Assembly (NCBI RefSeq): GCF_001715975.1
Contig: NZ_MARB01000030.1
Coordinates: forward strand, 1 to 48,372
DNA: 48,372 nt
Reading direction: 5' to 3'
From: Candidatus Thiodiazotropha endolucinida
Lineage (GTDB): Bacteria > Pseudomonadota > Gammaproteobacteria > Chromatiales > Chromatiaceae
The notes below the pieces were generated by a model. It had not been told where the DNA came from. It made no database searches and saw only the letters and a list, made by a program, of their open reading frames with translations. Made by a program: the position numbers and the translations under genes. This document shows positions 1-48,372 of the stretch, piece after piece. Positions within the stretch are counted from its first letter, which is position 1. The number at the start of each line of letters is the position of its first letter.

Positions 1-51
1 CCTATCCGCCAAATAAAAGGGGGCCCTGTTGGGCCCCCTTTTATTTGGCGG
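1..51 (-). terminator. Terminator hairpin downstream of tRNA-Ser, overlapping its 3' end
   Basis: A perfect 21-bp inverted repeat (arms 6-26 and 31-51, loop TGTT) contains a GC core followed by TTTTATTT, the form of an intrinsic terminator. It can work on either strand. The outer part of its right arm is the 3' end of the tRNA gene (discriminator base, CCA and the last two acceptor bases), so the left arm is a mirrored copy of that tRNA tail. The repeat is seen directly; termination is inferred. Confidence 0.8.
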
Positions 52-136
52 AGAGAGAGGGATTCGAACCCTCGATACGCTATTAACGTATACACACTTT
101 CCAGGCGTGCTCCTTCAGCCACTCGGACATCTCTCC
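46..136 (-). tRNA. tRNA-Ser (anticodon GGA), CCA encoded
   Basis: Read on the minus strand this is a class II tRNA with a 7-bp acceptor stem (GGAGAGA/TCTCTCC), a long variable arm (TATACG...CGTAT) and a T loop of type TTCGAAT. The anticodon stem CACGC/GTGTG encloses the loop CTGGAAA, so the anticodon is GGA, decoding UCC and UCU serine codons. The 3' CCA is encoded. It is directly followed by the terminator at 1-51. All parts were read by eye from the sequence. Confidence 0.95.
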
Positions 137-186
137 GGATTTTTGGAGGCGCAAGATTAAACCAGTTCCTCTCCGGAATCAAATGG

Positions 187-657
187 CTAAAGGTGTCTGC
201 TGAATTCGGCGACGATGGCCTCGGACTCTAATTCTCTGAATTTGTCGACACTGATGTGGATCAGTTTGCCGTGGTCGCCGGACTCGAAGTATAGATCAGG
301 CTGCTTCAGCAAGCTGGCGTCAACCAGGGTCTCGATGCCATAGGGCATGCCTGTTGGCGGTACCGCGCCGGTCTCGCAATCGGCGAAGGCCTGCTGCAGC
401 TCATCCTCGGAAATCAGACTGAGTTTACGGCCTGTCAGCTGCTTCAACTGCTCCAGCTCCAATCGATGTGTCGCGGGAATAACCGCAAGCAGATAGCTCT
501 CGTCATCTCCGAGCAAGACCGATTTGGCCATTCTGTCGCCGGGTATATGGGCCGCTTCAGCGGTATGCAGGGTGGAGTCGGTCCGCCGATGATCGATGAC
601 GTCGAAACTGACGCCTTGGTTTTGCAGATACTCTCTGAGTGTAATTGCTATTGCCAT
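187..657 (-). CDS. YbaK/prolyl-tRNA editing-domain protein (aminoacyl-tRNA deacylase)
   Basis: A 156-residue protein resembling the YbaK/ProX editing-domain family, which hydrolyses mischarged aminoacyl-tRNAs in the cytoplasm. Visible features are the family-like N-terminal region, the segment RMAKSVLLGDD containing the usual conserved lysine, and the Gly-rich stretch GAVPPTGMPYG. I chose the start MAIAITLREYL because AGGTG lies about 6 nt upstream; a longer frame reaches 720 but has no comparable ribosome site. It is not clearly in an operon. The exact tRNA substrate (Cys-tRNAPro, Ala-tRNAPro or other) cannot be read from the sequence. Confidence 0.8.
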   Translation of the reverse strand: MAIAITLREYLQNQGVSFDVIDHRRTDSTLHTAEAAHIPGDRMAKSVLLGDDESYLLAVIPATHRLELEQLKQLTGRKLSLISEDELQQAFADCETGAVPPTGMPYGIETLVDASLLKQPDLYFESGDHGKLIHISVDKFRELESEAIVAEFSRHL

Positions 658-935
658 TTCCTCACCTCTTTTTATCTCTCCCTGATGCTCGGCCTTCGAA
701 GGCTCGTGCATCTGATTCATATTATTTTCCAGTTACTTATAATATCTTTCAGTCTATACGAAGACGTGATCACAGAAAGTGTGAAAAGCGCGCGGCCGGA
801 GGTCTTCTGTCAATCCGGGTTGCGTCTGTTTTTTAGGACTCTATTTAGGAGTATAGTTCGCCGGTCAACAGCAATGACGTTTCTGCAGATCTGCTTTTTG
901 AACACCGGCATCACCTGACCAAGTAACGAATCACC

Positions 936-1763
936 ATGGCGAAAAGAAAGAAAAAATCCCCCTCGATGGCAAAATCGGCCGATCGTCACCACCTCTATGA
1001 ACTCTCTGTGCAATGCGCGGAGGCCGAAATCGATTTCGTGGATGACACCTACAAGAAAATACAGGGTCGCAGGGCGAAACGTCTGAGGGAGGATTTCTGC
1101 GGTACCGCGAATGTCTGTTGCGAATGGGTGCGGCGACGCAAATCCAATCATGCTATCGGGATCGATCTGGATAAAGAGGTGCTCGATTGGGGTCGGGATA
1201 ATCAACTGCAGAGACTGAAATCGTCACAGCAGAAACGAATCAGATTAATCGAGGATAATGTCCTCTCGGCAGAAACCGAGCCGATGCAGATCATATCCGC
1301 CATGAATTTCAGCTATTGGCTGTTTAAAGAGCGTACGGCGCTGAAAAACTATTTTCAGCGGGTCCATGGTCAACTGGCCGAAGACGGTATCCTGTTTATG
1401 GATGCCTATGGGGGTTATGACTCCTACAAAGAGATCGAGGAGGAGCGGGAGATCGAGGATGGCGACACCCTGTTCACCTACATCTGGGAACAGGAGAAGT
1501 ATGACCCCATCAGCGGCAACCTGATCTGTCACATACATTTTGAGTTTGAGGACGGCTCACGCATGGAGCGCGCATTCAGTTACGACTGGCGTCTGTGGAG
1601 TTTGCCGGAGATCCATGAACTGCTGAATGAGGTGGGATTCAGCAAAGTGACATTCTACTGGCAGGGATTCGATGATGATGGCGAACCCGACGGTGTGTTT
1701 CTACCTGTCCGCGAAGGCGAGGCGGATGCCGGATGGATCTGTTACATCACCGCCGAAAAGTAA
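936..1763 (+). CDS. Class I SAM-dependent methyltransferase
   Basis: A 275-residue cytoplasmic protein with a class I methyltransferase core. The motif I region reads REDFCGTANVC, followed by AIGIDLDKEVLDWG, whose acidic residue at the end of beta2 is the usual contact to the adenosine ribose. A motif IV-like region, AMNFSYWLF, follows. The N terminus is very basic (MAKRKKKS). The substrate is unknown; the family includes small-molecule, protein and RNA methylases. It stands alone, divergent from the YbaK-like gene and convergent with mobB. Confidence 0.75.
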   Translation: MAKRKKKSPSMAKSADRHHLYELSVQCAEAEIDFVDDTYKKIQGRRAKRLREDFCGTANVCCEWVRRRKSNHAIGIDLDKEVLDWGRDNQLQRLKSSQQKRIRLIEDNVLSAETEPMQIISAMNFSYWLFKERTALKNYFQRVHGQLAEDGILFMDAYGGYDSYKEIEEEREIEDGDTLFTYIWEQEKYDPISGNLICHIHFEFEDGSRMERAFSYDWRLWSLPEIHELLNEVGFSKVTFYWQGFDDDGEPDGVFLPVREGEADAGWICYITAEK

Positions 1764-1767
1764 CCGC

Positions 1768-2328
1768 CTAACCCGCTTTAAAATCTCTCTCGACTGAGCT
1801 GAAACGCGCACAATAATCACAAATAAAGTCGGCAATGGCCGACGCATCGTTAAGATCGAGTTGGGGCAGCGCAGTCTCCTCGCCGATCCCATTATCGCTG
1901 GCAATGGCGATAATTGACGCATCGGCCGGAAACAGCAGGGGTTTACGCAGGGTCCTGCGATGTAATTCTATCTTGGGAAACGCCAAATGCCGAAAGCCCT
2001 CGACCAATACCAGATCCAATTCACTGCAATCGAGTCGTGTCAGTAACTCCTTCAGTACCGGCTCACACTCTTTCGGTTCATCCACCATCAATGCCCAGTG
2101 GCGGGAAGTGGCGAGCAGTACCCGACCGGCACCCGCCTTGCGCAATTCATAGCTATCCTTTCCCGGCTGGTCGACTTCGACCTGGTGATGGGCATGCTTT
2201 ATCACCCCCAGCCTCAAACCGGCATCACGCAACAGGGGTATCAGTTCTCTCAGCAGGGTGGTCTTTCCGGTGCCGCTATAGGCAGCGAAACCAAGCAGGG
2301 GTACCGGACAGGGGTCAGGCGTCTTCAC
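1768..2328 (-). CDS. mobB: Molybdopterin-guanine dinucleotide biosynthesis adaptor MobB
   Basis: A 186-residue P-loop GTP-binding protein. The Walker A motif is GYSGTGKTTLL-like (AAYSGTGKTTLLREL, residues ~16-30), followed by the MobB hallmark GVIKHAHHQVEVD and later VLVEGFRHLAFPKIEL. MobB helps MobA attach GMP to molybdopterin, making the bis-MGD cofactor of DMSO-reductase-type enzymes. Its start overlaps the end of the DUF2802 gene by 14 nt, so it appears to be the last gene of the chemotaxis transcript. That linkage looks incidental in function. No mobA is visible in the window. Confidence 0.88.
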   Translation of the reverse strand: MKTPDPCPVPLLGFAAYSGTGKTTLLRELIPLLRDAGLRLGVIKHAHHQVEVDQPGKDSYELRKAGAGRVLLATSRHWALMVDEPKECEPVLKELLTRLDCSELDLVLVEGFRHLAFPKIELHRRTLRKPLLFPADASIIAIASDNGIGEETALPQLDLNDASAIADFICDYCARFSSVERDFKAG

Positions 2329-2722
2329 GTTTTATGCCGTGGATCATGATAATCAGATCGGCGGCATCCCGGCTGATCCCCAGTTCAGAGACAAGCTGTT
2401 CGGGACCGGCTCCGGCATGCACCATGCGGATGGCATCACTGTATGGGGGTTCGCCCTGGTGACTGCTCTGTTCGATATTTTCCTGGCGCTCTTCCAGGTC
2501 TCTGCCATGGCGCTCCAAGCGGTTCACGCGCTTATCGACACCGACGGCACTGGAACAGAGCGCACTGACTGTCTGCTTTAATGTATCGATTTCCCGCCGA
2601 AGCTGTTCGTAGGACTCGCGTCGATTTCGTTCAAATATCAAAAAGACAACCACCAGCACCAACAACAGCAGCACAATCGGCAGAAGACCAAACCAAAAGA
2701 GTGTCGCATCACTACCCGTCAT
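2315..2722 (-). CDS. DUF2802 membrane-anchored protein of the chemotaxis locus
   Basis: About 135 residues. One N-terminal membrane segment (LFWFGLLPIVLLLLVLVVVF) is followed by a coiled-coil-like region rich in Arg, Glu and Gln, then a C-terminal DUF2802 segment (SDAIRMVHAGAGPEQLVSELGI, then DAADLIIMIHG). Such a protein commonly ends the che-mot-par-cheW cluster of polar-flagellate gammaproteobacteria, as here. The helix-turn-helix-like C terminus has no assigned function. An upstream ATG at 2731 is in frame, but the ribosome site AAGGA sits correctly only for the ATG at 2722. Confidence 0.75.
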   Translation of the reverse strand: MTGSDATLFWFGLLPIVLLLLVLVVVFLIFERNRRESYEQLRREIDTLKQTVSALCSSAVGVDKRVNRLERHGRDLEERQENIEQSSHQGEPPYSDAIRMVHAGAGPEQLVSELGISRDAADLIIMIHGIKREDA

Positions 2723-2755
2723 ACCTGTCATCCTTAGCGGGGCAGAGGAGGAGTG

Positions 2756-2929
2756 TCAGGCATACTCATCGATGTGCGGCTTTCCATCATCCTCATTTTT
2801 TTTCGGTTTCCTCTGCTGTCTCTGTTTACGTTCATCTGCAGGCCTGGGGCGTTCACGTCGCAACGGCGGCTTGGCTGGCTTCACCGGAGTCAGGGGAATA
2901 AGAGGATTTTGGTCTCCAATCTCAGGCAT
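2756..2929 (-). CDS. Small basic Pro/Lys/Arg-rich protein between cheW and DUF2802 gene
   Basis: A 57-codon frame with start at 2929 and stop TGA at 2756-2758. It begins MPEIGDQNPLIPLTPVKPA, continues with a strongly basic stretch (RRERPRPADERKQRQQRKPKK) and ends in an acidic tail, DDGKPHIDEYA. It has no membrane segment or cysteine and is probably disordered. AAGGA lies about 9 nt before the ATG, and the frame fits between the two operon genes. I do not recognise a family. The case rests on the ribosome site, the position and the non-random composition. Confidence 0.55.
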   Translation of the reverse strand: MPEIGDQNPLIPLTPVKPAKPPLRRERPRPADERKQRQQRKPKKNEDDGKPHIDEYA

Positions 2930-3136
2930 GTTTGGCTTCCTTTTCGAAATCTAACCGTTTTCGCCTCTTGCGCTGTCGATCACTAGGTAGAATAGCCGAA
3001 AATCGCTTCCAGGGACAAAGTCCTGCTTAGCCCGTTACTGTTAAAAAGCCCATCATTGCAGGGAAATGCAATAAGTAATTAGGAAATTCGACCCTGTATG
3101 GATACCGGTTGTTCAATATCCGATGCGCGACAGAGA

Positions 3137-3619
3137 TCAATACATGCTGATCTCCTGCCACTCCTCATCTGTCAGCAGTTTATTGAGATCGACCAGGATC
3201 AGCAGTCTGTCCTCTTGTGTCGCCACACCCTGAATATAGCGTGAACTCTCTTCGGTACCCACATTCGGTGCCGGATCGATATCCGTTTCACGCAGTTCGA
3301 CCACTTCGGCTACAGCGTCAACCAAAATACCTACAACCTGTTTTTCAGACTCGATGACAATGATGCGGCTGGCGTCATCCACTTCCTTGGTGGGTAGCCC
3401 AAACCGGGTGCGGGTATCGATGACGGTCACAACATTACCGCGCAGATTGATGATACCCAGAACATAAGGCGGCGCGCCGGGTACGGGAGCGATCTCAGTA
3501 ATACGAAGCACCTCCTGCACTTGCATTACATTGATGCCGTAGACCTCTTCCATCAAAATGAATGTAACAAACTGAATCAGCGGACCACCACCGGCCTCTT
3601 CATCGTCTTCAATAGTCAT
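3137..3619 (-). CDS. cheW: Chemotaxis coupling protein CheW
   Basis: A 160-residue single-domain CheW. It starts with an acidic N terminus, then LIQFVTFILMEEVYGINVMQ, the typical APVPGAPPYVLGIINLRGNVV motif and VGILVDAVAEVVEL. CheW couples methyl-accepting receptors to CheA at the array. It lies 36 nt downstream of parP on the same strand and is intact, so the lesion in parP does not touch the core signalling coupler. The length is normal for the family. Confidence 0.95.
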   Translation of the reverse strand: MTIEDDEEAGGGPLIQFVTFILMEEVYGINVMQVQEVLRITEIAPVPGAPPYVLGIINLRGNVVTVIDTRTRFGLPTKEVDDASRIIVIESEKQVVGILVDAVAEVVELRETDIDPAPNVGTEESSRYIQGVATQEDRLLILVDLNKLLTDEEWQEISMY

Positions 3620-3644
3620 GCTTAAACCTCATAACGATATCACT

Positions 3645-3656
3645 CTAGGGCCTGTT
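3645..3656 (+). repeat. Dispersed repeat copy (CTAGGGCCTGTT), after parP
   Basis: A short copy of the family consensus; its last base is the first position of the parP stop codon. It diverges after TGTT. Confidence 0.5.
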
Positions 3657-4345
3657 CAGCCGGCGAGCATATTCAAGATCCCGTCAACATCCAGCAACAC
3701 ACTCAACTCCTGTATGATAATACCTGCATACCAGGGTCTTATCCCACTGCCGGAACGCCACCGAACTTCCTCCTTATCCACCATTAGCGTATTGCAGATG
3801 GTGTCTACCGCCAGTGCTCTCTGTCCATCACCGATCAGCAACAGGTGTTGTGGTCTGACAGCGCTACTCTCATCCAATCTTTCCGGCATCAACAATCTGG
3901 CGCTGTTAACGACTACGACCTTTTCTTCCCTGTTGACGATGACGCCCAACGACCAGGCTGGCTGTCCCGGCAATTGACTTGCCTCTCCCGCAAAGGGGAG
4001 TATCCCCCTTAGTGATGAGAGCGGAATCCCCAATTTGATTCCATTCACCTCGAACAACTATACCTGAAACGCATCTTCAACCCAGTCCGGTTTATTGGGC
4101 TCAAGCGAAGTTTCAGCCCCACCGGACGTCGGCTCCGATATTGTTGTCAGCGTAGATTCAGTATGCCTGTCATAGTTGATATCGGCATCGGGCAACGGCT
4201 CTTTAACCTCCACCTGGGGAGGCGTGACCGTCAAATCATCGATCTCTGACAACAGCGTATCGAGATAGCTTTTCAGTGCAGTATCAGGCTCTGCAATCTT
4301 GCTGACCGGCTGCGGCGGCTGAGACTGCCTGACCCGCCGATTCAT
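3656..4345 (-). pseudogene. parP: parP-like gene (CheW-like AIF domain) interrupted by an in-frame amber codon
   Basis: Two frames are in the same phase. Residues 1-95 (4345-4061) form a Pro/Gln/acidic region ending WVEDAFQV, then TAG at 4058-4060, then TTG and LFEVNGIKLGIPLSSLRGIL, a CheW-like domain continuing to 3656. Reading through the stop gives FQV-x-LFEVNG, the expected join of such proteins, where x is probably Leu (TTG to TAG is one substitution). ParP links ParC to the chemosensory array in Vibrio; its C-terminal array-integration domain is CheW-like. The start overlaps parC by 4 nt. Restart at the TTG next to the stop, after the weak site AGGT, could still make the C-terminal domain. 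Alternatives are a sequencing error or amber suppression. Confidence 0.8.
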
Positions 4346-5145
4346 GTGGCGACACCTGCTTGGATTACCGGCTCTTCACCTTCATCGAGCAGGTCGCGCA
4401 ACAATCTTTCATAGGCTGCGACTCCCCGGCTCTGTGGCGCGAACAGTGCCGGTGGAATGCCGGCCTTGCTGGCTTCTCTGAAGAGCGTATCCACCGGGAT
4501 CAGGCTGTGCCAAACACGTCCCGGATAGCTCTCCCGCATCACCCGGAGGCTGTCTATGGATGCCCGGGTACGCCGATCGAACATGGTGGGTACAACAAGG
4601 TATGGCAGAGGCACATGCCTTGATTTCATGACCATTTCCAGGGTGTGCAACATCCTTTCCAATCCCTTGAGGGCGAGAAATTCGGTCTGCACTGGAATGA
4701 TCAGCTGCTCACAGGCCGCCATGGCATTGATCATTAAAACCCCGAGTATCGGCGGACAGTCGAGAATGACATGATCGTATCGGTTCTCCAGTTGAGCCAG
4801 TGCCTGCTTGATCACCAAACCCATGCCATCCAGTTTTCCCGCCTGACGGTCGAGGGTGGCCAGCGCCATCTCCGCGGGCATCAGATCCAGCCCGTCCGTA
4901 CCTGTCGGATAGATCAGGCTGAGGGGATCCACATGGCTTTTTTGCGCCACAGCTTTAAACAGGCTGTAGACACTCTCATCCAATCCATCCGGATCGTAGC
5001 GAAAATAGCTGGTCAGGGATCCGTGTGGATCGATATCCAGCAATAGCGTCCGCATACCCCATTGGGACAACATGCCGCCCAATGAGACGGTGGTGGTGGT
5101 CTTTCCCACCCCGCCCTTCTGATTGGCTACGGTCCAGACCTTCAT
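4342..5145 (-). CDS. parC: ParA-family ATPase of the chemotaxis cluster (ParC/Soj-like)
   Basis: A 267-residue MinD/ParA ATPase. The deviant Walker A motif is VANQKGGVGKTTTTVSL (residues ~6-22), Walker A' is LLLDIDPHGSL and Walker B is HVILDCPPILG. The position between motD and parP matches the ParC family, which sets the cell-pole position of chemotaxis arrays, rather than a chromosome-partition gene, which would pair with parB. It overlaps motD and parP by 4 nt each. It is intact, although its partner parP is interrupted. The symbol follows Vibrio usage and is unrelated to topoisomerase IV parC. Confidence 0.85.
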   Translation of the reverse strand: MKVWTVANQKGGVGKTTTTVSLGGMLSQWGMRTLLLDIDPHGSLTSYFRYDPDGLDESVYSLFKAVAQKSHVDPLSLIYPTGTDGLDLMPAEMALATLDRQAGKLDGMGLVIKQALAQLENRYDHVILDCPPILGVLMINAMAACEQLIIPVQTEFLALKGLERMLHTLEMVMKSRHVPLPYLVVPTMFDRRTRASIDSLRVMRESYPGRVWHSLIPVDTLFREASKAGIPPALFAPQSRGVAAYERLLRDLLDEGEEPVIQAGVAT

Positions 5146-5978
5146 TGGCCACCTGTGGGGAGATCGATAACCCGGTCCTCACCGCCGTTCATTCCCATGA
5201 TAATCAGGGAAACCCGGCGATTTTTCGCCCTCCCCGACTCTGTCCCGTTATCCGCAACCGGCCGATGCTCCGCATATCCCACCGCCGACAGGCGCTGCGC
5301 CCCGATTCCCATGCGTGTCATGAGATGGACCACGCTTGCCGCACGGGCAGCGGACAGCTCCCAGTTTGAAGGAAACTCCTTGGTGCTGATGGGACGATTG
5401 TCCGTATTGCCTTCGACCTGTATCTGGTTGGGTACGGTATTCAACACCCGGCTGATACTTCTGAGTGCATTCACAGCCTCTCGCGAAAGATGGGCGCTGG
5501 CACTGGGAAACAGCATTTTGTCCTTCATGTTGACGATCACCCGGTCCTCGGTGAAACTGACGTCAACCAGTTCCTGGTCGACATAGTCACTCAACATATC
5601 CTCGATGGTGGCAGCAAGAAAACTGAGACGTTGCGTCTCGTTGCTGGGCATCTTGTCCATAACCAGGCCCGGATCCTGGTAGGTACCTGGCCCTTGAGTC
5701 TGTTCGGTCTGGATCAGGGCGTTATCCTGGTCTAAACCTGCCATATTGCCTGAATTGCGATTGATTTCACCGACCTGTATCGGATCGACACTGCGACTGT
5801 TTTCCTGAAAGGCTTCTGTGAGGGTTTGCGAGAGTACCCTGTATTTGCCTTCGTTGACCGAGGAAATCGAGTACATGACCACGAAAAAGGCGAACAGCAG
5901 GGTAATGAAATCGGCATATGAGACGATCCATCGCTCATGATTGACATGTTCCTGTTTACGTTTACGCCGCTTGCTCAT
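5142..5978 (-). CDS. motD: Flagellar motor stator protein MotD (MotB family)
   Basis: A 278-residue stator B subunit. It has a basic N terminus, one membrane helix with the proton-path Asp in SYADFITLLFAFFVVMYS (Asp23), a periplasmic linker and a C-terminal OmpA-like peptidoglycan-binding domain (VEGNTDNRPI...NWELSAARAASVVHLM...VGYAEHRPVADN...RAKNRRVSLII). It anchors the stator to the wall. It overlaps motC and parC by 4 nt each. The motC-motD position after cheB matches the second stator set of Pseudomonas. Confidence 0.93.
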   Translation of the reverse strand: MSKRRKRKQEHVNHERWIVSYADFITLLFAFFVVMYSISSVNEGKYRVLSQTLTEAFQENSRSVDPIQVGEINRNSGNMAGLDQDNALIQTEQTQGPGTYQDPGLVMDKMPSNETQRLSFLAATIEDMLSDYVDQELVDVSFTEDRVIVNMKDKMLFPSASAHLSREAVNALRSISRVLNTVPNQIQVEGNTDNRPISTKEFPSNWELSAARAASVVHLMTRMGIGAQRLSAVGYAEHRPVADNGTESGRAKNRRVSLIIMGMNGGEDRVIDLPTGGQ

Positions 5979-6721
5979 TGGAGAAAGCCCTTAAGCTTGG
6001 TCTCAATACTGCAGGGATTGTCGCCTTCAGCAATGCCGATCACACCCTCGATGACCATCTCTCGGAATTTGGCGATGTTCTCAGACTGGGTTTTCAATTT
6101 TGCCGCAATGGGCAGCAAAAACAGATTAGCCAGTCCGACGCCATAGATAGTTGCTACGAATGCAGTGGCGATACCGCTGCCCAGTTTGCTCGGGTCCGCC
6201 AGATTCTGCATGACATGGATAAGGCCCATGACCGCACCGATAATACCGATCGTGGGAGAATAGCCCCCCATACCTTCGTAGACCTTGGCCGCCTGGATAT
6301 CGTGCTGTTCGCTTGCGTCCACTTCCATTTCCAGTATATCCCGCAAGCTCTCGGGTTCACTACCGTCAACAAGCAGTTGCATGCCTTTACGGATGAAAGG
6401 ATCGGGTTCTTCGTCCGCAATGGTCTCCAATCCCAGTAAACCCTCTTTTCTGGCGATATTGCTCCATGCCACCAGCTTCTCAATGGTTGCGCGCATATCC
6501 AGTCTGGCAGGCAAGAATACGCGGCCGGAGAGACGCAGTGCATGCAAAAAAACCGGTACCGGTGTCTGCAGCAATATGGCTCCGATGGTGCCGCCGGTCA
6601 CGATCACCATGGCCGGGCCATTGACCAGAGAGTCTATATGACCGCCCTCCAGCCAATTGCCGCCCAGTATCGCGAGAAATGCGATGATAATTCCGATAAA
6701 ACTAAGAAAGTCGAGTCTCAT
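5975..6721 (-). CDS. motC: Flagellar motor stator protein MotC (MotA/PomA family)
   Basis: A 248-residue stator A subunit with four membrane segments: two near the N terminus (FIGIIIAFLAILGGNWL and PAMVIVTGGTIGAILL) and two later (YSPTIGIIGAVMGLIHVM and GIATAFVATIYGVGLANLFLLPIAAKL). The cytoplasmic loop between them contacts the FliG rotor ring in this family. It pairs with the overlapping motD. Whether it carries protons or sodium cannot be decided by eye. Nothing suggests damage. Confidence 0.93.
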   Translation of the reverse strand: MRLDFLSFIGIIIAFLAILGGNWLEGGHIDSLVNGPAMVIVTGGTIGAILLQTPVPVFLHALRLSGRVFLPARLDMRATIEKLVAWSNIARKEGLLGLETIADEEPDPFIRKGMQLLVDGSEPESLRDILEMEVDASEQHDIQAAKVYEGMGGYSPTIGIIGAVMGLIHVMQNLADPSKLGSGIATAFVATIYGVGLANLFLLPIAAKLKTQSENIAKFREMVIEGVIGIAEGDNPCSIETKLKGFLQ

Positions 6722-6791
6722 AACACTCTCATCGGCACAAAATTCCTATTATTAACCCTGCTCATCATGCTCATTGTTCTATCTGCCATCA

Positions 6792-6824
6792 GGGCCTGTT
6801 TGGTTAGCGTACACAGGTCCTAGG
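6792..6824 (+). repeat. Dispersed repeat copy, degenerate, at the cheB stop
   Basis: GGGCCTGTT at 6792-6800 with an imperfect facing copy ACAGGTCCTAGG at 6813-6824, so this copy is a short inverted repeat. The facing arm contains the cheB TAG stop. Confidence 0.45.
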
Positions 6825-7893
6825 ATATCCTCGCCAATAGCGGCCCAATCTCATCAAGCGCCACTACCCGGTCAGACAGACCGGCTTTTTCGACAGCCTG
6901 GGGCATGCCGTAGACTACACAACTCTGTTGATCCTGACTCCATAGACTTGAACCCGCCAGTTTCAACTTTTTGGCGCCCTGCAAACCATCCGCCCCCATC
7001 CCGGTCAGGATCACGCCCAAGGCCCGCTCACGGTAGCTTTCGGCGACCGAAGAGAGCATCAAATCGACACTGGGATGGTAAATCTGGCCGGGCAGCGGAT
7101 CGGTAATCCGCACCTGGTATTGTGAGGGCCCGCGCTCCACTTTCAGCTGCTTGCCACCCGGGGCGATCAGACATTGACCTGCGATCAGCATGTCTCGATC
7201 GGTTGCCTCTTTGACTTTGATTGAACACACGGTATTCAATCGTTCCGCGTATGCACCGGTGAAGCTGCCAGGCATATGTACCGCCACGACAATCGGTAAT
7301 GGATAGTTGCGCGGTAATGTGCTTAATACCTGGCGCAATGCCACCGGTCCACCCGTGGATGCGCCGATTGCCAGAAGCTCCGGTTTCCGTCCGGCGGTAA
7401 CCGAAGAAGGTGTCAATTTGAACGTGCGACTGGCGTGAGAGTGGCTGCCGAGGACGCTTCGCACACTGCTCAGTCGTGATTGACCTACCGCCCTGACACG
7501 CTCCAGCAGCTGTTTGTTGGCCTCTTCCACACCACTGCCGAGATTACTCATATCCTTGGGCAGAAAATCCATTGCCCCCGCATCCAAAGCGTCCAACGTC
7601 TCCTTGGCACCCTCCTTTGTCAGGGCGGAGAACATAAGGATTCGTGTCGGCGTCTCCGCCATGATCTTGCGTACCGCAGAGATACCATCAACGACGGGCA
7701 TCTCCACATCCATGGTTATCACATCGGGCTTCAGTCGCCGGGCGCGCTCAATGGCTTCCTTGCCGTCTGCTGCAATACCGACGATCTCGATATCATCCGC
7801 CTGCGACAATGCCGCAGTGATCCGGTTTCGAAAGAAAGCTGAATCATCAACAATCAGTACTTTCAGTTTGGCGCCCATTATCCGATTTTTCAC
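6820..7893 (-). CDS. cheB: Chemotaxis protein-glutamate methylesterase CheB
   Basis: A 357-residue response regulator/methylesterase that removes methyl groups from chemoreceptors. The receiver domain comprises KVLIVDDSAFFRNRI and TMDVEMPVVDG with its phospho-acceptor Asp. The catalytic domain shows the Ser in AIGASTGGPVALRQVL, the His in VAVHMPGSFTGAYAERLN and the Asp in VILTGMGADGLQGAKKL. The given start is GTG; an ATG five codons later (7878) also fits, and neither has a convincing ribosome site. The TAG stop lies inside a degenerate copy of the dispersed GGGCCTGTT repeat. Confidence 0.94.
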   Translation of the reverse strand: MKNRIMGAKLKVLIVDDSAFFRNRITAALSQADDIEIVGIAADGKEAIERARRLKPDVITMDVEMPVVDGISAVRKIMAETPTRILMFSALTKEGAKETLDALDAGAMDFLPKDMSNLGSGVEEANKQLLERVRAVGQSRLSSVRSVLGSHSHASRTFKLTPSSVTAGRKPELLAIGASTGGPVALRQVLSTLPRNYPLPIVVAVHMPGSFTGAYAERLNTVCSIKVKEATDRDMLIAGQCLIAPGGKQLKVERGPSQYQVRITDPLPGQIYHPSVDLMLSSVAESYRERALGVILTGMGADGLQGAKKLKLAGSSLWSQDQQSCVVYGMPQAVEKAGLSDRVVALDEIGPLLARIS

Positions 7894-7976
7894 TCTTTTC
7901 GCTTTGACTGTGAGCAGGGCTGCCGGCCATCTTGCTCGTTCCCTTTAAGCTCAACTGAAACGGCCTGGATGCATTC

Positions 7977-8006
7977 GGGCCTGTTAACACTATTCCAATC
8001 GGCCCT
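7977..8006 (+). repeat. Dispersed repeat copy overlapping the cheA stop
   Basis: GGGCCTGTTAACACTA, then TTCCAATCGGCCCT. The two ends GGGCC/GGCCC pair. The TAG stop of cheA overlaps its right end. Confidence 0.6.
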
Positions 8007-10308
8007 AATACTTCTTGGCATACTTGCGCATCAAACCGGGCACATCCACGATCAGGGCTATTTTACCGTCACCGGTGATTGTGGCGCCGGCCATACCGTC
8101 CAGGCCTTGCAGAAGTGCGCCGAGTGGTTTGATCACAACCTCTTCCTGACCGATCAGGTGGTCGACTACCAGACCGACCTGGATATTTCCTACATTGACG
8201 ATCACAACATGTCCATTTGACCTGTCTTCATCACTGATCGGTTTGTCCGGAATCAACCAGTTACGCAGATAAAAGAGTGGCAGAGCACGTTCGCGAACCA
8301 TGATAGTCAGCTGGCCATCCACCACATTGGTGCGTTTCAGATTGAGATTGAATATTTCAACCACACTGGCCAGGGGCAGCGCGAAGGGTTGCTGTCCCAA
8401 GACCACCATCAACGTGGGCAGTATTGCCAGCGTCAGGGGCAGTTTGATGATAATGATGCTGCCCTGGCCCCATTCGGAATCGATCTCAACCGAACCGTTC
8501 ATCTGGGCAATCCGGGTCTTCACCACATCCATGCCGACACCACGCCCCGAGACGTCGGAAATCTCGGTTTTTGTGGAAAATCCAGGTGCAAAAATAAGAT
8601 TGAAACACTCCTTGTCGTCAAGACGGGCGGCCGCCTCGCTATCCATCATGCCTTTCTCGACAGCCTTTTTACGCAGCACTTCCGGATCCATGCCTTTACC
8701 GTCATCGGCGATGGAAAGAAGAATGTGGTCACCTTCCTGGGCAGCGGACAATACAACCCTGCCCCGCCTCGGTTTGCCTTTCTCCTCACGTTCATCCGGC
8801 AGCTCGATGCCATGATCAACCGAATTGCGTACCAGATGGACCAGGGGATCGGCCAAGGCCTCGACAAGGTTTTTATCAAGATCGGTCTCCTCACCCACCA
8901 TTTCGAGATCGATCTCTTTTTTCAGACTCCGCGCCAGATCACGCACCACCCGGGGAAAGCGCCCGAAGACCTTTTTAATCGGCTGCATCCGTGTCTTCAT
9001 GACCGCCAATTGCAGGTCGGAAGTCACCACATCCAGATTACCCACCGCGTTGGCCACATCCTCATCGTTCATGGTGGCCTTCAGTGTCGCCAGTCGGTTA
9101 CGCACCAGCACCAGCTCACCCACCATATTCATAATATCGTCGAGCCTTTGGGTATCCACACGGACAGAGGTTTCGGCTGCAGGCTTGCTGGCGGCAGTCT
9201 TGGGTTGCTTGGGCGCTGCTTTCGGTTTCGCCTCTGCGGCAGCTTTTTTGGCTGGCTTGGCTTTTGCCTTAGCCGCCGGCTTTTTCGCTGGTTTGGCCGT
9301 GCTCTTAGGGGGTGCCTTTTGTGCCGGCTGTTCCGCTTTTTTATCCTTGGCCGCGTCATCCGTCTTAATCTTGTTCGGATCAAATTTCCCCGAACCGTGG
9401 ATCTGGTCCAGTAGATCCTCAAACTCATCTTCGGAGATTTCGTCGTCACCAACAGGGGGTTTATCCGATACTTTCGGTTTGACCGTATCCTTGGCGGGCG
9501 CTTGCTCCGCGCTCAGCTTATCAGGGCTGAATTTGCCCTCACCATGTATCTCATCGAGCAGGGCCTCGAATTCGTCCTCTGAGATGTCGTCGGATGCCGC
9601 AGGTTTTTCTGCCTTGGTTTGTGCCGGCGGCTTGCCGGTGAATTTGCCCTTGCCGTGCAACTCATCCAGCAGATCTTCAAACTCATCCTCTGTGATATTG
9701 TCGTCTTTGCCGGCTGGGGCGGGTTCCTGGATGGCATCCAGAAGTGTTTCGAACTCGTTATCACTGATCTCATCGGATGAGGATTGTTTTTTCACCGCAG
9801 GTGGTTCGGGCTGCGCCGTCACCTCTGCATCGGCTACTGGCGCCTGTTCGTCCTGAGTGACTGCTTCAACTGACGCTTCAACCTCTTCCTCTTCCTCCTC
9901 AACCTCTTCCTCTTCGCCTTCCGGTACGGCATAACCGTTGAGTCGCTCGATCAGACCCCGGTCCGCGTGTTCCGGCATAACGCCTTCGCGCACCTGCTCG
10001 AACATGGCATTGACAATATCAAGCACTTCGAGCACGGAGTCCATTAAATCCGGACCCACACTGCGTTGCCCCTGGCGCAGTATATTGAAGACATCCTCAG
10101 CCCGGTGGCAAACCTCCACCAAGGGATCTATTGATAGAAACCCGGCACCACCCTTAATGGTGTGAAAGCCTCGAAAAACGGCATTCAGCAGATCGAAATC
10201 ATCAGGTTGCTGCTCCAGATCCACTAACTGCTCACTAAGCAGCTCAAGTATCTCTCCAGCCTCGACCAGAAAATCCTGAAGGATTTCGTCGTTGACATCG
10301 ATGCTCAT
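8005..10308 (-). CDS. cheA: Chemotaxis histidine kinase CheA with repeated linker motif
   Basis: A 767-residue CheA. The P1 phosphotransfer domain carries His49 in FRGFHTIKGGAGFL. An acidic run follows near residues 130-145, then four copies of a D-x-I-S/T-x-x-E-F-E-x-L-L-D helix (residues ~179-309), then a Lys/Ala/Pro-rich linker (~318-376). After these come the dimerisation segment, the HATPase (LVHLVRNSVDHGIE, DDGKGMD, SGRGVGMDVV) and the C-terminal CheW-like domain. There is no obvious classical P2. In Vibrio the linker region of CheA includes the domain that binds ParP/ParC, and the repeats may serve that role here. The stop codon overlaps a dispersed repeat. Confidence 0.95.
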   Translation of the reverse strand: MSIDVNDEILQDFLVEAGEILELLSEQLVDLEQQPDDFDLLNAVFRGFHTIKGGAGFLSIDPLVEVCHRAEDVFNILRQGQRSVGPDLMDSVLEVLDIVNAMFEQVREGVMPEHADRGLIERLNGYAVPEGEEEEVEEEEEEVEASVEAVTQDEQAPVADAEVTAQPEPPAVKKQSSSDEISDNEFETLLDAIQEPAPAGKDDNITEDEFEDLLDELHGKGKFTGKPPAQTKAEKPAASDDISEDEFEALLDEIHGEGKFSPDKLSAEQAPAKDTVKPKVSDKPPVGDDEISEDEFEDLLDQIHGSGKFDPNKIKTDDAAKDKKAEQPAQKAPPKSTAKPAKKPAAKAKAKPAKKAAAEAKPKAAPKQPKTAASKPAAETSVRVDTQRLDDIMNMVGELVLVRNRLATLKATMNDEDVANAVGNLDVVTSDLQLAVMKTRMQPIKKVFGRFPRVVRDLARSLKKEIDLEMVGEETDLDKNLVEALADPLVHLVRNSVDHGIELPDEREEKGKPRRGRVVLSAAQEGDHILLSIADDGKGMDPEVLRKKAVEKGMMDSEAAARLDDKECFNLIFAPGFSTKTEISDVSGRGVGMDVVKTRIAQMNGSVEIDSEWGQGSIIIIKLPLTLAILPTLMVVLGQQPFALPLASVVEIFNLNLKRTNVVDGQLTIMVRERALPLFYLRNWLIPDKPISDEDRSNGHVVIVNVGNIQVGLVVDHLIGQEEVVIKPLGALLQGLDGMAGATITGDGKIALIVDVPGLMRKYAKKY
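9382..9774 (-). repeat. Four-copy acidic helix repeat encoded inside cheA
   Basis: Copies begin at residues ~179 (DEISDNEFETLLDAIQE), ~203 (DNITEDEFEDLLDELHGKGK), ~240 (DDISEDEFEALLDEIHGEGK) and ~288 (DEISEDEFEDLLDQIHGSGK). The last three share the trailing H-G-x-G-K-F. They are separated by 20-30-residue Lys/Pro/Ala spacers. Copies 2-4 are closest to each other, suggesting later duplication. The repeats are seen directly; a docking role is inferred. Confidence 0.85.
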
Positions 10309-10379
10309 CTAATGCTCCCGGTAGATCACCGAACTTTACCGATTGTTGTTGAAATCTATATCGGTCCTTACCTGTATAA

Positions 10380-11114
10380 CTAAAATCCCAGGCTGGAGAG
10401 CAGATCGTCCACATCGTCCTGACTTGTCACTTGGTCTCCCTGATCCAGCCCTGGAATAGCCGGTCCTGCAAGCTCTTCTTTAGCGTCTTTTTTCTGATCA
10501 GGATCGTCCAGCTTGCTTCCGGTAATACGCACCAGCATGACAAGTTTCTCTTCAACATCATGGACCAGGGTGATGACCTTGCGAATGATTTGACCAGTGA
10601 GATCCTGAAAATCCTGAGCCAACAGCACTTCCGAAAGGTTTTTATGCAGCTCACCGGCATCCGTCCCGGTACTTTGCAAAAAACTCGAAAGGGTGCTGCT
10701 AAGCTCCTTGAAATCATCTTTATCGAGCAGTCGGGAACGCAGTTTGTCCCACTGCTCCGCGAGTTCTGCAGACTGTTGTTCGATCTTCTCAATCAGCGGG
10801 ATACTCTGTTCAACCGCTGTCAAGGTGCGATTTGCGGATTGCTCGGTCATGGTAATGACATAGGTGAGCCGTTCCTTGGCATCGGGTATCTCCACATTCG
10901 TCATGTCAGAGATACGGGCATCGAGCAGGAAGCCGTTTATGGCATCATGCAGTTCACGTGTGAGACGACCCACCTCTTGAAACAGGTCATCATTTTTCTC
11001 TGCCGACGTCAGACTTGAAATCAAACGCTCGGATTCCGCATCATCACCGGCTTCCAGGCTGATAACGAGGGACTTTGCAATCTCTAATCGTTGTTGGTTA
11101 TCTGGTTGTCCCAT
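10380..11114 (-). CDS. cheZ: CheY-phosphate phosphatase CheZ
   Basis: A 244-residue, mostly helical protein. It has the CheZ catalytic signature QDFQDLTGQIIRKV (Asp and Gln four residues apart) and the C-terminal CheY-binding peptide DDVDDLLSSLGF. It dephosphorylates CheY-P, ending the switching signal. It lies just downstream of cheY and upstream of cheA on the same strand, the standard order. Both key elements are present, so it should be active. Confidence 0.93.
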   Translation of the reverse strand: MGQPDNQQRLEIAKSLVISLEAGDDAESERLISSLTSAEKNDDLFQEVGRLTRELHDAINGFLLDARISDMTNVEIPDAKERLTYVITMTEQSANRTLTAVEQSIPLIEKIEQQSAELAEQWDKLRSRLLDKDDFKELSSTLSSFLQSTGTDAGELHKNLSEVLLAQDFQDLTGQIIRKVITLVHDVEEKLVMLVRITGSKLDDPDQKKDAKEELAGPAIPGLDQGDQVTSQDDVDDLLSSLGF

Positions 11115-11139
11115 TTTCTACTCCTGGCCCAGTCTCAAC

Positions 11140-11523
11140 TTAACCCACGCGTTCGAAGATCTTATTGATCTTCTCTTCCAAGGTCGTGGCGGTGAATGGT
11201 TTGACGACATAGCCATTCACACCTGCCTGCGCCGCTTCTATGATCTGCTCTCGTTTCGACTCCGCCGTCACCATCAATACCGGCAATGCGGCCAACTTAT
11301 CATCGGCCCTGACGGCTTTCAGCAGATCGATGCCGGTCATCCCCGGCATATTCCAGTCTGAAACGAGAAAATCGAAATTCCCGCTCTGTAACATAGGTAG
11401 CGCGGTAAGACCATCATCCGCTTCCTGGGTGTTGTTAAACCCAAGATCGCGCAATAGATTCTTGATAATTCGCCGCATGGTGGAAAAATCGTCCACAATG
11501 AGGATCTTCATATTCTTGTCCAA
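11140..11523 (-). CDS. cheY: Chemotaxis response regulator CheY
   Basis: A single-domain receiver of about 127 residues: [18 protein letters not shown] (acidic pocket), [11 protein letters not shown] with the phospho-acceptor Asp, the switch Thr in VLMVTAESK and the Lys in GYVVKPFTA. CheY-P binds FliM/FliN to change rotation. The frame extends to an ATG at 11535, but the ribosome site GGAGGT overlaps that codon. The TTG at 11523, giving [10 protein letters not shown], is therefore the better start, with ATG 11511 as the alternative. It follows fliA in the same operon. Confidence 0.94.
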
Positions 11524-11578
11524 TGCTACCTCCATCCTGTTACCGCTGATAACCAGTCAGCAGATCACAGGCCAACCA

Positions 11579-12331
11579 TTACTCTTCGTCATGTACCAAT
11601 GAGAGCCAATCCGTCAAACGCGACCGCAAACGCAGTGTGGCCTGACTGTGTATTTGGCAAACCCTGGACTCACTGACACCCAGTACGTGCCCTATTTCAC
11701 GAAGATTCATCTCATCATCGTAATACATGGCAATAACCAGCCGTTCGCGATCAGGCAAACCGGCAATTGCTTCCGCCAATGCCTTCTTGAAGGCATCTTT
11801 CTGCAAACCGTCAAACGGAGTATCTGCTGGCCCATCCCGTGCAACGGGAAAGCCATCACTCACTGCAGTCAACTCATCCAGACTGAATATGCGGCATCCT
11901 GTCGAATCCCGCAGAATCTGGTGATACTCCTCCAGGCTCATGCCCAAGGCCTCGGCCACTTCCACATCACGTGCGTCTCGGCCTTCATTGTTCTCGATTT
12001 CCCTCATCGCCTCTGCAACCATGCGTGCCTTGCGATGAACAGAACGTGGCGTCCAGTCACTGCGCCGGATCTCGTCCAGCATTGCGCCGCGAATGCGGAT
12101 ACCCGCATAGGTCTCAAAACTGGCGCCCTGCGTGGGATCATAGTTTCTACTCGCCTCGAGCAGACCCAGCATCCCCGCCTGAATCAGATCATCCGCCTGA
12201 ACATTCGGTGGCAGCCGGTTCATCAAGTGATAGGCAATCCTTTTCACCAGTCCGGCGTGCTGATCCACCAGATCATCAAAGTTCTGTTGTTGCTGCATGG
12301 CGGTGTATGTCGCTAAACCGCTCACCGTCAT
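11579..12331 (-). CDS. fliA: Flagellar sigma factor FliA (sigma-28)
   Basis: A 250-residue sigma factor with region 2 (LVKRIAYHLM...DDLIQAGMLGLLEASRNYDPTQGASFETYAGIRIRGAMLDEIR), region 3 and a region 4 helix-turn-helix (LREIGHVLGVSESRVCQIHSQA). It directs transcription of late flagellar and chemotaxis genes. Its start overlaps the fleN stop (ATGA), indicating translational coupling. It appears complete. I did not find a clear sigma-28 promoter in the gaps of this locus. Confidence 0.95.
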   Translation of the reverse strand: MTVSGLATYTAMQQQQNFDDLVDQHAGLVKRIAYHLMNRLPPNVQADDLIQAGMLGLLEASRNYDPTQGASFETYAGIRIRGAMLDEIRRSDWTPRSVHRKARMVAEAMREIENNEGRDARDVEVAEALGMSLEEYHQILRDSTGCRIFSLDELTAVSDGFPVARDGPADTPFDGLQKDAFKKALAEAIAGLPDRERLVIAMYYDDEMNLREIGHVLGVSESRVCQIHSQATLRLRSRLTDWLSLVHDEE

Positions 12332-13215
12332 ATCTCCCCGTATTGGCTAGAAAATTGGATCAATCGCTCGACGAAAAACTGCAAATCACCGCTGACACCT
12401 GAGGGTACAGGCCAGTTATCGGCCTTTTTGGCCAAATTCTTGAATGCCTGTGATACCCGTGAGCGCGGATAGGCCTCGACAACGGGCTTTTGACTTCTTA
12501 CAGCTTTCCGCAGTTGTTCGTCATATGGGATGCTGCCCATATAGTTCAGCATAACGTCCAGGTATTGATCGGTTACCCGGCACATTTTATTGTAAAGGTC
12601 CCGCCCCTCCTGCACGCTCTTCACCATATTCGCCAGGATGCGGAAACGACTGATTCCGTGTTCCCGGTTCAGTAACTTGATAATTGCATAAGCGTCCGTG
12701 ATGGATGCAGGCTCATCACATACCACAACAATCTGTTCCTGTGCCGCACGACTGAAACTGATCACCAGATCGGAAATGCCGGCAGCCGTGTCGATCAACA
12801 AAACGTCCACATCATTGGCCACTTCGCTGAAGGCATGGATCAAACCGGCATTCTCGGCGGGTGTCATTTCAGCCATATGCTGGATACCGGAGGCGCCAGG
12901 CACAACCCTCATACCTTTGGGCCCGGTCACCATGACATCTTCCAGAGTGCATTCACCCTGCATGACGTGGGAGAGATTTCGCTCCGCATGCAAACCGAGG
13001 ATCACATCCAGGTTTGCCAGTCCCAGATCGGCATCAAGCAGCATTACCCGACGGCCGAGTTCGGCGAAGGCAACGCCCAGATTGGCTGATATGCTGGTTT
13101 TACCAACCCCCCCTTTACCACCGGTGACCGCAATCACTCTCACTGGTTCCGGGTTGATCATCCTGCGTAATCCTGTCGCCTGATCTTCGATCTGTTCAGA
13201 CATGTGCATAGTCAT
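12328..13215 (-). CDS. fleN: Flagellar number regulator FleN/FlhG (MinD-like ATPase)
   Basis: A 295-residue MinD-type ATPase with the deviant Walker A VTGGKGGVGKTSISANL, LLDADLGLANLDVILG and VLLIDTAAGISDLV. FleN/FlhG limits the number of polar flagella, acting with FlhF and on the master regulator FleQ. The start at 13215 overlaps the flhF reading frame by 20 nt; a second ATG (MSEQIE) lies four codons in. It is intact although flhF is broken, so the count regulator would lack its usual partner. Confidence 0.92.
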   Translation of the reverse strand: MTMHMSEQIEDQATGLRRMINPEPVRVIAVTGGKGGVGKTSISANLGVAFAELGRRVMLLDADLGLANLDVILGLHAERNLSHVMQGECTLEDVMVTGPKGMRVVPGASGIQHMAEMTPAENAGLIHAFSEVANDVDVLLIDTAAGISDLVISFSRAAQEQIVVVCDEPASITDAYAIIKLLNREHGISRFRILANMVKSVQEGRDLYNKMCRVTDQYLDVMLNYMGSIPYDEQLRKAVRSQKPVVEAYPRSRVSQAFKNLAKKADNWPVPSGVSGDLQFFVERLIQFSSQYGEI

Positions 13216-14466
13216 TCATTCCCCCGAAAGCCATCGCCAGATACTCCTCATCTGGACTGCTGCCCATCAGCTCGGACAACTCCACTGCCTGTTTCATCAA
13301 CCTGTCTGCATGGGCGTTTTGAATATCCTCCGGTACCCGCTGACCGTCCGTCACGAAGGCCAGCGGCAGTTTTGCTTCGAGAGCGGCGGACAACACGCCC
13401 CCGAGCGAGGCGGCCTCATCCATCTTGGTCAGGATGACACCAATAGGTTTTACGATATTGAACGCTTGGATTGCATGACTCAGGGCCGAGCGTTGGGTGG
13501 TTGCGGAGAGGGTCAACAAAGAATTAACGGGATGATTACCCTTGTGCAGCAGCGCCAGGCGCTCTGTCAGCTTGAGGTCTCTCTGTCCCATACCGGCGGT
13601 ATCTATCAAAACCAAACGTTTTTCCGCGAAGGCATGCAGGGCATTGTTGAGCTCTTCCGGCGAGGTGACGCTGCGAACCGGCACATCCAGGATTCGACCA
13701 TAGTTTTGTAGCTGCTCCTGAGCGCCGATCCGGTAACTGTCGGCCGAAATCAGGGCGAGATGGCGATTGCCGTGACGCAGGCAGAATCTGGCAGCCAACT
13801 TGGCAATGGTACGCCGGTTGGTCCCACCAACGCTAGGGTGCCGCCTTCATCGAGCAAGTCCTTTTTTATAACCGGTATTTCTGCACCGAGCTGGGTCAAG
13901 GCCTGGCGCCATGCTTGTTCGGGTGTTTCGGCATCTTCCACACGATATGCCAGTTCCTTGCAGTGACCCGTATCCAGTCCCAGTGCCATCAGTCGGCGGA
14001 TTAAATCCTGTGTCTGGGGTCGACGATGCCCAAGGTCGCGCCAAGTCAACTCAGAGAGTTCGTTCTCCATCATCCGACGCAATGCCTGCATCTCCCGGCG
14101 CATCTCTCTCAATACCGGATCCTGACTCCATTCGACCCGGGGCTGCTCCTGTATCGGACTTGATTTGGTGTCTTGATAATCTTGCTTGGGTTTTACAGAT
14201 TGTTCGACATCGCTGCTGGTTGCATAGGCTGTCCTGGCCGCAGCAGACAGGGTCGTGCTGTCTTCAGACAGTGATTGGGATGCGGGTTCGATGGCGGTTG
14301 GCTGGGTAGCATTGAATGCGGATTCGTCATAATCCGCCGCGGCCACCAGCTCTATCCCGCCCTGCACGTTCTTGTTGGAGAGAATGACAGCGTCCGCACC
14401 CAGCACCTCTCGCACCTGGCGCAGAGCCTGCCGCATGTCAGAGGCAAAAAAACGTCGTATCTTCAT
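13196..14466 (-). pseudogene. flhF: flhF with frameshifting deletion through the Walker A motif
   Basis: FlhF is the SRP-type GTPase that recruits the flagellar base to the cell pole. The first frame (14466 to 13750) starts MKIRRFFASDMRQALRQVREV and runs to LALVGPTGV, then goes out of frame. The expected continuation is found in another frame, AKLAARFCLRHGNRHLALIS, then ADSYRIGAQEQL, LIDTAGMGQRD and ILTKMDEAASLGG, ending at 13196. At the join (13810/13811) GGC-GT is followed directly by ACC-ATT-GCC, where the family needs V-G-K-T-T-T-I-A. About 13 nt, encoding G-K-T-T, are missing. This removes the P-loop lysine and shifts the frame, so a restored frame alone would not rescue GTP binding. Confidence 0.88.
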
Positions 14467-14976
14467 AGTCCGCTATCCCCGGCGGTCACTCTGGGTCGAG
14501 CTTGCGCCTGTCAACCTGCCTATCCACTCTCCGGCTTTATTATTACGCTACCGGTCTCAGCCAGTACTGCATTGAAGCCGATCGCTCCCATCAGGGGCTC
14601 AACACAATAACCGCAATAACTGTTCCAATCCTGAACACGTCATGAATGGCAAGATTTTTTACCTTTAATACAACAGGTTGGAAGGACAGCTAGATATAGA
14701 CGCTGTAACGGCGGCGCTCAAGCAGACGCCAGTCTCTTGACTCCCTGCCTCAATCCGCCAAGGATTCGGCACTGCCTGGGTTGTGATTAAGGTTCCTCGT
14801 TCCGATACAGAAAATCGACAGTATCTGGATGGAGCATCGAAGTCACAGCTAACCAATCCGAATATGAGCGAGGCCTGCCCGAACAGTCGGGGTGTATCCG
14901 AGCAGACGCCACATCCCGTAGCGCTCAACGACAATGAACAGGAACAAACAGTCAGTATTGAACAATCAGAGGTGTT
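14467..14976. other. Gene-poor interval upstream of flhF
   Basis: About 510 nt between flhF and the small frame at 14977. Open frames here are short, overlap each other on both strands and have neither recognisable domains nor good ribosome sites. I see no RNA gene or strong hairpin. Confidence 0.5.
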
Positions 14977-15312
14977 TCACCTGGCGTCAGCAATTGCCTG
15001 GGTGACTGTTTTGATTTCAGCTCTCCTGCGATACAGCTCCAGCGATATGACTTTCTGTGGCCGCAGAAATTTCAGGTCAAATTGCGCACCACAGGAAGCA
15101 AGAATGAAGATCAGCGCCTCCGCCCGTTCCCTACTCACCAGTTCCAACGTACACGACTCTCTGTTTAGCAGCGATTCTGCCGCACAGTTTAGCGCCATAC
15201 CCCGCAAACTGGTGCAATGGTAGAGTCTTTGACAGTAATCGAGATGTGACCAGTTATCACGACTCAGCCAGGCACACTCGTCTGACCACCCCTTTATAAT
15301 TAACTTGATCAT
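14977..15312 (-). CDS. Small cysteine-containing protein of unknown function between flhA and flhF
   Basis: A 111-residue frame with AAGGA 8 nt before its ATG. Sequence notes: MIKLIIKGWSDECAWL, a Leu/Cys/Tyr-rich middle (YCQRLYHCTSL) and a basic, helix-like C terminus (LKFLRPQKVISLELYRRRAEI). No signal peptide, membrane helix or known domain is evident. It lies between two operon genes on the operon strand. An antisense frame of similar length (14783-15223) is less convincing. Its reality is uncertain and rests mainly on the ribosome site and strand. Confidence 0.45.
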   Translation of the reverse strand: MIKLIIKGWSDECAWLSRDNWSHLDYCQRLYHCTSLRGMALNCAAESLLNRESCTLELVSRERAEALIFILASCGAQFDLKFLRPQKVISLELYRRRAEIKTVTQAIADAR

Positions 15313-15438
15313 TTGATTAGTCCTTACTGAGGTCGAGCGCCGGCCACCCCTCCAAACGCCACCTCAGATCATGCTCCTGCCGTCACTATCTCATATTCGG
15401 CAGTTGGCAGCCAACTCTGACACCGGCTACGCGCACCC

Positions 15439-17529
15439 TCAATCACCGTTTGCCGTATTACCGATTGTTGTAACCACCTTGATCTGTCGATTGTCGGGTA
15501 TTTCGTTGTAGGAAAGAATATGCATCCCCGGAGCCGCGTGCTTGGCGAAGCGAGCCATCCAGGGCCTGATCGGCGCAGCGACCAAAAGCACACCCTCCTG
15601 CCCATGGGTCTCCATTGCGGCAGTGGTTTCGGAAAGCGCATTCTGTAATCTCTCCGCCAGACCCGGTTCAAATCCCGCCTGCCCCTCTTCAGAAGCCTGT
15701 AGGGTTCTTTGCAGCAGTTGCTCCAGGCTCGGATCCAGCACAGCCACCGGTATCTCCTCAGAACTACCAATCAATTGCTGCACGATACCCCGCGACAGCG
15801 CAACTCGGACAGAAGCCGTCAATGCCGCCGGATCCTGAGTTCTTTGTGACTGCTCCGCCAGTGTTTCTGCAATGGTACGGAAATCCCGGATGGGTACATG
15901 CTCCGTCAGCAGGTTCTGCAAAATTTTAGTCACCACACTCAATGAAAGCGCCTTCGGAACCAGGTCTTCCACCAGTTTCGGTGCGGTCCTGCCCAGCATA
16001 TCCAGCAGCTGCTGTGTCTCTTCATGGCCCATCAGTTCGTTGGCATGGGATTGTAGAATTTCACTCAGATGGGTGGCAACCACGGTACTGGCATCCACCA
16101 CGGTATAACCCAGGGTCTGTGCATGATCCTTCTGATCCGGATCGATCCAGATCGCATCCAGGCCGAAGGTTGGGTCCTTGGTGACCGTACCCTGTAACTC
16201 ACCGAATACCTGTCCTGGATTGATCGCCAACTCACGATCAGGAAAGATATCCGCCAATGCCACAGAGACACCATTGATCGAGATTCGATAGCTGTTGGGA
16301 TTGAGATCAAGATTGTCGCGAATGTGCACCGAAGGGATAAGGAAGCCAATCTCCTGCGAGAGCTTGCGCCTGACACCCTTAATGCGATTCATCAGCTGCC
16401 CGCCCTGATTGCGATCGACCAACGGAATCAGACGATAGCCTACTTCGAGTCCTATCAGATCGACCGGTTGCACATCCTCCCAGCTCAGTTCACGCTGCTC
16501 CGGTTGCTCCACCGGTTCTTCTATGACCGGCTCTTCCACCGGTTTCATCTGACGTTGCCAGATCATCCATGCGCCTGCCGCTGCTGCTGCAGACAGTGTA
16601 AGAAACGCAAAGTTGGGCATTCCCGGAATGATACCCATCAGAAACAGCACTGCTGCCGCTACCGATAACGCCTTGGGACTGCTGAAGAGCTGACTGACGA
16701 TCTGTCCGCCGACATCCTGGCTGCTGGCTACCCGGGTGACAATGATCGCAGCCGATGTGGAAAGTAACAGTGAGGGGATCTGCGCAACCAAACCGTCACC
16801 GATGGTCAGCAGCACATAGTTCTGCGACGCCGTGGAGAAATCAAGCCCGTGCTGGGCCATACCGATGGAGAGACCGCCTATTATATTGATGAAGAGGATC
16901 AGGATCCCGGCGATGGCATCACCACGTACAAACTTACTCGCACCATCCATAGCACCGTAAAAGTCCGCTTCACGGGCGATATCCTCACGCCGTGCCCTGG
17001 CCTCATCCTGATCGATAAGGCCGGAATTGAGGTCGGCGTCGATTGCCATCTGTTTTCCGGGCATCGCGTCCAGGGTGAAACGTGCACTGACTTCAGAGAC
17101 TCGACCCGCACCCTTGGTCACAACCACAAAATTGATGATCACCAGGATCAGGAAGACCACCAGGCCGACAGCATAGTTACCACCAATGACAAAGGCGCCA
17201 AAGGCTTCAATCACTTTACCGGCGGCATCACCTCCGGTATGGCCTTCCAACAGAACCACCCGGGTGGATGCCACGTTGAGGGCAAGACGCAGCAATGTGG
17301 CAATCAGCAGCATGCTGGGAAAAACCGAGAATTCGAGGGGTCGGCGAGTGTAGACCACCACCAGCATCACAACCAGGGATAGGGTGATGTTGAAAGTAAA
17401 GAAAATATCCAATGCAATCGGTGGCAATGGAATCACGATCATCGTCAACAACATCAACAGCATGATTGGCGCACCCAGCCCGCGTGCGCCTGTTTGTCTG
17501 ACATTGTCGAGGATTGCTGTGGCGTCCAT
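15439..17529 (-). CDS. flhA: Flagellar type III export protein FlhA
   Basis: A 696-residue export-gate protein. The N-terminal half has about eight membrane segments and the conserved FHIPEP-like cytoplasmic region (RVSEVSARFTLDAMPGKQMAID then DADLNSGLIDQDEARARRED). The C-terminal half (from ~340) is the cytoplasmic ring domain that binds chaperone-substrate complexes. The length is normal and no lesion is seen. It lies 3 nt downstream of flhB on the same strand. Confidence 0.96.
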   Translation of the reverse strand: MDATAILDNVRQTGARGLGAPIMLLMLLTMIVIPLPPIALDIFFTFNITLSLVVMLVVVYTRRPLEFSVFPSMLLIATLLRLALNVASTRVVLLEGHTGGDAAGKVIEAFGAFVIGGNYAVGLVVFLILVIINFVVVTKGAGRVSEVSARFTLDAMPGKQMAIDADLNSGLIDQDEARARREDIAREADFYGAMDGASKFVRGDAIAGILILFINIIGGLSIGMAQHGLDFSTASQNYVLLTIGDGLVAQIPSLLLSTSAAIIVTRVASSQDVGGQIVSQLFSSPKALSVAAAVLFLMGIIPGMPNFAFLTLSAAAAAGAWMIWQRQMKPVEEPVIEEPVEQPEQRELSWEDVQPVDLIGLEVGYRLIPLVDRNQGGQLMNRIKGVRRKLSQEIGFLIPSVHIRDNLDLNPNSYRISINGVSVALADIFPDRELAINPGQVFGELQGTVTKDPTFGLDAIWIDPDQKDHAQTLGYTVVDASTVVATHLSEILQSHANELMGHEETQQLLDMLGRTAPKLVEDLVPKALSLSVVTKILQNLLTEHVPIRDFRTIAETLAEQSQRTQDPAALTASVRVALSRGIVQQLIGSSEEIPVAVLDPSLEQLLQRTLQASEEGQAGFEPGLAERLQNALSETTAAMETHGQEGVLLVAAPIRPWMARFAKHAAPGMHILSYNEIPDNRQIKVVTTIGNTANGD

Positions 17530-17531
17530 TG

Positions 17532-18674
17532 TTACACCTCTGGTGAGTGTTGATACTCTTCCGGAATCGACAGATCATCCGGCAGCTCCGGATACTCCCC
17601 GCCCTCGGTTCGGTAGGCCCTGAGCTGGAAGACGTAGGCCAGCAGTCGAGCGACAGCTAGATAGAGTCCGGCGGGAATAAAGGCATTCAATTCAGTATGG
17701 AAATAGATGGCACGCGCGAGCATTGGTGACTCCACCACGGGCACCTTGGCCTCGGCACCTACTTCACGGATAGTCATTGCCACCAGGTCAGCACCCTTTG
17801 CCAACAGTTTCGGTGCATGCATGGTTTGCGGATCGTATTTTAATGCCACCGCATAGTGAGTCGGGTTGGTGACGATGACATCGGCATTCGGCACCTCCTG
17901 CATCATGCGCTTTTGCGCCATCTCGCGTTGCAGCTGCCGGATTCTGCTCTTCACCTCAGGCTTGCCTTCGGTCTCCTTCAATTCATCGCGCAGTTCCTGG
18001 CGCGTCATTTTCAGTTGGCGCTTGTGATCCCACAGTTGGAAGGGCACATCGATCGCCGCGATAAGAATCAATGTTGATGTCATGAGGATTACCGACCAGC
18101 CGATCAGGCTATTCAGTTTTTCCATTGCCTGCGAGATTTCCATACCATGTAAAGCGAGAAATTTGTCCAGCGACATCCAGAGCAACAGTATGGTGACACC
18201 ACCGATAAAGATGAACTTGGCCAAAGCTTTCAGCATCTCTACCAGCCCGCGCGCGGAAAAGACACGTTTCAAACCTTTCAGCGGGCTCAATTTACTCAGT
18301 TTTGGCGCCAATGCCTCACTGCTGACGGAAAACCCACCCAGGGCGACAGAGCTGAAGATGGCCGCCACCACGACCAAGAGAAAGAAAGGTAGCAGCGTTA
18401 CCATCATTTGCAGGAAACGATCACCTAATTGAATCAACATGATGTTGATATCGAAGATCTGCTCCCGGGTCAGAACAAAGCTCTCACTCATCATCTGCGA
18501 CAAACCGTCGCCAATGGCATTACTCATGACAACAAGTGTGGTCACACCAATCATGGTTACCGCCATACTGTTGAGTTCACGGGAACGGGGAACCTGCCCC
18601 TTGCGCTTGGCATCCAGCAGTCTTTTCGCCGAGGGTTGTTCTGTTTTTTCCTGGCCGTTTTCGTTCTCAGCCAT
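17532..18674 (-). CDS. flhB: Flagellar type III export switch protein FlhB
   Basis: A 380-residue protein. A charged N terminus (EKTEQPSAKRLLDAKRKGQVPRS-like region) is followed by four membrane segments and a cytoplasmic domain with the autocleavage motif NPTH in VIVTNPTHYAVALKYD. Cleavage there switches export from rod/hook to filament proteins. It is spaced 3 nt from both fliR and flhA. It appears intact. Confidence 0.96.
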   Translation of the reverse strand: MAENENGQEKTEQPSAKRLLDAKRKGQVPRSRELNSMAVTMIGVTTLVVMSNAIGDGLSQMMSESFVLTREQIFDINIMLIQLGDRFLQMMVTLLPFFLLVVVAAIFSSVALGGFSVSSEALAPKLSKLSPLKGLKRVFSARGLVEMLKALAKFIFIGGVTILLLWMSLDKFLALHGMEISQAMEKLNSLIGWSVILMTSTLILIAAIDVPFQLWDHKRQLKMTRQELRDELKETEGKPEVKSRIRQLQREMAQKRMMQEVPNADVIVTNPTHYAVALKYDPQTMHAPKLLAKGADLVAMTIREVGAEAKVPVVESPMLARAIYFHTELNAFIPAGLYLAVARLLAYVFQLRAYRTEGGEYPELPDDLSIPEEYQHSPEV

Positions 18675-18677
18675 GAT

Positions 18678-19457
18678 TCACCCCGTCACCCGAAGGGTCG
18701 ACATCAGATGCTGAAAGGCCTCATCGAGGAGTTCATTGAAGACACTGAAGGCATTCGGCAGGGTGACCCATATCAGGGCAAACCCGAGCAGCATGGTAAT
18801 CGGAAAGCCGATCGAAAAGATGTTCAACTGCGGCGCCGCGCGCATCACCACACCCATGCCCATATTAACCATCAGCATGGCCCCGACAATGGGTAGTGCA
18901 ATCAGCAGACCACCGGTAAACAGCCGGCTGCCCCAGGCAACGACTTCAAGCAGCCCGTTTCGTGAGAGGCCGTCCATCGCAACCGGCATGGTGTCAAAAC
19001 TGTCGGCGATCAACTCTATCGAAAGTAGATGTCCGTTGAATATCAGGAACAGCAGGGTTGCGAGTATCAGATAGAATTGGGCTACCACCGGGACCTGCAC
19101 CCCATTCGCCGGATCGACCATGGAGGCGAAGCCCAGGCCCATGCTATAGGCGATCACTTGTCCTCCGAATACCAGTGCACCGAATACCATCTGCAGGATA
19201 AATCCCATCATCACGCCAATCAGAATCTGCTGCAGCAAAATGATAAAACCGGTGTGACTCAGCACATCCGCCTGAGGTTGAGGCGGCAGCGTCGGTGCAA
19301 CCAGCAAGGTAATCAGGATCATCATAAAGAGCCGAAACCGTGCCGGTATCTGTCGCGAACTGAACAGCGGTATCGCCACCAGCATGGCGCTGATGCGCAC
19401 CATCGGCCAAAGATAGGCCGCCAACCAGGTATTGAACTGCGCTTCGTTGAAGATCAT
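18678..19457 (-). CDS. fliR: Flagellar export-gate protein FliR
   Basis: A 259-residue, very hydrophobic protein with about six membrane segments (for example MVRISAMLVAIPLF, FMMILITLLVAPTL and IILLQQILIGVMMGFILQMV) and the family stretch GLGFASMVDPANGVQVPVVAQF. With FliP and FliQ it forms the helical core of the export gate. It sits between fliQ and flhB in the standard order, with normal length. Confidence 0.95.
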   Translation of the reverse strand: MIFNEAQFNTWLAAYLWPMVRISAMLVAIPLFSSRQIPARFRLFMMILITLLVAPTLPPQPQADVLSHTGFIILLQQILIGVMMGFILQMVFGALVFGGQVIAYSMGLGFASMVDPANGVQVPVVAQFYLILATLLFLIFNGHLLSIELIADSFDTMPVAMDGLSRNGLLEVVAWGSRLFTGGLLIALPIVGAMLMVNMGMGVVMRAAPQLNIFSIGFPITMLLGFALIWVTLPNAFSVFNELLDEAFQHLMSTLRVTG

Positions 19458-19504
19458 GATGTTTCCAAAAGTGCCTCATAGATACGTTTTTTGCTGTACA
19501 AGGC

Positions 19505-19774
19505 TTAAAAAAGCAGTTCAGGAATGCTCTCAATCAGGTTCATGGAAAAATTCATCAGTAGGTGCAGCATCCAGTTGCCCGCGAACATCAGCACCACGCC
19601 CACAACCACCAGCTTGGGAATGAAGGTCAATGTCATCTCGTTGATCTGGGTTGCGGCCTGAAACATGGCGATAATCAAACCAACCGCCAACGCGGGCAGT
19701 AAAACCAATCCGGCCAGTATGCCAATCACCTCAAGTGCATTTTGTCCAATCGACATTACGGTATCCGGACTCAT
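19505..19774 (-). CDS. fliQ: Flagellar export-gate protein FliQ
   Basis: An 89-residue protein with two membrane helices. It contains ALAVGLIIAMFQAATQINEMT, typical of FliQ, and TLTFIPKLVVVGVVLMFAG. Four copies assemble with FliP5-FliR1 in the gate. It lies 12 nt after fliP and 47 nt before fliR on the same strand. Length and hydropathy match the family. Confidence 0.94.
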   Translation of the reverse strand: MSPDTVMSIGQNALEVIGILAGLVLLPALAVGLIIAMFQAATQINEMTLTFIPKLVVVGVVLMFAGNWMLHLLMNFSMNLIESIPELLF

Positions 19775-19786
19775 ATACCCTCCCCC

Positions 19787-20521
19787 TTAGAGTTGGAAAC
19801 TCGCCGCCAAGGTGCCAAATACCAATGCCCACCCATCGATCAGCACAAACAGCATAATCTTGAACGGTAGGGATATAATCATGGGTGACAGCATCATCAT
19901 GCCCATCGACATCAATATACTGGCTACCACAATGTCGATGATCAGGAACGGTATAAACAGCAGAAAACCGATCTGGAAACCGGTTTTCAATTCACTGGTG
20001 GCAAACGAGGGAAGCAACAGACTGAATGGCACATCGTCGGGCTCGGCGAGCTCACTGAAATCACCGATGCGCGCAAACAGTGCCAGGTCATCCTCACGCG
20101 TCTGCGCGATCATGAATGATTTCACCGGTTCGGAGGCGGCCTGCAGTGCCTGGGTGGCATTCATCTCTTCCGCCAGATAAGGTTGCAACGCCACCTCATT
20201 CACCTCGGTGAAGACCGGCATCATGATAAACAGGGTAAGAAACAGGGCCAAACCGATGAGTATCTGATTCGAGGGTGTGTTCTGGGTGCCCAGGGCCTGC
20301 CTGAGTATGGCCAGGACAATGATGATCCGGGCAAAAGAGGTCATCATCATCAAGGCACCCGGCAACAGCGTCAGTGCGGTCATGAAGAGCAGGATCTGGA
20401 TAGTCAGGGTATAGGTTTGACCACCTTCGCCATCCGACGCCACCGTAAACGCATCGACACCGGGAGCTGCCTGCAGCAAGGTACTGCTTAAAAGGCCGAT
20501 GATTAACAGCCAGGCCCTCAT
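19787..20521 (-). CDS. fliP: Flagellar export-gate protein FliP
   Basis: A 244-residue protein with a cleavable signal peptide ([21 protein letters not shown]). It contains the family core [40 protein letters not shown] and the C-terminal helices [20 protein letters not shown]. It forms the pentameric core of the export gate. It overlaps fliO by 4 nt. It is intact. Confidence 0.96.
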
Positions 20522-20925
20522 TGCTTCCGCTCCTGACCGCTGCCCCTTTCATTATCCAAATAGTTTTGAAAACCCTGCCCTGATCCTTGCAGGATATGTA
20601 GAGTACGCACTTGACCCGGCGCTACCCCAAGCAGCAACCGCTGATTATCGACCTCCACAACGATCACCCGTTCACGGGTTCCTACTGAAGCCCCTCCAAC
20701 CACTCGCACCATTCCCTTTCCGCCCATGGGCATTTGCGCATAGCGCTTGAACAGCCAGGCCCCGCCAATGATGATTCCGAGCACCAACAACAGACCGCCG
20801 ACGGTACTCAGCAGGCTGTCGGCACCCAAGGGGGAGACATTGACACCCAGTTGTTTCTGCGCGGTATCGGCCGCGTATAGTGAATGGCTGAAGAGAAGAG
20901 TGATGAAGGGCCAACGGCACATCAA
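20518..20925 (-). CDS. fliO: Flagellar biosynthesis protein FliO
   Basis: A 135-residue protein with an N-terminal signal-like segment, one membrane helix ([19 protein letters not shown]) and a cytoplasmic beta-rich domain ([20 protein letters not shown] then [16 protein letters not shown]). FliO assists assembly of the FliP ring. It overlaps fliN and fliP by 4 nt each. It is a poorly conserved family; the identification relies on both motif and gene order. Confidence 0.9.
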
Positions 20926-21326
20926 CTGATCCTCTTCACCCGCTCTGAGGGACTGATGATATCGGTCAACCTGAGACCGAACTTCTCGTTCACTACAACA
21001 ACCTCGCCCTGGGCGATCAGCGTACCGTTGACCAATACGTCCATTGGCTCACCCGCCAATCGATCCAATTCGACGACAGAACCCTGATTCAATTGCAGCA
21101 AGTTGCGGATATTAATCTTGGTGCGGCCAATCTCCATTGAGATGGTAACCGGCACATCCAGGATCGCATCCATATTCACGGCATCGTTACCGGACTCATC
21201 CTGCAGTTCATCGAAAGAGGCTGCGGCAGCCTTATCATCACTCTCGTTATCGACCTGTTCGTCCAGTGCTGCGGCCCATTCATCCGCTAATGCTTCGTTC
21301 GGATCACTCGTTTTCTCTTCACTCAT
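20922..21326 (-). CDS. fliN: Flagellar motor switch protein FliN
   Basis: A 134-residue C-ring protein. An acidic, Ala/Asp-rich N-terminal tail (~residues 1-55) precedes the SpoA domain (VTISMEIGRTKINIRNLL, LNQGSVVELDRLAGEPMDV and VNGTLIAQGEVVVVNEKFGL). It binds CheY-P together with FliM and docks export substrates. It lies between fliM and fliO in the usual order and appears complete. Confidence 0.95.
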   Translation of the reverse strand: MSEEKTSDPNEALADEWAAALDEQVDNESDDKAAAASFDELQDESGNDAVNMDAILDVPVTISMEIGRTKINIRNLLQLNQGSVVELDRLAGEPMDVLVNGTLIAQGEVVVVNEKFGLRLTDIISPSERVKRIS

Positions 21327-21393
21327 TTTTTACGCCCTCTTGGGGTACCATTCTGCTGTCATTCACAGCTGATTCACCGTATCGGCTATCCAC

Positions 21394-22434
21394 TTATTCG
21401 CCATTCGCGTCTTGCACGGCTTTTCTTTCCATTTCCAGATAATCGTGCAGACCTTTGCGCCGATTCTGTTGAATCCAGTTGTTGATCTTCAAGGCATAAC
21501 TGCCATCCGAAACGCCCAATTTAGCTTTGAAGACAGGAACCTCGGCGGCTTCAACATCAACCTGTTCCGGCATTTCGATGGGTATGATGTCCCCCTCTTT
21601 CAACTCAGCCAGTTCTTTGACACTGATCTGCACCTCGGTCAAAATGCTGGAGAGTTCAATCTTCGCAGCCAGGATCTCCTCCTTGAGGGAACGTTCCCAG
21701 CGTTCATCCCGTTCACCTCGATCACTCTGAACGCCCGCATCGAGCAACTCACGTATCGGTTCGAGCATCGAATACGGCATGCAGACATGGAAATCACCAC
21801 CGCCACTCTCCAGATCGACGTGAAAAGATGTCACAACCACCACCTCTGACGGACTCACGATATTGGCAAACTGAGGGTTGACCTCTGAACCGCTGTATTC
21901 GAATTTAACCTGGAAAACTGGTTTCCAGGCGACTTCCAGATCCTCGAATGCTCTGTTCAAAAGGAGTTGAATGACCCGGTTTTCCGTCGGTGTGAAGTCA
22001 CGTCCTTCGATCTTGGTATGGAATCGCCCGGATCCGCCAAAATAGTTATCCACGACACTGAATACCAACTTGGGATCGATCACGAACAGCCCCTTTCCCC
22101 GCAATGGCGGTACCCGGATCATATTCAGGCTGGTTGGGACAAACAGGCTATGCACAAACTCGGAAAACTTCTGCATCTGGATCCCGGATACAGAGAGATC
22201 AGCCGTGCGTCGAAGCATGTTGAAAAGGCTGGTTCGGAACAGACGCGCAAATCGTTCATTGATCATCTCCAACGTAGGCAGACGACCGCGAACGATACGG
22301 TCCTGGCTGGTGAAGTCATAGGAGTTGACACCACCGGCATCGGCCACATCCGTTTCTGTCGCGACATCACCGTTATCGACCCCGTGTAACAGGGCGTCGA
22401 TCTCTTCTTGTGAAAGTAAGTCGTTGGCGCTCAT
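21394..22434 (-). CDS. fliM: Flagellar motor switch protein FliM
   Basis: A 346-residue C-ring protein. Its N-terminal CheY-P-binding peptide is LLSQEEIDALLHGV, its middle domain carries the family stretch MIRVPPLRGKGLFVIDPKLVF, and a SpoA-like domain lies near the C terminus (LTEVQISVKELAELKEGDII). It sets the direction of rotation. It starts 5 nt after the fliL stop. The CheY-binding peptide is intact, consistent with functional CheY and CheZ in the same locus. Confidence 0.96.
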   Translation of the reverse strand: MSANDLLSQEEIDALLHGVDNGDVATETDVADAGGVNSYDFTSQDRIVRGRLPTLEMINERFARLFRTSLFNMLRRTADLSVSGIQMQKFSEFVHSLFVPTSLNMIRVPPLRGKGLFVIDPKLVFSVVDNYFGGSGRFHTKIEGRDFTPTENRVIQLLLNRAFEDLEVAWKPVFQVKFEYSGSEVNPQFANIVSPSEVVVVTSFHVDLESGGGDFHVCMPYSMLEPIRELLDAGVQSDRGERDERWERSLKEEILAAKIELSSILTEVQISVKELAELKEGDIIPIEMPEQVDVEAAEVPVFKAKLGVSDGSYALKINNWIQQNRRKGLHDYLEMERKAVQDANGE

Positions 22435-22439
22435 GATGA

Positions 22440-22961
22440 TTATTGCATTACAAAACTGGTGAAATAGAGTGCTTCAACTTCCCCGGGCCCCGCTAACTCG
22501 GTGACAACCCGATTGAGTTCCTTGAGCATCTCCCTCTGCAGGCTCTCCTTTGTCTCGCGCGCCTTCAGGGCTTTGGCATCCGCACCCGAGAGCAGGTTTA
22601 GGAGGTTGTGGCGAATCATCGGATCATTGTGTTTGATGAATTCGACCATCTCGTCGGATCGGACCCTGACACTGACCCCGATTTGCAGCAGACTTGGGCG
22701 ACCCGGCAGGTTGACGACAAAGGGTGGCTTCAGCTCGATATACTGGGCAGGACTCAGCGGCTCTTCAGATTCGGCCGCTTGCTCTGACGACGCGGAATCC
22801 TCCTCATCGATCGCTTCATCGTCCCCCATCAGGAGAAAATAGGCGGCAACACCGCCACCAATCAGTAAAACGGTAACGATTGCAATGATGATAATGAGCT
22901 TGGACTTACCCGATTTCTCTTCGCCTAAATCGAGTTCTTCTGCTGCTTGTTCGTCTGCCAT
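22440..22961 (-). CDS. fliL: Flagellar basal body-associated protein FliL
   Basis: A 173-residue single-pass inner-membrane protein. It has an acidic cytoplasmic N terminus, one membrane helix (LIIIIAIVTVLLIGGGVAAYF) and a periplasmic domain (YIELKPPFVVNLPGRPSLLQ, then VSVRVRSDEMVEFIKHNDPM). FliL surrounds the stator and supports torque under load. It is the first gene of the visible flagellar transcript. The 309-nt gap before the divergent sensor kinase gene should hold its promoter. Confidence 0.94.
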   Translation of the reverse strand: MADEQAAEELDLGEEKSGKSKLIIIIAIVTVLLIGGGVAAYFLLMGDDEAIDEEDSASSEQAAESEEPLSPAQYIELKPPFVVNLPGRPSLLQIGVSVRVRSDEMVEFIKHNDPMIRHNLLNLLSGADAKALKARETKESLQREMLKELNRVVTELAGPGEVEALYFTSFVMQ

Positions 22962-23270
22962 AATGCCACCCTCAAGATTTACATCCTATTTGAATGCAAT
23001 ATAAATGCCACTCGATATTAATAAATTTATTCCCTTCTATTCATATAGTTATAAGCAGATCTTTAAATAGAGACAAAATATTGACTCGCCAGAAATCCTG
23101 CGCAAGGCAAAAATTCGACATGTCCAGTTTCGTCATTTGGACGTCATCCGAGACAGAAACCCATACATGAATTAAGGACTTTTTAGTAAAATAGCTTTAA
23201 CAGTAACTAATTAAGTGCTATTAATTACTCCGGTAACCAGCTGTTAATAAATAATATTTTTAGGATTTCC
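22962..23270. promoter_or_regulatory. AT-rich divergent intergenic region between fliL and the HDOD kinase
   Basis: About 309 nt, clearly AT-rich compared with its flanks, between two divergent starts; promoters for both are expected. I looked for a sigma-54 site (GG-N10-GC) and a sigma-28 site on the fliL side and found none with correct spacing. AGGA, 7 nt before the GTG at 23271, is a ribosome site for the kinase. Confidence 0.45.
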
Positions 23271-25376
23271 GTGCCTACTCAATCGGAGCAAAAGCGACTC
23301 ATAGGAAGATTCAGCAATCTTCCCAGCCCGCCAGCAATCCTTATCGAGCTCATCGATAGCTGCAACAACTCCGATGTGAGTTTCAAACATCTGGCGGAAA
23401 CGATAGAGAAAGACGCTGGAGTCTCTTCCAAGGTGATCACGGCAGCCAACTCACCTTTCTATCGTCAATGGCAGGAAATCAGCGATATCCAGCGACTGTT
23501 GGTGGTTCTTGGTATTCGCAGCGTCAGAACAATCGCCATCAACAGCGCAGTCCAGCAATTTTTCAACCAGCTCAGTAAACAGGCTGGACAAGCCCTTGAC
23601 GAAATCTGGTTTCAGTCACTGATATGCGCACAAACAACAAAGGCATTGGCGGACCTGACCACATACCGGTCACCCGATGAGGCTTATCTTGCAGGACTCC
23701 TGCATAGACTGGGACAGCTGGCTTTACTGCAGGCCTCTCCTGATGAGTACGGAGCCATACTTGAACAGGGTTTGACAGGGGAGTCACTGGTCAAGGCGGA
23801 GATCGAGAAATTCGACTTTTCATCGCCACAGATCGGATCACACATGATTGAAAGCTGGGACCTGCAATCCTTCCTGGCTGACGCAGTGCTCTACCAGCAC
23901 GAACCCGCAGATAATATTCTCGACTGCTCGCACTTGGTAAAACTGGTCAATCTTGCAAGCCATCTCTCCGACAGCACCGACAAACTGGAAAATGAGGTCC
24001 TGGCGCGTGCCGATACCCTGTTCGGGCTGAATCAGACAATCGTGGAAGAGTTAATCCAAGATGCCAGGGATAAGGCAGCCAATGCGGCACGAAGTCTTGG
24101 CATTACCCTGCCTAGACAGAAAACTGAAAAACAGGCACAAGATCATCGGCAGGCTTTGGCGGAACGCATCAAACAGGCGGCCCTGTTCGGCGGCGGTTTG
24201 GAAGCTATACCGGAAACACCGGACGTGATCGCCACGATGCAACAGATTCAGCGCGACCTCGATCTGCTCTTCGGCATTCAACAGGTCTGCTACCTGATAC
24301 TGAATCAGGATGGGAAGACGCTAAGCCCGATCAGCCCAACAGCCCATAACAATGCACTGTTGGAAGAAATTACGATTTCCGTTGAATCCGATCGCAGCCT
24401 GGCCGCCACTGCCTTCAATCAAAAAAGCTCCCGCTATTCACAGGGTGATGAGAATCTGGCGCTGGTAAGTGTCGTGGATCGCCAATTGGCGCGCTTTCTG
24501 AACAAGGAAGCCCTGCTTTACCTGCCGTTGAGCACCCATCAATCCCGGATTGGATTGATCGCCATCGGCATCAACCAAGACCAGTGGGAAGAACTGGACG
24601 GGCAACTGCAGCTGCTCACACTTTTTGCCGGGGAGGCGGCGGAAATGCTCCAGCGGCAGCAGAACATGCTCACCCACCAACAGCAGATGATTGAAGACGA
24701 GCGGGCCACGTTTCACCTCGAGGCGCGGAAAGTCGTACATGAGGCGAACAACCCACTCGGAATCATCAACAACTACCTGCACATTCTCGGCATGAAACTT
24801 GGCGAGGATCATGAAGCAACCGAAGAACTGAATATTATCAAGGAAGAAATTGCAAGGGTCGGCAAGATCATACTGCGAATTCGTGATATTCCCGATGAAC
24901 TCGAGCAACAGACAAAAAGTGTCGACATCAACCAACTCATACAGGATCTGTACAAATTATTTCAATCCTCGCTGTTTCCCATGCACAATATCTCCACTGA
25001 ACTTGATCTTGACTCAAACCTGCCCCATCTTGACACGCAGCGGGGCCATATCAAGCAGATACTGACCAATTTGATAAAAAATGCGGTCGAAGCCATGCCG
25101 GAAGGGGGAAAACTGAGTATTGAAACCCGCGCCAATGCCTATATAAATGGCAAAGAACACATTGAAATTCAGATTACTGACGATGGCCCAGGAATAGGCA
25201 AAGAGATTATGGACCAGTTATTCACCCCGGTTACAACCACCAAAGATAATTCCCACTCCGGATTGGGGCTTACTATCGTTAAAAATCTCATTGATGAGCT
25301 TTCCGGTTCCATTAACTGTACATCGAATAGCGGGGCAGGCACGCGATTTCAGATCTACCTGCCCAGGACCGGCTAG
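23271..25376 (+). CDS. HDOD-GAF-histidine kinase
   Basis: A 701-residue cytoplasmic sensor kinase. Residues ~10-230 form an HDOD domain (SNLPSPPAILIELI, then YLAGLLHRLGQLALL). A GAF-like domain lies at ~320-460. A HisKA-like helix carries His490 in VVHEANNPLGIINNYLHILG. The HATPase follows, with N box LTNLIKNAVEAMPEGG, DDGPGIG and SGLGLTIVKNL. The start is GTG with AGGA 7 nt before it. No membrane segment is seen. It ends 15 nt before a receiver-PAS-GGDEF-EAL gene, suggesting a kinase/regulator pair that controls cyclic-di-GMP. The receiver of that partner is disrupted. Confidence 0.88.
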   Translation: MPTQSEQKRLIGRFSNLPSPPAILIELIDSCNNSDVSFKHLAETIEKDAGVSSKVITAANSPFYRQWQEISDIQRLLVVLGIRSVRTIAINSAVQQFFNQLSKQAGQALDEIWFQSLICAQTTKALADLTTYRSPDEAYLAGLLHRLGQLALLQASPDEYGAILEQGLTGESLVKAEIEKFDFSSPQIGSHMIESWDLQSFLADAVLYQHEPADNILDCSHLVKLVNLASHLSDSTDKLENEVLARADTLFGLNQTIVEELIQDARDKAANAARSLGITLPRQKTEKQAQDHRQALAERIKQAALFGGGLEAIPETPDVIATMQQIQRDLDLLFGIQQVCYLILNQDGKTLSPISPTAHNNALLEEITISVESDRSLAATAFNQKSSRYSQGDENLALVSVVDRQLARFLNKEALLYLPLSTHQSRIGLIAIGINQDQWEELDGQLQLLTLFAGEAAEMLQRQQNMLTHQQQMIEDERATFHLEARKVVHEANNPLGIINNYLHILGMKLGEDHEATEELNIIKEEIARVGKIILRIRDIPDELEQQTKSVDINQLIQDLYKLFQSSLFPMHNISTELDLDSNLPHLDTQRGHIKQILTNLIKNAVEAMPEGGKLSIETRANAYINGKEHIEIQITDDGPGIGKEIMDQLFTPVTTTKDNSHSGLGLTIVKNLIDELSGSINCTSNSGAGTRFQIYLPRTG

Positions 25377-25391
25377 TATAAGGAATTCATT

Positions 25392-25631
25392 ATGCACCCA
25401 TACTATCCGGCACCATGGCGAGGTATTGAAGGCAACTTCGAATCCCTTCCGACAGACATTAATACCAATCGACCAAAGCGAAGCAATAACGCGCGTATAT
25501 TGATCGCTGATGATGAGCCAAGGGCGAGAGCCAGCCTGAAGGAAATCCTGCGCTTCACAGGTTATGAGACAACACTGGCAGAATGCGGCAGTGAGGCGAT
25601 CGATCTGCTTAATAGCGCAAGCTCGACCTGA
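25392..25631 (+). pseudogene. Receiver-domain fragment, 5' part of a broken response regulator/c-di-GMP gene
   Basis: 79 codons starting MHPYYPAPWRGIEG, then the first half of a receiver domain (ARILIADDEPRARASLKEIL, RFTGYETTLAECGSEAIDLL). They end prematurely at NSASST plus TGA. The second half (LDLNMPDLHGHKVMEHI) continues in a different frame at ~25622. Compared with a normal receiver, the beta3 strand (D-L-V-L-L-D) is missing. A one-base loss near 25616 and a ~15-nt collapse between two copies of a CTCGACCTG-like direct repeat would explain it. The second copy is inferred, not seen. The remnant should not take phosphate. Confidence 0.75.
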
Positions 25632-25633
25632 AT

Positions 25634-27640
25634 ATGCCCGATCTCCATGGACACAAAGTGATGGAGCATATCGATTCTTATCGGTTGAATTGCGATATCA
25701 TCGTTGTTAGCGGCGAAACCACCTTTGACCATGCGACCATGGCACTACGCAAAGGGGCTCAGGACTTTCTGCGTAAACCCTATGCGCCGGACGAGCTGTT
25801 GCGATCTGTCGCCAATGTTCTTGAACGTCGTCAGTTGAAGGCAACAAATCAGTCAATTCAACTGCGGCTTCAGGCGTCCGAGTCCCTCCACAAGTTTATT
25901 GTCAATAATTCACCCGATATGATCTACCTGCTGGATCATGAGGGCAGATTCGCCTTCATAAATGAGCGCGTAAAGTCACTTCTGGGCTACGACCAGAAAG
26001 AAATCATCGGCGAACATTTCAGCAAACTTATTCATACAGAAGATATAGAAAGAGCCCATTTCACATTCAATGAGCGTCGTGCCGGGGAACGCGCCACGCG
26101 TAGCGCAGAACTGAAGTTGAGCAGTAAGAACAATAACGGCAGCCGTTTTTTCGATTCCGGCACTGTACCGGTCGAGTTGAGTTCGATCGGCATATACACA
26201 ACGAATGATGATAAAACCAAGTCATTCATTGGCACCTATGGTGTTGCACGCGATATCTCTGAACGGAAACAGGCCGAAGAACTCATCAAGTATCAGCTCT
26301 ACCACGATCTATTGACCAATCTACCCAATCGCAGCTTGTTCCGCGACCGGTTAAACATGGCCATGGCGCAATCCAAGCGCTCGGGTAAGAAATTGGCAAT
26401 CATGTATCTGGACATGGACCGTTTCAAGATCATCAATGACTCACTCGGTCACTATGTGGGTGATGAGTTACTGAAAATGGTTGGCCAGCGGCTCCGCAGT
26501 GAGTTGAGAGAAGCCGATACCCTCGCCCGCGTCGGTGGTGACGAATTCAATCTGCTTGTACCCGAAATCAATGATATACAGGATGCAAGAAACCTGGCGG
26601 AAAAGATTCTCCGACTGACATTGGAACCCTTTATCATAAAAAACGAGGAAATCTTCATCAGCTTCAGCATCGGCATCTCCATCTATCCCAGTGATGGTGA
26701 CACCAAGGACTCATTGATCAAACATGCCGATATCGCGATGTATAAAGTGAAGAATGCCGGAAAGAACGGTTATGCCTTCTATTCAGAGAAGATGAAGGCT
26801 CACTTCTCGCAATCCCTGGATATTGAGAATGGCTTACGCAAAGCGATCTCAACCAATGAACTATGTCTCTACTATCAACCACAGTTTGATATCAATAACG
26901 GTTATATGAAGGGTGTCGAGGCACTGGTTCGTTGGAAACATCCGGAAAAAGGCACAATCCAACCCAATGAATTTATCAGTGTCGCGGAAGAATCCGGTCT
27001 GATCATACCCCTTGGAGAATGGGTGCTGCGAAGGGCGTGCACGGACATAAAACGCTGGATGGAACAGGAAGGTATCTCATTACAACTTTCGGTAAACATC
27101 TCAATGCAACAACTTGAGATGGATCAGTTTGTAAATAAAGCGCTCAAGATTATCAAGCGGCATCAATTACCGAAAGACACTTTGGAACTGGAGATCACCG
27201 AGCATGCCATTATGCAGGACATGGAGAAAGCGATAGATGCCTTGACCAAGTTATCCCATAAGGGCATACGCATCGCCATCGATGATTTTGGTACCGGCTA
27301 CTCATCGTTGGGCTATCTACAGAATCTGCCAATCAACACCTTGAAGATCGACCGTTCGTTTGTTCAAGGCATCAAAACCTCCGAAGACAACTCTATCATC
27401 GATGCGATTATCGCCATGGCCAAGGGACTCAACCTAAACCTGATCGCCGAGGGCGTGGAAAACCAGACGCAAATCGACCATCTCAGCAGGGCTGGTTGTG
27501 GTTTGGCGCAAGGATTCTTCTACTCTCACCCCGTGCCTGAGGACGAGTTGCTCAAATTTATAAAGTTAAACGGCAACACCAATGGCCAAGACAGCGCGGA
27601 CACGATAGTGTCCTCTGATCACGATCCGTCTTATCAGTGA
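25634..27640 (+). CDS. Truncated-receiver PAS-GGDEF-EAL protein (cyclic-di-GMP turnover)
   Basis: 668 residues if read from the ATG at 25634. Parts in order: the second half of a receiver (MPDLHGHKVMEHI ... SGETTFDHATMALRKGAQDF, with the Lys in LRKPYAP), a PAS domain (~85-210), a GGDEF domain with intact RVGGDEFNLL (~301-305) and an EAL domain with intact VEALVRW (~429), ELEITEHAIM, DDFGTGYSSLGYL and LIAEGVE. Both catalytic signatures look active, so the protein could make or degrade cyclic-di-GMP. The start has no good ribosome site because the gene was originally the 3' part of the frame beginning at 25392. Expression of this part alone is uncertain. Confidence 0.75.
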   Translation: MPDLHGHKVMEHIDSYRLNCDIIVVSGETTFDHATMALRKGAQDFLRKPYAPDELLRSVANVLERRQLKATNQSIQLRLQASESLHKFIVNNSPDMIYLLDHEGRFAFINERVKSLLGYDQKEIIGEHFSKLIHTEDIERAHFTFNERRAGERATRSAELKLSSKNNNGSRFFDSGTVPVELSSIGIYTTNDDKTKSFIGTYGVARDISERKQAEELIKYQLYHDLLTNLPNRSLFRDRLNMAMAQSKRSGKKLAIMYLDMDRFKIINDSLGHYVGDELLKMVGQRLRSELREADTLARVGGDEFNLLVPEINDIQDARNLAEKILRLTLEPFIIKNEEIFISFSIGISIYPSDGDTKDSLIKHADIAMYKVKNAGKNGYAFYSEKMKAHFSQSLDIENGLRKAISTNELCLYYQPQFDINNGYMKGVEALVRWKHPEKGTIQPNEFISVAEESGLIIPLGEWVLRRACTDIKRWMEQEGISLQLSVNISMQQLEMDQFVNKALKIIKRHQLPKDTLELEITEHAIMQDMEKAIDALTKLSHKGIRIAIDDFGTGYSSLGYLQNLPINTLKIDRSFVQGIKTSEDNSIIDAIIAMAKGLNLNLIAEGVENQTQIDHLSRAGCGLAQGFFYSHPVPEDELLKFIKLNGNTNGQDSADTIVSSDHDPSYQ

Positions 27641-27646
27641 TGCCAC

Positions 27647-27659
27647 GGCCTGTTAACAC
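27647..27659 (+). repeat. Dispersed repeat copy after the GGDEF-EAL gene
   Basis: GGCCTGTTAACAC, 7 nt past the TGA stop. Confidence 0.5.
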
Positions 27660-27681
27660 AAAAGAGGCATACAAAATGAGA

Positions 27682-27701
27682 AACCCCGCCTAAGCGGGGT
27701 T
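27682..27701 (+). terminator. Hairpin terminator after the GGDEF-EAL gene
   Basis: An 8-bp perfect stem, AACCCCGC/GCGGGGTT, with loop CTAA, 41 nt past the stop. It is followed by CTGTT rather than a long T run, so it is a moderate terminator by sequence alone. Confidence 0.6.
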
Positions 27702-28220
27702 CTGTTGGCTCTATTGATGAATACGGAACCTCGATCTTAGATTGAAACGGCCAGACTCCGATACGCTTGCTTTAGATTCAATTGCGATTTATCTATCAAA
27801 ACGCACTCTTCTCATGCGTATGTTTTAGCCAAACCTGTCAACCCTGAATCATACGATTCCATCAAGTTGAATACCCAGTCTCCTCTGTAGAAGTTTACAA
27901 GATACCCAAGATGGGGCCATGCACACCATGCTAAGAACCGCTTAGTGCGGACAGCATCATGACCGACACCATCTCCAGCCCATCTGCATACCCGATTATG
28001 GTATTGGTTGAACACTCATAACCAGCTAGCATTTGCCAAAATTCGCTGGAGACATTAATAATGTGTAATTCACATTTGGGTTATATCAAGCTCTCCAGTT
28101 ATTTATTTCCCATGCCATATAAAACCGAGATCTACTATCAGGTTTCAGGATTCACATGTTATTATATCGGGATCAATTGGCCCCTAAGCGCCATCCCAAT
28201 CCAACAACCATCAACTATCC

Positions 28221-29888
28221 ATGGCCCAGTACATTTACACGATGAACAGGGTGGGTAAGGTCGTCCCACCTAAGAAACAGATATTACGCGATATATCACT
28301 CTCCTTTTTTCCCGGCGCCAAGATCGGTGTGCTGGGTCTCAACGGTGCCGGCAAATCAACTCTGTTACGTATCATGGCTGGTGTCGATACTGATATTGAA
28401 GGGGAAGCACGACCACAGCCTGGTATCCGCATCGGCTACCTGCCCCAGGAACCACAATTGGACGAAACCACCGATGTGCGTGGTAATGTGGAAGCCGCGT
28501 TAGGCGATGTTAAACAGGCCCTGGCCCGCTTAGACGAGGTCTACGCCGCTTATGCAGAGGCGGATGCCGACTTCGACGCCTTGGCAAAAGAGCAGGCTGA
28601 ACTCGAAAATATCATCCAGGCCACAGATGGACACAATATCGAGCGCCAACTGGAAATTGCTGCTGATGCCCTGCGTCTGCCGCCTTGGGATGCCGATGTC
28701 AAAAACCTATCGGGTGGTGAAAGGCGTCGTGTGGCTCTGTGTAGATTACTGCTTGAAAAACCCGATATGCTGCTGCTCGACGAACCCACCAACCACCTGG
28801 ATGCGGAATCGGTGGCCTGGTTGGAACGATTTCTCCATGAATACAGCGGCACAGTGGTTGCGGTCACCCATGACCGCTATTTTCTTGACAATGTTGCCGG
28901 CTGGATTCTTGAACTGGACCGTGGTTATGGCATCCCATGGGAGGGTAACTACTCTTCCTGGCTGGAACAGAAAGAGCAACGCCTGGAACAGGAGTCCCGC
29001 GAGGAAGCGGCTCATATCAAGAGCATGAAGGCGGAATTGGATTGGGTTCGCTCCAATCCCAAAGGACGCCACGCCAAAAGCAAGGCCCGTCTACAGCGTT
29101 TTGAAGAGTTGCAGTCTCAGGAGTTTCAGCAACGTAATGAGACCAATGAACTCTATATTCCACCGGGACCGCGGCTGGGCGATCTGGTGATCGATACAGT
29201 AGGCCTCAGAAAATCCTTCGGCGATCGTATGCTATACGACGATCTCACCTTCAACCTGCCCAAAGGTGGTATTGTCGGCATTATAGGCCCCAATGGTGCG
29301 GGAAAAACAACGTTGTTTCGCATCATCACCGGCCAGGAAAAGCCCGACACCGGAGAGATGCGCATCGGTGAGACCGTGGAAATCGCCTATGTGGATCAAA
29401 GCCGAGATGCCCTGGACGCAAACAAGACGGTCTGGGAGGAGATCTCGGACTCCCAGGATATCATCACCGTAGACCGCTTTCAGATGCAATCCCGAGCCTA
29501 TGTCAGCCGCTTCAACTTCAAGGGTTCCGATCAGCAGAAACGTATCGGCGACCTCTCCGGCGGTGAACGCAACCGGGTGCACTTGGCGAAGTTGTTGAAA
29601 AGCGGCGGTAATCTGTTGCTCCTCGATGAACCGACCAATGATCTCGATGTGGAGACACTGCGCGCCCTGGAAGAGGCCCTGCTCTCCTTCCCCGGTTGTG
29701 CGGTCATCATCAGCCATGACCGCTGGTTCCTCGATCGTATCGCCACCCACATACTCGCCTTCGAGGGAGATTCCGGCGTGGTGTGGTTTGAAGGCAACTA
29801 TGCCGACTATGAGGCCGATCGCAAACAGCGTCTCGGCGCTGAAGCCGATCAACCGCATCGAATCAAATACAAGCGTCTGAGCGGGTGA
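28221..29888 (+). CDS. ettA: Energy-dependent translational throttle ATPase EttA (ABC-F)
   Basis: A 555-residue protein with two ABC cassettes and no membrane domain. Cassette 1 has [16 protein letters not shown], signature [15 protein letters not shown] and [15 protein letters not shown]. Cassette 2 has [31 protein letters not shown] and [15 protein letters not shown]. The start [19 protein letters not shown] is the EttA type. The linker carries the basic segment [20 protein letters not shown]. EttA binds the ribosomal E site and gates early elongation according to ATP/ADP. I see no Shine-Dalgarno sequence before the ATG, which is unusual beside its neighbours. Confidence 0.95.
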
Positions 29889-30062
29889 GGATCAGCGTAT
29901 TTAGTGAGTGGATAAACAACCCCTTTGACAATTCGATTATCCCTTACCGGGAAACGTCAGCAAATGCATACACCCTGCTACTCTTTGTACTATCCACGTC
30001 GGGCTTTGCTGAAGACTCAGATTTACTGACGACAACTTCTGTTTCGCATACAGGTTGATAGT

Positions 30063-30467
30063 ATGATAAATATCGATTGGGACACTAATTTCGAAGTTGG
30101 CCATGAAAGAATTGACTCAGAACATCGGGTCTTTCTGAATTTGATTCGTACTATCTCTACAGAAGTGGAGGCCAACAGCAATAAAGAGCGAATTCTCAGA
30201 TTACTGGCCGAATTGGTAAAATATGCTGAATTTCATTTTCTTAGCGAAGAGAACGAAATGCTCAGGGTTGACTACCCGGGATATGACGAACATCGCCACG
30301 AGCACGAAAAGCTACTCACCAAATTTACAGATATGATGGCACAGTTTCGCTCCGGGGCGCTCCCTCTGGATTCTATTGTCGAATTTGTTTTCTTATGGTT
30401 CGCACTGCACACCACACAGGTCGACAAACGATTGGGAGAATATATTCAACAGAATGACAAACTGTAA
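30063..30467 (+). CDS. Bacteriohemerythrin
   Basis: A 134-residue four-helix-bundle protein with a full di-iron ligand set: His21 (DSEHRVF), His58 and Glu62 (EFHFLSEEN), His77 and His81 (DEHRHEHEKLL), and His116 with Asp121 (LHTTQVDKRL). The N-terminal W-D-x-x-F-x-V-G signature is present. It binds O2 reversibly and may buffer, deliver or sense oxygen; such single-domain forms are common in microaerophilic and sulfur-oxidising bacteria. It stands alone, convergent with a ParA-type gene. Confidence 0.93.
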   Translation: MINIDWDTNFEVGHERIDSEHRVFLNLIRTISTEVEANSNKERILRLLAELVKYAEFHFLSEENEMLRVDYPGYDEHRHEHEKLLTKFTDMMAQFRSGALPLDSIVEFVFLWFALHTTQVDKRLGEYIQQNDKL

Positions 30468-30513
30468 TTAGACGACTTTGTTACTGACAGATCGCAGGTA
30501 ATCGGTTACTTCT

Positions 30514-30530
30514 GGGCCTGTTAACACTAA
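30514..30530 (+). repeat. Dispersed repeat copy between bacteriohemerythrin and ParA genes
   Basis: GGGCCTGTTAACACTAA, 47 nt past one stop and immediately before the TAG stop of the convergent ParA-type gene. Confidence 0.55.
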
Positions 30531-31241
30531 CTACTGTAGATTGACTACGTGTTGTGTTTCTTTGTTACTGGGAGGGATGGATGGCTGAAGCTGGCCTGTC
30601 TCCAGCCAGTTAATCAGTATCGACCACTGTTGATTGTCTTTTTTAAACGCAGGCTGTTTCAAGTCGACTACCGCATAACCCGACTCGGCCGCATAAACAT
30701 AGTTTTGCGACTCTCTCAGAAAGGCCACCAGAGGCACATCCAGCTCCTCCAGCGACGCTTTAAGCTTCTTGAACGAACGTGTATTGATACGCACCCGATT
30801 GGCTACGATTCCGATTGGAATATTGAGCCCCATCTGACGGACCAGGTCACTAAGCTGCTTGAGAAAATCTAAAGTAACATGACAATCGATCCCGGAGGGG
30901 AGAACAGGCACCACAACCGCTGTTGCCGAGCGCAGCATCTCCATCATTTCCAGACGTTTCATCGATGCGGGGGTATCCACTATGATGCGCTGCGTGTCCG
31001 GGGGTACCCGTAGGGCAAAGGAACGCGTGACGCTTCCTTGAGTGGTTTTGGCGGCAAACACGCCACTGATGTCTGGAAATTGGTCTGGACGCAGCTCCAG
31101 CCAACGCTTGCTGGATCCCTGGGGATCGTAATCGAAGAGTGCTGTCGACGTCCCGGAAGCGGCATAAAAACCCGCCAGATTTGTCGCTATCGTTGTTTTT
31201 CCACAGCCTCCCTTGCTGTTGAGGATTAAAAGCCTTTTCAT
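30531..31241 (-). CDS. Orphan ParA/MinD-family ATPase
   Basis: About 236 residues from the ATG at 31241 (MKRLLILNSKGGCGKTTIA). Features: deviant Walker A KGGCGKTT, ALFDYDPQGSSKRWLEL, RIIVDTPASMKRLEM and a C-terminal Gln/Pro tail. The frame extends to a TTG at 31298, but the only strong ribosome-like sequence there falls inside the extension, so the ATG start is preferred. No parB-like partner or cargo gene adjoins, so the cargo (plasmid, chemoreceptor, carboxysome or other) is unknown. Its TAG stop directly follows a copy of the dispersed GGGCCTGTTAACACTA repeat. Confidence 0.8.
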   Translation of the reverse strand: MKRLLILNSKGGCGKTTIATNLAGFYAASGTSTALFDYDPQGSSKRWLELRPDQFPDISGVFAAKTTQGSVTRSFALRVPPDTQRIIVDTPASMKRLEMMEMLRSATAVVVPVLPSGIDCHVTLDFLKQLSDLVRQMGLNIPIGIVANRVRINTRSFKKLKASLEELDVPLVAFLRESQNYVYAAESGYAVVDLKQPAFKKDNQQWSILINWLETGQLQPSIPPSNKETQHVVNLQ

Positions 31242-31420
31242 CGCACGGAACCTATTCCTGTGGTCTGATTGGGGAATATTCCTCCTATTGAGGAACAATT
31301 ACAAGCGGTAACAGACATGAGAGAGAGGCAACTCAAGGGCTTTCCGATACCATTTCGAGTTTAGAACGGCTGCCGGGATACTCAATCTGAAACAGATACC
31401 CTGCCCGTTCGAGTACTGTG

Positions 31421-31975
31421 TCATTTAATGCTACCTTCCTCAAACAGGCTCATCAGCTGTTTGATTAGATCGGGATGACTGAATTCGCGGCCGCCCACTG
31501 CCTGAAAGGCCAGTGTACCGTCAGGCGCAACCACGAACGTGGTAGGCAATCCCCTCACCTTCCAAGCGGACGGGCTTGAGGAGTCACTGTCGAGCAGGAT
31601 CGGGAAGCTGGGCGAGGGCTCCACTCTGCCGAGAAAGGGAAAGATGGCATCGACGTCCTCACCGATATTGACAGCCAACACCACGACACCCCGCTCTTTT
31701 GTCGCCTGATAGAGCTGTTCCAGGGATGGCATCTCACGCCTGCAGGGGGGGCACCAGGTCGCCCAGAAATTGACGACGACAACCTTGCCCTTCAGTGATC
31801 TTATATCAACTATCTCATCATCCATATCGGGCAATCGCAGATCGGGAGCCGATCGTGATTCCGAGACAGGAATCAGATTATGGGTCAACGGCGGGAGTTC
31901 AGCCTGTGCCGGGACAAGCCACAGACACAACCATAACCCCAACCATTTAATGTAGTCAGCGGGCACAACGCACAT
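31421..31975 (-). CDS. TlpA-like periplasmic thioredoxin
   Basis: A 184-residue exported thiol-disulfide protein. The signal segment is YIKWLGLWLCLWLVPAQAEL. The thioredoxin fold carries the active site WATWCPPCRREMPSLEQL and the cis-Pro loop in VRGLPTTFVVAPDG. TlpA/ResA relatives act as periplasmic reductants, often for cytochrome c or copper-site maturation. The start overlaps the upstream gene by 20 nt, making it the last gene of the malyl-CoA operon. The client protein is not evident. Confidence 0.85.
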   Translation of the reverse strand: MCVVPADYIKWLGLWLCLWLVPAQAELPPLTHNLIPVSESRSAPDLRLPDMDDEIVDIRSLKGKVVVVNFWATWCPPCRREMPSLEQLYQATKERGVVVLAVNIGEDVDAIFPFLGRVEPSPSFPILLDSDSSSPSAWKVRGLPTTFVVAPDGTLAFQAVGGREFSHPDLIKQLMSLFEEGSIK

Positions 31976-32528
31976 TGTTCAAGACACCTTGATAAGGTTG
32001 CCCGGCCACTTCCCAGCGGGCCACCAGATCGAATTCACTACCGGCCGGGAGTCCGGTAGCGAGCATTCCCTGATTCCAGTCACCTCCGGGCTGATAGGCT
32101 TGTCGCGGTGGAAATTGAGCCCATCTGAATGCAATTGTCGCAGATTTTGGGTGTTCATATTCCTCGAAACGACTAAGCCATCCCTCCACGCTCGGCAGAG
32201 GCTTGGATTTACCCTCACTCACTACGGACCAATCAGCCAATCTGAAATGAACCACGCCGGAAGCGGTATCATTTCGCAACACCACACTATAAACACAGGC
32301 CTTGGCATAGGCCTCGGTGGCTTCGGCCGACAGTCCGCGATTGAGATAGAAGGCACGGGCCTGATCCGGCAGCATCTGGGTCAACGAGAGTATCACCCCA
32401 TGTGCGGTTGTCTCCCATGTGACAACACCGGTAGCGGGATCGATCGTCCGATTCTGCGCCACCACGCTTCCACTGAAAAAGGACAGACAGAGCCACAGGA
32501 TGAAAGCTTGGCCCTTGATTCGCCTCAT
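31956..32528 (-). CDS. Exported protein of unknown function in the malyl-CoA operon
   Basis: 190 residues with a signal peptide (AFILWLCLSFFSGSVVAQN). The mature part is beta-rich, with AHGVILSLTQMLPDQARAFY, VYSVVLRNDT, SGVVHFRLADWSVV, IAFRWAQFPPRQAYQPGGDW and a final Cys near the C terminus (NNVRCAR). I recognise no family. It overlaps the CoA-ligase alpha gene by 4 nt and the TlpA-like gene by 20 nt, so it is co-translated with both. A periplasmic role linked to the thioredoxin is the simplest guess. Confidence 0.75.
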   Translation of the reverse strand: MRRIKGQAFILWLCLSFFSGSVVAQNRTIDPATGVVTWETTAHGVILSLTQMLPDQARAFYLNRGLSAEATEAYAKACVYSVVLRNDTASGVVHFRLADWSVVSEGKSKPLPSVEGWLSRFEEYEHPKSATIAFRWAQFPPRQAYQPGGDWNQGMLATGLPAGSEFDLVARWEVAGQPYQGVLNNVRCAR

Positions 32529-33394
32529 TTCAAGCTGTGGTGAACCGTCTTGCCTATTTCGGCGGCATTCTGCACGACATGGGCACCCAATTCCGCCAGA
32601 CGCTGCATTTTAGCCTGGGCAGTATCCCCCTCTCCTGAGATAATCGCTCCGGCATGTCCCATTCTACGCCCCGGCGGTGCCGTCGCACCGGCAATGAACC
32701 CGATCAGGGGCTTGTTCAGATGATCCCTGGCCCAGGCAGCCGCCTCGACCTCCTGGGCGCCACCGATCTCGCCGATCATCAGAACCGCCTCGGTCTCGTC
32801 GTCATCGGCGAACTTCTCCAGCAGGGTCAGAAAATCACAGCCATTCACAGGATCGCCACCGATGCTGACACTGGTAGAGACCCCCAGTCCCAGTTCACTC
32901 ATCTGCTCCACCGCTTCATAGTTCAGGGTGCCCGAACGAGAAACGATCCCAACTCGCCCCTTCGGGTAGATATGGGCCGGCATGATCCCGACCTTACACT
33001 CTTCCGGAGTGATCACCCCTGCCGTGTTGGGTCCGACGATGATGGCATCGTGACCGATCAGGTATCGCTTCACCCTGACCATATCCTGCACCGGCACGCC
33101 ATCGGTGATCACAACGATAACCTTGATCCCCGCTTCGATAGCTTCCATGACGGCATCGGCACTGAATGGCGGCGGAACGAATACCACACTGACATCGGCG
33201 CCGGCCTGGACTACCGCATCCCTCACGGTATCGAACACCGGCCTTTCGATATGGACTTGACCGCCTTTGCCCGGTGTGACGCCACCCACTACCTGAGTCC
33301 CCATCCGGATAGCTTCCTCGGCATGAAAGGTGGCATGTTGCCCGGTAAAGCCCTGAAAAATGACCCGTGAATCCTTATTGACGAGGATACTCAT
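32525..33394 (-). CDS. Succinate/malate-CoA ligase, alpha subunit
   Basis: A 289-residue SucD-type subunit. It has a Rossmann CoA-binding N-terminal part ([19 protein letters not shown]), the segment [15 protein letters not shown], and the active-site phosphohistidine in [17 protein letters not shown]. Together with the beta subunit it forms an acyl-CoA thioester at the cost of ATP. Because it is fused in an operon with malyl-CoA lyase, malate thiokinase (MtkB) is the likely role. Succinate specificity cannot be excluded by eye. It overlaps the beta gene by 4 nt. Confidence 0.88.
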
Positions 33395-34566
33395 GCCGCT
33401 ACCCCCTGATTGATTGCCTGTACCGACTTTTCCGCTGCGTCGCTGAGGCGGTCGGCATTTATGTAGTCGAGTCCCGAGTTTGCCAGTATCTCTCTGCCCG
33501 CTTCCAGGTTGGTGCCTGCCAATCTCACTACGACCGGTACCTCGACCGATAGCTCCGCCATCGCCTTGACAATACCTTCCGCAATCCAGTCGCAGCGGTT
33601 GATTCCGGCATAGATATTCAGCATGACAACCTTGACGTTTGGGTCCTCCAGCACGATGCGGAAGGCATTGGCGATCTTCTCCGGTGAAGCGCCACCGCCG
33701 ACATCGAGAAAATTCGCCGGTTTCCCACCATACAGACTGATGGCATCCATAGTCGCCATGGCCAGGCCGGCGCCATTGACGATACAGCCGACACTGCCAT
33801 CCAGGGCGATATAGTTGAGATCATGGCCCGAGGCCTCAACCTCTTTTGGATCCTCCTCATCAAAATCACGAAGATCGGTAATTTCCGAATGCCTGAACAG
33901 GGCATTACCATCGAAGGACATTTTTGCGTCCAGGGCCAGAAACTCCCCAGCTGTAGTCATCACCAGTGGATTGATTTCGACCATCAGGGCATCCTTATCT
34001 CGAAAGCAGCGATAAAGACTCTTCATGATACGTGCCGCTTCAACAATATCTTTACCGCTGAGACCGATCCCGGCGGCCACTTTACGACACTGAAAATCCT
34101 GCAGGCCCACCGCCGGATCGACCACTTCCCGGATCACTTTTTCCGGTGTTGCCCTGGCTACCTCTTCGATCTCCATTCCACCGGCGGCGGAAGCAATCAG
34201 GGTAATCCGCTGGCTACCGCGATCGATCACCAGGCCGAGGTAGTATTCCGTATCGATCTGATGAACCTGTTCAACCAATACCCGGTTGACCAAACGCCCG
34301 GCTTCTCCGGTCTGCCTGGTCACCAGGCGCCTGCCTATCAGGTTCTCAGCATACTCCTGCACCTCTTCGAGGCTCGTAGCCAGTTGAACGCCACCGGCCT
34401 TACCCCGACCGCCGGCATGGATCTGCGCCTTGACGACCCAGCCGTCGCCACCCAGCTGTTCCGCCACGGAGAGGGCCTGGTTGGCCGAATGGGCCATGCG
34501 TCCCTCCGGTACGGGTATCTTGTAGCTGCGAAACAGCTCCTTTGTCTGATACTCATGTATGTTCAT
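33391..34566 (-). CDS. Succinate/malate-CoA ligase, beta subunit (ADP-forming)
   Basis: A 391-residue ATP-grasp subunit. Features: MNIHEYQTKELFRSYKIPVP, KAQIHAGGRGKAGGVQLA (nucleotide-binding), LMVEINPLVMT, NGAGLAMATMDAISLYGGKP and FLDVGGGASPEKI. It partners the alpha subunit and closely follows malyl-CoA lyase (4-nt overlap). Context favours malate-CoA ligase (MtkA), which interconverts malate and malyl-CoA. The 2-oxoglutarate dehydrogenase genes that usually sit beside sucCD are absent here. Confidence 0.88.
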   Translation of the reverse strand: MNIHEYQTKELFRSYKIPVPEGRMAHSANQALSVAEQLGGDGWVVKAQIHAGGRGKAGGVQLATSLEEVQEYAENLIGRRLVTRQTGEAGRLVNRVLVEQVHQIDTEYYLGLVIDRGSQRITLIASAAGGMEIEEVARATPEKVIREVVDPAVGLQDFQCRKVAAGIGLSGKDIVEAARIMKSLYRCFRDKDALMVEINPLVMTTAGEFLALDAKMSFDGNALFRHSEITDLRDFDEEDPKEVEASGHDLNYIALDGSVGCIVNGAGLAMATMDAISLYGGKPANFLDVGGGASPEKIANAFRIVLEDPNVKVVMLNIYAGINRCDWIAEGIVKAMAELSVEVPVVVRLAGTNLEAGREILANSGLDYINADRLSDAAEKSVQAINQGVAA

Positions 34567-35546
34567 GCAACGGCCTCCTTGCTGACGGCCTTGCCCTCTA
34601 TCTGGTTCATCTTTTCAATGATCACCTCAGCCTGGCGAATGGATGCGGCATCGATCATGCGGCCATCGAGACTGACCGCGCCCAACCCTTCGGCTGCCGC
34701 CTTTTCCATTGCGTCCAAAACTCTTCTTGCCCGTTCGACCTCCTCCTCATCAGGGGTGAAAATCTGGTTGGCAAGCGGAACCTGTGAGGGGTGTATGGCC
34801 CACTTTCCCTCCCCCCCAAGGGCGGCGAATGACTTTGCCACAGCGAGATAGCCATCAGGATCGCTGATGTCACCGAACGGTCCGTCGATGGGTCTGAGTC
34901 CATAGGCGCGACAGGCAACGATCAAACGCGACATGGCGAAATGCCACTGGTTGCCCAGATAGGTCTTACGCTGTCCCTGGGCATTGGGATCACTGAGCAC
35001 ATGATAGTCGGGATTCACCCCGCCCATACTGATGGTTCTGGCCTGCGTTGAAGCGGCATAATCAGCGACACCGAACACCAGCGCCTCGAGGCGATCGGGA
35101 CAGCTTTGCGCAATCGCTTCCACATTCGCCATACCCATGGCGGTTTCGATCAAGGCATGCAGATTAATCGGCTTGAATCCCTTAGCCGCCTCAATCTGCT
35201 CCAGCAACAGGGCGACAAACTGCAGATCCGATGGTTGACCGACTTTCGGCACCAAGAGGGTATCCAGCTTATCCCCCGCCTGCTCAACCACATCGACGAT
35301 ATCGCGATAGCAAAAGTGTGAGTCCAAGCCATTGATCCTTACGGATACGGAGCACTTCGACCAATCGAGGCTATTGAGTGCATGAATGACATTCCGCCGT
35401 GCCTGTTCCTTGTCGGAAACGGCGACAGCATCTTCCAAATCGAGAAAGACCAGGTCAGCTCCTGCGTGCGGCGCCTTTTCAATCATCCGCATGTTACTGC
35501 CCGGCACAGCCAGTTCGCTCCGATGCAAGCGATTCTTATAGGCCAT
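34563..35546 (-). CDS. mcl: Malyl-CoA/citramalyl-CoA lyase (HpcH/HpaI, CitE-like)
   Basis: About 327 residues from the ATG at 35546 (MAYKNRLHRSELAVPGSN), which has GGAGGT upstream; a longer frame reaches 35645 without one. It has the family motifs ELAVPGSNMRM, LVFLDLEDAV with acidic metal ligands, VRINGLDSHFCYRD, HALIETAMGMANVEAI, EALVFGVADYAAS and KWAIHPSQVPLANQIF. The enzyme reversibly splits malyl-CoA (or beta-methylmalyl-CoA) to glyoxylate plus acetyl-CoA or propionyl-CoA. It heads an operon with a CoA-ligase pair that can load or unload malate. The symbol is given for the family; exact substrate preference is inferred. Confidence 0.85.
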   Translation of the reverse strand: MAYKNRLHRSELAVPGSNMRMIEKAPHAGADLVFLDLEDAVAVSDKEQARRNVIHALNSLDWSKCSVSVRINGLDSHFCYRDIVDVVEQAGDKLDTLLVPKVGQPSDLQFVALLLEQIEAAKGFKPINLHALIETAMGMANVEAIAQSCPDRLEALVFGVADYAASTQARTISMGGVNPDYHVLSDPNAQGQRKTYLGNQWHFAMSRLIVACRAYGLRPIDGPFGDISDPDGYLAVAKSFAALGGEGKWAIHPSQVPLANQIFTPDEEEVERARRVLDAMEKAAAEGLGAVSLDGRMIDAASIRQAEVIIEKMNQIEGKAVSKEAVA

Positions 35547-35946
35547 ATTAGGAATACCTCCGTGATTGTTGTACTTATCCTGAATTCGGAAGTCAGTCGG
35601 GAGCGCGCACAAGCGTCTGATCCGTTGAGCAATAGAAAATCTCACTCAGCCAAAGTGTTTGGCTATGATTTTTTATACACTACTAATCAATACCTTGTAC
35701 GTGGATTTCCCTCTGAATCCACAATTTCAGGTTTTTAATTTTTTATCTATTTCTGCCCGAGTGTGGATAACGATTTCTACAAACAGGGCAAGTATTTACC
35801 ACAGGAGGAGAACAAATGACAGATAAAGTTGTTTATACGTTCATGTAAACAACTGTTTATCAATGATATTTTATATTATACCCTTAATTAGGCAATGGTT
35901 GCCCCGGGGGATAAATGATAAGGAACGCGTTGCCCGTAAACAGGCC
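35547..35946. promoter_or_regulatory. AT-rich leader/promoter region upstream of the malyl-CoA lyase operon
   Basis: About 400 nt without a convincing gene. It holds a perfect 7-bp inverted repeat AGCCAAA/TTTGGCT (35648-35664) followed on the plus strand by a T run, a second dyad GTGGATT/AATCCAC (35701-35722), and a strong ribosome site ahead of a 10-codon frame MTDKVVYTFM with a hairpin (35828-35853). The dyads could be operators or terminators. Assignment is tentative. Confidence 0.4.
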
Positions 35947-35951
35947 CTAGG
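35938..35951 (-). repeat. Dispersed repeat copy at the stop of the unknown membrane protein gene
   Basis: Minus-strand CCTAGGGCCTGTTT; the TAG in it is the stop codon of the gene ending at 35947. Confidence 0.5.
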
Positions 35952-36456
35952 AATCCGACTCCAGCAGGGATACCCCTGGGCGGACTGTGATGAAGCGATA
36001 CGGTACCGAAATCAATCCCTTATGAGTGTCTATCAAGACTTGGGCTTCCCACTCCATGGCGTCCCAGACACACACGGGTAACATTGCCTGTCCGCTGAAA
36101 ACGCCATCGGCAACACGGCTCAATTTGGATCGATTGAAGCCCATATTCATATCCACACCACCGAAATCCACTTCGATACTCGTTGCACGGATGCCTGCGA
36201 GGTTGACCCGCAACTGCAGAGGTTTCACAACCGGGATATCTCTCGGCTCAATGGAGAAGGAGACACTGCCACCATCATTCAGTTGAGTCATACAGGCCCC
36301 GGCGCGCAGATCGCAAGTCGGATCGACAGCCGTCTTCAGTACCGTATTGGGAAATAGTATCGGCCATGTCTTGTAGAGCGCGACTAGACAGATAGCAGCG
36401 AATAGCGATCCCAGGAGAGCCCATAAAAGCGAATTGTGATTATTGGAGAGTTGCAA
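35947..36456 (-). CDS. Membrane-anchored periplasmic protein of unknown function
   Basis: 169 residues. One N-terminal membrane helix (LLWALLGSLFAAICLVALY) is followed by a soluble domain with three cysteines (CDLRAGACMTQL; LPVCVWDAMEWEAQVLID) and alternating beta-like segments, ending VPYRFITVRP. The overall shape recalls FixH/YtkA-like immunoglobulin-fold domains, but I cannot confirm this. It lies 76 nt from the prenyltransferase gene on the same strand. The stop TAG is within a CTAGGGCCTGTTT repeat copy. Confidence 0.65.
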   Translation of the reverse strand: MQLSNNHNSLLWALLGSLFAAICLVALYKTWPILFPNTVLKTAVDPTCDLRAGACMTQLNDGGSVSFSIEPRDIPVVKPLQLRVNLAGIRATSIEVDFGGVDMNMGFNRSKLSRVADGVFSGQAMLPVCVWDAMEWEAQVLIDTHKGLISVPYRFITVRPGVSLLESDS

Positions 36457-36532
36457 TTGTCGTTTCCCACCAGGCAGATTTAGATAAGATTTTCGACCAG
36501 AAATATTGATTACTTACACCAAGATACGTAAG

Positions 36533-37435
36533 TCAAATAATTACTATATCGGCCAATATGCCGAGAAAAATCAAAAGTGGAGTGACCAGGGTGAGTACGA
36601 CGTTTTTACCCAAGTAAGGTATCAAGTGTTTGATCTCACCCCGATACGCTCTGATGCCTTTAAAGACCTGATAGGCGATTCCGGCTGTGAGCAAACCAAT
36701 GAGCGCCGTAAAAGGCAGACGACCCAGCAACACACCCATAATAATCATCACATAGGCCAGGATACAGAATATCAGGAACAACCATGCACTCTTTTCCGTA
36801 CTCCAGGCGATGGCAAAGTTATCGCGACCCACACTGCGGTCAGCATCCACATCGGGTAGCTGGTTGAGAAGCAATAGATTGTTGACCAGAAAGAATGGAA
36901 CCATAGACAGCAACAATGCGGTGGAACTGTATTCAGCCGTCAAAGCATAGTAAGTACCGATCACCATCAAAGGCCCGAATCCCAAACCTGGCGCAACCAG
37001 TACCAGCACTCTGTTGCGATTGATCCAACTGGTATAGGTAACGATGATCAGTATGCCGAGAACACCTATCGGGACCAGCCCCCAACCTACATGCTGCAGA
37101 AGGTATATGCCACAGATCAGGGTTACAAAAAGAGATACCACCCCGATACCCAGCGCATAGGGTGCCAGGCGGGGTTGAATCACCAAGGTTCCGCTGCCGC
37201 CACTGAATGGCGTGCGATCTGTCTTGAAGTCGAGTCCCGACTGAAAATCCATATATTCATTGAGCGCGTTGACACTGATATGTGCCATTAAGGCACCCAG
37301 TAGCACGACAGCAAACAAGCCCCATGTCACACCGTGTTCACTCAACAGGACACTAGCCAAACCGAGTGACACACAGATGGGTGTCAGAATCAGAAAATTG
37401 GGTCTGGCAACGCCAATTACGGGAAACGGTATCAT
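36533..37435 (-). CDS. UbiA-family prenyltransferase (MenA-like)
   Basis: About 300 residues from the ATG at 37435 (MIPFPVIGVARPNFLILTP), with AGGA 7 nt upstream. It has about nine membrane helices and the Asp-rich motifs of UbiA enzymes: NALNEYMDFQSGLDFKTD and LNQLPDVDADRSVGRDN. Such enzymes attach isoprenoid chains to aromatic acceptors (quinone or heme O synthesis). The loop sequences look closer to MenA than to UbiA or CyoE, but the acceptor cannot be fixed. No other quinone gene adjoins. Confidence 0.82.
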   Translation of the reverse strand: MIPFPVIGVARPNFLILTPICVSLGLASVLLSEHGVTWGLFAVVLLGALMAHISVNALNEYMDFQSGLDFKTDRTPFSGGSGTLVIQPRLAPYALGIGVVSLFVTLICGIYLLQHVGWGLVPIGVLGILIIVTYTSWINRNRVLVLVAPGLGFGPLMVIGTYYALTAEYSSTALLLSMVPFFLVNNLLLLNQLPDVDADRSVGRDNFAIAWSTEKSAWLFLIFCILAYVMIIMGVLLGRLPFTALIGLLTAGIAYQVFKGIRAYRGEIKHLIPYLGKNVVLTLVTPLLIFLGILADIVII

Positions 37436-37695
37436 CGGTTGTCCTGAGTCATAAGCTGTCGAGCCACACAGACTACTGTAAATCACTGAAGCAATAAAAC
37501 AGCAAATATCCCAGGATAGCCAATAATCGCGGTACGAATGAAATCCAATCAACCACTAACCCGGCAACAAAATAGACCTGGGGAGAACCGGGCCCCAACA
37601 GTAGATCCCTGCCGCCGGGGCCTGATTGCAGGCGTGGAAGGCAATATATCTGGAACCGACATGTGGTCAGCGCTCCCCAGTCGCACACCACACTA

Positions 37696-39786
37696 TCAGA
37701 ACTTCACCGAACCTCTCAGCCAAACTTCGCGGCCAGGTTCGTTGACCTGGATGGCCTCCGGATTGAAGGGGTCCACATTGGCTCTGTTGACGTGATAGGC
37801 GAAACGCTTATCCAACAGATTGTCGACACCAAAGCGGATTGAGCTGTTCTTCGACAATGCATATCTGTTGTGCAGGTCGATCACGCCCCAGCCCGGGGTC
37901 TCCTGCACGTCTTGTCCACTGCCGTTCTCGAGATCGGCGCGTGTCTGTTTTGCATTTGCCCGCACACTACCCCCCAGCTCCCAATCGCCGCTGGCGTAGT
38001 CCAGACTGACGGTCGCCTCGAGGGGTGCTATTTGAGCAATGAGTCTGTCGTCGGTACTGTTTTCAGCCCTGACATAGGCCAGGCTCGCACTGGTCTTCAG
38101 ACTATTGGAGAGGCGATACCCTGCTTGCCATTCGATACCGTAGAATTCAGCATCCACATTGCGATAGATATTCGCGGTGCCATTCGCAACCAGGATGCCG
38201 TCCTGCCCTCTGGCCTTGTCTCTCAGGATATAGTCAGAGACATCGTTGTAATAGAGCGTGATATCGGTATCGAGTCCCGCGTTCTGCCACTTGTAACCCA
38301 CTTCAAGCTGATGGTGCTTTTCCGCTTCCAGCTCGGGATTACCGACCCAGCTGGAATCCATACCGGTCATCATGTTGCGCGAGAAACTGGCAAGATAGCG
38401 TTCTGTCGCATCCGCGGTTCTGACACTGCGGCTGAAACCGGCGAAGAGTGAACCGTCACCCAGCGTATGTTCATAGTGGATAAAACCACCCACATTGTTT
38501 TCCGTCTGCTCGTCCGATGTCTCGGCATAGTAGGCAGCGTACAGGTTGTTGGGTGTCGGACTCGGACCCAGATCGGGCTTCTCATCTCCCCGTGAGATCG
38601 AGGCATCGATCCGGTCATAACGCATTCCGAGCTTCAGCAGATTCTCCTCTCCCAACGGCATGGCCAGTTCTGCAAACAACCCTGTCTGTTCAAGTTCTGC
38701 GCCTGGCCACATTATCGATTGCAAAGTGGTCGGCTGCGCCATCATCGGCATGCCGGAGAAGCGGTCCGCATCGCGCTCGTTGTTTTGGTAGTCGATACCG
38801 ATAGTCAGGTTACTGCCACCCACCATGATATCGCCATAGAGGCGTCCACCCGCAGTGTCCGACGTAGCCGGCACCCCCATGAGCATGGGTGCGCTCAACT
38901 CACGCAGCGAGAAATTGTCCATCAAGTGGTCCACCTGGCTTGAATAGATCTCGGCCCTGATCCCGGCAAAGGGTCCCAAACCATCGCTCTGCTGGTATTT
39001 GAAACGAATGTTGTCGGCATCACTCTTGGGTGAATCCATACCCGCGCCGGCAAACAGAGTATCGTCTTCCCGAGTCGCCTCGAAATTGAGTTCCAGGCGT
39101 TTGTCCTGATCGGGCATATAACCCAATATCAGATTTCCGCTTCGGTTTTCGTAGGCGGAGCGCACCTCATTGCCGTCGCCATCCTCATAGTTGTCGGCAT
39201 CCTTATAACCGAGCACACCCCGTATATAGCCGGTTTCAGAACCCGCGGCGATGTCGGCAGAGAACTCCTTGGTCTTTGAATTGCCCTTGTAACCGGCATC
39301 CACCTCACCCAGATAAGACTTGCCATCTTTGAAGCGGGGCGGCTGGCGTTCGAACAGTACCGTACCGCCACTGCCGCCACCGCCGTAGATGACCGTCTGA
39401 GAGCCTTTGATCACAGTCACACTGTCATAGCTCTCCAGAGCGGAATAGGCTGTCGGTGGATCCATGCGGTTGGGACAACCGCCATGAATGTAGGCACCGT
39501 CGAGAATGATGTTGAGTCGATTCTGGCTCTGACCGCGAATCACCGGATCGATGCCGTGTCCCCCCATACGAATACCCGAGACACCATTGATATCACGCAG
39601 AAAATCACCGCCATCCGCTGGCAGCCCCTGTGAACTGTCGTCCAACTGTGTCCTGGTCACAGCAGGCGTCGTATCGGCTTTGCCTTCAACATAGATTTCG
39701 CCGAGTTTTTCCGCCTGCTCTTCAGCATGCAGGCAGGATGTGGCCAACAGGGAGCTGATTGCTAAGGATAGAGCTCTGAGTCGCAT
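37696..39786 (-). CDS. TonB-dependent copper receptor (OprC/NosA family)
   Basis: A 696-residue outer-membrane protein. A signal peptide (residues 1-21) is followed by a plug domain with GHGIDPVIRGQSQNRLNIIL and YDSVTVIKGSQTVIYGGGG, then a 22-strand-type barrel ending in the aromatic C terminus VWLRGSVKF. The motif C104-P-N-R-M108 matches the CxxxM copper site described for OprC, and a Met-rich loop (SGMPMMAQ) follows. It probably imports copper under limitation. It stands as a single gene with a divergent glcD. Confidence 0.9.
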   Translation of the reverse strand: MRLRALSLAISSLLATSCLHAEEQAEKLGEIYVEGKADTTPAVTRTQLDDSSQGLPADGGDFLRDINGVSGIRMGGHGIDPVIRGQSQNRLNIILDGAYIHGGCPNRMDPPTAYSALESYDSVTVIKGSQTVIYGGGGSGGTVLFERQPPRFKDGKSYLGEVDAGYKGNSKTKEFSADIAAGSETGYIRGVLGYKDADNYEDGDGNEVRSAYENRSGNLILGYMPDQDKRLELNFEATREDDTLFAGAGMDSPKSDADNIRFKYQQSDGLGPFAGIRAEIYSSQVDHLMDNFSLRELSAPMLMGVPATSDTAGGRLYGDIMVGGSNLTIGIDYQNNERDADRFSGMPMMAQPTTLQSIMWPGAELEQTGLFAELAMPLGEENLLKLGMRYDRIDASISRGDEKPDLGPSPTPNNLYAAYYAETSDEQTENNVGGFIHYEHTLGDGSLFAGFSRSVRTADATERYLASFSRNMMTGMDSSWVGNPELEAEKHHQLEVGYKWQNAGLDTDITLYYNDVSDYILRDKARGQDGILVANGTANIYRNVDAEFYGIEWQAGYRLSNSLKTSASLAYVRAENSTDDRLIAQIAPLEATVSLDYASGDWELGGSVRANAKQTRADLENGSGQDVQETPGWGVIDLHNRYALSKNSSIRFGVDNLLDKRFAYHVNRANVDPFNPEAIQVNEPGREVWLRGSVKF

Positions 39787-40107
39787 CGATTTACCTCATT
39801 TTTTCGTTATCAAATCCAGTTGAGAAGAGCAAATATCGGTCCATTGAGCTAACAGATTGATTTATAAAATGAAGAAGGAAACCGAGCTGGGATTCTTAAG
39901 ACTAAATCATGGGATATGACGCACACACCATGGTATATGCCGTAGATGAATCTGCCGTTGACTGGGATATATTTGAAACCCCGTTTGCACGCTGTATCTC
40001 CAATTGCAGTGCACAGCCTTCAGGCGCGTACGGACATTTACACTTACAAGATCCATGTTTTTCTCATCTGGTGTAACCTATAAGCTGCATCCATCCGAGG
40101 TAACCCA
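39787..40107. promoter_or_regulatory. Divergent intergenic region between the copper receptor and glcD
   Basis: About 320 nt without a plausible gene, containing the start regions of both divergent genes. I could not assign -35/-10 boxes with confidence. No Fur-like 19-bp dyad was obvious. GAGGTAA lies just before the glcD ATG. Confidence 0.45.
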
Positions 40108-41565
40108 ATGCATGATCGTCTGACCCTGGCCAGGGAATTCCAAAAGATGCTGCCCGCAGAGTGCGTCATCTATCGCGAGGAGGAGCTGATCCCCTATGAG
40201 TGCGATGGCCTCTCCGCCTATCGCAAGGTGCCCCTGATCGTACTGCTGCCCTATACCGCCGAGCAGGTCGAGGAGATTCTTAGATTCTGCCACCGGCAAC
40301 AGATTCCCGTGGTGGCTCGGGGAGCGGGCACCGGACTCTCGGGCGGCGCCCTGCCTCACGAAGAGGGCGTATTGCTAAGCCTCGCCAGGCTCAACCGAAT
40401 CCTGGAGATCGACAACGATAATATGCAGGCGCGGGTACAGCCCGGGGTACGCAATCTTGCGGTCAGCGAAGCGGCCAAACCCTACGGCCTCTACTACGCC
40501 CCCGACCCCTCCTCACAGATCGCCTGTTCCATCGGCGGCAATGTGGCGGAAAATGCCGGTGGTGTGCACTGCCTGAAATATGGCCTGACCCTGCACAATG
40601 TATTACAGGTCACCCTCATCACTATCGACGGCGAAAAGATCACCCTGGGTGCCGGCAGCCTCGATGCACCCGGTCTCGACCTGCTGACCCTGATCACCGG
40701 CTCGGAAGGGATGCTGGGTGTGGTGGTGGAGGTCCTGGTGAAGCTGCTGCCGATACCGGAGCGGCAACAGGTCGTACTCGCCGCTTTCGATGATATCGAA
40801 ACCGCGGGCAATGCAGTGGCGCAGGTCATCGCCAAGGGGATTCTGCCCGCCGGGCTGGAGATGATGGACAATCTGTCGATTCGCGCCTCGGAAGACTTCG
40901 TGCATGCCGGTTATCCCACCGAGGCGGCCGCGATCCTGCTGTGTGAAGTGGATGGAGTGGATGCCGAGGTCTCGGAAGAGATCATGCGGGTTAGAGAGAT
41001 CCTGAAACAGTCGGGGGCAACCGAGGTAAGGACGGCGATGGACGAGCAGGAACGGATCAGGTTCTGGGCAGGCAGAAAGAACGCCTTCCCCGCGGTGGGG
41101 CGCCTCTCCCCCGACTACTACTGCATGGACGGTACCATCCCCCGCCATCATTTGGGCAAGGTGTTGAAGATGATCGATGAGATGTCGCAACGTTACGGAT
41201 TGCGCTGCGCCAATGTGTTCCACGCCGGCGACGGCAACCTGCACCCGTTGATCCTCTACGACGCCAATAACCCGGGCGAGTTGGAGCAGGCAGAGGCCTT
41301 CGGTGGCGAGATACTCGAGCTGTGTGTCGCTGTCGGCGGCACCATCACCGGTGAGCATGGTGTCGGCCTGGAAAAGATCAATCAGATGTGCGCCCAGTTC
41401 CGGGATGAAGAGCTGGAGACCTTCCATGCGGTAAAAAGGGTGTTCGACCCCCTTACCCTGCTCAATCCTGGGAAAGCGATTCCAACCTTGAACCGATGCG
41501 CCGAATTCGGCGCCATGCATGTACATGCGGGAAAACTCCGTTTCCCCGAGCTGGAGCGCTTTTGA
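40108..41565 (+). CDS. glcD: Glycolate oxidase subunit GlcD (FAD-linked oxidase)
   Basis: A 485-residue flavoprotein. The FAD-binding PCMH domain contains VVARGAGTGLSGGALPHEEG and GLYYAPDPSSQIACSIGGNV; the C-terminal cap contains NVFHAGDGNLHPLILYD and GTITGEHGVGLEKI. GlcD oxidises glycolate (or D-lactate) to glyoxylate (or pyruvate) and passes electrons through GlcF to the quinone pool. The stop overlaps the glcE start (TGATG). It is intact and of typical length. Confidence 0.93.
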   Translation: MHDRLTLAREFQKMLPAECVIYREEELIPYECDGLSAYRKVPLIVLLPYTAEQVEEILRFCHRQQIPVVARGAGTGLSGGALPHEEGVLLSLARLNRILEIDNDNMQARVQPGVRNLAVSEAAKPYGLYYAPDPSSQIACSIGGNVAENAGGVHCLKYGLTLHNVLQVTLITIDGEKITLGAGSLDAPGLDLLTLITGSEGMLGVVVEVLVKLLPIPERQQVVLAAFDDIETAGNAVAQVIAKGILPAGLEMMDNLSIRASEDFVHAGYPTEAAAILLCEVDGVDAEVSEEIMRVREILKQSGATEVRTAMDEQERIRFWAGRKNAFPAVGRLSPDYYCMDGTIPRHHLGKVLKMIDEMSQRYGLRCANVFHAGDGNLHPLILYDANNPGELEQAEAFGGEILELCVAVGGTITGEHGVGLEKINQMCAQFRDEELETFHAVKRVFDPLTLLNPGKAIPTLNRCAEFGAMHVHAGKLRFPELERF

Positions 41566-42632
41566 TGAGCAACGACCGCGACTTCAGTCAATCGCTGCAA
41601 TCGGCTGTCAAGGATGCCGCCCATGACGTCCGTCCCCTGCAACTGATGGGGCACGGCAGCAAATCGTTTTATGGCCGTGAACTGGCCGGTGAGCCCCTGT
41701 CGCTTGCGGAGCATCGCGGTATCATCAGCTACGAACCCACGGAACTGGTCATCACGGCGCGAGCCGGAACACCCTTGCAGGAGATTGAGGATACGTTACT
41801 GGAGAAGGGACAGATGCTCTCCTTCGAACCGCCCCGTTTCGACGGCAAAGGCACCATCGGCGGCGCCATCGCGGCAGGGCTCAGTGGTCCGCGTCGTCCC
41901 TGGGGCGGTTCACCCAGGGATCAGCTGCTGGGTATCAAGCTACTCGACGGACAGGGCCAGATACTGAAGTTCGGCGGCCAGGTGATGAAAAATGTGGCCG
42001 GCTACGATCTCTCGCGCCTGATGGCGGGGGCGATGGGCACCCTGGGTATCCTGCTCGAGGCGTCGATCAAGGTATTGCCCAAACCCATGCAAGAACACAC
42101 CCTCACTTTCTCGGCGGAGCAGCCCACGGCCTGGGCACTGCTGCACAAAATGCTGATCGAGGGTGTACCCATCACCGCCACCTACAGCCTTGACAACAAT
42201 CACAAGGTGCGTATTGCCTGCTCTCAGCAGCGCCTGGGGGAGATCAAGACCCGTTACGGACTCGAGCCCAGTGACAAGCCCCAAAGCGGATTTTGGCAGG
42301 GCCTGCGGGATCAGCAACACGACTACTTCAAGCAGCAAAGCCCGCTCTGGCGTCTCTCTCTACCACCTGCGGCAAAACTCGATATCGAGGGTCGGATACT
42401 ATACGAATGGTCCGGCGGTTTACGCTGGCTGGCCACAGACCGGCCTGCGCGGGAGATACGTTCATTGGTGGAAAAAGAGTCGGGACATGCCATACTTTTT
42501 CGCAATGGAGATCGCAGGGGGGAAATGTTTCATCCGCTACATCCGCGGATTAGCGTCATTCAAAAACAGCTGAAACAGGTTTTTGACCCGCAGGGGATAT
42601 TCAATCCAGGCAGACACTATGAAGACTACTGA
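41565..42632 (+). CDS. glcE: Glycolate oxidase subunit GlcE
   Basis: A 355-residue FAD-binding subunit starting MSNDRDFSQSLQSAVKDAA. The FAD domain includes LVITARAGTPLQEIEDTL, GKGTIGGAIAAGLSGPRRPW and MKNVAGYDLSRLMAGAMGTL. The C-terminal end is FNPGRHYEDY. GlcE supports GlcD in the glycolate dehydrogenase complex. In most genomes glcF, a 4Fe-4S subunit, follows directly. Here only small unrelated frames follow, so glcF must lie elsewhere or be replaced. Confidence 0.92.
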   Translation: MSNDRDFSQSLQSAVKDAAHDVRPLQLMGHGSKSFYGRELAGEPLSLAEHRGIISYEPTELVITARAGTPLQEIEDTLLEKGQMLSFEPPRFDGKGTIGGAIAAGLSGPRRPWGGSPRDQLLGIKLLDGQGQILKFGGQVMKNVAGYDLSRLMAGAMGTLGILLEASIKVLPKPMQEHTLTFSAEQPTAWALLHKMLIEGVPITATYSLDNNHKVRIACSQQRLGEIKTRYGLEPSDKPQSGFWQGLRDQQHDYFKQQSPLWRLSLPPAAKLDIEGRILYEWSGGLRWLATDRPAREIRSLVEKESGHAILFRNGDRRGEMFHPLHPRISVIQKQLKQVFDPQGIFNPGRHYEDY

Positions 42633-42705
42633 AGCGCCATGCATGTTCTCTTGCCTGTCGGATTTCACACATATTTCCGCCCTCTGTCGAGCCCAATGAG
42701 GATTC

Positions 42706-42987
42706 ATGCCCACTCTTCTCAAAACAACCCTCATGTTTACGGTGCTCTGCTGGCTTCACCCTGCACAGGCCTTTTTCTGCATTTCATTCGGCGGAAACGG
42801 AAAGACAAAAACGCATCCTTCGTATCGACAACACTATTACCGTCCTCCCCCACCACTGCTGCTTGCGCCACCAGTCACCGCCCAGCCACGGCTTGAACCG
42901 GCACAGCCGCTACCGGCAATCGCTCCAGTAGAGGAAGAGCCGGTAATCATTCAGGGTTACCGCTTCAGACCGCTGCCGCAGGAGTGA
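42706..42987 (+). CDS. Small exported proline-rich protein
   Basis: 93 residues: signal peptide (MPTLLKTTLMFTVLCWLHPAQA), a short Gly/Lys segment, a tyrosine/proline run (YRQHYYRPPPPLLLAPP) and a Pro/Glu tail ending VIIQGYRFRPLPQE. AGGA lies a few nt before the ATG. I recognise no family; it is probably periplasmic or surface-exposed and disordered. Confidence 0.6.
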   Translation: MPTLLKTTLMFTVLCWLHPAQAFFCISFGGNGKTKTHPSYRQHYYRPPPPLLLAPPVTAQPRLEPAQPLPAIAPVEEEPVIIQGYRFRPLPQE

Positions 42988-43091
42988 CAAATCGAGATGC
43001 AGATACCGGCGACCTATCGTCATTAATAGCTATATTGGAGAGCAGCCTCCTGAAGTCCATCCCTGAATCATGCGTGCGATAAGCCTGACAC

Positions 43092-43547
43092 CTATTGCTT
43101 GGGCTTGGGTCGCGCCGCCTGCATACAGCCCTGCATCTGATCCACCGTGCTGCTTTCAGTGAAGCACTTCTGCATGGCGGTACCGATCATGATCGATCGT
43201 TCCAGGAACTTCATCATGTTCTTCTTGGCCTCCGGTGTAAACTTGATATCCTTCGGAGTTTTCGTCGGTTGTTGCTGTCCCTTCGGCACGCCGGGCACCG
43301 GCCCCAAGCGCTCTTTTATCTCCTTCTCCATGGCGGTCATGATCTCTGCACACTTCTCGAACGCTGCCTGATCGTTTGCCGTTTCCAGGCAACTCTTGGT
43401 CTGCTTCATGGCGGGAATGCTCTTCGCCATCATCGGCAGCATCTTCTCCTTCGACTGCTCAAAGAACTGCTGCTGGTCTATTTGCCCGCCAGGTGGTTGG
43501 GCCAGCGCCAGTGACGGCAAGAGCAATAATAATCGGCACCACTTCAT
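43092..43547 (-). CDS. Small exported protein of unknown function with paired cysteines
   Basis: About 151 residues from the ATG at 43547 (MKWCRLLLLLPSLALAQPP), with GAGGAG 7 nt upstream; the longer frame to 43574 has none. After the signal peptide come helical segments rich in Met, Lys and Gln and four Cys in two C-x10-12-C-like pairs (SCLETANDQAAFEKCAEIM and KCFTESSTVDQMQGCMQAA). This twin pattern suggests an alpha-helical, disulfide-linked hairpin. Function is unknown. Confidence 0.7.
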   Translation of the reverse strand: MKWCRLLLLLPSLALAQPPGGQIDQQQFFEQSKEKMLPMMAKSIPAMKQTKSCLETANDQAAFEKCAEIMTAMEKEIKERLGPVPGVPKGQQQPTKTPKDIKFTPEAKKNMMKFLERSIMIGTAMQKCFTESSTVDQMQGCMQAARPKPKQ

Positions 43548-43794
43548 GCAAAATCTCCTCACGCTATCTGTCATTTTCGGATTTGTTATTTCAGATCACG
43601 ACCATACCGCAATCGGGGTGGTTGAAACAGTCTCGGATCCAGGTGGAGCGGGTTTTTTGCAGATTCCCGGCTATCTCGCACCCTCTTGATGAAGCGGAGT
43701 GAGCATGTTGCTCAATAACCCTGATTCTGATGGCTGTTTTTTGCTACACGAGCCGTTAGAATCCCGATCTGCACAACCATTGTAGGAGATCTCC

Positions 43795-45201
43795 GTGGCA
43801 GAGAAAAAAGTAGACGTCGCCATCCTCGGTTCAGGAACAGCGGGACTGAATGCAACCAGCCGGGTCGGCCCGAGCGGTAAAAGCTTTCTCCTCATCAATG
43901 GTGGTGAACCCGGCACCACCTGTGCACGGGTCGGCTGCATGCCCTCCAAGGCGTTGATCCAGGTAGCCGAGGACTACCATCGCAGAACCCACCTCAATCG
44001 CTACGGTGTGGATGGCCATACGGAACTGACCATCGATCTCCCCGAAGCCATGGAGCATGTGCAGGATCTGCGCGACAACTTCGTCGACCGGGTCCTCTCC
44101 AACAGTACCGACAACATGGGCGACAAGTTCATCGAAGCGTATGCGAAATTTGTCGATCCCCACACCCTTGAACTCGACAACGGCGACCGGGTTGTTGCAG
44201 AGAGGATCGTTATCGCTACGGGATCCCGCCCGGTTGTGCCGGCCGCCTGGGAGGCCTTCGGTGATAAGGTACTGACCACTGACACCTTCTTCGAACTGGA
44301 AGATCTGCCGAAATCGGTGGCCGTGGTGGGCCTGGGTGTGATCGGCCTGGAGCTGGGGCAATCCCTAAGCCGCCTGGAGATCGATGTGTACGGTTTCGAT
44401 ATGGCGCAGACCATCGGCGGGGCCACGGATCCGGAAGTCTCGCAGATGGCCTTAGAGACCATGCAACGGGAGTTCCCCATCTACCTGGGCGAACCGGTCG
44501 AGATCAGCGAAGAGGGTGCACAGTTGCGCGTCACCGCGGGTGAACATTCGGTGGTCGTCGACAAGGTCCTGGCAAGTCTCGGGCGGACGCCCAACGTGGA
44601 AGGCCTGGCATTGGAAAACGCCGGGATCGAAGTCGACGATCGCGGTATCCCTGTCTATAACCCGAATACCATGCAGTGCGGCGATTCCCATATCTTCATC
44701 GCGGGCGATGTGAATGGCGAACGCCCTATCCTGCACGAGGCCGGTGACGAGGGTAAAATCGCCGGTCATAACGCCGCCCATGACGAAGTCACCGCGTTCA
44801 AGCGCAAGGTCCCCCTGGCGATCAACTTTTGCGACCCGAATATCTGTCTGGTGGGCGAAACCTACCAGGCCCTGGATCTGGAGAAAGCAGCCATCGGCGA
44901 GGTCAAGCTCGCCCCGGTCGGACGCGCCCAGATCATGGGCCAGAGCCGCGGCATCATCCGCGTCTACGGCGATAAAGCCAGCGGCATGATACTGGGTGCC
45001 GAAATGATCACCACCCGCGGTGAAAACCTGGCCCATCTGCTCAACTGGGCCATCTCTCAGCAACTTACTGTCGGCGACCTGCTGCGCATGCCTTTTTACC
45101 ATCCCGTCATCGAAGAGGCGTTACAGGCGGCGCTCAACAATCTCTACGCCCAGGTCGAGGCAAAAAACCAGGGTCCTGTAAAAGAACTCTATCCCCTATA
45201 A
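43795..45201 (+). CDS. Dihydrolipoamide-dehydrogenase-like flavoprotein
   Basis: A 468-residue pyridine nucleotide-disulfide oxidoreductase with GTG start and AGGAG 7 nt before it. It has FAD binding (VAILGSGTAGLNA), the redox disulfide Cys43/Cys48 (TTCARVGCMPSKAL), NAD binding (VAVVGLGVIGLELGQSLSRL) and the C-terminal catalytic His-Glu region (FYHPVIEEALQAALNN). No 2-oxoacid dehydrogenase E1 or E2 genes adjoin. It may serve another lipoate- or thiol-linked role. An OsmC gene follows after 7 nt. Confidence 0.85.
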   Translation: MAEKKVDVAILGSGTAGLNATSRVGPSGKSFLLINGGEPGTTCARVGCMPSKALIQVAEDYHRRTHLNRYGVDGHTELTIDLPEAMEHVQDLRDNFVDRVLSNSTDNMGDKFIEAYAKFVDPHTLELDNGDRVVAERIVIATGSRPVVPAAWEAFGDKVLTTDTFFELEDLPKSVAVVGLGVIGLELGQSLSRLEIDVYGFDMAQTIGGATDPEVSQMALETMQREFPIYLGEPVEISEEGAQLRVTAGEHSVVVDKVLASLGRTPNVEGLALENAGIEVDDRGIPVYNPNTMQCGDSHIFIAGDVNGERPILHEAGDEGKIAGHNAAHDEVTAFKRKVPLAINFCDPNICLVGETYQALDLEKAAIGEVKLAPVGRAQIMGQSRGIIRVYGDKASGMILGAEMITTRGENLAHLLNWAISQQLTVGDLLRMPFYHPVIEEALQAALNNLYAQVEAKNQGPVKELYPL

Positions 45202-45208
45202 GCGGTGT

Positions 45209-45607
45209 ATGAACATGGATTCCATTCAGGTCAGTTTCACAGGCGGCAAACGTATTCAGGCCAAGGTCGGCGATTACACCATAGAGACGGACCAGCCCCT
45301 CAAGTATGGCGGTGAAGCCAGCGCCCCTGCCCCCTTCGATCTGTTTCTCGCCTCGCTGGCCACCTGTGCGGGCATATACGCCTGGAATTTCTGCGAATCA
45401 CGCAAACTCTCAACCGAAGGCATGGATCTGCGCATGGATTGTGTCAACGATGAGAAGAAAAAAATGATCGTCAAGGTCATATTCCGTCTCACCCTTCCCG
45501 ACGGATTCCCTGAGAAGTACCGCAGCGGCATCGTCCGGGCAATGGAACTCTGCGCCGTGAAACGGCACATGATGGATACACCCGAGTTCTCATTTGACCT
45601 TGTGTGA
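45209..45607 (+). CDS. OsmC-family peroxidase-like protein
   Basis: 132 residues with the OsmC/YhfA fold. The two catalytic-type cysteines are in SLATCAGIYAWNF and MELCAVKRHMMDTP. Family members reduce organic hydroperoxides with dihydrolipoamide or other thiols. The adjacent flavoprotein, 7 nt upstream on the same strand, is dihydrolipoamide-dehydrogenase-like, so the pair could form one thiol-peroxide reduction unit. Confidence 0.85.
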   Translation: MNMDSIQVSFTGGKRIQAKVGDYTIETDQPLKYGGEASAPAPFDLFLASLATCAGIYAWNFCESRKLSTEGMDLRMDCVNDEKKKMIVKVIFRLTLPDGFPEKYRSGIVRAMELCAVKRHMMDTPEFSFDLV

Positions 45608-45628
45608 TCCGATAGTGTGACGAGCAGG

Positions 45629-46000
45629 TTATTGGATCTTTACAACATGGGCGATTCCGCCCCCATGATCCAACGATTCCAGTGCCATTGTCCCGCCATC
45701 ATAGGCAAGGATCTTCAATCGTCCGGGTAGTGCTCCCTTCATGTGAATGATATCTCCCTCGCAGCTATAATCCCCCGACTTATCGATTGCCGGACGGGAT
45801 TTGAGAAAGCGGACCGTGCCGTTCTTCATAAACTCCCAGGATTGACTATCGTCCTTAATGCTGTTTCCGGCAAACTCGACATGTGACTGCTGCCACTTGC
45901 CTATGATGTCTTTAGCGCACTCAGCATACGCGTTGATAGGGGCAGCGATGGCGACACTGAGCATGGCAGACAAGAAATAGAGTCCAGGTTTCCTTTGCAT
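45629..46000 (-). CDS. Small exported protein of unknown function
   Basis: 123 residues: signal peptide (LYFLSAMLSVAIAAPINAYA), then a beta-rich mature domain (CAKDIIGKWQQSHVEF, WEFMKNGTVRFLKSRPAI, DYSCEGDIIHMKG, MALESLDHGGGIAHVVKI) that resembles small lipocalin-like domains. Two cysteines may pair. AAGGA lies 8 nt before the ATG. It is convergent with the OsmC gene. Function is unknown. Confidence 0.72.
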   Translation of the reverse strand: MQRKPGLYFLSAMLSVAIAAPINAYAECAKDIIGKWQQSHVEFAGNSIKDDSQSWEFMKNGTVRFLKSRPAIDKSGDYSCEGDIIHMKGALPGRLKILAYDGGTMALESLDHGGGIAHVVKIQ

Positions 46001-46424
46001 GGTGATAATCCTTGATCGAATTTGGTGATAATTACGACAATCATACAGCGCAATGCCGAATCGGTTTCAGAAATATTGACACTCACTCATCAACAAGAGT
46101 CTAGCGGAGTTTTCACCGTCGTCGGCCCGACGCTTCGCCGCCCTGCCACCTCGAGTGCACCCTGAATTCACACATTCCTGAACCTGGCAGCACTCATCCA
46201 TGTGGTTTTGTTGTATTTGTTTAAGTGCCAATCATGGTATGAGAAGAGAAGCTTGGCCATTCAAATCAGCGGCGAACAACATGAAGCGGCACATGATCAG
46301 GTGCCTATCCCTAACTTGTTGAAACCATTATTGCTTGATGGTTATGGAGTAAGGTATTTAAATGGGTGTACTCAATAGGATTTGCTATCGTAATGGCCTG
46401 GACTTTTCTGTCAGGCGGATTAAG
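46001..46424. other. Intergenic region without visible gene, upstream of the miniature-element remnant
   Basis: About 420 nt with no frame worth reporting and no clear dyad. It leads directly into the GGGCCTGTTAACAC repeat and the hairpin at 46425-46560. Confidence 0.5.
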
Positions 46425-46560
46425 CTAGGGCCTGTTAACACTAATCCAATCGGCCCTGCTGGGACTATTTTTTCGTCCAGCAAGGCAGCGTGAGCGATGT
46501 GTAGTGACTCTACATGAGCGAATGCTAACGCCGCTGGACGGAAAAAAACCCACGGAACAA
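46425..46560 (+). mobile_element. Remnant of a miniature inverted-repeat-type element
   Basis: It begins with the dispersed motif CTAGGGCCTGTTAACACTA followed by ATCCAATCGGCCCT (to 46457). A nested dyad follows: TTTTTTCGTCCAGC (46468-46481) faces GCTGGACGGAAAAAA (46533-46547), with an inner TGTAG/CTACA hairpin (46500-46514). No coding frame lies inside. The motif resembles a terminal inverted repeat, but I find no facing copy before the diguanylate cyclase start at 46577. The element therefore looks truncated at its right end. Mobility is inferred. Confidence 0.55.
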
Positions 46561-46576
46561 CCAGAGAAGGTAACGG

Positions 46577-47725
46577 GTGAATCAGATCAATTCCGGTCGA
46601 CGTACAGGGGACAGGCGTTCCGGTTTGGAGCGCCGCAAAAACCAGACAGGTAAACAGGGAACCGAACACCGGATGTCCTGGGAAGACCAGCGCACCCAGT
46701 ACTGGACACGCCTGCTGTTTTGCGGCCTGGCGCTCCTCTACTTCAATTTCGGCGGCGAGGAACAGGTACGCGACTGGACCAACCTTCAGGTGGTCAACCT
46801 GATCTTTCTGGTCTTTGGCATCGAGATTCTGTTCTTCATGCGGCACGCTTCACGGGTGCCGCACGCGCCCTGGCGTCAACGCCTGACCATGTGGATCGAC
46901 ATCGTCATGGCATCTTTCGCGGTGCTGGCGGATACCACCATCAGTTCCCCCGGTTTTCTGGTCTACCTGATGGTGATTCTCGGCAACGGCATGCGCTACG
47001 GCCTGCGACTGTTCGGTGAAGCGGTCATAGGCAGCCTTGGCGCAGTCATATTGATCGTCAGCCTGCGGTTGTTTGACTATGTCGACCTGTTTTCGGTCAG
47101 CGCAGTCTTTTTTCTCGTCTTCTTCGCGATCATCGTCATCTATTCCTACACCCTGACGGCCAAGATAGAACTCGGCCGCGCCAAGCTTGCCCACGAACGC
47201 AACATCGACGCCCTCACCGGGCTGCTCAACCAGCGCGCCCTGGTGGAACGCTCGTCATCCCTGTTCCAGAGCCAGGAGGACGGTAACAGCGTGGTTGTCC
47301 TGTTCGCAGACCTGGACGGTTTCAAGCGCGTCAACGACACCCACGGCCACCATGTGGGCGATCGCTTGCTTGCAGGTGTTGCAGACAGTATCGCCAATAC
47401 AGTACGCGACGAAGACCTGGTGTCACGCTATGGCGGAGATGAATTCCTGCTACTGCTGCCCTATGCCACCAAGCAGTGCGGAGAGACAGTTGCCCAGCGC
47501 GTGAGACAGGCGATCGACGACTACGCCAAAGAGAACGGCATCGACTTCAGCATCTCCATCGGCATGGGCAGATACCCCGATCATGGTCACGACCTGGATA
47601 GTGTGATCAGAAGTGTCGATCAGGCGATGTACCGCAGCAAACTGAAACATGGGGGCGGTGGTATTTTGCATGTTGACGGCGGCGAACTGGATACGGCCGA
47701 GTCGACTTCCGGGATGACGTATTGA
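46577..47725 (+). CDS. Membrane-anchored diguanylate cyclase (GGDEF)
   Basis: 382 residues. A basic N-terminal tail (GRRTGDRRSGLERRKNQTG) precedes about five to six membrane segments (residues ~45-200; for example LLFCGLALLYFNF, VVNLIFLVFGIEILFFM and AVFFLVFFAIIVIYSYTL). The C-terminal GGDEF domain has RYGGDEFLLLLP and preceding FADLDGFKRVNDTHGHHVGD. It makes cyclic-di-GMP; no clear RxxD inhibitory site was seen four to five residues before GGDEF. The GTG start follows AAGG. It lies just after the miniature-element remnant, which may supply or separate its promoter. Confidence 0.9.
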   Translation: MNQINSGRRTGDRRSGLERRKNQTGKQGTEHRMSWEDQRTQYWTRLLFCGLALLYFNFGGEEQVRDWTNLQVVNLIFLVFGIEILFFMRHASRVPHAPWRQRLTMWIDIVMASFAVLADTTISSPGFLVYLMVILGNGMRYGLRLFGEAVIGSLGAVILIVSLRLFDYVDLFSVSAVFFLVFFAIIVIYSYTLTAKIELGRAKLAHERNIDALTGLLNQRALVERSSSLFQSQEDGNSVVVLFADLDGFKRVNDTHGHHVGDRLLAGVADSIANTVRDEDLVSRYGGDEFLLLLPYATKQCGETVAQRVRQAIDDYAKENGIDFSISIGMGRYPDHGHDLDSVIRSVDQAMYRSKLKHGGGGILHVDGGELDTAESTSGMTY

Positions 47726-47827
47726 TGCTGTTGTTTTGAATGGAAATCAATGCTTGTAGTAATGTTGCCTTCAACAGAACAGGCGTGTCAGTGACTGCAT
47801 CCGATGGAAGGCCTTTGTTACACGTTT

Positions 47828-48208
47828 TTACTCATGGACTAGTGGCTGCATCAGATGGATAACAGCCCCCGTCGGATCTGAAACAACACAAACACTACCG
47901 ACGTCTGGTACATCATATGGGGGCACTAAAACTTTGCCTCCCAGGTGTGCTGCGTTTTTAGCACATGCATCAATATTATCGACTGCAACATATGAGTGCC
48001 AATACGAGCCTTCTCCCGGTGTATCAGGAGTAGGATTCATCATACCTGCTATGTCATGCCCCTCCTTCTGAAATAGGGTGTATTTGCCAAATTCACCTGC
48101 ATCAACCTCTTTCATGGTCCAGCCCAGTAATTTGCTAAAAAATACCCCGCTAAGTTCTTGATCAGTTGTTACGAGCTCTCGCCAAATAAAAGGATTGTGT
48201 TCTGGCAT
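47828..48208 (-). CDS. VOC-family (glyoxalase/bleomycin-resistance-like) cassette protein
   Basis: 126 residues with two beta-alpha-beta-beta-beta modules of the vicinal oxygen chelate fold: FIWRELVTTDQELSGVFFSK..LGWTMKEV and SYWHSYVAVDNIDACAKNA...GSVCVVSDPTGAVIHLMQP. The substrate is unknown; the metal-ligand positions are not typical of glyoxalase I. VOC genes are common integron-cassette cargo. Here an attC-like site lies 23 nt upstream of the start and a degenerate one may follow the stop, so the gene is probably a cassette transcribed leftward. Confidence 0.82.
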   Translation of the reverse strand: MPEHNPFIWRELVTTDQELSGVFFSKLLGWTMKEVDAGEFGKYTLFQKEGHDIAGMMNPTPDTPGEGSYWHSYVAVDNIDACAKNAAHLGGKVLVPPYDVPDVGSVCVVSDPTGAVIHLMQPLVHE

Positions 48209-48231
48209 GAATCATCCTCTATTATGATTTC

Positions 48232-48299
48232 TTATAACGCCACGTTTCAGCCGATGAGGGGAGCGCCAGCCGACCCGAAGTTCGGCTGGAAGCGATTGT
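48232..48299 (-). other. attC-like recombination site of an integron gene cassette
   Basis: Read on the minus strand: ACAATCGCTTCCAGCCGA, a CGAA-type hairpin centre, then TCGGCTGAAACGTGGCGTTATAA. The outer parts pair imperfectly (TCGGCTGGAAGCGATTGT against TCGGCTGAAACGTGGCGTTA), as in attC sites. The inner core is GTTATAA at 48232-48238; the outer core is cut after ACAA by the intron. The VOC gene follows in the usual cassette spacing. Confidence 0.6.
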
Positions 48300-48372
48300 G
48301 TACGCCCAGCATGGGCATGAACTGATGGGGTGGAAGTCCCCTGTAGGAGAACCACAGTCGATGATCGATGAA
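48300..48372 (+). mobile_element. 5' end of a group II intron (probably class C, attC-targeting), truncated by the window edge
   Basis: The sequence after TTGT at 48296-48299 has the layout of a group II intron domain I start: GTACGCCCAGCATGGGC, a small hairpin, then ACTGATGGGGTGGAAGTCCCCTGTAGGAG. This resembles bacterial class C introns by recall, not by search. The 5' boundary could be 48298 or 48300. The insertion point after TTGT in an attC outer core matches the known preference of class C-attC introns. The reverse-transcriptase ORF would lie beyond the window. Confidence 0.6.

Follow-up and report, generated by a model that had tools for sequence, protein, structure and literature searches.

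The flhF locus and its deletion

The window analysed here, a stretch of 48,372 nucleotides, is contig C30 of a draft assembly (hereafter G000) of 4.49 Mb in 55 contigs, with a completeness of 100 and a contamination of 0.06. Its minus strand carries genes in the order flhA-flhF-flhG-fliA (Table 1), where flhA and fliA are named by eye and flhG is named by its place together with its matches to MinD-type families. The proteins FlhF and FlhG set the place and number of flagella. Pairwise alignments with relatives locate a deletion at the flhF P-loop, between window bases 13810 and 13811. A sequence-only reading had described the loss of about 13 nt at this site with a shift of the downstream frame, and the alignments agree, as the missing sequence is exactly 13 bp relative to the nearest relatives, G004 and G020, and both flanks match closely. 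The same 13-bp gap appears in alignments to G021, G002 and G005, which makes five relatives that show it. The gap cannot slide in either direction, which means that there is no repeat at its ends and that it is not a simple repeat collapse.

Table 1. Features of the window considered here, with window positions, strand and the basis on which each was assigned.
Feature	Position	Strand	Basis
parP-like gene, C-terminal CheW domain, internal TAG at codon 96 of 229	3656..4345	-	PF01584, ORF comparison
parC-like gene (ParA-family ATPase), intact, adjoins the parP-like gene	4342..5145	-	named by eye
fliA, intact, downstream in operon order	11579..12331	-	named by eye; no indel relative to relatives
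flhG (fleN), intact, overlaps the former flhF stop, next in operon order	12328..13215	-	MinD/ParA-type families; named by place
flhF 3' part, rest of SRP54-type GTPase domain, out of frame, still conserved	13196..13810	-	PF00448 (1.3e-31)
13-bp deletion junction at the P-loop (G1 motif)	13810..13811	-	alignments, P-loop scan of relatives
flhF 5' part, 219 native and 19 wrong-frame codons, premature stop	13750..14466	-	ORF, TIGR03499
flhA, intact, upstream of flhF	15439..17529	-	named by eye; no indel relative to relatives
REC-PAS-GGDEF-EAL gene, 16-bp deletion near 25617-25621 inside the REC domain	25392..27640	+	alignment, domain search

The deletion leaves two ORFs, 13750-14466 and 13196-13798. 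The frame that opens at 14466 now has 238 codons and stops at 13750; its first 219 codons are native and the last 19 foreign. Neither ORF gives a full-length match to TIGR03499 above its cut-off of 174.15 (the 5' ORF scores 138.4 bits over residues 1-219 and the 3' ORF 94.6 bits), which makes this flhF a broken member of its family. The P-loop motif GxTGxGKT is absent here and is kept in the flhF of every relative that was fetched. Sequence for an SRP54-type G domain is still present in the DNA (PF00448, 1.3e-31, in the 3' part) but is not joined to the 5' part. The earlier statement that the P-loop lysine is lost is therefore right as to the absence of the P-loop and understates the effect, since the frame shift removes the whole GTPase (G) domain.

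The spacer between flhA and flhF (window 14467-15438, about 970 bp) is 93.6% identical in G004 and G020, and in G015 it shows 70-73% identity over two parts. A 111-aa ORF within it (14977-15312) matches no Pfam or NCBIfam family at a threshold of 0.001, and a scan upstream of flhF for sigma-54 promoter patterns gave three loose matches only.

flhF in related genomes

A search of 40 genomes at E <= 0.001 gave flhF matches in 31, the source genome included. In the 21 other genomes of the genus the gene is open in every case (427-494 codons, no stops), and the 19 whose flhF was fetched (L003-L021; the fetched set leaves out G013 and G014) all keep the motif GPTGVGKT. It also occurs in 14 of 14 further flhF loci (L022-L035), from genomes that partly overlap with the 19; G000's own flhF copies lack it. 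The comparison with related genomes that the sequence-only reading had proposed thus bears out a lesion peculiar to one genome, as flhF is broken solely in G000 among the genomes searched. By flhF the nearest relatives are G004 and G020, which are about 94-97% identical over aligned blocks of more than 3 kb, and the relatives as a whole are Ca. Thiodiazotropha and other symbionts of lucinid clams. The 14 in which the flhF 3' part was matched comprise eight Ca. Thiodiazotropha, five Ctena orbiculata/Stewartia floridana gamma proteobacterium symbionts and one Chromatiales bacterium. Among the titles and abstract openings covered by a literature search, no report of a broken flhF in this genus was found.

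No second flhF was found elsewhere by an SRP54 family search of the organism's own genome. The four matches are two full-length SRP-type GTPases, which we take by their length to be FtsY and Ffh, flhF itself and one weak match.

Other lesions and the state of the motility genes

What the sequence-only reading missed is that flhF is one of several genes broken in this assembly. Compared with G004 and the outgroup G015, G000 also carries lesions in fleQ, in the parP-like chemotaxis gene and in the REC-PAS-GGDEF-EAL gene, where the 16-bp deletion falls just 5' of the REC domain's likely phosphorylation site. The fleQ gene, on contig C14, has a 1-bp insertion near position 22180. The G004 protein contains PF06490 (FleQ), a sigma-54 domain and HTH_8 (a Fis-type HTH), and the G000 frame stops at 377 codons, before HTH_8, so that it lacks the three-domain arrangement of FleQ and is a broken member of that family. 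The searches for fleQ and the parP-like gene took in 15 other genomes of the genus, from among the 21 with flhF. Over essentially the full match fleQ is open in 14 of the 15, and in the other, G011, the match stops at contig base 66. The parP-like gene is likewise open in 14 of the 15, and its internal TAG is seen solely in G000; the fifteenth genome, G014, gave no match. G014 belongs to the same genus, has a genome of 2.6 Mb in which flhF and fleQ are open, and is perhaps a reduced lineage. The ParP-type CheW-like C-terminus lies beside the parC-like ATPase gene, and PF01584 is found both on the G004 protein and on the part of the G000 gene that follows the stop. In Vibrio, ParP is reported to tether chemosensory arrays to the pole and to have an N-terminal region that binds ParC (PMC5706961).

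The extent of such damage was gauged by comparing ORFs of at least 130 aa between G000 and G004 over the window, contig C1, and parts of C14 and C21 that were picked for holding fliF and flagellin. Nine of 312 matched G004 ORFs were flagged as broken in G000, and six were kept: flhF, the parP-like gene, the REC-PAS-GGDEF-EAL gene, fleQ, a YSC84-like gene with a stop, and an iron-sulfur protein on C1 with a one-base lesion in a run of C. The remaining three were dropped, as they lay close to ORF starts or within an over-extended ORF. The reverse comparison flagged 4 of 310 G000 ORFs in G004, none of them convincing when judged by eye only. A PEPCK-like gene of G004 that is mostly missing in G000 (about 1.5 kb, C14 about 17670) was found outside the ORF filter. 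For contig C2, 175 G004 ORFs were matched, 5 of which carried flags in G000, and one lesion was kept, an internal stop at about 25% of the length of an RND-like transporter gene (C2 about 223680). The reverse comparison for C2 flagged 8 of 180, of which six were judged unconvincing and two are one-base frame shifts in G004 (its C1, about 2945200 and 2936700) in genes read as glyS and ntrB. Since glyS should be essential, these frame shifts are probably sequencing errors in G004.

With G015 ORFs as the query over two motility regions, 67 were matched in each genome, giving no flags in G004 and four in G000 (the parP-like gene, flhF, the REC-PAS-GGDEF-EAL gene and fleQ). G004 compared with G020 gave 2 flags in 82, and 1 in 81 in reverse, all in ORFs judged over-extended or antisense. 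Throughout, genes without a family accession were named by eye, and rows were dropped by eye where flags lay near an ORF start or end, in antisense or over-extended ORFs, or at contig ends. The rows dropped on C2 include three G004 ORFs with partial matches and another, of 376 aa with a stop at 32%, whose status as a gene is doubtful; among the small ORFs dropped is one of 132 aa beside an flhB2-like gene, and a long G004 ORF (615 or 570 aa) over an lpd-like gene was taken as over-extended rather than as a lesion. When L082:8000-13000, on C1 of G000, was compared with G004, a repeat of about 270 bp matching both strands was seen at dozens of places in G004 (86 matches, many of which count both strands or fragments of a single copy), and it is possibly a miniature mobile element.

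The motility genes were listed by eye (n = 51) and each was checked against G004. Forty-seven end within one codon of the end of the G004 frame and have no internal stop, and fliQ, which is open and 100% identical to G004 over 91 residues, brings those that look intact to 48. The three that do not are fleQ and flhF, which end early, and the parP-like gene with its internal stop. Indels near fliQ and stops in the start regions of flgB and fliJ either miss the genes or precede their probable start, and all three genes were counted as intact. Broken genes thus number 3 of 51 in motility and 5 of about 436 among other matched ORFs (Fisher p 0.04), with rough denominators in that some of the 51 are shorter than 130 aa, the PEPCK-like gene is not among the matched ORFs, and the figure of 436 (312 plus 175 less 51) includes some ORFs that are not genes. 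The five non-motility lesions are those of the REC gene and of the YSC84-like, PEPCK-like, iron-sulfur and RND-like genes. When flhF is left out as the starting point, the motility count becomes 2 of 50 and p rises to 0.16. The distribution suggests that the lesions may be concentrated on motility.

There is no sign of relaxed selection on the G000 branch in 28 motility segments or in 15 others. The motility segments have 61 non-synonymous and 294 synonymous changes on the G000 branch (omega 0.065), and 63 and 252 on the G004 branch (omega 0.078; p 0.37), while the non-motility segments have omega values of 0.081 and 0.100, respectively (p 0.32). For flhF alone, where changes are few, the counts are 3 non-synonymous to 11 synonymous, against 1 to 11 on the G004 branch (omega 0.087 and 0.029, p 0.60). 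These few changes, and the protein identity of about 99% to G004 in both halves, sustain the earlier view that the deletion is recent and its flanks conserved. As the other motility genes look intact and no relaxed selection is seen where it was looked for, the damage appears to be recent, and the motility genes were under normal constraint until lately. The same result fits a young loss, and it would fit sequence errors too.

Origin of the lesions and expected phenotype

We propose that flhF is probably a recent loss-of-function pseudogene, one of several lesions that mark early motility decay in a host-associated bacterium. With the 13-bp deletion, translation would yield no more than the N-terminal B/N region followed by a few wrong residues, and the GTPase domain would be missing. 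The deletion would be one of several recent lesions in a Ca. Thiodiazotropha-like lineage, of which three affect motility genes (flhF, fleQ and the parP-like gene), and the outcome would be the loss of normal polar flagellation, and probably of flagella, as the first stage of motility decay. Such a case is probably one of common early motility loss and not a new system. Counting against the proposal are the lesions outside motility and the weakness of the excess within it, given the two p values above.

We infer that the lesions exist in the organism, and not in the assembly alone. An artefact, with an intact flhF in the organism and with lesions that are errors or else alleles carried by the minority of a mixed population, is in our view quite unlikely. 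It would fit a draft in 55 contigs, and one-base lesions occur even in the reference, G004. However, deletions of 13 and 16 bp and stops made by substitution would in our judgement be unusual assembly errors, the long contigs C1 (298 kb) and C2 (275 kb) have a single accepted lesion each, that on C1 in the run of C, and the completeness and contamination values speak against it also. Doubt of this kind bears most on fleQ, since its lesion is one base and G004 also carries one-base differences that may be errors. If fleQ is truly intact and its insertion an assembly error, the loss of flhF would be an isolated one, with flagella still built but fewer and misplaced. In keeping with this, no damage is apparent in flhG, fliA or the other structural genes, and a clean flhF deletion in Pseudomonas putida leaves one or two flagella that are often subpolar or lateral (PMC6424431). 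We regard an isolated loss as unlikely, as the 16-bp deletion and the parP-like stop, which is a substitution, are of a different class from one-base indels and share the contig with flhF. In addition, the premature stop lies upstream of flhG and fliA and may be polar, so that it could depress both of them; in P. putida, a transposon inserted in flhF had a polar effect on fliA, and flagella were gone (PMC6424431). It is highly improbable that the two halves of flhF still yield a working protein by re-initiation or ribosomal frameshifting. The 3' part is still conserved and opens with a TTG start codon at 13798, but the P-loop codons are gone from the DNA, and hence neither route could restore nucleotide binding; moreover, the genus's 21 other genomes show no such split.

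Under the pseudogene reading, the phenotype depends on fleQ. The expectation of mislocated or fewer flagella, as drawn from flhF alone, matches the clean P. putida deletion, but here fleQ, the loss of which gives non-motile P. putida cells (PMC5026340), also appears to be broken. If fleQ is truly broken, an absence of flagella becomes likelier than their misplacement, and we consider absent flagella at least as likely as mislocated or fewer ones. The predicted cell has no proper polar flagellum, and it lacks flagella altogether if the fleQ insertion is real.

A more specific order of events can be put forward only tentatively, and we think it unlikely: motility loss would begin with failure of the control and placement layer (fleQ, flhF, the parP-like gene and perhaps the c-di-GMP enzyme), with structural genes still intact and under purifying selection. 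Symbionts of this genus are generally regarded as being acquired anew from the environment, and a symbiont that has to find a new host presumably relies on flagella to get there. Loss in this order, if true, would point to a recent turn to a more host-bound or non-swimming life. A lineage that had only just lost flagellar control, set beside close relatives that retain it, would lend itself to a natural paired comparison of when and why swimming is given up by symbionts. For now the case consists of one assembly with unconfirmed lesions, and motility decay is a well known phenomenon in host-associated bacteria, including this genus.

The known systems offer parallels at several levels. The FlhF of polar flagellates, an SRP-type GTPase (TIGR03499, PF00448), is matched here in its N-terminal part and in the remaining G-domain sequence, but with the P-loop deleted and the frame shifted no full-length FlhF is possible. 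The gene order flhA-flhF-flhG(fleN)-fliA is that reported for P. putida (PMC6424431), and the P. putida flhF and fleQ mutants (PMC6424431, PMC5026340) have lost the same genes and supply the expected phenotypes, although they are laboratory-made and this is a natural genome with several lesions. Among related symbionts, those of Ctena orbiculata are reported to express flagellum-related genes (PMC6712303) and the Ca. Thiodiazotropha lineage 'Aeq1' to have lost flagellar biogenesis (PMC9938160), and thus both conditions occur. 'Aeq1' shares the genus by name and has lost the motility function; however, its genome is given as 2.9-3.2 Mb (PMC9938160), compared with 4.49 Mb here and 48 of 51 motility genes that look intact. 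Further afield, flagellar regulators or genes were lost by indels and deletions, as here, in Campylobacter jejuni (PMC7677240) and Xanthomonas fuscans (PMC3826837), and in a table for Xanthomonas flhF has the entry "not recorded" for some of the genomes (PMC3826837). Both are cases of motility loss by scattered mutations. In C. jejuni the loss arose on serial passage and affected rpoN, flgS and flgR instead (PMC7677240), and in X. fuscans it involved a large deletion (PMC3826837), so that these are other organisms that have lost motility mainly through genes other than those broken here.
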